From the NCBI GenBank assembly GCA_903833215.1, contig CAILEM010000057.1, positions 1 to 32,352 on the forward strand: a DNA stretch of 32,352 bases, read 5' to 3'. The notes under the pieces were generated by a model. That model saw only the letters and a program-made list of their open reading frames with translations, did not search any database and was not told the DNA's origin. Origin of the DNA: an uncultured Armatimonadota bacterium (GTDB taxonomy: Bacteria > Armatimonadota > Fimbriimonadia > Fimbriimonadales > Fimbriimonadaceae). Shown piece after piece: positions 1-32,352 of the stretch. Position numbers and translations under genes: made by a program. The stretch's first letter is position 1; every line of letters begins with the position of its first letter.

Positions 1-125
1 CGGCGTTCGGACCGTTCGCCAAGACCAAAAATGGGTTCGAGCCGCGAGTTGGGTGCGCGGCCCCAAGCCATGCCGTGGCTACAGAACAAGACCATTCTGC
101 TGTTTGACGTTAAGACGTGCCTCGC
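1..125 (+). repeat. Dispersed repeat, left copy (inverted relative to the right-end copy)
   Basis: This stretch matches the reverse complement of about 32031-32161 with roughly 90% identity by eye, including the shared words GTTGGGTGCGCGGCC and ACAGAACAAGACCATTCTGC. The right copy has about 5 extra bases before TGTTTGAC. Both copies keep one open frame (AFxPFAKTKNGF...) that ends at the TGA in TGTTTGA, so the unit may derive from coding sequence. The match runs to the window edge, so the true left border is unknown. The short tail at 116-133 is identical to 7274-7291, inside a hairpin repeat after another gene. A 68-codon frame at 31-237 lies over this repeat and is not called as a gene. Confidence 0.8.
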
Positions 126-245
126 TTCTTGCTGCTACTGCTGTAACCTACTGCTCCTGAAATTAGTAGCAAGCACCCCATGTCGACACCGAATGACCGC
201 TGATGGCGTGCCGAATTGCCAAACAACCACCGTGTAGTTCGAGTC

Positions 246-251
246 TATACT
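246..251 (+). promoter_or_regulatory. Candidate -10 box close to the start codon (leaderless-type)
   Basis: TATACT ends 7 nt before the ATG at 259, and no Shine-Dalgarno sequence is visible between them. This TANNNT-to-ATG spacing is the one described for leaderless mRNAs. I see no clear -35 box, so the call is tentative. Confidence 0.35.
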
Positions 252-258
252 CAGCTTC

Positions 259-720
259 ATGGAGCCACCGAATCCGGTGAACGACGAAGCGCCGAAGCCT
301 TATAAAATGGACAAGGTTGTTGGCTGGATCTTCGCTGTCATGGGAGGTCTTGGGTTACTTTGCTTTTCGCAAGGTCTGGTGATGAGATCGCACCCCGGAG
401 AGATTCACAAGACGGTCAACACTGCACTAAAGACTCAGGCGAACACTCCAGGTCGTCGGGTCCCCATGACCCATATATTTGGAATTCCGTCTCCGTTTCG
501 TGAGGAGGAGAAGACGATCTTGCTTTTCATCTGCATCCTGCTGGCTTTCAGTGCACTGAACCTGTACGGCGGCATTCAGATGACGAAGAGTAGTAGAGTG
601 GGACTTTACGTAGTGATGTTGATGGCACTCGTATCGATGCCACCCTACGTGAGCCCAATCTGTTGTGCCTACTGCTTGCTTCGGTTAACCGGCAAACATG
701 GCCCGCGATTATTGGGATAG
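259..720 (+). CDS. Small multi-pass membrane protein, function unknown
   Basis: The 153-residue protein has a charged, proline-rich N-terminus and hydrophobic segments at about residues 20-42, 86-106 and 113-143. The last is long enough for one or two membrane passes. A soluble loop at about 45-85 separates the first two segments. Two adjacent cysteines (ICCAYC) lie near the C-terminus. I do not recognise a family. There is no clear ribosome binding site, but a TATACT box lies 7 nt upstream, so translation may be leaderless from this ATG. The 3' end overlaps by 12 nt the 3' end of the histidine kinase gene on the other strand, a tail-to-tail arrangement with no room for a separate terminator. 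Confidence 0.6.
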   Translation: MEPPNPVNDEAPKPYKMDKVVGWIFAVMGGLGLLCFSQGLVMRSHPGEIHKTVNTALKTQANTPGRRVPMTHIFGIPSPFREEEKTILLFICILLAFSALNLYGGIQMTKSSRVGLYVVMLMALVSMPPYVSPICCAYCLLRLTGKHGPRLLG

Positions 721-1923
721 CGGCAGCGTGATGGTGAAAGTCGTGCCACTCGTCTCGCAACTTTCGAATGAAACCGTTCCGTGCAAATAGCGCTCCGTGA
801 ACAGTTTGATACTGTACGTACCAAGGCCGCGTCCAGACTCGCCCTTGGTACTGAACGAGCGCTTAAATAATTGGCTTTGAACGGGCTTCGGGATTACGCC
901 TGGATTGTTGACGCTGACCATGACGACGTTTCCGTCGCACTCGCCGGTCAGATGTATCTCACTTCCCCGTGCACACGCTTCAGCCGCGTTCTTTGCCATG
1001 TTGATAACCACACGTCGCAATAACGTGTGATCGGTTTGAACCGAACACCCAGGCTCCACATACGTCGTAAAAGTGCGGCCAGAACACGCAGGGTGATGCC
1101 CCAAGCTTTCGAGCACTTCATCGAGGAGCTTTTCAAGCGAAATTGATGAATATGTCACCGCAAGATTTCCAGCTTCAGCGAGCACCAAGTCTCTATAGGC
1201 CGTAACTTCTTCGGCCACACTGGATGCCAGGTGCTGAATAGTCACGGCATACTGTGCGGACTTCTCAGCCGGACTTACTGTCATCAAGTCAGCAAGCCCT
1301 GCCATACCACCAACCGTGTTCAGGACATCGTGAAAGAAGAGTCTCTCAAGAGCTTGCTTGCGCTTCTCGGCGCTATTGTCGCGCAAAACGAGCAGAACCA
1401 GAGGGTACGGGCCAATTCGGACAAAATTGGCTCGTGCCAAAAAGTCCATCGATTCTTCGCCTTCTGCGACTTTGGCCGTAATCCGACATTCGTGTTCAAC
1501 ACACTCTTGAGTTCGGAGGCAACTTACGATTGCGTTGGCGGCACCACACTCGCGGCAAGCGATCGACGTACCGCAGCCAGAAGGGCCTTGAGTGGCGTGG
1601 ATGCAATGAACCGCTTCGCCTGGGCGTAGCCCCAACAGCTCACTAACGGCCGCTACGCCGAGTGCATTTAAACAATGGTCATTTGCTGCGACGATTTGCC
1701 GCTTGTCGTTTAAGATGAGGGCAATGTCTGGGATGGCATCCAAAATCGTTTGACCGATTTTTTGTGTTGACAAATAGTCTGCCTCGTTCTGAATAACGTG
1801 GAGTTCGTCACGCGCACCAGGGGCAAAAAACGTGTTATCGGACAATTGTATCGCTCCAGCGAGTGAGTCTGAATCGCACAGTCCTAACAGATTACTCCCC
1901 GTTACCCGCAAACTGGAAGCCAT
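709..1923 (-). CDS. Soluble PAS-domain sensor histidine kinase (orphan)
   Basis: This 404-residue protein has no signal peptide or membrane segment, so it should sense a cytoplasmic cue. A PAS-like region spans about 50-180 and holds a cysteine cluster: C107 (HCIH), C117, C123 and C126 (CxxC), C135, C141 and C146. An H-box follows at about 195-215 (FFHDVLNTVGG, H198 the likely phosphorylated residue). The HATPase_c domain shows N308/N312 (NMAKN) in the N-box and GRGLG at 364-368. The G1 box reads VNNPGVIP, lacking the usual DxGxG aspartate; this variant is familiar in a subgroup of PAS kinases. No response regulator lies beside it, so the partner must be elsewhere. The start is the ATG at 1923, though no strong ribosome binding site supports it. 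Confidence 0.85.
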   Translation of the reverse strand: MASSLRVTGSNLLGLCDSDSLAGAIQLSDNTFFAPGARDELHVIQNEADYLSTQKIGQTILDAIPDIALILNDKRQIVAANDHCLNALGVAAVSELLGLRPGEAVHCIHATQGPSGCGTSIACRECGAANAIVSCLRTQECVEHECRITAKVAEGEESMDFLARANFVRIGPYPLVLLVLRDNSAEKRKQALERLFFHDVLNTVGGMAGLADLMTVSPAEKSAQYAVTIQHLASSVAEEVTAYRDLVLAEAGNLAVTYSSISLEKLLDEVLESLGHHPACSGRTFTTYVEPGCSVQTDHTLLRRVVINMAKNAAEACARGSEIHLTGECDGNVVMVSVNNPGVIPKPVQSQLFKRSFSTKGESGRGLGTYSIKLFTERYLHGTVSFESCETSGTTFTITLPLSQ

Positions 1924-2136
1924 GCCGCCGGGACTCGATACAAAGATCAGGATTTGGCAGAGCCTGCCACAGTAATATGGCAGTTCGGCTTCCGCCGTTG
2001 AGCCGTATGTGCCGCGCTTTCCGGCGCGAAACCAGTTCGCACGTTACACATCGGCCCAGCTAAAATGGCCGTAGCAGGTGCTCTCGTCATCGCTTGGCTG
2101 CTGGATCACTTAGCATTAATACTTCGATAGTTGCCG

Positions 2137-3012
2137 TCAATTTGCCAAATGACCATCTACATAGCCAATGGTGTTTTTCCCTTGGTATCGAGGCGGATTT
2201 GGGAGGGTTGATGTGGGTGCGGTCGCATTGCGAGTCAAATCGGTCGAGTCGAAGACTGAAATTGTCGATGACGGAGATGCGATGCTTGCAAGATTGATTC
2301 CGACCGTCTCACTGCTCAGTGCATAGCCAAATTGGGCTGAACTTTTCAACTGGACGGCGGGCGAGTGAAAAACCTGAGCGTCTCTTACGTAGGGCGTGAG
2401 TTCGTCAACCCACTGATGGGTGAGAGGCAAGGCAGAGTCCCAGTCGTTTGCATACATCAGCAGCGCCAGATTGACATGTTTGAGTCGCGTTTTGGATTGT
2501 GAATAGAGCGAAGGTGGGTTCGTGCCAACCGTGTTCTCGTCTTGAACATGCCCGTCAAGAAATGCGATGGTGTTCTTGCGTCCATAACGCGGTGGAGACG
2601 GTTCGGTCGACAGGAAATCCGTCGCATTTCGGGCGAGGTTGGTCGAATCAAACACGCTGACTTCTGTTGATAGAGAAGAAAAAAGGTGGAGAGGGTTGCC
2701 GGCAATCTCTCGCTGCATCGCGTAGCCATACCCAAATCGACTCACTGCCGGTGAGTGAAAGAGCCACTCATTTTTCGCGTACGGGATGACGCCATCCATC
2801 CACTGGCCGCGCAAGGGAAGGACATCGTCAAAATCACTAGCGTAAAGCAGCACCGCTTGATTAAGGGATTTCAACCGGTTCACCGAAGCACCGTAAAGAG
2901 TTGTCGTTCCAGCCCTTCCGCCACAGCCAAGAGCTACGAAGCAGCATGTGATTAACGCGATCAGGGGCTGACGGAATACATCCTTCTGTTTCATCGTCTG
3001 CATTTCTGGCAA
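2137..3012 (-). CDS. Lipoprotein with two tandem prepilin-like (H-X9-DG / DUF1559-type) repeats
   Basis: The start is taken as TTG at 3012 because GGAGG (3019-3023) lies 6 nt upstream; the later ATGs at 3003 and 2994 are 15 and 24 nt away. A hydrophobic signal ends in the lipobox VALGC (C30), so the mature protein should be lipid-anchored. The rest consists of two copies of one roughly 115-residue unit, at about 42-155 and 168-291. Each begins with RLKxxNxAxLxYAxDxDxxLPL, contains QW and FHSPAV, then SVFDSTxLxRNAT, PPRYxxKNT and ends in DGH. Units like this form the C-terminal part of many prepilin-like proteins in Armatimonadota and Planctomycetota. Here they lack the N-terminal prepilin helix and carry a lipoprotein signal instead. 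Function is unknown; a surface or pseudopilus-related role is only inference. Confidence 0.75.
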   Translation of the reverse strand: MPEMQTMKQKDVFRQPLIALITCCFVALGCGGRAGTTTLYGASVNRLKSLNQAVLLYASDFDDVLPLRGQWMDGVIPYAKNEWLFHSPAVSRFGYGYAMQREIAGNPLHLFSSLSTEVSVFDSTNLARNATDFLSTEPSPPRYGRKNTIAFLDGHVQDENTVGTNPPSLYSQSKTRLKHVNLALLMYANDWDSALPLTHQWVDELTPYVRDAQVFHSPAVQLKSSAQFGYALSSETVGINLASIASPSSTISVFDSTDLTRNATAPTSTLPNPPRYQGKNTIGYVDGHLAN

Positions 3013-3040
3013 CTACACCCTCCTTCACTACCATCCCACA

Positions 3041-3057
3041 TGTAGAATTATCCTACA
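3041..3057. promoter_or_regulatory. Small inverted repeat in the divergent intergenic region
   Basis: TGTAG (3041-3045) and CTACA (3053-3057) form a perfect 5-bp inverted repeat with a 7-nt AT-rich centre between the divergent lipoprotein and SARP genes. It could be an operator, but such a short repeat can arise by chance. Confidence 0.25.
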
Positions 3058-3065
3058 AGGAGTTT

Positions 3066-3095
3066 ATGAATTCTTTAAGTCTTCAACCGAAGTGA
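3066..3095 (+). other. Nine-codon upstream ORF overlapping the SARP start
   Basis: AAGGAG at 3057-3062 is followed 3 nt later by ATG, which opens the frame MNSLSLQPK and stops at TGA (3093-3095). That stop overlaps the GTG start of the SARP gene (GTGA at 3092-3095). The best ribosome binding site in the region therefore serves this tiny frame, and ribosomes ending here could re-initiate on the regulator. The arrangement is seen directly; a role in translational coupling is inferred. Confidence 0.4.
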
Positions 3096-5110
3096 CACTG
3101 AAGTCTTTTCCCATGTTTAAGAATCAATTGACGATCCGGCTTCTTGGGCAAACCTCTTTTGACGTTAATGGGGAAGTCGTGACGCAATTTCGATGGAACC
3201 GGATTCCCGCCCTATTCGGTTACCTGCTGGTCCATCCTGGGCCAAATTCTCGTGAGTCCATTTCTGAAGCCCTTTGGCCAGATCGTCCACCTGACAGTGC
3301 GCGCCATAACCTTAGGCAAACTCTGGTTTATTGCGCGGAGATTCTTGATGGCAAGCTCATGGGGGCATTGTCAGTTGGGCGAAATTCAATTGCGATCAAT
3401 AGAGATCTCGTCGACTCCGATATCGATGTTTTTTTGACATCCGGTCCAAAAAGTGAGGAAGCGTCAAAGGCGAGAACACGCCACGAAAAACGAATTAAGC
3501 ACTATGCAGGACCCTTCCTCGCTGGCTTAGGCGATGATTGGATACATGATACGAGGGCTCAAATTGCACGCGCCTATTTCGAATCACTTCTCTACGTCTC
3601 CCAATATTCTCTTCAGTCGGAACCTGCCAGGGCATTGGAACTTGCCGAATTGGCAGTGCGCCAGGAAATCTACGAAGATGCACCGCGTGCAGCCAAGATC
3701 CGAGCGCTCATCGCACTTGGACGTGAGGCGGCAGCCCAAACGGAGTATGTGAGTTTTGCTGCCCTGCTGAATGAACAACTTCTGCTGAAGCCTGGCAAAA
3801 CAGTTCTCGAGGCCCTGAAAGACTCTCGACCGTCCGATCCTGTCGTTGCATTACGCCCAGACCTATCCGATGCAGCAGCACCAACCATCGCCGATACCCT
3901 TGCCTTTTTGAAAGAGCAGGGCATGATGCGTGAAGCGTCCGAGCTGGTCTTGGCGCTCGTGCCCTTCTGGATTCGCAAAGGAAACCCGTCTCAGGGGCAG
4001 GAACTGCTGCTATCGACCTATGAAGCTGCAGAGCGAAAACCCGGAAATACAGAAAACTTGTCGCTCGCAAGGCTGGCCTATGCCCAAGGGGATAACGCGA
4101 GGGCCCGAAAAGTTGTCCAAGCAGTCCTCGCCTCATCACCAGGCGAGGAAATCCAATCGGAATGTGAACTTATTCATGCGAGAATCGACCTAACTGAGGT
4201 CAAGCCTGAGGCGGCGAAGCGCCGCGTCATTCTCGCGCTACGTTCGATTCGCAAGAGGAAAGATCGGACTCTCGAACTTGAAGGCTGGGTAGTTCTTGCG
4301 ATGGCACTTTTCGCCAACGACGAGTTTTTGAAAGTCGACAAAAGGGCCCACCATGCCATTGCGTTGGCCGAAGAACTTGGGGACGTCCTTTCTCGAAACC
4401 ATGTGGGAATTTATCAGGCTTTCGCCTGGCATCGTCTTGGCTTCAGTGACCGAGCATTTGCGATTGCCGATGAAATCAGCCGACAGCTTTCTCCGGCGTC
4501 TACTCCCGTTGCGAGCCAAATTCTGTGTTCGGCCAGCCGACTTATGGAGGACCTTGGCCAGGTTGACTCTGCCCGTCAAGGATACGTTAGCTGTATTGCC
4601 GATTGCCGAAGGCTGTCCAATATCTACACGCTTGGCATGGTTCTAACCTATCTTGGCGACCTAGAGTGCGAATCAAGGCGCTTCAGTGAGGCACTTAAGC
4701 TGCATCTCGAAGGGCTCAAGGTGCGTCGTGATACGGACAATAACCTCGGTATCGCCACTTCACTTCGCGGAGTTGGGAAAGCCCTTCTTGGTAAGGGGCA
4801 ACCCGCTGAAGCAAAAGTCGTTTTGCAGGAGAGTGCCCAGCGATACCGTGATGATAGCGCCGTTTCGGGGCATGCCAGTGCCCAGCTGTTATTATCTGAG
4901 GCCGAAGCACAAGCTGGTGACCTCCACTTAGCGATGCGTTTGGCAGAGAACTCTCTGGATATCCTTCGCCGGTTGGGTCCGACTGGGCGACTAACCATTG
5001 GCCCGTCCGGACACCACATCCTTGAATCCGGCGAAAATCTCCTCCGGTCAATGCACGAAAAGCTGGAGTCTGGGGACCCAAATTACCCGCTGAAATCGAC
5101 TGTCCTTTAA
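3092..5110 (+). CDS. SARP-family (winged-helix plus BTAD plus TPR) transcriptional activator
   Basis: The 672-residue protein has an N-terminal OmpR-like winged helix at about 9-100 (LTIRLLG...W.R..ALFGYLLVHPG..SRESISEALWPD, then LRQTL). The bacterial transcriptional activation domain follows at about 107-245 (YAGPFLAGL..DWI), then a long helical TPR-type region to about 650. There is no NB-ARC domain, so it is a medium-sized SARP. Such proteins bind direct heptamer repeats spaced 11 bp apart and recruit RNA polymerase. Exactly such repeats occur in the promoter of the next gene (5155-5176), which is probably its target. The start is GTG at 3092, overlapping the stop of a short upstream frame; ATG at 3113 is an alternative. 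A symmetric element at 5119-5145 follows the stop. Confidence 0.85.
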   Translation: MTLKSFPMFKNQLTIRLLGQTSFDVNGEVVTQFRWNRIPALFGYLLVHPGPNSRESISEALWPDRPPDSARHNLRQTLVYCAEILDGKLMGALSVGRNSIAINRDLVDSDIDVFLTSGPKSEEASKARTRHEKRIKHYAGPFLAGLGDDWIHDTRAQIARAYFESLLYVSQYSLQSEPARALELAELAVRQEIYEDAPRAAKIRALIALGREAAAQTEYVSFAALLNEQLLLKPGKTVLEALKDSRPSDPVVALRPDLSDAAAPTIADTLAFLKEQGMMREASELVLALVPFWIRKGNPSQGQELLLSTYEAAERKPGNTENLSLARLAYAQGDNARARKVVQAVLASSPGEEIQSECELIHARIDLTEVKPEAAKRRVILALRSIRKRKDRTLELEGWVVLAMALFANDEFLKVDKRAHHAIALAEELGDVLSRNHVGIYQAFAWHRLGFSDRAFAIADEISRQLSPASTPVASQILCSASRLMEDLGQVDSARQGYVSCIADCRRLSNIYTLGMVLTYLGDLECESRRFSEALKLHLEGLKVRRDTDNNLGIATSLRGVGKALLGKGQPAEAKVVLQESAQRYRDDSAVSGHASAQLLLSEAEAQAGDLHLAMRLAENSLDILRRLGPTGRLTIGPSGHHILESGENLLRSMHEKLESGDPNYPLKSTVL

Positions 5111-5118
5111 GCGTGAGA

Positions 5119-5145
5119 ATAGGGAATTTGGCAAATATTCCCTAT
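5119..5145 (+). terminator. Hairpin after the SARP gene
   Basis: ATAGGGAAT (5119-5127) and ATTCCCTAT (5137-5145) form a perfect 9-bp stem with a 9-nt loop, 8 nt after the SARP stop codon. There is no T-run, so it could be a weak terminator or an operator belonging to the adjacent promoter. Confidence 0.45.
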
Positions 5146-5154
5146 CGTCAGAGT

Positions 5155-5188
5155 TGCTGACGATCTGCTGACGATTGATCTTGATAAT
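5155..5188 (+). promoter_or_regulatory. Predicted SARP-type promoter: tandem 11-mers plus -10 box
   Basis: Two back-to-back 11-mers, TGCTGACGATC (5155-5165) and TGCTGACGATT (5166-5176), carry the heptamer CTGACGA at 5157-5163 and 5168-5174, 4 bp apart. Eight bp after the second heptamer is the -10-like GATAAT (5183-5188). An inverted partial copy, TCGTCAG, lies at 5145-5151. Characterised SARP targets have heptamer direct repeats with an 11-bp period, the last one 8 bp upstream of the -10 box. No good -35 box is present, as expected for an activator that replaces it. The geometry is read from sequence; binding by the neighbouring SARP is inferred. Confidence 0.6.
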
Positions 5189-5242
5189 GGCTATCCATCG
5201 GGTGAGCAACACGTCTCGTGATTCACTTCGAAGGAGAAATGG

Positions 5243-7243
5243 ATGAGATTAGACATAAATTTGCCTGGCCGAATGCGACTTTCGCTTGCTGGGTTGGCAT
5301 TGGTTGCGGTTCTTGCGGGCTGCGGTGGTGGCGGTGGAGGTGGATCCACAGGTGGTGGTGGCGGCGGCGGTGGAGGCGGTGGTCTAGCGTTAACCGGGAA
5401 CAACGCGGAGTTTGCCGTTGGGATTTCTGACTCCAAAGCGACTCTGGCTGGCTCTAGTGTTGCCTTCGCGGTTCTGCAAAAACTGGTTCCACTTCCAGCC
5501 TTCGGCGGAAGATCCTCGATCCATTCATTTGGGTCAAGCACACCAACTCTGGTGGCTTCGCTGAATCTTTACCAGACGTCCGTAGTCTCCGGGAAGACGC
5601 TCACTTTGAACTACACGACCGACCAAGCCGGCAAGAAATCAGCTGGAAAAGTGGTCGCAACCGCGACTCAGAACATCGGTAGCACTTACACGTATCCTGT
5701 GACCTTTACGGTTGCAGGCGACATCACGGCTGGCTCCATTCCGATGCATGTTGCCTTGACCATCACCCTGCTGGATAGCGTTGGGGCAAACACCATGAAG
5801 GGTGTGCTCAACATGACCAAGGATAACATTGACCTCAACCTCGACCTGAGCCTTTTGGATAACGGCCAAGTTGGGAACAAGGGATCCATGGTTGTCAAAT
5901 ACAACTACGCCTTTGGTGGAACTCAGGTCCCGACGACGACGACGTTGACGAACCTGAAGGGAAGTCCTCTGACGACGATCACTGGAGATGCTTCCATAAG
6001 CGCAACCGTGTTCGATCCATCTGTTCCTAGTACTGGGACTGGCACTGGATCAATCGATTTGGTTCATGGAAACATGACATTGAAGATTACGGATGGCCCT
6101 TTGGCAGGATTACTCCAGACCTTCAATGGTGGCAACAACACGTTGACTCTCACCACTTCGACAGGTCTCCAAAAGGTGATCAGCGAAGTCAATACATTCT
6201 TGATGGGTTCGTTGAAGGGGGATACTGGTCCAAAGTCTCCTTACCATAACCCCATCCCGCTCTCAGGCGGTAGCAATATTGTCATTGGACAAGCGCTTGG
6301 AAACGGTGAAATGGTTGGATACTCCACTGACGCAAGCAACAAGACGACGCCGCTCTACTGGACATCGCCAGCCGCCCAACCGATCACACTTGACCTTCCA
6401 TCCAACGCAATTCAAGGAACGGCACGGGGCATTGCTCAATACGCTGGCCAAAGGGTCGTCGTTGGCAGCTCTACCGATGCGGATAGCGTCATGCAGCCGT
6501 GCTTCTGGATCCAGGCGGCGGGCCAACTTGCCTTCAAGCCACTCCGAGCAACAAGTTTGCCACATGGCGGATCTTTCTTAGCAATCAGCGCGAACGGCAA
6601 CACATCGGTAGGGTTCATGTACGATTCGAACTTCAAAGAGCAGCCGATGGCCTACATAAGCGGCACTCCGTACCCATTGTTGACGGATGATCGGCAAACG
6701 AGCCTTCGCGCGATTGGGGTCGATAACTTCAATGACATCCTCGGGGATGGCAGCCTTGGGCAGCTCACGCCTGGCGTTTGGCAAAACGTGTCGGTGGACG
6801 TGGCATCGAATACGATCAAGACGAAGTTCAAACCTCTGGACAACCAAGGGATCTCTGATCCAAACCTGAACGCCCAGCACATCAGCCCTTCCGGCGCGAT
6901 TGTTGGTGGAACAGGTTCGGAGATCATCGTCTGGCTCCGAGAAAACCAATTCGGTCCGATGGATCTTGCGAAGGGAACCAGTTCTGGTGGAGAAGCCTAT
7001 GGCGTTTCCGCAGACGGAACGAAGTTCGCAGGAATGATCTACCCACAAGGTTCGACCACCGGCGACCTAGCCTACTGGAGCTACATCGGCAACCCACCCG
7101 TTGACGTTAGCAAGCAGATCGCGAACCTAGGCAACTACGTAAGCATCGCAGGAGACTTCCTCCTGAACGACGGATCATTCATCTGTCTCGCCAAAAACAA
7201 GTCAACCAACAAGGTGGACTTCATCTACATCAAGAAGTCGTAA
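5243..7243 (+). CDS. Exported lipoprotein with glycine-run linker and HAF-type repeats
   Basis: The ATG at 5243 has AAGGAG (5231-5236) 6 nt upstream; an out-of-frame ATG overlaps at 5239. The signal ends in the lipobox LAGC (C27). The mature N-terminus is almost pure glycine (about 28-48), encoded by an imperfect GGT/GGC triplet run. A region rich in Thr, Ser, Asn and Gly at about 60-330 follows. The C-terminal half (about 345-666) contains repeats of the type G.G.MVGYSTDASN..TPLYW, AISANGNTSVGF and GVSADGTKFAGM, resembling the HAF repeat of extracellular beta-propeller-like proteins. The role is unknown, probably at the cell surface. Its promoter carries the SARP-type repeats described at 5155, so it is the likely regulated target of the upstream gene. 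Confidence 0.75.
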   Translation: MRLDINLPGRMRLSLAGLALVAVLAGCGGGGGGGSTGGGGGGGGGGGLALTGNNAEFAVGISDSKATLAGSSVAFAVLQKLVPLPAFGGRSSIHSFGSSTPTLVASLNLYQTSVVSGKTLTLNYTTDQAGKKSAGKVVATATQNIGSTYTYPVTFTVAGDITAGSIPMHVALTITLLDSVGANTMKGVLNMTKDNIDLNLDLSLLDNGQVGNKGSMVVKYNYAFGGTQVPTTTTLTNLKGSPLTTITGDASISATVFDPSVPSTGTGTGSIDLVHGNMTLKITDGPLAGLLQTFNGGNNTLTLTTSTGLQKVISEVNTFLMGSLKGDTGPKSPYHNPIPLSGGSNIVIGQALGNGEMVGYSTDASNKTTPLYWTSPAAQPITLDLPSNAIQGTARGIAQYAGQRVVVGSSTDADSVMQPCFWIQAAGQLAFKPLRATSLPHGGSFLAISANGNTSVGFMYDSNFKEQPMAYISGTPYPLLTDDRQTSLRAIGVDNFNDILGDGSLGQLTPGVWQNVSVDVASNTIKTKFKPLDNQGISDPNLNAQHISPSGAIVGGTGSEIIVWLRENQFGPMDLAKGTSSGGEAYGVSADGTKFAGMIYPQGSTTGDLAYWSYIGNPPVDVSKQIANLGNYVSIAGDFLLNDGSFICLAKNKSTNKVDFIYIKKS

Positions 7244-7249
7244 GACGTT

Positions 7250-7296
7250 GCGGGAGCAAGCGTAGGGGCGAGGCGTGCCTCGCTTCTTGCTCCCGC
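7250..7296. terminator. Nested hairpin repeat, probable bidirectional terminator
   Basis: An outer 11-bp stem, GCGGGAGCAAG (7250-7260) with CTTGCTCCCGC (7286-7296), encloses an inner 7-bp stem, GCGAGGC (7268-7274) with GCCTCGC (7277-7283). It sits between two convergent genes and could end transcription from both. Its central 20-mer at 7261-7280 is identical to 32024-32043, and 7274-7291 is identical to 116-133, so it belongs to a dispersed intergenic repeat family. Confidence 0.65.
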
Positions 7297-7359
7297 TATG
7301 ACGACAAATATTGGGTCAGCGCACGCCCTGACCCTTCACCGGATCAACAACACGAATCG

Positions 7360-9306
7360 CTATTTATGGTGGGTCAACACGATGACCGATATCGAATAGG
7401 GCGGAAAGGAAAGGGTGGTCAATGTTGGCCACGACTTTATTGTTGAGGTCGCTATCACCTGAGGTTTGCCATTCTTTGCCAGATTGTCCTGCGCGATACC
7501 GTACTGATAGAGAGTCGCCGGACCGGTGGGGCTGAAGCCGGTGAAGGCGAACTGAGTCGCAATCTGCTGGGTGGAATGCTTGTTCACCACCATCAGGCGA
7601 ACCGAACCGTCGGCTCGTTTTGTCGCGTAGGCGGATAGCAGGCCGTAGCTAGAGGTGACGGGAATCACCGAATCGCCAGCCGCTGCGAAAAGGTTGAAAA
7701 GCTGTTCAGCGTAGAACACGGGATAGGTCTGGGTGAAATCCGGTGACACAATGCCTTCGTCGCCGTAGGGACGCCAACCGTACAGCCAGGACCCTTGATC
7801 ACCCTTGGTGCTCTGACCGTTGATCCAGTCCCACCACATGTAGGAACTGCACTCGGTTTGAAGCACGGTGCCAAATGTGTCGGCCATAAACAGCGCGTTC
7901 ACGATGCTACACATCTGCTTGCCTTCGGTTCCGGCGTCGCTGTTGTTTTCGGTACACATGATCTGAACTTTCGTGTTCGCCGATCCCAAGTAATCCTTGA
8001 GCTGCTGCCGCAAGTCCGCCATATCTGAATACCAACTCGTGTTACCAATTAAGAGGGTGAAGTCGCACTCTTTGATGTACTGCGGATAGCGGTGGTAGAT
8101 GATGTAATCGGGAGTGACCCCGAGGCCAGCCATCGTCGAGAGCATGACTGCCGTCCATCCACTGTGTTTCGCTCCCGTTCGCGGATTGGTGACGACCTCA
8201 TCCGGGTAATTCGCGTAACCGTCTTCGCCGGGGGTGGAAACTGCCCCGACTTTGATCGTTGGATCGACCGCTTTCATCTGCTTGTAATACTCCGCAAACT
8301 GGGTGGCGTAGATCACGGGGTCATTGGCCCGGGCATGGGCATCGCGTTCCCACGTGCCATACACCTCATTGCCTATCTCCCAGTATTTGAATGCGCGACC
8401 CTTGGTGATATTTGAATATCGAACCCAAGCTGCCGCCTGGGCGGGTGTTCCGGTGCCGTAATTCGCGGTGATGAAGCATTGGCCACCTGTATTTGGGACA
8501 GCAATGGACGAAAAATCTTCGAAGTTCGTCGCCCATGTCCAAGTGTTGCCTTCAGTGGTATTGGTTACCCAATCATAGGCGTCCGAAAGGGAGCCGCCCG
8601 GATATCGATAAGCCTTGAACCCAGATTGAGTGAGCAAATTCTTGTTGGCTATTGACGTGAAGTTGGCGTCCCAAATTTCGACATTGACGCCAAAATGCTT
8701 CTGGTCAACCTTTCGCGGACTCGTGTTGGCGTTGATGGCGACCTTCACTGGCGTGCGAAGTATGTTGGGTGTGAAGCCAATTTGCGTGACATAAAAGGCA
8801 GTTTGAGCCTTTCCACTGGCTTCCTGCAGCGTGAATCCACTGATCGTGTCGCTGGGCTTTACTCCGAAAGCCGTAAAGGGGATGGTTACGTTGCGCCAAC
8901 TGTTCTGGGCGACGGATCCTCCTTGGATGAATTTCTTCAGGTCGATCGCAGTGGTGTTAGTGCCATTGACTGTGTAAGTGAAATTGATCGTTCTCCCCGC
9001 ACTCGTTCCCCCATTGATGAGGAAATGCAGCGAGGTGAAGTAGCCAGCGGGAAAGCTCGAATTGCTTACGAGTTGAAAGCCCTGCCATGCACTGGTGTAG
9101 GTGACTTCTATCGTCGGTTTGCCCTGATAGGTGAAGGCGGTACTGCCAAGATTGTCGGAGCACCAAGACCAATCTGCCCATGCGTTCTGTAGAACGCTTT
9201 GCCCTTCATAGATATTGAATGTCTGGGCTGCACCGGTGGTGCTTATTGCCAAAACGGCCATTGACCCAAGAACTGCCTTACTCCACACACGGTTGTAGAA
9301 CGCCAT
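7360..9306 (-). CDS. Secreted clan GH-A glycoside hydrolase, alpha-L-arabinofuranosidase-like
   Basis: The 648-residue protein has a signal peptide (AVLGSMAVLAISTTGAAQ) and an N-terminal beta-rich, carbohydrate-binding-like domain at about 30-180. A TIM-barrel catalytic domain follows at about 185-560, then a beta-sandwich tail. KYWEIGNEVYGTWE contains the expected acid/base E314, and QIMCTENNSDAG the probable nucleophile E453. The pair and their spacing fit clan GH-A families such as GH51 or GH39. The exact family and substrate cannot be fixed by eye; arabinose-containing plant polysaccharide is the best guess. The ATG is preceded by a GGAGA-rich region. A palindrome 30 nt upstream (9336-9353) is a candidate operator. 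The gene is divergent from the 1128-residue propeller protein and ends facing a hairpin shared with the lipoprotein gene. Confidence 0.75.
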   Translation of the reverse strand: MAFYNRVWSKAVLGSMAVLAISTTGAAQTFNIYEGQSVLQNAWADWSWCSDNLGSTAFTYQGKPTIEVTYTSAWQGFQLVSNSSFPAGYFTSLHFLINGGTSAGRTINFTYTVNGTNTTAIDLKKFIQGGSVAQNSWRNVTIPFTAFGVKPSDTISGFTLQEASGKAQTAFYVTQIGFTPNILRTPVKVAINANTSPRKVDQKHFGVNVEIWDANFTSIANKNLLTQSGFKAYRYPGGSLSDAYDWVTNTTEGNTWTWATNFEDFSSIAVPNTGGQCFITANYGTGTPAQAAAWVRYSNITKGRAFKYWEIGNEVYGTWERDAHARANDPVIYATQFAEYYKQMKAVDPTIKVGAVSTPGEDGYANYPDEVVTNPRTGAKHSGWTAVMLSTMAGLGVTPDYIIYHRYPQYIKECDFTLLIGNTSWYSDMADLRQQLKDYLGSANTKVQIMCTENNSDAGTEGKQMCSIVNALFMADTFGTVLQTECSSYMWWDWINGQSTKGDQGSWLYGWRPYGDEGIVSPDFTQTYPVFYAEQLFNLFAAAGDSVIPVTSSYGLLSAYATKRADGSVRLMVVNKHSTQQIATQFAFTGFSPTGPATLYQYGIAQDNLAKNGKPQVIATSTIKSWPTLTTLSFPPYSISVIVLTHHK

Positions 9307-9335
9307 TGCTCTCCATTCTCCAAGGAAACTTTGAA

Positions 9336-9353
9336 TTGAGATATGTATCTCAA
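9336..9353. promoter_or_regulatory. Near-perfect palindrome, candidate operator
   Basis: TTGAGATA-TG-TATCTCAA has two perfect 8-bp arms. It lies between the divergent glycoside hydrolase (start 9306) and propeller protein (start 9410). Size and placement suit a helix-turn-helix regulator such as a LacI-type sugar repressor, but no such regulator is encoded in the window. Confidence 0.5.
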
Positions 9354-9409
9354 CTCCTCAGTGCTAGTATTCACCCATAGGCGTCTAAGAATGCCATAAG
9401 GTTGGGACT

Positions 9410-12400
9410 TTGAATCGACTGCTCACATTGTTGTGCTTTGTGTTGGTTACTTTGTCGACCGTTTCACACGGTCAACAACTTGGTTCGGCTTGGCCAAAAG
9501 CCCGGCAGAATAACTTCAATTCTGGTGTCGGAATCGGGGGCGGGTCAAATGGTGTCGCCCGGTGGCACTACACAACCGGAGCGTCCATTTCGTCCTCAGC
9601 TGCGGTGGCCGCCGACGGCACGATCTACGTCGGATCAGAGGACTTCAACCTTTACGCACTTAACCCAAACGGATCGTTGAAGTGGAGTTTTCAAACCGCA
9701 GGAAGTATCTACGCCGCGCCTGCAATTGGCTCCGATGGGACGATTTATATCGGCTCGACCGATGGAGCACTGTACGCTCTCACCCCTGCCGGTGCGGTGA
9801 AGTGGTCGTACCAAACCCAAGGAGCAATCGCATCTTCGGTTTCCTTCGATGCGAATGGCGGGATCTATTTTGGATCGGAAGACTACAACGTCTATGCGCT
9901 CAATATTGACGGGTCGCTGAAATGGAGTTTTCCAACGGGTAACTATGTTGACTCGTCACCAGGAGTCGCCCCGGATGGCACAGTCTATGTTGGATCTGCA
10001 GATGGAAACCTTTATGCGATCACAGCTGCCGGTACGTCCAAGTGGAGCTTTGCGTCCGGGAGTGTCATCTGGGCGGCGCCATCGATTGCTATCGATGGGA
10101 CGATTTATTTCGGGAGTTCCGACAACAACCTGTATGCCCTCAACAGCGATGGCTCCCTGAAGTGGTCGTTCGCCACTCAGAGTTACATCGACAGTTCTCA
10201 GGCTATCGGCCCAGACGGCACGATCTACGTTGGATCGAGCGACGGCTCGCTTTACGCCATCCAGCCTGATGGAACGCAAAAATGGGCCTTTTTGGCGGGT
10301 GATTCGATTGAATCATCCCCTTGCGTCGGTCTCGATGGAACCATCTATTTCGCTGCCGACGACTCCCAACTGTATGCCGTCAAGCCCGATGGCACGCTTC
10401 GTTGGACCTACCGCACGGGTGCAGCGATCTATGCCGACCCGATCATTGCGGCGGACGGGGCAGTGATTGTCGGATCAACCGATTCCTCCGTTTACGTCGT
10501 CGGCACAGGCGTGAACACGGTTCCGGTCAGCAAGCTGGTTCTAACACCAACTTCCGTATTGGGGGGACTAGCAGTGAAGGGAACCGTGAGCCTACTAAGC
10601 GCAGCAACCGCGGGCGGAGACGTCGTTTTGCTCTCGAGTCCGTCGGCCCTGGTGAGCTTCCCAGCAATCGTCACCGTTCCGGCTGGCGCGCAATCCGTTG
10701 ATTTCGCGGTTTCGACTGCATCGGTTTTAGCCGCGAGTAGCGCCACTATCTCAGCGGCGTCGGGAGGGAAGTCGGTGAGCTCGACCCTGCAAATCACTGC
10801 CTCAGGGTTGGCGACCGTGTCGGTTGCCCCCAGCGCCGTGGTTGGTGGCCTAAAATCCGTCGGAACCGTTACCTTGGGGGCTGTGGCACCCAATGGTGGA
10901 ACCACAGTTAGCCTTGTTTCCGACAACCCCATCGTGACCGTTCCGCAGTCGGTCACGGTTTTGGGAGGGCAGAAGTCCGCTACCTTCACGGTTGACACAA
11001 CCCCCACCCAGACGTTGGTAACGGCAACATTGACAGCAACCCAGGGCGCACAGAGCTTAACCACCAAACTCACTGTTCAACCTGCTGGGTTGGTGAGCGT
11101 CGCTCTGGACCCGGCTTCCGTCCTCGGGGGGAGCCCGAGCACGGGAACGGTCACCCTAAGCGGCCCAGCTCCAGCAGGTGGAATCGCGATTACCCTCATT
11201 TCAAGTGTCTCAAGTGTCGTGCCTCCGTCAACGATCACGATTCCAGCAGGTGCCAATTCTGCTTCCTTTACGGTCACCACGCAAGCCGTCTCCACCCCCA
11301 CCCAGGCGAATGTCACAGCCAAACTTGCCGCAACTCAGGTGACAGCGACCTTAACCGTCACCCCACCCGCTTTGACCGCCTTATCCATGACACCAAATGT
11401 GGTTATCGGCGGAGCAAACTCCGTTGGCACCATCACGATCAACGGACCTGCTCCTTTGGGAGGGTTGGTGGTTTCACTTGCCGCAGGGAACGCTGCCGTG
11501 ACTGTTCCCAGCGCCGTGACCATTGCGGCAGGATTGTCATCAGCATCGTTTGTAATCAAAACTGCGACGGTCGCCAATTCCATTCCAGTTACCATCACGG
11601 CTTCACAAGGAGTCGTAACGAAAACGGCGACATTGACCTTAAACCCAGCTGCGCTGCTATCGATATCGATTGTTCCGTCTGCTCTGAGCGGTGGAAACCG
11701 GGCCATCGGAACGGTATATGTCAGCGGCGCAGCACCAACCAACGGCATCTCGATTTCGCTCAAATCATCGACGAAAATTGCCGTCGTCCCTCCTATCGTG
11801 AACGTGCCCAGCGGTGCCTCATCAGCTACATTTGTGATTACCACGTCAGCGACCGGGGCAAGTACCATTGCGACGATTTCTGGCACCTTTAGCCTGTCGA
11901 CCAAGACCGCATCCTTGGCTATTAACCCAGCTGCACTTACCTCTGTCTCTGTTTCTCCGAGTCGAGTTGCTGGTGGTGGAACGTCGATAGGTACGGTGAC
12001 CCTGGACGGTATCGCCCCAACCGCCGGACTGACGATTGGCCTGACCTCTAGCTCGACAAACGCTGTGGTTCCGGCGACAGTAAGGGTGCTGGCGGGTATG
12101 TCAAGTGCCACCTTCAAAATCACGTCACGCGCAGTATCGGTCGAATCATCGGTGACGATTTCAGCCAAGTTAGGATCCGTCGTCAAATCTGCGACGCTTA
12201 CAATCACACCACCATCTCTCATCGGGTTTACGGTGGCGCCCGCATCGGCGATTGGGGGTGCGCTTCCTCAAGTCATCGCCACCGTATCTCTCGACGGAGT
12301 TGCTGCCTCAACTGGCCAGGTAATTACGTTGACGAGTTCCGACGGAACTGTCGCCTCTGTGCCGACGACAGTTAAAGTCCCTAGCGGCGCTAAGACGGCA

Positions 12401-12796
12401 ACTGTCAAGATAGTGACGTTTTCTGTGGCAACACAGAAAACGGTGACGCTTACAGCGTCGTCCGGAAACATAACTCTTCACGCGACGCTGCAAGTTCTGC
12501 CTCCAACCCTTAGTTCGATCTCCATCACGCCAGCGGTCGTAAAAGGGAGTGCAACAACACTGGTTACGGGCGTCGTGACAATCTCAAATGCTGCGCCAGT
12601 CGGAGGTTTGACGATCTCCCTATCAAGTTCAGAGAGTTCGATTGGCTCAGTGCCGCAGTCTGTTGTGATCCCATCTGGAAAGACCTCCGCTTCCTTCAAG
12701 GTTGGCCATAGTTCCGTTGTAAAGCAGACGATTGTGACAATAACAGCGGGTTTGAACGGGGCTATAAAGACTGGGAAACTGACTGTGAATCCATAG
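9410..12796 (+). CDS. Large secreted protein: eight-blade PQQ-type propeller plus eight Ig-like repeats
   Basis: The 1128-residue protein starts at TTG 9410: an in-frame stop lies at 9386-9388, no ATG lies between, and the signal peptide NRLLTLLCFVLVTLSTVSHG begins directly after it. A weak AAGG lies 8 nt upstream. Residues about 50-370 hold eight copies of a roughly 40-residue unit, DGTIYVGSxDxxLYALxxDGxxKWSF, as in PQQ/BamB-type eight-blade propellers. Blade 8 is degenerate (ADGAVIVGSTD). Residues about 375-1128 hold eight repeats of about 94 residues, each with L.S.S..P..V.GG...GTV.L...AP.GG, then VP..V.V..G..SA.F.. and ending near L.V.P. These are Ig-like adhesin-type beta domains. There is no sorting signal or C-terminal membrane anchor. 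It probably acts outside the cell, as an adhesin or polymer-binding protein; no catalytic residues are visible. Confidence 0.8.
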   Translation: MNRLLTLLCFVLVTLSTVSHGQQLGSAWPKARQNNFNSGVGIGGGSNGVARWHYTTGASISSSAAVAADGTIYVGSEDFNLYALNPNGSLKWSFQTAGSIYAAPAIGSDGTIYIGSTDGALYALTPAGAVKWSYQTQGAIASSVSFDANGGIYFGSEDYNVYALNIDGSLKWSFPTGNYVDSSPGVAPDGTVYVGSADGNLYAITAAGTSKWSFASGSVIWAAPSIAIDGTIYFGSSDNNLYALNSDGSLKWSFATQSYIDSSQAIGPDGTIYVGSSDGSLYAIQPDGTQKWAFLAGDSIESSPCVGLDGTIYFAADDSQLYAVKPDGTLRWTYRTGAAIYADPIIAADGAVIVGSTDSSVYVVGTGVNTVPVSKLVLTPTSVLGGLAVKGTVSLLSAATAGGDVVLLSSPSALVSFPAIVTVPAGAQSVDFAVSTASVLAASSATISAASGGKSVSSTLQITASGLATVSVAPSAVVGGLKSVGTVTLGAVAPNGGTTVSLVSDNPIVTVPQSVTVLGGQKSATFTVDTTPTQTLVTATLTATQGAQSLTTKLTVQPAGLVSVALDPASVLGGSPSTGTVTLSGPAPAGGIAITLISSVSSVVPPSTITIPAGANSASFTVTTQAVSTPTQANVTAKLAATQVTATLTVTPPALTALSMTPNVVIGGANSVGTITINGPAPLGGLVVSLAAGNAAVTVPSAVTIAAGLSSASFVIKTATVANSIPVTITASQGVVTKTATLTLNPAALLSISIVPSALSGGNRAIGTVYVSGAAPTNGISISLKSSTKIAVVPPIVNVPSGASSATFVITTSATGASTIATISGTFSLSTKTASLAINPAALTSVSVSPSRVAGGGTSIGTVTLDGIAPTAGLTIGLTSSSTNAVVPATVRVLAGMSSATFKITSRAVSVESSVTISAKLGSVVKSATLTITPPSLIGFTVAPASAIGGALPQVIATVSLDGVAASTGQVITLTSSDGTVASVPTTVKVPSGAKTATVKIVTFSVATQKTVTLTASSGNITLHATLQVLPPTLSSISITPAVVKGSATTLVTGVVTISNAAPVGGLTISLSSSESSIGSVPQSVVIPSGKTSASFKVGHSSVVKQTIVTITAGLNGAIKTGKLTVNP

Positions 12797-13026
12797 GTTC
12801 ACTCGATTGTTAGAGACCGAGGGCGTACGTGAGTGCTGCCTGGGCGAGTAACCGAGTGGAATCGAGAGTTGGTAGTGGGGAATTCGCGTCACTGATTAGG
12901 CACAGAGTTCGATAGCACAAAGCTGCACCGTCAGCGGAACAAGCGATGATTCCGGTGTGTTTCGTCACAGAGTAAGTTTAGGTCAAGTTTCGAACCTCGG
13001 TCCTTCTCAATTTTCCCTTCGTCGGA

Positions 13027-13032
13027 TATCTT
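13027..13032 (+). promoter_or_regulatory. Candidate -10 box close to the cupin start
   Basis: TATCTT ends 7 nt before the ATG at 13040 with no Shine-Dalgarno sequence between, the same arrangement as at 246 and 15397. TTCTCA at about 13004-13009 is a poor -35 candidate at 17 bp. Confidence 0.3.
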
Positions 13033-13039
13033 AGTTGCA

Positions 13040-13423
13040 ATGAAGCAACCCGTCATTTCGCCACCAAAGTCGCCGGGGGCTCTTGACCACATTCCGCATT
13101 CGAGTAATGGACAGTCGTTCCATATTTTTGAGTGGCAGGGAAGCGGCCCAAGCTACATGCATGTTCATTTCGAGGATGATGAGGCTTGGGTGGTGCTGGA
13201 GGGGGAAATCAACTTTCAGTTCTCGGAAGGGGCGGTGAAGGCGACGCCAGGCACAACCGTATTTGTCCCAGCAGGTGTTCCTCACACGTACACATGCGAT
13301 GATTCGACACGTTATTTGATCATCCTAACTACCAGGCTGAAAGAGCTCATTGCAGAACTGCACAACGGTGGTTCCCAGGATCTGAGTGAAATTCTGAGCA
13401 AATACAAATCTGCGCTGGTGTAG
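13040..13423 (+). CDS. Single-domain cupin protein
   Basis: The 127-residue protein is a small cupin. Cupin motif 1 is visible as MHVHFEDDEAWVVLEGE, with likely metal ligands H41, H43 and E48. Motif 2 is PGTTVFVPAGVPHTY, giving the fourth ligand H82. The N-terminal strand region and a short helical C-terminus (about 97-127) complete the fold. Such proteins bind Mn, Fe, Zn or Ni and may be sugar isomerases, dioxygenases or simple binders; the family alone does not say which. There is no signal peptide, so it is cytoplasmic. The gene stands alone, with over 240 nt of non-coding sequence on each side. The start has no ribosome binding site and a -10-like box 7 nt upstream. Confidence 0.8.
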   Translation: MKQPVISPPKSPGALDHIPHSSNGQSFHIFEWQGSGPSYMHVHFEDDEAWVVLEGEINFQFSEGAVKATPGTTVFVPAGVPHTYTCDDSTRYLIILTTRLKELIAELHNGGSQDLSEILSKYKSALV

Positions 13424-13667
13424 CAAGGCTCAGCGTAGTTGCAACGTACTTCGACAAGGCGACCTGTGCATGCCATATGGTGAGGTGTCCTAATTACAAG
13501 CTTAAGTTGAGCCGCCCAGGATGTGGGTGAATCTGATTACACATAAATACGTGACCCGTATGGTGTTACACGCTAAAAGGGACGGTACCAAAGCCCCAAC
13601 TATCGTTAAGATAATCACTATCAGGTCAAACGAACGGGGTGTTCGCTAAAGGTCTGAGTGGGTTAGG

Positions 13668-14252
13668 ATGACACACACATATATCGCTCAGGACGAGCAG
13701 TTTTGCTTATACGGAACAGAGGCCAAGACGGATCGAGTGCACGTCACACGTTACCGTCTTGGTTCAAGCCTCTTCACCGCCGCCGTCGCGGCAGCCATTT
13801 GGTTCTACGTTATCGCGCCAGATGACAAGTCGCCCAACACATTGATGGTTGAGCCCGCGACCGAACTTCTTTCGACTTTTGTTCAACCGGCCGCCGACAT
13901 GCCGACGCTATCAAAAGACGTCGGATTTACCGTCAAGGTGCCAAACCTTGGGAAGATCGGGGTCGAGGTCACCACGGTGGGAGAATCGAACTTCGTGGGC
14001 CGACCTGCAGCCGTCGTTCAGTATCACAAAGGATATTCCACGTTCTTAATGTATTCCTTCAATCACTCCACCAACCTGTTCGGGAAGATGAGGAAGGTTA
14101 ATGCAGTCAATCATAACTTCTACATTACGTCTGGCGGGGAAGTGTCCGTCGTCGCTTGGAAGGACGATACGGAAGGCTACAAAGCTATAGCCGCCAAGCT
14201 CACCGAAGAGGACCTCTTGGCCTTGGCTGAGAACATTGCAGAATCTGCTTAG
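13668..14252 (+). CDS. Single-pass membrane protein resembling the periplasmic half of anti-sigma factors
   Basis: The 194-residue protein has a short cytoplasmic part (1-30), one membrane segment at about 31-49 (LGSSLFTAAVAAAIWFYVI) and an extracytoplasmic domain to the end. That domain has the pattern VGFTVKVPNLG...GRPAAVVQYHKG...SVVAWKDDTEGYKAIAAKLTEEDLL. It resembles the C-terminal domain of membrane-bound anti-sigma factors (R-P/AA.V.Y then VVAW). The N-terminal zinc-binding HxxxCxxC helix bundle is missing, and no sigma factor gene is adjacent. It may therefore be a relic or a stand-alone sensor domain. The similarity is by eye and moderate. The sequence before the ATG (GGGTTAGG directly abutting it) is not a proper ribosome binding site. 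Confidence 0.55.
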   Translation: MTHTYIAQDEQFCLYGTEAKTDRVHVTRYRLGSSLFTAAVAAAIWFYVIAPDDKSPNTLMVEPATELLSTFVQPAADMPTLSKDVGFTVKVPNLGKIGVEVTTVGESNFVGRPAAVVQYHKGYSTFLMYSFNHSTNLFGKMRKVNAVNHNFYITSGGEVSVVAWKDDTEGYKAIAAKLTEEDLLALAENIAESA

Positions 14253-14278
14253 AATGCCAATCAGGTCTGCGAAAGGGT

Positions 14279-14524
14279 CTACTGCTGCCGCTTGAGCATG
14301 AAGGCCGTTACTAATAGGACAAAACCTAGTGGAGCGGTTACGACCGAAATGTAAGTCGCCAACTCCATGACTCCGCCATCATTTCCAGCTTGAGGGTTTG
14401 CCTTGAGCGCTGCCAGCGCATAGAGCCAGGGAGCAATTATTAACGTAGCACCTGTCGCAGTGAGGAGTCTTCTCGATTTCATCTGCTTTTCCCGTTGCAA
14501 GTCAACCATGTTCCTAAAAAGCAT
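14279..14524 (-). CDS. Small two-pass membrane protein
   Basis: The frame encodes 81 residues with hydrophobic segments at about 18-38 (LLTATGATLIIAPWLYALAAL) and 56-77 (TYISVVTAPLGFVLLVTAFML). It ends in a basic KRQQ tail. Three starts are possible: ATG at 14524, ATG at 14509 and ATG at 14482. The last gives MKSRRLL, a natural basic N-terminus for a membrane protein. None has a strong ribosome binding site, so the longest is listed. No family is recognised. It converges with the anti-sigma-like gene 26 nt away. Confidence 0.5.
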   Translation of the reverse strand: MLFRNMVDLQREKQMKSRRLLTATGATLIIAPWLYALAALKANPQAGNDGGVMELATYISVVTAPLGFVLLVTAFMLKRQQ

Positions 14525-14681
14525 ACAGTCCGCCTATTTGACCCAAGGGCTGATTTTTATGGGACCGACTTTGATGACCGGGTGTCATCCCCAGCTAGGG
14601 TTCCGAATGAAATTTCTTCCTAGAAATGGGCGAGTACTCCTTCGGGTGCCAAACGAGTTGGAACCCGAAGGGAAGTTCTAT

Positions 14682-15293
14682 TTAGGCAATGGCTGCGGGA
14701 GGCGGCTTCTGCACGAATGGATTTGGTTTGAGCTCAATCTTCTTGACGGACTGCAAGTACTCGACCATTTTGTCGGCATCCTTTCCAGCAAGTTGAGCGT
14801 GGAAGTGAAGGCTGAACCCATGGGGTCCGCGAGCGTCGATGAGTTTGGGCTGGAGGGTTAGGAACGACTTGACCGCGTCAAGTTGGCCCATCATCGTCGC
14901 GCAGAAGATGTCGATCCGTGCCCCACGTTCCAAAAGGAACTCGACGATATCGTGGCGGCCCATATGAGATGCCCCGCCAAGGCCCGATTCCCAATCCCCA
15001 GCACCCCAATCCATTAGGGCATTGATGAGCATTGGTTCTTTATCGAGCAAGGTCTTCGTCATATTGAGGTCCGAGTGCGCGTAGATGACGAAGTCCTGAA
15101 TCATCAGGCGACTAAGTTGAGGCTTTTTCCAACGCGGTTTGAACTCGGGCTCGGGATAGTCGCGCGTGAAGGCGGCTTCGACGGGCACTGCTGGTTTGGT
15201 GGGATCTTGGGCGAGAACAAGGCCAGCAACGGTACCAAGAGCGGTACCGGCGGACCATTTCATTAATGAACGTCTGGATAGTGATTCGGACAA
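14682..15293 (-). CDS. Tat-exported ankyrin-repeat protein
   Basis: The start is placed at TTG 15293 because a strong AGGGAGG (CCTCC at 15299-15303 on the + strand) lies 5 nt upstream. A longer GTG-started frame to 15317 would bury that site inside the gene. The 203-residue product begins MSESLSRRSLMKWSAG, a clear twin-arginine motif, followed by a hydrophobic stretch ending near LVLAQ. The mature part has two or three ankyrin-like repeats (AHSDLNMTKTLLDKEPMLIN, ASHMGRHDIVEFLLERGARID, ATMMGQLDAVKSFLTLQPKLID). The next helix pair then fades. Ankyrin proteins mediate protein contacts; folding before Tat export fits this compact fold. The partner is unknown, and no operon neighbour is present on this strand. 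Confidence 0.75.
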   Translation of the reverse strand: MSESLSRRSLMKWSAGTALGTVAGLVLAQDPTKPAVPVEAAFTRDYPEPEFKPRWKKPQLSRLMIQDFVIYAHSDLNMTKTLLDKEPMLINALMDWGAGDWESGLGGASHMGRHDIVEFLLERGARIDIFCATMMGQLDAVKSFLTLQPKLIDARGPHGFSLHFHAQLAGKDADKMVEYLQSVKKIELKPNPFVQKPPPAAIA

Positions 15294-15373
15294 TTTGACC
15301 TCCCTGGGTGATGACACAGGATGTTGGAGTGGCTTGGACAGCGTGACAGATCAGGACAATTTTGTTAAGCCCA

Positions 15374-15402
15374 TTGGATAATCCCTTGATTACTGGTAGA
15401 TT
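15374..15402 (+). promoter_or_regulatory. Candidate promoter giving a leaderless transcript
   Basis: TTGGAT (15374-15379) and TAGATT (15397-15402) are 17 bp apart. The -10 box ends 6 nt before the ATG at 15409, and no Shine-Dalgarno sequence is present. This is the best of three such arrangements in the window. Confidence 0.45.
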
Positions 15403-15408
15403 TCAGCA

Positions 15409-15780
15409 ATGTTGGCTGAACAACCGACCACCATCGACGAATACCTTGCTTTGGTCGCATCTGAGGTAGCGCGGGAGACCTTGAAGAAGTTGCGCGCCAT
15501 CATCAAGGATGAGATTCCCGAAGCGCAGGAATGCATCAGCTATCGCATCCCCACATTCAAAGCAGGCGGATTTGTGATCGCCTTTGCTGCGTTCAAAAAC
15601 CACTGCTCGCTGTTTCCAGGGCATACCGTGGCCGACTTTTCCGACCAGCTAAAGGGCTACAAGATCTCGAAAGGAACTATCCAGTTTCCTCATGACAAAC
15701 CGCCTCCCGAATCTCTCGTGCGCGACATTGTTCGCGCGCGAATGAAAGAAAACTTGGCTTCCCAGAGCAAGGAACCGTAG
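15409..15780 (+). CDS. DUF1801 (YdhG-like) family protein
   Basis: The 123-residue cytoplasmic protein has the DUF1801 signature: an N-terminal TIDEYLALVASEVARETLKKLRAIIKDEIPEAQECISYRIPTF-type region, then GGFVIAFAAFKNHCSLFP and KGTIQFPHDKPPPESLVRDIVRAR. The family has an alpha/beta fold often annotated as an iron chaperone or left as unknown; the biochemical role is not established. Length is normal. A promoter-like pair lies immediately before the ATG, with no ribosome binding site. It is followed 30 nt later by the alpha-galactosidase gene on the same strand, so the two may be co-transcribed, although their functions do not obviously connect. Confidence 0.85.
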   Translation: MLAEQPTTIDEYLALVASEVARETLKKLRAIIKDEIPEAQECISYRIPTFKAGGFVIAFAAFKNHCSLFPGHTVADFSDQLKGYKISKGTIQFPHDKPPPESLVRDIVRARMKENLASQSKEP

Positions 15781-15810
15781 ACCCCTTGAGGACAGCGAGA
15801 ACTTATATCG

Positions 15811-17889
15811 ATGAACAGATTACGACGCAATGAAGCAGACAATCGACGGGTCAAGGGGGTGATCGCACCCATCCCATTTGCGAAAAGCCTTTTTGGTGCT
15901 CTGAAGTTTGGTCTGTTTTTGGCTCCGCTGTTGGCAATCGCATCTGCGAGCACTCGACCTTTGCCTGGCGAATTCCGCCTGACCCATGATTGGGTGACTT
16001 CTCACTTCGGGAATGGAAAATCCGCGCTAAACACGCAACCCCCTTTTTCCTTCAAGATTGGTGGTCGCGAGTGGTCAGATTCCCGCTTCAAGTGGGTGAC
16101 AAAATCTGCGATCCACCGACTGGATACTCGGCGGATCGAGCGGACGAACATTTATTCCGAAGCTTCAACTGCCCTTCAGGTGAAATGCACTTCGATCGAG
16201 TGGACGGATTACCCCGTAGTGGAATGGAGCTTTCGAATCTTGAATGTAGGAAATCGAGCCTCAGATGCCATTTCCGATATTCGAGCGATGGATGTGACGG
16301 TAGTTCGTAGTGAGCAAGGCGAATTTCAACTTCACTCGAATACCGGAGATAACAATTCCCTCGATAGTTATGCGCCTCACATCGACGTCTTGGCGCCAAA
16401 TAGCTCAAAGCACTTCGCTTCGGCAGGTGGGCGACCCACGACTGGCGATTATCCGTACTGGAATATCCAACTCCCAGAGGGCGGTGTGATTGCTGTTCTT
16501 AGCTGGGGAGGGCAGTGGGCCTCGGATTTCAGACGTGACGGAGAAAAATCGCTGAGGTTGACGGCAGGGCAGGAACTGACCAACTTTAAGCTCAAACCAG
16601 GCGAGGAAGTTAGCTCGCCACTTTCGATTCTCCAGTTTTACCAAGGCGACTGGATCCGCTCGCAGAACATCTGGCGTCGCTGGATGCTTGCTGACAATTC
16701 CCCGCGAATCAAAGGTAAGTTGCCGTTACCCCTCTTCGAGTCTAACTCCAATGGCTATTTCGCCGGACTGCGCGACTCCTATGCCGATGAGGCGATGTTT
16801 GTTGACAAGTTCGCGAAGGAAAAAATCGGCGTTGGCTTCTGGGATTTGGATGCAGGCTGGTATCCCTGCGACCAAACGAAGGAATGGTGGGAAGTTGGCA
16901 CGTGGGAGCCAGACAAAACGAGATTCCCGAATGGGATCAAGGCGCTTAGCGATCACATGCACGAAAATGGGATCAAGCTCATCCTTTGGTCCGAGCCCGA
17001 ACGTGTCTACAAAGGAACCTGGTTAGCGCAAAACCACCCCGAATGGATTCATGGTGGTGCCGGGGGCGGACTGACCAAGTTGGATAATCCCGATTGTCTG
17101 CGTTGGATCACCGATCACTTTGACAAGCTCATTACCGATCAAGGAGTCGACGTCTATCGACAAGACTTCAACATCGACCCGCTCCCCTATTGGCGAGCCA
17201 GCGACACTGCCGATCGACAAGGCATCACCGAATTGCGCCATGTTGAAAACTACATTGCCTACTGGGACGAATTGCTGCGCCGACATCCAAAGCTGATCAT
17301 CGACAGTTGTGCCTCTGGTGGCAGGCGGAACACAGTTCAGACCCTCAGGCGCTCGGTTCCAATTCTGCGGAGCGATGACCAGATGCAGCCGATTGATGAA
17401 CAATGCCACACCTATGGAATTTCGTCCTGGATTCCAATAAATGGAACCGGCGTGACGATGAACAACGACTACGTCGTGCGAAGTTGCATGACGCCAATTT
17501 TTGGTATCGGCGCTGATGTGCGTGGGAAAGTGGATTGGGAAGCGATGCGGCGGGACGTGAGGCAGTGGCGGGAACTCAGCCAATGCATGTTGGGGGACTA
17601 TTATCCGTTGACGCCCTACACCCAAAGCAAATCCGACTGGATTGCATGGCAATGGGATGTTCCCGAATCCAATACCGGCATGATTCAGGCTTTCCGCCGC
17701 GACGATGCAAAGTCAGATTCGCTCGTCGTCAAATTGACGGGCCTTTCCCCGAATGCGAACTATTCCGTTTTTAACTTCGATACCGAGAAGACCGAGACCT
17801 TCAAGGGAGCGGAACTCATGAATGGGTTCAAAGTGAGTCTGCCCGCCAAGCCAACCGCGGCCCTGTTACGGTATCAAAAGGTGAGATAG
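15811..17889 (+). CDS. Exported GH36-type alpha-galactosidase
   Basis: The 692-residue enzyme fits clan GH-D, family GH36 (alpha-1,6-galactoside hydrolysis). A long N-region leads to a hydrophobic signal at about 27-47. The beta-sandwich domain spans about 50-290 and the TIM barrel about 300-590. Barrel landmarks are GFWDLDAGWY (343-351), LWSEPERV (392-399), VDVYRQDFN with the nucleophile D452, IDSCASGGRRN (498-507) and LRSDDQM with the acid/base D522. A C-terminal beta domain follows. Substrates would be raffinose-type sugars or galactomannan side chains, or another alpha-linked sugar if specificity has drifted. The ATG at 15811 lacks a clear ribosome binding site; the signal would also tolerate a later start. 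The MmcQ/YjbR gene follows after 5 nt. Confidence 0.85.
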   Translation: MNRLRRNEADNRRVKGVIAPIPFAKSLFGALKFGLFLAPLLAIASASTRPLPGEFRLTHDWVTSHFGNGKSALNTQPPFSFKIGGREWSDSRFKWVTKSAIHRLDTRRIERTNIYSEASTALQVKCTSIEWTDYPVVEWSFRILNVGNRASDAISDIRAMDVTVVRSEQGEFQLHSNTGDNNSLDSYAPHIDVLAPNSSKHFASAGGRPTTGDYPYWNIQLPEGGVIAVLSWGGQWASDFRRDGEKSLRLTAGQELTNFKLKPGEEVSSPLSILQFYQGDWIRSQNIWRRWMLADNSPRIKGKLPLPLFESNSNGYFAGLRDSYADEAMFVDKFAKEKIGVGFWDLDAGWYPCDQTKEWWEVGTWEPDKTRFPNGIKALSDHMHENGIKLILWSEPERVYKGTWLAQNHPEWIHGGAGGGLTKLDNPDCLRWITDHFDKLITDQGVDVYRQDFNIDPLPYWRASDTADRQGITELRHVENYIAYWDELLRRHPKLIIDSCASGGRRNTVQTLRRSVPILRSDDQMQPIDEQCHTYGISSWIPINGTGVTMNNDYVVRSCMTPIFGIGADVRGKVDWEAMRRDVRQWRELSQCMLGDYYPLTPYTQSKSDWIAWQWDVPESNTGMIQAFRRDDAKSDSLVVKLTGLSPNANYSVFNFDTEKTETFKGAELMNGFKVSLPAKPTAALLRYQKVR

Positions 17890-17894
17890 GAAAT

Positions 17895-18278
17895 ATGAGC
17901 GTTGATGTCGAGGCCCTATTTGAAGAGGTTCGGAATCTTTGCCTGAAACATCCCGAAGCGTTTGAAAAGCCAAGCCATGGTTCTCCCGCCTTCTTTGTAC
18001 TCAAGGGCGGCCAATTTGCGACACTTTGGAATAACCACCACGACGATGGCAATATCGCGTTGCTGTTGGCAGCAAGACCAGGGATTCAGGAAGCACTCAT
18101 TTCCGAAAATGCAGATGTCTACTATCGCCCGCCGTATTACGGCCCGGGCGGTTGGGTTGGAGTCCGGCTCGATAAGGGCCTTCCCCTGGAAGAGATCGAA
18201 GGACTCATCGACGAGGCTTTCGAGTTGATCCTGGCGAAGAAGCGGGCCAAGTCCAAGTCGAAACCCAAGCCTACCTAG
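17895..18278 (+). CDS. MmcQ/YjbR (DUF419) family protein
   Basis: The 127-residue protein matches the YjbR/MmcQ pattern: an N-terminal helix (VEALFEEVRNLCLKHPEAFEKPSHGSPAF), then FVLKGGQFATLW, YYRPPYYGPGGWVGVRLD and a C-terminal helix (EEIEGLIDEAFELILAKK). A lysine-rich tail follows. The family has a CyaY-like fold and may bind DNA; its cellular role is unsettled. It begins 5 nt after the alpha-galactosidase stop codon, so it is translated from the same mRNA, a linkage of uncertain meaning. The DUF1801 protein two genes upstream is another small protein of this loosely defined kind. Confidence 0.85.
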   Translation: MSVDVEALFEEVRNLCLKHPEAFEKPSHGSPAFFVLKGGQFATLWNNHHDDGNIALLLAARPGIQEALISENADVYYRPPYYGPGGWVGVRLDKGLPLEEIEGLIDEAFELILAKKRAKSKSKPKPT

Positions 18279-18325
18279 CCCTTCACCCAAGGCTTATGTG
18301 TGAGATCGGATAAGATCACTTTCCG

Positions 18326-19852
18326 TTGGACTCAATTTCGGGCAAATGGCTAACCGTAATGACGTGCGTCATGGTTGGCCTTTCTGCGACGATCGGCTTG
18401 ATATCGCTTTCTTGGCATCCATCTCATGATGCTCCGGTAGTTCTGTATCCGGCGTACTTGGCTTGGAATGGGATCAAAACGCCGTATTCGGGCATCTATG
18501 ATTTCAATTTCCCAGGAACCTATCTCGTTTATGGGTTCATTGGATGGATAACGAGCCTTTCGGATTGGGGTCTTCAGTTCGTTGATCTACTACTCCTCAT
18601 TGTCGGCGGTTTCCTTGCTGCCCTCTCATTCCCAAAGGAATCACGCCGCCAGGCGCTTATAGGCTATTGTTCCTTTGCTTGCCTCTATCTGGGGTGGTTT
18701 TCCGAATATGGACTGCAGAGGGAGTTCTTTTGCACGCTGTTGGCGCTGGGTGCATGTGCGGCGGCGATAAGGCCGAAGCGCCTGTGGATGGTTGGGCTGC
18801 TGTGCGGCGCGGCGATCCTCATCAAGCCGACATCTGCGGTCGCCTTCGCCTGGATATTCGTTTGGGCGCTTTCGCGAGAGCCTGACTGGCGGCAGCGGGG
18901 AAGTGCGAGTCTTCTGGCTGCGATTGGAGTCAGTATCCCTCTGCTCCTTACCGTAATCTGGCTCTTTCGGATTGGCTCACTCTCGGACTTTTTGGCCATC
19001 TCTCGGAACTACTCTCCCCTATATCTATCCATGGATGGTGGACATACCGTCCTGACCCGGCCTCAGCATTTGGCATACGACTTACACCATCTCGTTGCCC
19101 CGGATTATGGGGTTTTGCTGCTCGGTGGAGCGATCACGTTGGTTCTTAGCCTAAGTTGGCAAGACATATGCGTTCGAGGTGAGTTTGGTCGCGTTGTACT
19201 GTTATTCGCTGGCGTTACCGTCTGCTTCTACATCTACCCAGTATTCAGTGGTCAGTTCTGGCGCTATCACTACCTTCCGTTTTTCGCATTTGGCCTCATC
19301 ACTTTGGCGATGGGGCTATGCGTAACCATGGGTGAAGGTCGAGAAAAGCACAGGCAGTTTGTCGGGACTGGATTGGCATCGCTCTTGCTTATTTACTACG
19401 CGCGTGGTGCGGTTGTCGCCCTGCAACCGGGCCCATCACTGCCTTCCGACATCGTCGCCCGACAAGTAAGCGCATACCTTACGCCGAGGCTGAAACCGGG
19501 CGACACTGTCCAGCCCCTAGATTGGACCGGAGGAACGGTCGCCGGGATGCTCCAATGTCGGGCTAGGCTGGCAACGAGCTTTCTCTACGACTTCGAGTTC
19601 TATCACAACGTCTCGAACCCGGTCATTCGTGGATTGAGATCGAGGTTCATGCGAGAACTCAACGTGGCAAAGCCGCGATACGTTTTGCAGGTCAACGGGG
19701 AAGACAAGCCTTGGCCTTCTGGCCCCGACACGTCGCGTGAATTTCCTGAACTAAATCGCTTGCTAAAGGACAATTACGTCATTGCCGCCCAATATCCGAC
19801 ACTGGTCATTTGGGAACGGAGCGATCCCAGTCTCCGGGCATTTCGGCCCTGA
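18326..19852 (+). CDS. GT-C fold membrane glycosyltransferase (PMT/ArnT-like)
   Basis: The 508-residue protein has about ten or eleven hydrophobic segments between residues 12 and 365, followed by a soluble C-terminal domain of about 140 residues. The first extracytoplasmic loop contains SHDAPVVLYPAYLAWNGIKTPY then GIYDFNFPGTYLVY. This resembles the acidic catalytic loop and the D/H-K-P-P-G-x-Y-L motif of family GT39/GT83-like enzymes, which move sugars from polyprenyl-phosphate carriers to proteins or lipids. The acceptor is unknown. TTG at 18326 is the longest start; ATG at 18359 is an equally good alternative because it still precedes the first membrane segment. No ribosome binding site is clear for either. 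It stands apart from its neighbours by 47 and 158 nt. Confidence 0.7.
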   Translation: MDSISGKWLTVMTCVMVGLSATIGLISLSWHPSHDAPVVLYPAYLAWNGIKTPYSGIYDFNFPGTYLVYGFIGWITSLSDWGLQFVDLLLLIVGGFLAALSFPKESRRQALIGYCSFACLYLGWFSEYGLQREFFCTLLALGACAAAIRPKRLWMVGLLCGAAILIKPTSAVAFAWIFVWALSREPDWRQRGSASLLAAIGVSIPLLLTVIWLFRIGSLSDFLAISRNYSPLYLSMDGGHTVLTRPQHLAYDLHHLVAPDYGVLLLGGAITLVLSLSWQDICVRGEFGRVVLLFAGVTVCFYIYPVFSGQFWRYHYLPFFAFGLITLAMGLCVTMGEGREKHRQFVGTGLASLLLIYYARGAVVALQPGPSLPSDIVARQVSAYLTPRLKPGDTVQPLDWTGGTVAGMLQCRARLATSFLYDFEFYHNVSNPVIRGLRSRFMRELNVAKPRYVLQVNGEDKPWPSGPDTSREFPELNRLLKDNYVIAAQYPTLVIWERSDPSLRAFRP

Positions 19853-20010
19853 TATTCGCTCATTTTCCGATCACAACTTGATCATCGGTTGGCAATTTGA
19901 AATCCGCCATCTGATGTTGCTTCATCTTCCTTGAGTTGACACATGCTTTGGGGTCACAGATCGGGTTGTTCACGCCGATTTGTCGGGCTCATCGCGCAAG
20001 GAGAGTATCA

Positions 20011-20715
20011 ATGAAAATCAAACTTCGCGGAGTGCTGTTGTTGGGCCTACTGGCCATTGGCGCGCCCGCATTGCTTATTCGACGGGGGCACGCCTCCGAC
20101 CACGCCGACACACCCAATATCGCAGCGAACCCGGGAGAGGACATCAGCGATGTGTTCATTTTCCCCAGTCCAAGCAATCCAGACAACGTCGTGCTGGTCA
20201 TGAATGTCCATCCATTGATCGGCGCCGGCATGGGCGCAAGCACTTATTTCGACCCCAATATTCTGTATCAGTTCAAGATCGACAACACCGGTGACGGCGT
20301 TGAGGATGTCGTCATCCAAGCACGATTCGGTCCGGCTGGACCAACTCAATCTGTCGCAATTACAGGACCCATCAAGCCATCAACCACAGGCTCAAACAAC
20401 GTCCAGGAGCGACAAGCTACCAAGCGCGGCACGTTCAATACAACGTTCAGCCCAACTCCAGGAATGCAGGTGTTCTGCGGACCTCGTGAAGACCCGTTCT
20501 TCTTTGACCTCGAGCAATTCTTTACGATTCTTCCAGATCGAGCCACCCCGATCAACGGCACACCGGTGAGCAATCCAAACACGCCACAGGCGGGGTCTTG
20601 GCGACCCTCCCCTGGTGCTGGTGTTTCCAATCCAGCTCAGGATTTCTTGTCGGTTCACCAGTTCAACGTCTTGTCGATCGTGGTTGAGCTTCCCAAGAAG
20701 ATGCTTCTGAAATAA
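20011..20715 (+). CDS. Exported protein, N-terminal half of a DUF4331 domain
   Basis: The start is ATG 20011, with AAGGAG (19998-20003) 7 nt upstream; the longer frame from 19936 has no such site. A signal peptide (about 1-30) ends near RRGHA. The 234-residue product then shows the DUF4331 opening: SDHADTPNIAANPGEDISDVFIFPSPSNPDNVVLVMNVHP, followed by YQFKIDNTGDGVEDVV. It ends shortly after VLSIVVELPKKML, a point that falls mid-domain in usual family members. The remaining half is encoded by the next gene, 13 nt downstream, with its own export signal. DUF4331 has no established function. Here it heads an operon with a TPR protein and a Co/Ni-type ECF transporter, suggesting an extracytoplasmic accessory role. 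Confidence 0.8.
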   Translation: MKIKLRGVLLLGLLAIGAPALLIRRGHASDHADTPNIAANPGEDISDVFIFPSPSNPDNVVLVMNVHPLIGAGMGASTYFDPNILYQFKIDNTGDGVEDVVIQARFGPAGPTQSVAITGPIKPSTTGSNNVQERQATKRGTFNTTFSPTPGMQVFCGPREDPFFFDLEQFFTILPDRATPINGTPVSNPNTPQAGSWRPSPGAGVSNPAQDFLSVHQFNVLSIVVELPKKMLLK

Positions 20716-20728
20716 ACGGAGAATTTTG

Positions 20729-21352
20729 ATGAAAAACGCGTACATAGCAATCTTAGCCACGTTATCCGTGGGAGCTGTCGTTGGGTGTGGTGGGTCAAGC
20801 CATGCATCGGGCACAGCAACTCCAAAGTCTGGTGTGATCTCACTTTGGACGACCACGAGCACCCCGTCAGGTGGATCGATGTTCAAGCAAGTGGATCGCC
20901 TGGCTCGCCCAGCAATCAACGAAGTCTTCGCCACAGTTGCGAACAACCGTCACAAGGTGAATGATGAGACTTCGCCACCTCAGGATCAGTTCGAACTCAA
21001 GAATGACATCGAGTCGTTCTTGGTCTCACCCTGCAACCGTTCCCCAGCGATTCGAAACGTGATTGAGTCTGTTCTGATTCCCGACGTGATCAAAGCCGAT
21101 CTGAATCAAACCGATAGCGCAGCCTATCTCGGTGTTGAAACGGGCGGTGCAACCGGAGGCAAGTTCGGCGGACGAAAGCTCTCAGATGACGTCGTTGACA
21201 TTTCACTAGGAATCATCTTCGGCAATACGGTGCCTGCTTTGGGCCTGGCTCCAGATGATGGCCATGAAATCCCAACGCTGACGAGTGACCATGTAGGCCC
21301 GGAAGGAAAGCATTTCTTGCCGACTTTCCCCTACCTTGGCAACCCGCTGTAG
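20729..21352 (+). CDS. Lipoprotein, C-terminal half of a DUF4331 domain
   Basis: ATG 20729 has CGGAGA about 7 nt upstream; a TTG codon just before it (20726) would be too close. The signal ends at the lipobox VVGC (C20). The 207-residue protein then begins WTTTSTPSGG..MFKQVDRLARPAINEVFATV, the sequence expected directly after the VELPK segment in an intact DUF4331 protein. It continues with FLVSP...IRNVIESVLIPDVIKADL, then FGGRKLSDDVVDISLGIIFG and ends TFPYLGNPL, the normal domain end. So this gene completes the domain begun by its upstream neighbour, but as a lipid-anchored polypeptide. The two halves probably assemble outside the membrane. A strong hairpin (21375-21398) follows the stop codon. 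Confidence 0.75.
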   Translation: MKNAYIAILATLSVGAVVGCGGSSHASGTATPKSGVISLWTTTSTPSGGSMFKQVDRLARPAINEVFATVANNRHKVNDETSPPQDQFELKNDIESFLVSPCNRSPAIRNVIESVLIPDVIKADLNQTDSAAYLGVETGGATGGKFGGRKLSDDVVDISLGIIFGNTVPALGLAPDDGHEIPTLTSDHVGPEGKHFLPTFPYLGNPL

Positions 21353-21374
21353 TCACCTGTTTCGCTAATGATAA

Positions 21375-21398
21375 GGCCCCAAAGCCGACTTTGGGGCC
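21375..21398 (+). terminator. Intercistronic GC-rich hairpin (attenuator-like)
   Basis: GGCCCCAAAG (21375-21384) and CTTTGGGGCC (21389-21398) form a perfect 10-bp stem with a CCGA loop. No T-run follows, only AAAGAAATCCC and then the ATG of the TPR gene 11 nt later. It may partly stop transcription or protect the upstream mRNA, lowering expression of the transporter genes relative to the DUF4331 pair. Confidence 0.6.
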
Positions 21399-21409
21399 AA
21401 AGAAATCCC

Positions 21410-22786
21410 ATGAAGAAGCTTCCCATTGCACTGTTCTCAGTTGCCACCATCGTGACGGGCTGGATTGCATTTGCCGGTTGGTACGGTTCGAAAGCCTACG
21501 CAGTAGGACGAGTACCTGTCGTTCATCTGCCTTTCGATTCAAGTTCGATCGACCTTCAAATTCGGAACAACGAACGAGCGGTGAAGCAAGATCCAAAGAG
21601 TGCGCTCGGGCTTTCGCTCTTGTCCTCGGCCTACCTTGATCGTAGTCGGGAATCGGATGACACAGTGACTGCTGTCAATGCTGAAATCGCGGCTCGAAGG
21701 AGCCTAGAGATCCGAAAGCTAGGAAACATCGGAGCGAGAAACAAGCTCGTCCAATCTCTACTCCAGCAGCACCGCTTCAAAGATGCTTTGAAAGAGTGCC
21801 AGATCGCTGAGAATATTGGCGTTTTTAGTGATGACACCACAGTCCTGAAGGCAGAGTGCCTGATTGAACTGGGCCAGTACGACGATGCGAAGAAACTCTT
21901 CGCTCGGACTCCACGCGCCTTTAAGGATGGGTCTGCAAAATCCGTTGTCGCCCGGTTGCTCGATATTGAGGGTAAACCTCTTGAAGCGCTTGCCATCTTG
22001 CGATCTATCACCGCCGAAGTCGAGATGAATGGAGGAATGCCAAGCAATGCCGTAGCTTGGTTTCACACACGCCTCGCCATGCAACTAGCGAAGCTCGGCC
22101 ACCACCCCGAGAGCAAAGCTGAATATCTGAGGGCGTTAAAGCTGTATCCACGGGATTACAAAGCAATGGCTGGCCTCGCAAAAATCGCATCGCAAGATGG
22201 CCATTGGCGTGAAGTGATCGAGTGGGGAATTCAATCTGACAAAATTGCGCAGATGGCCGACGTGCGCGCTCTCGTGGGAGACGCGTATGCCATGTTGGGT
22301 GATCCAACCAATGCCGAAGCTCAATACGCTGGCGTGGCGTCATTAGTTGGACGTCCATCGGGGATGAATGATGGATTGCACGAAGTGACGACAGGGGCTG
22401 GTCTGCATGGCCATCGACTTGATCGTCAGTACGCTATTTTCTGCGCTGACCACGATCGAGACCTTGCCGGCGCCTACGCTGCAGCGATTCGAGATTTTGA
22501 GGCACGGAAAGATATCTATGCGTATGACACGTTGGCATGGGTTTGCTATAAAAAAGGAGACCGCGATGAAGCGATCAAAGCCATAAGGATCGCTCTCGGA
22601 CGAGGAACTCGTGATCCGATGCTCTGGTTTCACGCAGGTGAGATCTTCCTGAATTCTGGGGATCGGAAGCACGGTATCAATTGCCTGCGGAAGTCTCTTG
22701 AAATCGACCCGCATTTCGATGGCGTTGCTGCGGGAATGGCGATCCGCGAACTAAACGAACGCAAACCAGCTGGAACTCAGTCATGA
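21410..22786 (+). CDS. Membrane-anchored extracytoplasmic TPR protein
   Basis: ATG 21410 is chosen over 21368 because the longer frame would translate through a perfect hairpin and shift the membrane signal away from the N-terminus. The 458-residue product starts MKKLPIALFSVATIVTGWIAFAG, a signal anchor. It then runs through helical TPR units to the end, for example NNERAVKQDPKSALGLSLLSSAYLD, FKDALKECQIAENI and SGDRKHGINCLRKSLEIDPHF. A segment at about 325-355 is unusually rich in His and Gly (GLHEVTTGAGLHGHRLD, then CADHDRD) and could bind a metal ion. It lies between the DUF4331 pair and the ECF transporter, so a scaffold or metal hand-over role outside the membrane is a reasonable inference. 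It is not proven. Confidence 0.75.
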   Translation: MKKLPIALFSVATIVTGWIAFAGWYGSKAYAVGRVPVVHLPFDSSSIDLQIRNNERAVKQDPKSALGLSLLSSAYLDRSRESDDTVTAVNAEIAARRSLEIRKLGNIGARNKLVQSLLQQHRFKDALKECQIAENIGVFSDDTTVLKAECLIELGQYDDAKKLFARTPRAFKDGSAKSVVARLLDIEGKPLEALAILRSITAEVEMNGGMPSNAVAWFHTRLAMQLAKLGHHPESKAEYLRALKLYPRDYKAMAGLAKIASQDGHWREVIEWGIQSDKIAQMADVRALVGDAYAMLGDPTNAEAQYAGVASLVGRPSGMNDGLHEVTTGAGLHGHRLDRQYAIFCADHDRDLAGAYAAAIRDFEARKDIYAYDTLAWVCYKKGDRDEAIKAIRIALGRGTRDPMLWFHAGEIFLNSGDRKHGINCLRKSLEIDPHFDGVAAGMAIRELNERKPAGTQS

Positions 22787-22894
22787 AATCGAGAACCTTT
22801 AAGATGGGGGAGTTCCGTGTCGGAACCGGCATCCATTCAGTCTCTCCCCCGGACCATGTCGTCCGCCTACCATTTTCGGAACGAACGAAGTAAC

Positions 22895-24802
22895 GTGCAT
22901 ATTCCAGACGCCTACCTCAGCCCTGCGACCGAAGCCGTCGCGACGCTCGTGATGGTGCCAATGTGGGTCGTTGCATCTCGAAAGACGGCATGTGAGCTTA
23001 CGTCCAAACAAGCTCCGCTCCTCTCGATTGGTGCCGCTTTCTGCTTCGCGATTCAGATGTTCAACATCCCCGCAATCGGAGGCACTACCGCACATGCCCT
23101 TGGCGCCGTCTTGCTGGCGATCTTGGTAGGGCCTTGGGCCGCGATGCTAGGAATGACCCTAACCCTTGCCATTCAGGCACTTTTGTTCGGTGATGGTGGG
23201 ATTCTATCCCTCGGAGCAAACTGCTTTGATATGGCCCTGGTTGCTCCATTTGCTGGCTATGCCGTTTATTCACTCATTGCTGGCAAAAGCTCGAACCTCA
23301 CGCCGCGCAGGCTGTTCGCCGCCGGGCTTGGCGCGTACGCTGGCGCCGTTTGTGCGTCTCTAAGTGCTGGAGTACTTCTTGGAGTTCAGCCTAGCATTGC
23401 TCACGACGCAATTGGGCATGCCCTTTACTGTCCCTTTGGTTTGCATGTCACCGTGCCTGCGATGGTCCTGAGCCATCTGCTTGTAGCTGGGCCGGCTGAG
23501 GCGATCATTACCGTTGCGACCCTTGGATATTTGTGGAAGACCTTTCCCGAATTCTCACGGGAATCTGCCACGGTGCGAGTCGGCACCAAGATGCGGCTCG
23601 CTGGGAAACTCGCCTGGGTTCTTGCGTTAACTCCCATTGGGCTTTGGGCGACCGGAACTGCTTTTGGAGAATGGGAGCTTTCAGAACTGAAACAAATGGT
23701 TGGCTATGAACCAGCCGGTATCGCAAATGCTCATTCGGTTATTCTTCCATTGCTTCCCGATTACTCATTCGCTGGGCTGAGCGGCAAACCCTGGGAGATT
23801 CTTGGATACCTTGTGAGCGCACTGATCGGATGTTGCGTGATAGCGCTGTTTACTCGTCGGATTCTCGGGAGGGGTACTTCCTCTTCCTTCGACTTGCTGA
23901 AGCCGGGTATCCCTTCATCTGCTGTTCCCAACTGGATGACCTTGCCCAATCCGCCCGTTGCGACTTCCGCATTGCAGCGCACTCGATGGTTTGAGTCAAC
24001 ACTACTGAAGATGCGGACTGCAATCGAAAAGACGTTCGCGGCAGAGGAAGTCGCCCGCAAGCCGGGCTTCTTACAATCGATCCACCCGATGGCCAAGTCA
24101 GTTGGCTTTGCTAGTGCGATTGTAGCAACGGGTCTTGCCCAATCCGAGCAGTTCCTCGCGTTCCTAATCGCCTCAGTTCTCGTAGCGGCGGCAGGCTCTC
24201 AAGTTCCGCTTCGTAGTTTCATCGAGCGCGTTGTCGGATCCGTTTTGTTCTTTGGCTTGATTGTCGCTGCCCCGATCTCAATGAAGTCCGTGACAAGTGG
24301 ACCGGTCGCATTCAGCATCCTTGGGTTGGACATCTCAACAAGCGGGCTGCATTGTGCATCCATGATTTTGCTTCGACTCGCGGCCGGAATCAGTTTGGCG
24401 ATGCTCTGGAATTTGACGACGCGCTGGCATGAGATGCTGCGCTCACTAAAGACCTTGGGCGTTCCGCAGTTCTTCTTGGCCACAGCCGCCCTCACGTACC
24501 GCTACCTCTTTGTGTTCATCGAGACCCTTGCCGAAATGGTGGAAGCGCGGACCTCTCGTCAGGTTGGGGCCTGCAGCAAAGTCCAGGCAAGGCAGTTTGC
24601 AGGGAACGGCGGGGCGATTCTTTTTGCCAAAAGCCTTGCATTCACCGACGAAATGCACCTCGCGATGCAATCGCGGAGTGTTGACGTCAGTTCAAAAAAA
24701 CCAAAGTTCACTGCTTGGAAGCCGAGAGACTTCGGCGCCGCGCTAACTGGAATTCTGTGTTTGGTCGTCATCGCGTTGTTAGGACATATCCATGCTTTTT
24801 GA
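22895..24802 (+). CDS. cbiMQ: CbiM-(PDGLE/CbiN-like)-CbiQ fusion, ECF Co/Ni transporter membrane protein
   Basis: GTG 22895 is chosen because it gives an N-terminal Met-His (VHIPDAYLSP, V read as Met). In CbiM/NikM the free N-terminus and His2 bind the metal. The frame stays open back to 22817, but that extension has no signal peptide to be cleaved. From the GTG the protein has about 635 residues. The CbiM domain (1-220) has GGTTAHALGAVLLAILVGPWAAML, QALLFGDGGILSLGAN and a FGLHVTVPAM-type ending. A PDGLE/CbiN-like part (about 230-330) has TPIGLWATGTAFGEW and LLPDYSF. CbiQ (about 375-635) has LRLAAGISLAMLW, the TALTYRYLFVF region and MHLAMQSR, the usual ATPase-coupling area. The metal may be Co or Ni; sequence does not decide. 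It overlaps the ATPase gene by 11 nt. Confidence 0.85.
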   Translation: MHIPDAYLSPATEAVATLVMVPMWVVASRKTACELTSKQAPLLSIGAAFCFAIQMFNIPAIGGTTAHALGAVLLAILVGPWAAMLGMTLTLAIQALLFGDGGILSLGANCFDMALVAPFAGYAVYSLIAGKSSNLTPRRLFAAGLGAYAGAVCASLSAGVLLGVQPSIAHDAIGHALYCPFGLHVTVPAMVLSHLLVAGPAEAIITVATLGYLWKTFPEFSRESATVRVGTKMRLAGKLAWVLALTPIGLWATGTAFGEWELSELKQMVGYEPAGIANAHSVILPLLPDYSFAGLSGKPWEILGYLVSALIGCCVIALFTRRILGRGTSSSFDLLKPGIPSSAVPNWMTLPNPPVATSALQRTRWFESTLLKMRTAIEKTFAAEEVARKPGFLQSIHPMAKSVGFASAIVATGLAQSEQFLAFLIASVLVAAAGSQVPLRSFIERVVGSVLFFGLIVAAPISMKSVTSGPVAFSILGLDISTSGLHCASMILLRLAAGISLAMLWNLTTRWHEMLRSLKTLGVPQFFLATAALTYRYLFVFIETLAEMVEARTSRQVGACSKVQARQFAGNGGAILFAKSLAFTDEMHLAMQSRSVDVSSKKPKFTAWKPRDFGAALTGILCLVVIALLGHIHAF

Positions 24803-25550
24803 AGCCACAAATCTTGAATACCGATACACGGACGGAACTCCGGGCCTCCAGGGAATGTCGTTTGCCATCCAAGCCGGCGACAGAGTCGCGATTTTAGGCG
24901 CAAACGGAAGCGGGAAGTCGACTTTGCTTCGTGTGCTTGATGGGCTTATCTTTCCATCATCTGGATTGTTGACCTTTCGAGACAAGCCGGTCACTGAGCT
25001 TTCGCTAAAGGCGTCGGCGTTCAATCAGGAATTTCGACAAAGCGTGGGGTTCGTCTTCCAGAACGCGGATGCCCAACTGTTCAACGCGACGGTCCAAGAG
25101 GAAGTCGGCTTTGGTCCAAGGCAGTTGGGGCTGTCCGAGGCTGAGGTACATGGCAGAGTATCCGATGTTCTTGGATTCCTCGGTATTCAGCATCTGGCTG
25201 AACGCCCCCCATTTCGATTGAGCGGAGGTGAAAAGCGCAAAGTCGCTATCGCCTCGGTGCTCAGCATGAATCCCGAAGTTCTAATCTTCGATGAGCCGTT
25301 TTTAGGCCTCGATCCGAGATCGCAAAGCTGGTTGGTTCGAACCCTTGAGCAGTTGCAGGCGGCAGGGAAGACCACCATCGTTGCCACGCACACGTTGGAT
25401 ACAGTGCCAAAGATCGCCGACAAAGCCTTTGTGCTTTCAGAGTCTCACGAACTGGTCTGTGTGGACGCAGTTTCGGCAGTCTTGGCAGATAAACAGTTGC
25501 TAATGGCCGCCAACCTAATTGAGGCCCCAACTATGGCGGTGGTCCATTGA
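24792..25550 (+). CDS. cbiO: ECF transporter ATPase, CbiO type
   Basis: The 252-residue ABC ATPase powers the fused CbiM/CbiQ protein just upstream, whose 3' end it overlaps by 11 nt. All core motifs are present: Walker A GANGSGKST (36-44), Q-loop Q90 in VGFVFQNADAQLF, signature LSGGEKRK (143-150), Walker B VLIFDEP (163-169) and H-loop H200. NADAQLF and the following FGP are typical of the ECF/CbiO group rather than of general importers. Only one ATPase gene is present, so a homodimer is expected. ATG at 24792 opens with MLFEATNLEYRY, a normal N-terminus. Translation is very likely coupled to the upstream gene, and the downstream gene starts in its last codons. Confidence 0.93.
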   Translation: MLFEATNLEYRYTDGTPGLQGMSFAIQAGDRVAILGANGSGKSTLLRVLDGLIFPSSGLLTFRDKPVTELSLKASAFNQEFRQSVGFVFQNADAQLFNATVQEEVGFGPRQLGLSEAEVHGRVSDVLGFLGIQHLAERPPFRLSGGEKRKVAIASVLSMNPEVLIFDEPFLGLDPRSQSWLVRTLEQLQAAGKTTIVATHTLDTVPKIADKAFVLSESHELVCVDAVSAVLADKQLLMAANLIEAPTMAVVH

Positions 25551-26020
25551 AGTTGCCTCTCATTGCTGGACTCCTCGTCGTGACGTCCGTTTCGATGGCA
25601 TCCGATACAGATGTTCGCCGCACAATTCAGAATCAGTACAAACGCTGGAGTCGTGCCGCTCTTACGAATGACGTGGAGTCGATCCTTACGATCCTCGCCA
25701 CGAACTACACTTTGCACACCTACTCTGGAAAGGTGATTGATCACAAAACTTACGAGTCAAGTTTGCGTGAACGGAAGAAGCAGAATAAGCCAGCTTCTGT
25801 CTATGATACGCACATCGAAAGGATGTCGATTCATGGAGACAATGCGATCGTTGTTTCAAATGAAACATCCAGCAATACATCCGTGGATCCAATCACGAAC
25901 AAGAAGCTGAGGCTGATCCACATCCACAAATACTCAGACTCGTGGGTCAAGATACGCGGCGAATGGCGCCTTCAGAAGACGATCACGCAGGCGGAATCCA
26001 CAAAAGTCGTTCCACTCTAA
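25547..26020 (+). CDS. Exported NTF2-like (SnoaL/DUF4440-type) protein
   Basis: The 157-residue protein starts at TTG 25547, overlapping the ATPase stop codon (TTGA). There is no independent ribosome binding site, so translation should be coupled. A short signal peptide (KLPLIAGLLVVTSVSMA) precedes a single NTF2-like domain: an initial helix (RRTIQNQYKRWSRAALTNDVESILTILATNYTLHTYSG), then strands with GDNAIVVSNETSS and IHIHKYSDSWVKIRGEWRLQKTI. This fold binds small ligands or forms dimers; no catalytic pattern is clear. Being last in a DUF4331/TPR/ECF transporter operon and exported, it may be another accessory of that system. The stop codon lies inside the loop of a strong terminator. Confidence 0.75.
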   Translation: MKLPLIAGLLVVTSVSMASDTDVRRTIQNQYKRWSRAALTNDVESILTILATNYTLHTYSGKVIDHKTYESSLRERKKQNKPASVYDTHIERMSIHGDNAIVVSNETSSNTSVDPITNKKLRLIHIHKYSDSWVKIRGEWRLQKTITQAESTKVVPL

Positions 26021-26039
26021 GAGTCTGGAACGACTTTTT
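26002..26039. terminator. Strong intrinsic terminator overlapping the end of the operon
   Basis: AAAAGTCGTTCCA (26002-26014) pairs perfectly with TGGAACGACTTTT (26026-26038), followed by one more T. The loop (26015-26025) contains the TAA stop codon of the NTF2-like gene. The A-run on the left arm gives a T-run on the other strand, so it can also end the convergent sugar-isomerase transcript, whose stop lies at 26052. Confidence 0.9.
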
Positions 26040-26051
26040 GTGGGTAACAGC

Positions 26052-26897
26052 TTAGTTGTGTGCCCGCTCGTTCTTGGCATCGAGGAGAGGGTTGCCTTTG
26101 TAACCTTCGCCCCGACCTGATCTGACGTGTGAGATTGCCCGACGAAGCAGACCGATTTGCGCTTCGACCTCGGCGAGTTCGTTCTTACCGGTGTGGTGCT
26201 CGATTCCCAACGCGCCTGCGTAGCCGGTTTCCAACAGGATGGCCAAGGCATCATCAATTCGCTCATAGCAAGTCCTTTGGTCGATGTGAGTATGGATTGC
26301 TATAGGTGCAAGGGCGCGATCGTAATCGTTTGGGCTCGTCCAGGTGTCTTTGCCCATGTGAAGAAGGATGCCGTAGTTCGGCGATGCCACAGCCGCATGC
26401 AGTCTGAGCATGTTATCAGGATAGTTCGTTGCGCCCCAGTGGGTCTCGGGGCCGATTTTGAACCCAGCGTTTCCAGCATAAGCTGCGAAGTCGACAAATG
26501 CCTTTGAAATGACGTCGAACTGCTCGGATGTCCACTCACGGTCTCGTCCGCCGGTGTCGATTCGGACAGTCTTTGCACCCAGGATTTCTGCAGCCTTCAG
26601 GTGCCGGTAGGCGAGCGCAAGATGTCGCTCACGTGCCTCAGCGTCGTCTTCCCAAGGGTGACAGCCGTCTGCGTGGTAGTTCACGCAAACGAGATCTCGC
26701 TCATCCATCGCACGTCGGACCTTCGCAAGTCGCTCAGGATCGAGTTGGATCTCGACATCGGCGCCCAGCAAGCCGTTCCAGATGTCAGCCGTATCAAGGT
26801 GATACCGGTATCGGCAAGCCTCCAAATAAGTGAACACATCCATGGTTCCGTCGCCCAGTGCACCATGAAATGAAAACGATGCGATGCTGATGTTCAT
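26052..26897 (-). CDS. Sugar phosphate isomerase/epimerase-like TIM barrel
   Basis: ATG 26897 is chosen (MNISIASFSFHG) with AGAGGACGGAT about 6 nt upstream; the longer frame to 27011 would read through a perfect 22-bp hairpin. The 281-residue product fits the xylose-isomerase-like AP endonuclease 2 superfamily. Likely metal-site residues lie in GPETHWGATN, LLHMGKDTW, AIHTHID and LGIEHHTGKNE, matching the usual E-D/H-H-E order of strands. Early motifs are CVNYHADGCHPWEDD and KTVRIDTGGRD. Such enzymes isomerise or epimerise sugars or inositols with a divalent metal; the substrate cannot be told. There is no signal peptide. It is transcribed after the baeRF-like gene, but the intervening hairpin suggests separate control. 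Confidence 0.8.
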   Translation of the reverse strand: MNISIASFSFHGALGDGTMDVFTYLEACRYRYHLDTADIWNGLLGADVEIQLDPERLAKVRRAMDERDLVCVNYHADGCHPWEDDAEARERHLALAYRHLKAAEILGAKTVRIDTGGRDREWTSEQFDVISKAFVDFAAYAGNAGFKIGPETHWGATNYPDNMLRLHAAVASPNYGILLHMGKDTWTSPNDYDRALAPIAIHTHIDQRTCYERIDDALAILLETGYAGALGIEHHTGKNELAEVEAQIGLLRRAISHVRSGRGEGYKGNPLLDAKNERAHN

Positions 26898-26938
26898 AGT
26901 TAGATCCGTCCTCTTCGATTCTGAGACGTATCCATGAT

Positions 26939-26993
26939 ATCGGGCAAGCAAATCCAAAGAATGTACGACAATCTTTGGATTTGCTTGCCCGAT
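26939..26993. terminator. Perfect 22-bp hairpin between two minus-strand genes
   Basis: 26939-26960 pairs base for base with 26972-26993, leaving an 11-nt loop. On the minus strand it follows the baeRF-like stop codon (27024) and precedes the isomerase start (26897). No T-run follows in that direction, while the other direction reads TTTG. It may be a terminator for the upstream gene, an mRNA leader structure for the isomerase, or a small inverted element. Confidence 0.7.
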
Positions 26994-27023
26994 TTGTTGG
27001 AGACAGAACACCGCGCTCGTTTG

Positions 27024-27698
27024 CTAGACCAAGAGCGCAGTCGGAGTCCCAAAGATCTCGCGCGCTTTTGCTAGCATTTCGCCTTCTGTCATGTGGCTGA
27101 GGTCAAGATCAAGGGTGCCAATCAGACGCTTCTCGAAGTCGGGATGATGATTCTTGAGGTCTTCAAGCATGTGATCGAATTCCTGACTGGAACCTTTGCC
27201 AGAGCCAAAGACAAGAATTCTGCCTGCGCCTTCCAGAGCGTTCGCGATCTTTACATAGAACTCATGGTGTAGCGCAGTCGTGTAATGACGTGCGGTTACG
27301 TGTGAATCATGAACATGCTTGTCCCAACCGTGTGGATCGTATGGCTCGATATGTGTTAGGGTCGCGTTCGCCGCTTCCGTTCGATAGATGTGGGCTTCCG
27401 TGTGATCGAGGACTAACAAGTAGTCCGACGTTTGGAGGCCAAGGGGTTCGGTTTCTTCCGAGGCGGCGAGGAACTTACGGATGTCCTCAATTTCTTCACG
27501 ATCGGCATCTTTCGAGTGATTTCGAAGCATCATCGTCTGCCCGTTGCGAGTGATCTTAACCTTGCCGTTGGGCTCGTCAATCACCTCACCGAGGTGATTG
27601 AATAGCGCGAGAAGAGCATGTCGCTCGATATTGCCGGAGACCGGATGGCGGAACACCGCGTCGTATGTTTGCTGGTCCTGGTGTGAAAGTTTTTCCAT
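27024..27698 (-). CDS. Protein resembling bacterial eRF1-like (baeRF) families
   Basis: ATG 27698 is chosen (MEKLSHQDQQTYDAV) because AGAGGAGC (27709-27715) lies 10 nt upstream; the frame extends to 27764 without such support. The 224-residue product begins with a helical part (LLALFNHLGEVIDEP..), then SDYLLVLDHTEAHIYRTE. A C-terminal domain follows with ALHHEFYVKIANALEGAGRI, LVFGSGKGSSQEFDHMLEDL and HHPDFEKRLIGTLDLDLSHMTEGEMLAKAREIF. The last two segments resemble domain 3 of the bacterial archaeo-eukaryotic release-factor-like families, which are thought to act at ribosomes under stress or conflict. No GGQ loop is visible. The assignment is by eye and moderate. The BON-domain gene lies upstream on the same strand. 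Confidence 0.5.
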   Translation of the reverse strand: MEKLSHQDQQTYDAVFRHPVSGNIERHALLALFNHLGEVIDEPNGKVKITRNGQTMMLRNHSKDADREEIEDIRKFLAASEETEPLGLQTSDYLLVLDHTEAHIYRTEAANATLTHIEPYDPHGWDKHVHDSHVTARHYTTALHHEFYVKIANALEGAGRILVFGSGKGSSQEFDHMLEDLKNHHPDFEKRLIGTLDLDLSHMTEGEMLAKAREIFGTPTALLV

Positions 27699-27843
27699 GA
27701 TGAGAATGCTCCTCTTATCGGCGGATTCTTTGAGGAAAATCGAAAGGATCGAGGGCCGAATCACTGGTGGGACAGGGAAGTGTGTGGCTGGGTTCCCCCC
27801 TGAAGAATGTTTGTCGTCAATCTCCAGGGTGAATCTGATTCAG

Positions 27844-28533
27844 CTAATCGGTAAGCCAAGCCCAGTTGACGCTTAGGTCATTTGTGACAGATGTGACGCC
27901 TGGACATGTCCAGGCAACTCGCTGTGCTTCATCCTTCTCGGTGTGGGTTCGAACCTTCCCACGAAGGGTCACTTTGCTGCCTACAACGTCGACGATGACC
28001 TCGTCCGCATCCAAGATCGCGTTCCTCTGTAGGGACAAGCGGATGTCGGCTTCGATGTCATTCGATATCTCGCTCGGCTGAATGGTGATGGCGTTATAGA
28101 TCCCTCGCACACCTTGGAGGAAGTGCACCGCGTTTTCGGCAGCATTCTTTTGGAACCAGTTGTGCACCTCTCCTTCAAGCGTGAGCCAACCTTCTCGAAC
28201 GGTGATCTTAACGGTATTGTCCGGGACCATTGGTGCCAACCGCATCTGCTGCGCAGCATTAGCCGCGATGTCTGAGTCTGTGAAGTTTGTCGAGCCATCG
28301 AGTTTGACCTGGATGTCGTCGGCGATTGCACTGATTCCGGCAACCCGTTTGGCAGCGCAAACGGCGTTGTGCTTCTCCCAGTACGTTGTTGTAAAGCCAT
28401 TCAGCGTTACAACAGCATCTTTGACGAGCACTCCGATGTCGCTCGTGAAGACACCAGGTTCGTAATTGAGTTCGCAAAGCACGTCATTTTTGAGGTCCAC
28501 GTCCGATTTTCGCGTGTGGGTGCCGGTATTCAT
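27844..28533 (-). CDS. Three-BON-domain protein (OsmY-like, no signal peptide)
   Basis: ATG 28533 (MNTGTHTRKSDVDLKND) has GGAAGGA about 8 nt upstream and is preferred to the start at 28572. The 229-residue product has three BON domains of about 70 residues. Each shows the D..L...V...L.G.V....EK..A...A..V.GV..V.N.I pattern: VDLKNDVLCELNYEP..VVTLNGFTTTYWEKHNAV, then VKITVREGWLTLEGEVHNWFQK, then VIVDVVGSKVTLRGKVRTHTEKDEAQRVAW. BON domains bind phospholipid membranes and occur in osmotic-shock and envelope proteins. Unlike OsmY, no signal peptide is seen, so this one would be cytoplasmic. It lies 145 nt upstream of the baeRF-like gene on the same strand, and both could be stress genes; that is inference. 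Confidence 0.88.
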   Translation of the reverse strand: MNTGTHTRKSDVDLKNDVLCELNYEPGVFTSDIGVLVKDAVVTLNGFTTTYWEKHNAVCAAKRVAGISAIADDIQVKLDGSTNFTDSDIAANAAQQMRLAPMVPDNTVKITVREGWLTLEGEVHNWFQKNAAENAVHFLQGVRGIYNAITIQPSEISNDIEADIRLSLQRNAILDADEVIVDVVGSKVTLRGKVRTHTEKDEAQRVAWTCPGVTSVTNDLSVNWAWLTD

Positions 28534-28656
28534 AGGGTCATTCCTTCCTTTTGCCACGAAGTCCGTGGCCATCGGTTGCCTGACCCATGCGGCCTTGCGA
28601 ATGTTCCTTCGAAGCAGTCATTTTTACCGGCTAAATGGAACTGGTTCGAGCCTTGT

Positions 28657-29571
28657 TCAGTGGGTCATCTGCAGTGGCTTATTCGATTCCATGAGTCGGT
28701 CCACTACGAGGTGTGCAACAGAGGACATTCCATCGTGGTCATACGCACCGAATGCCGGATTTGGGTTTGCTTCGAGGCAGTAGTATTGGCCGTCTTCTGC
28801 TCGCATGAGGTCGATTCCAGAGACGATTAGACCCAGTCGTTTGGTGAGGTCGACGCACTGCGCGGCAATATTGGTAGGCAATTCGCAGGCCTCCATCCGA
28901 CATTCGGCATAGCGGTAATCGATCGCTGTCGAGTTGCTTTGGCATGCCACGACCGACGAGCCAACGACATGAACCCTCAGGTTGGTGCCCCGAATCCTCT
29001 GTTGAACGAGAATGGGACCAAAGCTTCCCAAGTTTGCCAGAGCATCAGTATCAAGCACTTTGACAATGCTTCTGACACAACTCATCGATTTATAGATGAG
29101 TGAGCCGTGCTTCGCTTCGAACTCGCGAATGGAGACCAAATCATTGCTCACCAACGATTCGGGAACAGAAAAGCCACATTCTCGGATCGTGACTGACTGA
29201 AACAGCTTCGAGTGATTCGTCGCATCGGCAGAAGGACGATTTATGATAATGGCTTTGGTGTGCTCGGCCCAAGACATGAGTAGGTGATAGACAACGTCGG
29301 GACCGCCAAGGGTAGGTCGTGGGTCAGCCGTGCCCTCCTCATACAGTCGATGGTCATAGGGTCGCAAATAGGCGGCGCTGAACGAGTCCAGATCTAGTTT
29401 ATTATCCCCAACTGTGAGGAAGTAAGACAGTGTAGGTGTCGTTGAAAACTTAACGGAGGTCGAGGCAATGGATGCGTGATTGACAAAGGTGAATTCCGCG
29501 TCACGCTTTCTCAGAACGTTAAGCACAGACTGGAAAGTCCGGTCTTCCTCAAGGCCCCAAAGCAAGATCAC
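28657..29571 (-). CDS. RimK-like ATP-grasp ligase
   Basis: GTG 29571 has a near-ideal AAGGAGG 6 nt upstream and overlaps the previous stop codon (GTGA). The 304-residue enzyme has a pre-ATP-grasp domain (1-110) and an ATP-grasp fold. K161 (LIYKS) is the likely ATP lysine, VQQRIRG (189-195) lies in the hinge, R199 in NLRVHVVG, and D254 (SGIDLM), E267 and N269 (LEANPNPAF) are the expected Mg ligands. Enzymes of this group join a carboxylate to an amine through an acyl phosphate, modifying peptides, proteins or small amino acids. It is the third gene of a tight operon with a pre-ATP-grasp-like protein and a kelch protein; the substrate is unknown, and no short precursor-peptide gene is evident next to it. 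Confidence 0.85.
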   Translation of the reverse strand: MILLWGLEEDRTFQSVLNVLRKRDAEFTFVNHASIASTSVKFSTTPTLSYFLTVGDNKLDLDSFSAAYLRPYDHRLYEEGTADPRPTLGGPDVVYHLLMSWAEHTKAIIINRPSADATNHSKLFQSVTIRECGFSVPESLVSNDLVSIREFEAKHGSLIYKSMSCVRSIVKVLDTDALANLGSFGPILVQQRIRGTNLRVHVVGSSVVACQSNSTAIDYRYAECRMEACELPTNIAAQCVDLTKRLGLIVSGIDLMRAEDGQYYCLEANPNPAFGAYDHDGMSSVAHLVVDRLMESNKPLQMTH

Positions 29572-30272
29572 GACGCCCCTCCTTGAACAAGTGCCTCAAT
29601 AAGCGCACTTCGAACTTGCGGCTCACGAAGGTTGGGAGTGGTCTTCACTTGGTTGAGCCGATATGGATTTCCGCTAAGGAAGCTTGCATGCAGATATTGG
29701 ATATCCGCTGAAATTGCCAGGGAGCGGGCAAGTTTGTCTGCCTTTGAGTCGTGATTGAAGATGGATTGACCGTTGAGAATGGTGGACTCAATCGTTTCTT
29801 GTTTCGACCGCTTCTCAGTTTCTGGACTAATTTCATCAGATAACCAGTTCCGAGCGGCAACGCTGATGTGGAGTTGTTGGGCAAGGTGATACCACGCCGT
29901 TTGGCTCGCAAAGGGGCCAGAAAGACTACAGGCGGTCGGGCGGTTAATCACCGGGCATGGCAAATTCGCAAAGACATAGGTGAGTAATGCGAGGAATTCC
30001 ATCGATTGATACTCACGCTCATCATCTGGATAGAAATACAACTCATCAGGGATCACCGTCGGTAACAAGCAAAGAACTCCCCTGACTTCGGAGAGCCATA
30101 CCTTCTGGCTGTCGATGGTGAGTGAAGAGGCGAGGAGGTTAGGACAGTGGATGTCGCAACACTCGAGGGCGATGTTTTTGCACGTCATGACCGCCGCCGG
30201 CGTGAGGAGCGAAAGCTCCTCAACGAATCCGGCAGCGACTTTATCGACGGCGCTGGCAACGACGAGAATCAC
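29568..30272 (-). CDS. Pre-ATP-grasp-like partner protein, function unknown
   Basis: The 234-residue protein starts at GTG 30272, 2 nt after the kelch stop codon, and ends overlapping the ATP-grasp start by 4 nt. It lacks any ATP-grasp catalytic motif. Its middle reads EYQSMEFLALLTYVFANLPCPVINRPTACSLSGP, aligning by eye with VVYHLLMSWAEHTKAIIINRPSADATNHSK in the neighbouring ligase. So it looks like an isolated relative of the pre-ATP-grasp domain (shared INRP motif). The C-terminal third is helical, with many charged residues. It probably forms a complex with the ligase or presents its substrate. The N-terminus (MILVVASAVD) is a beta strand, not a signal peptide, so the protein is cytoplasmic. 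Confidence 0.65.
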   Translation of the reverse strand: MILVVASAVDKVAAGFVEELSLLTPAAVMTCKNIALECCDIHCPNLLASSLTIDSQKVWLSEVRGVLCLLPTVIPDELYFYPDDEREYQSMEFLALLTYVFANLPCPVINRPTACSLSGPFASQTAWYHLAQQLHISVAARNWLSDEISPETEKRSKQETIESTILNGQSIFNHDSKADKLARSLAISADIQYLHASFLSGNPYRLNQVKTTPNLREPQVRSALIEALVQGGAS

Positions 30273-30274
30273 GG

Positions 30275-31918
30275 CTATTTCTTGCCTTTCTTCTCTTGCT
30301 CGAGCCCCTTGGCTTCCTTGGCGACCTTCTCCCCGACTTTAGGTAATTCGAGGGATTGAATGACCGAATTGAGTCGATGGACTGAGTTCGAAAGGGACTT
30401 CAGTTCAGCTCGCATCTCCCTGATCTCTGGATTGATGATCTGTTGGAGCCAATCGTAAGGATCACCTTCTGCGACGATCTTTCCTAGCCAATCGAACTCG
30501 CGCTTCACTGCGACTTCTGCCTGTGGTGGCTTAATAAAGCCGATCTGAATCGTGTGGACGTGTGATGCGATTCCATTGGCGATGACGCGGAGATCGTACA
30601 AGCCTGGGCCAACACCAGAAGTATCGAACTGGCAGGAGTGGGTTGCGGCACCCGTAGCCACGCCCATGGTGCTGAAGTTGAACGTTCGGCAGTACGTGAT
30701 GTGACCCGTTGAATGATGCTTCAGTTGGACGAGGGGATAGTTCGTCGATGGGTTGCAGTCATCTCCATAAGAAACCGCTTGAGACAAACCGTTCAACTGC
30801 GTTCCCGTAACAGTTCCAATATGTCCGGAATGGGTTACGCTTGCGATTGTCGGTCTCCAAGCATCATGGGGGCCACCATCGGGAACATATATCTGTACGT
30901 TGTTTGAGCTCGGGCTGAACAGAACTTCACCAGAAGGAAGCAACAACATTCGACTCCAGTACAGTTGCGCACTATTGTTGGGTGGGGTCGGTGCAACTGC
31001 GATCGAATTGCCTACAGGATCGTATTCAAAGAAATGAATGGGGCTACCCCAGTCATTGTTTTTGAACTGTGCGGTTGTAAAGAGGATCTTGCCGTTTGGC
31101 ATGAGCGCCGCAGGGCAGTCGTTCGCAACCATCGGCTGTCCACCCACCTGCGGGATGTCTGGGCCAGTTGTCCAAGTGCCGACTCCTGAAGCGGAGGCAG
31201 GCAAGGTGTATAGCGCGGTCTTGCCGTGGCCACCGCTGTTCATGGCACCGAAAATGATGACCTTGCCGTTGTACATCAACATAGCAGGACCGATTTCGGC
31301 CATGACTGGATCCACCAATGCCACGGGAGGGGTGCCCTCAGCCTGCCATTGACCCGATGACATCACGTACTTCTGGCCACCATACGGTGAGAAGCACTGC
31401 ACCGTCAACACGGTGTTATCCGGAAGCAACGTCCACGTCTCTTCGTTCGTTCTTCCCGGTTGGCTACCGGTTGTGGTCCAAGTATCGGTTGTTGGGTGGT
31501 AGATGAGGCAAGCGCCAGAGAGGAGTGCCCCGATCATGACTGTTCCGTCGGGAAGGACTACCGATGCGGCATCGCCAACCTGAGACCAAGGTGGAGTCGC
31601 AATCGGTGTCCAAATGTCCAAAACGGGATCGTAGATTTCGCCTTTGTTGGTGTCGGGAAAGTCCCCGTTCTGTTCGCCACCGCAGAGGAAGACCTTACCG
31701 TTCTTGAGAATTCCTGAAGCGTAGTATCTTCGCCAGAAAGCCATGTCGGCGAGGTTGCTCCAAGTACCGTGCTGATAAGACCCAGTTGAGTCGGGGGTAA
31801 GCGCGTGCCAATGCCGCGTTGCTTCCTCTTGGACCATTACGCGTCCATCGGTAAGCAACATCATCGTGCTTGTGTTAAAGGTAGGTTGATTTGTCAGAGG
31901 TTTCCATGTTCCTGGCAT
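30275..31918 (-). CDS. Cytoplasmic kelch/galactose-oxidase-like propeller protein with coiled-coil tail
   Basis: ATG 31918 has AGGAG 6-7 nt upstream. The 547-residue protein has no signal peptide, unlike secreted galactose or glyoxal oxidases. Kelch-type blades fill about 4-345 (TMMLLTDGRVMVQ, GILKNGKVFLCGGEQN, YDPVLDIWTPI, SVVLPDGTVMIGA, TLLPDNTVLTV, AALMPNGKILFTT, MLLLPSGEVLFSP). A DUF1929-like beta domain with QLNGLSQAVSYGDD follows at about 355-460. A charged helical tail at about 470-547 ends in lysines. At the position of the oxidase copper ligands Tyr-His the sequence reads Y320-W321, so the copper-radical site is not conserved. It leads the operon with the two ATP-grasp-related proteins and may act as a scaffold or substrate binder. 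Confidence 0.8.
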   Translation of the reverse strand: MPGTWKPLTNQPTFNTSTMMLLTDGRVMVQEEATRHWHALTPDSTGSYQHGTWSNLADMAFWRRYYASGILKNGKVFLCGGEQNGDFPDTNKGEIYDPVLDIWTPIATPPWSQVGDAASVVLPDGTVMIGALLSGACLIYHPTTDTWTTTGSQPGRTNEETWTLLPDNTVLTVQCFSPYGGQKYVMSSGQWQAEGTPPVALVDPVMAEIGPAMLMYNGKVIIFGAMNSGGHGKTALYTLPASASGVGTWTTGPDIPQVGGQPMVANDCPAALMPNGKILFTTAQFKNNDWGSPIHFFEYDPVGNSIAVAPTPPNNSAQLYWSRMLLLPSGEVLFSPSSNNVQIYVPDGGPHDAWRPTIASVTHSGHIGTVTGTQLNGLSQAVSYGDDCNPSTNYPLVQLKHHSTGHITYCRTFNFSTMGVATGAATHSCQFDTSGVGPGLYDLRVIANGIASHVHTIQIGFIKPPQAEVAVKREFDWLGKIVAEGDPYDWLQQIINPEIREMRAELKSLSNSVHRLNSVIQSLELPKVGEKVAKEAKGLEQEKKGKK

Positions 31919-32023
31919 ATTTAGCTCCTGTCCCTGCCCGTGCAGGAACGCTTGCCAAAGGAACGTGGAGCTATTTAGGTATCTAACAGTCGATAAATAC
32001 TAATGGGACTTTTGTCTTTCAAC
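31919..32023. other. Leader region upstream of the kelch operon
   Basis: This gap should hold the promoter of the minus-strand operon. AT-rich words such as TAGTATTTAT (minus strand, around 31990-32000) could supply a -10 element, but I find no convincing -35/-10 pair. A 5-bp stem (CCTGC/GCAGG, 31934-31947) lies just before the ribosome binding site. Confidence 0.3.
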
Positions 32024-32161
32024 CGTAGGGGCGAGGCGTGCCTTAATGTCAAACAGTTTTGGCAGAATGGTCTTGTTCTGTAGCCGTGGCATGGTTTCTG
32101 GCCGCGCACCCAACTCGCGGCTTGAACCCATTTTTGGTCTTGGCGAACGGTGCGAACGCTG
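32024..32161 (-). repeat. Dispersed repeat, right copy
   Basis: Positions about 32031-32161 are the inverted partner of 1-125 (roughly 90% identical by eye). The next bases, 32024-32043, repeat the 20-mer at 7261-7280 exactly, so the unit joins a longer module to the GGGGCGAGGCGTGCC intergenic motif. It lies about 50 nt downstream of the 3' end of the IS630-type transposase gene and may be linked to that element or be its insertion site. Confidence 0.8.
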
Positions 32162-32212
32162 GCACTACGACGGCTGTTGAACTACTTTACGACGCCGCTG
32201 CAAATGCCGCTT

Positions 32213-32352
32213 CTAGTGTTCTGAGTCGTTAATCCCTCGACATCTATTGACTTTGTCGATTATTGATTCAGCGGATGCCGTCCACTTAAATGGCTTGGCG
32301 TCTCTGTTGTGAATTCGGAGGTAGTCCTTGATGGTTTCTTCCAGTTCGGCGA
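32213..32352 (-). CDS. IS630-family transposase, C-terminal end (cut by the window edge)
   Basis: Reading the minus strand from the window edge gives 45 codons, AELEETIKDYLRIHNRD then AKPFKWTASAESIIDK and a stop at 32213-32215. This is the typical C-terminus of IS630/DDE-superfamily transposases (I..Y...HN....PF.WT..A..I..K). Only the tail is inside the window, so it cannot be said whether the gene is intact. No terminal inverted repeat or target TA duplication can be confirmed here. The dispersed repeat at 32024-32161 lies directly downstream. Confidence 0.75.
   Translation of the reverse strand, partial: AELEETIKDYLRIHNRDAKPFKWTASAESIIDKVNRCRGINDSEH

Follow-up and report, generated by a model that had tools for sequence, protein, structure and literature searches.

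A six-gene operon joins a split DUF4331 pair and a TPR protein to a cobalt/nickel-class ECF importer, a variant of an apparently undescribed DUF4331-TPR-permease arrangement

The window, by which we mean the whole 32,352-nucleotide stretch of DNA analyzed (from genome G000), carries a tight operon in which a DUF4331 protein split over two genes and a TPR protein precede a complete ECF importer. This linkage is a minority variant, found in two phyla (3 of 21 loci of the window's order and four actinobacterial loci), of a DUF4331-TPR-permease module that is apparently undescribed. With somewhat more confidence than doubt, we read it as an envelope system for a divalent transition metal (Ni, Co or Cu), consisting of DUF4331 for capture, a TPR scaffold, and an importer. 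DUF4331 is widespread, and no mention of it was found in the literature searched. The repeated gene order ties the family to metal permeases, and together with an N-terminal chelating motif it offers a specific laboratory test of DUF4331 on a single protein.

Pfam and NCBIfam profile searches recovered six genes on the + strand, placed as in the initial annotation, in the order split DUF4331 (two genes), TPR, CbiM-PDGLE-CbiQ fusion, CbiO and NTF2-like. The features of the locus are as follows.

20011..20715, + strand: N-terminal half of DUF4331, profile positions 1-221, exported (Pfam PF14224, 6.5e-36; signal-peptidase I site GHA↓SDH)
20729..21352, + strand: C-terminal half of DUF4331, profile positions 222-421, predicted lipoprotein (PF14224, 3.7e-17; lipobox VVGC, in VVGCGG)
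21375..21398, + strand: intergenic hairpin between the DUF4331 C-half and TPR genes (dG -19.6, z -4.6; no T-run on the + strand)
21410..22786, + strand: TPR protein with an N-terminal signal or anchor (TPR Pfam models, to 4.5e-17)
22895..24802, + strand: CbiM (S)-PDGLE (N)-CbiQ (T) fusion (PF01891, 1.9e-51; PF13190, 3e-7; PF02361, 9.6e-27; NCBIfam CbiM and CbiQ)
24792..25550, + strand: CbiO, the ECF ATPase (ABC_tran, 6.4e-31; ECF_ATPase_2, 4.8e-68, below its curated cut-off)
25547..26020, + strand: secreted NTF2-like (DUF4440) protein (PF14534, 6.3e-6)
25998..26045, + strand: terminator-like hairpin and T-run (dG -25.8 kcal/mol, z -6.7)

The two DUF4331 genes are 13 nt apart, and the last two junctions overlap by 11 and 4 nt. 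The distal hairpin, whose loop contains the stop codon of the NTF2-like gene, was equaled in stability by none of 200 shuffled sequences; it was not among the calls of a simple terminator scan. The tight operon that had been described from the sequence is real. The GC-rich hairpin at 21375-21398 is possibly a processing or expression-setting element. Hairpins of differing sequence were also observed near the DUF4331/TPR junction in most of the relatives folded (L047, L048, L060, L050, L051, L062, L064, L049 and L066), several of them not above shuffles. For the window and seven related loci, Rfam gave no regulatory RNA at gathering score and nothing credible at a relaxed threshold, and neither a riboswitch nor NikR was seen at the window locus.

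Both DUF4331 halves exceeded the curated cut-off of PF14224 (124.9 and 63.1 bits against 27) and jointly cover the whole profile. The best stretch in the N-half corresponds to positions 1-109, and a further profile comparison extended its match to 221. The window form differs from the Pfam family in consisting of two chains, an exported N-half and a predicted lipoprotein C-half. DUF4331 was found in 22 of the 113 genomes of the window's order, about a fifth, and in 50 of 197 genomes of an actinobacterial sample, about a quarter. One-gene and two-gene forms are both present in the order, the latter in at least 11 genomes besides that of the window, and a C-half lipobox, mostly GCGG, was present in nearly all of the twelve two-gene DUF4331s examined. 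Since the two-gene form is kept across genomes with a lipobox on its C-half, the split is an evolved form; a frameshift, sequencing or assembly error was ruled out by the conservation of the split and of the new lipoprotein signal in many genomes. We infer that the N-half associates with the C-half, and the two chains probably rebuild the one-chain fold. A confident model of the L075 DUF4331 (pLDDT 85.6, pTM 0.91) predicts a beta-sandwich part plus helices. No solved relative of DUF4331 was found by sequence (best E 0.74), and none that was convincing by fold in the PDB (Foldseek best E 0.04; VIA-align Z up to 5.8). The VIA-align matches were Ig-like sandwiches only, which we took as common architecture.

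We then considered the mature N-terminus. The window N-half reads GHA↓SDHADTP, so that its predicted mature N-terminus is SDHADTP, of the form X-X-His. Ninety-five distinct DUF4331 sequences were selected by a motif with an invariant His, and every cleavage offset was scanned. His was present in 95/95 by construction; the independent result is Ala at -1, in 84 of the 95, together with small residues at -3. A cut two residues before His was the sole offset that met the -3/-1 rule in 93/95 sequences (rule-predicted cleavage), and 66/95 agreed there with the strict [AV]xA pattern, which at most 24 did at other offsets. The next best offset, directly before His, agreed with a loose rule in 84/95 but with the strict one in 0/95. 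Eight more DUF4331s, in which the motif was spelled differently or the match was truncated (for example ASHRNGP, SDHADTQ and SDHADTK), showed the same pattern. The predicted mature N-terminus, S/A-S/D-H, is by definition an ATCUN motif; such motifs bind Cu(II) and Ni(II), with a preference for Cu of about six orders of magnitude (PMC7701195). Nevertheless, conservation of the N-terminus runs past the His (SHREAP), and the His may therefore be kept for structural reasons.

All components of a Cbi/NikMNQO ECF importer are present in the operon, namely S (CbiM), T (CbiQ), ATPase (CbiO) and an N-like PDGLE part, which confirms the complete CbiM/CbiQ/CbiO importer recognized in the initial annotation. 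CbiM probably starts at GTG 22895, not at GTG 22817, because the former gives MHIPDAY (MHIPD...) and relatives begin exactly at M/LHIPDAYLSP. Read from there, CbiM has Met1, His2 and His67, the last of which is a ligand in NikM. None of the six operon products matched DUF4198, to which NikK belongs, or NikL in Pfam and NCBIfam. It had been supposed that ECF metal importers are not known to need extracytoplasmic partners; this was mistaken, as NikK and NikL are known as such partners in NikKMLQO (PMC2667541), and a Kd of 18 nM for Ni is reported for DUF4198, a NikK-like family (PMC12537917). The window operon shares the M, Q and O core and an N-like PDGLE part with NikKMLQO, NikMNQO and CbiMNQO (PMC2667541), and additional partners have a precedent in NikK and NikL. 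However, its own partners are DUF4331, TPR and NTF2-like proteins, not NikK or NikL, and its M, N and Q parts are fused in one chain.

The NTF2-like gene also occurs in the G015 operon. In G042 (L044:6172-7245), a longer protein that carries DUF4440 at its C-terminus and matches the window NTF2-like protein at 8.7e-27 is encoded divergently beside CbiM without DUF4331, and the NTF2-like gene may thus belong to the ECF part. CbiMQ fusions with CbiO but without DUF4331-TPR were observed in three genomes of the window's genus (L041 of G026, L042 of G028 and L043 of G030), near glutamate synthase, a TAT-signal Ferritin_2 protein or SelR. At L045 (G112), CbiM-CbiQ-CbiO has a NikR gene ~0.7 kb upstream, which suggests nickel at that locus.

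Gene neighborhoods were compared next. A TPR gene directly followed DUF4331 on the same strand in all 21 loci read in the order, in 7 of 8 annotated plasmid loci and in 65 of 73 loci of a genome scan, which was biased towards query-like DUF4331s and rich in Streptomyces. Within the order, DUF4331-TPR was followed by CbiM in three loci (G000, G015 and G016), by HupE/UreJ-2 in one (G066) and by neither in 17, indicating that a permease is not obligatory for DUF4331-TPR. In the genome scan, a metal-transporter-family permease followed TPR in 48 of the 60 loci with TPR and enough sequence (NicO in 43, four of them continuing into CbiM-CbiQ-CbiO; HupE/UreJ-2 in five), and the same was true of 5/7 plasmid loci. 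NicO or HupE permeases upstream on the same strand were seen in only 2 of 80 genome loci (L124 and L140). The permease-bearing loci belong to at least six phyla (Armatimonadota, Chloroflexota, Nitrospirota, Pseudomonadota, Actinomycetota and one Parcubacteria genome); acidobacterial and verrucomicrobial loci have DUF4331-TPR without a permease. The permeases behind DUF4331-TPR are of at least two unrelated folds, and in some Actinomycetota NicO and then CbiM-CbiQ-CbiO stand there. The location of DUF4331 and TPR directly upstream of transition-metal permeases suggests that DUF4331 serves to capture metal. In the actinobacterial sample, CbiM was found in 139/197 genomes, and DUF4331 and CbiM were about 3.2 kb apart in three. 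A Chloroflexota locus, L128, has two DUF4331-TPR pairs in tandem.

The earlier interpretation survives in part. Its metal uptake or handling module is supported, more strongly than the sequence alone allowed, as DUF4331-TPR precedes metal-family permeases in these phyla, but the ECF transporter is not a constant part, its place being usually taken by NicO, HupE/UreJ-2 or nothing. The neighborhood comparison that had been proposed gave a divided answer: two further species of the genus have the linkage and it reappears in Actinomycetota, whereas the majority of relatives are without it. In G016, the ECF linkage occurs with an unsplit DUF4331 and with unfused CbiM and CbiQ. In the TPR tree, the ECF-linked proteins of G000, G015 and G016 form one clade (81/85), to which G044, whose genome gave no CbiM match, is sister (100/99). 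As the ECF-linked TPRs group together, the ECF linkage in the order may be a single event.

The NicO proteins of DUF4331 loci start with AxA↓HP(L/M)GNF, and Ala precedes His1 in 43/43. An AlphaFold2 model of the L085 NicO ectodomain (pLDDT 88) found its best PDB match in 9GCE, the copper-bound Ang-1 domain of a HupE/UreJ-2 protein (E 7.4e-6 in Foldseek; Z 9.2 in VIA-align, with 141 aligned, 4.0 Å and 15% identity), followed by the zinc proteins ZrgA and PA4063. The likeness is structural only, as no sequence link from NicO or HupE ectodomains to 9GCE was found. Ang-1 and Ang-2 are "anglerases" described in 2025, which bind Cu with Kd values of 74 and 62 nM; Ang-1 also binds Ni (Kd 220 nM), and the authors proposed that anglerases feed permeases inward (PMC12537917). 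The main text of that paper mentions neither DUF4331 nor TPR nor NicO. Anglerase-HupE/UreJ-2 permeases, which are of the Ni/Co class, carry their own metal-binding ectodomain with a mature N-terminal His, and the NicO ectodomains found at DUF4331 loci resemble Ang-1 in modeled fold. In contrast, the window has no anglerase-permease and an ECF importer in that place; an N-terminal-His ectodomain was absent from its CbiM-PDGLE-CbiQ by Pfam. In alignments, many NicO and HupE ectodomains have an EF-hand-like DxDxDG stretch, such as MDADRDGKIS or LDxDGDG.

In the mechanism that we favor, exported DUF4331 would capture metal at the cell surface, the signal-peptidase I cut freeing an X-X-His N-terminus (Ser-Asp-His in the window) that, as an ATCUN site, could chelate Cu(II) or Ni(II). 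In the window lineage, a soluble N-half with this site and a membrane-tethered lipoprotein C-half would together restore the fold of the one-chain form. The TPR protein of the envelope may act as a scaffold between DUF4331 and the permease, aiding metal hand-over. In most bacteria, the permease would be NicO or HupE/UreJ-2 with its own N-terminal-His "anglerase" ectodomain. The window lineage has the CbiM-N-Q-O ECF importer in place of the anglerase-permease, and its S-component would bind the metal via Met1-His2, the first two residues being those through which CbiM/NikM proteins bind their substrate metal (PMC6828968).

CbiMQO suggests Ni or Co, whereas ATCUN sites and Ang-1 bind Cu best. 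In the window genome, we found no match to urease, no [NiFe]-hydrogenase or LarA, and no Ni-SOD in a search without a positive control. CbiC, of corrin-ring synthesis, was found in none of the 113 genomes of the order, including that of the window; B12-binding proteins are present. The lack of a Ni or Co client enzyme in the window genome and the preference of ATCUN sites and Ang-1/Ang-2 ectodomains for Cu (PMC7701195, PMC12537917) would both agree with a copper module, in which DUF4331 and anglerase-like ectodomains handle envelope Cu(II) for uptake or protection, while the "nickel/cobalt" permeases linked to them, the window CbiMQO among these, are adapted to copper. We consider this unlikely, as CbiM, CbiQ and CbiO match Co/Ni models, CbiM keeps M1, H2 and H67, and no CopA, CopZ or CopC-like genes were seen in the neighborhoods read. 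The NicO family includes exporters such as RcnA. This and the same lack of a client enzyme are what speaks for metal export or envelope detoxification, with DUF4331 binding surplus metal outside the cell. Such a role is very doubtful: transporters of the ECF type work as importers, and anglerases, which the ectodomains resemble, are proposed to feed permeases inward (PMC12537917).

Chance co-transcription would instead make DUF4331-TPR an envelope pair of unrelated role, downstream of which an ordinary CbiMNQO was inserted once, in the ancestor of G000, G015 and G016. The single clade of ECF-linked TPRs allows for one event, 17 of the 21 order loci are without a permease, and G026, G028 and G030 have CbiMQ fusions without DUF4331. 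However, in other phyla this position is held by permeases that share the substrate class of CbiMNQO (NicO, HupE, and in Actinomycetota NicO with CbiMQO), and we give this explanation only a small chance. Returning to metal capture and import, a broader proposal, which we advance tentatively as plausible rather than probable, is that DUF4331 is a secreted ATCUN-type capture family that works with a dedicated TPR scaffold to load anglerase-NicO, anglerase-HupE/UreJ-2 and ECF CbiMNQO permeases across many phyla, and is often two-chain in the window's order. These results suggest that N-terminal-His metal capture, known since 2025 from permease ectodomains, may extend to separate secreted partners, and that it may couple to ECF importers, a class in which many members operate with no protein of this kind. 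At L067, a Pseudoalteromonas plasmid locus, a sigma-70-family sigma factor and an anti-sigma factor (4585-5801) directly precede DUF4331, and this pair possibly regulates the module there.
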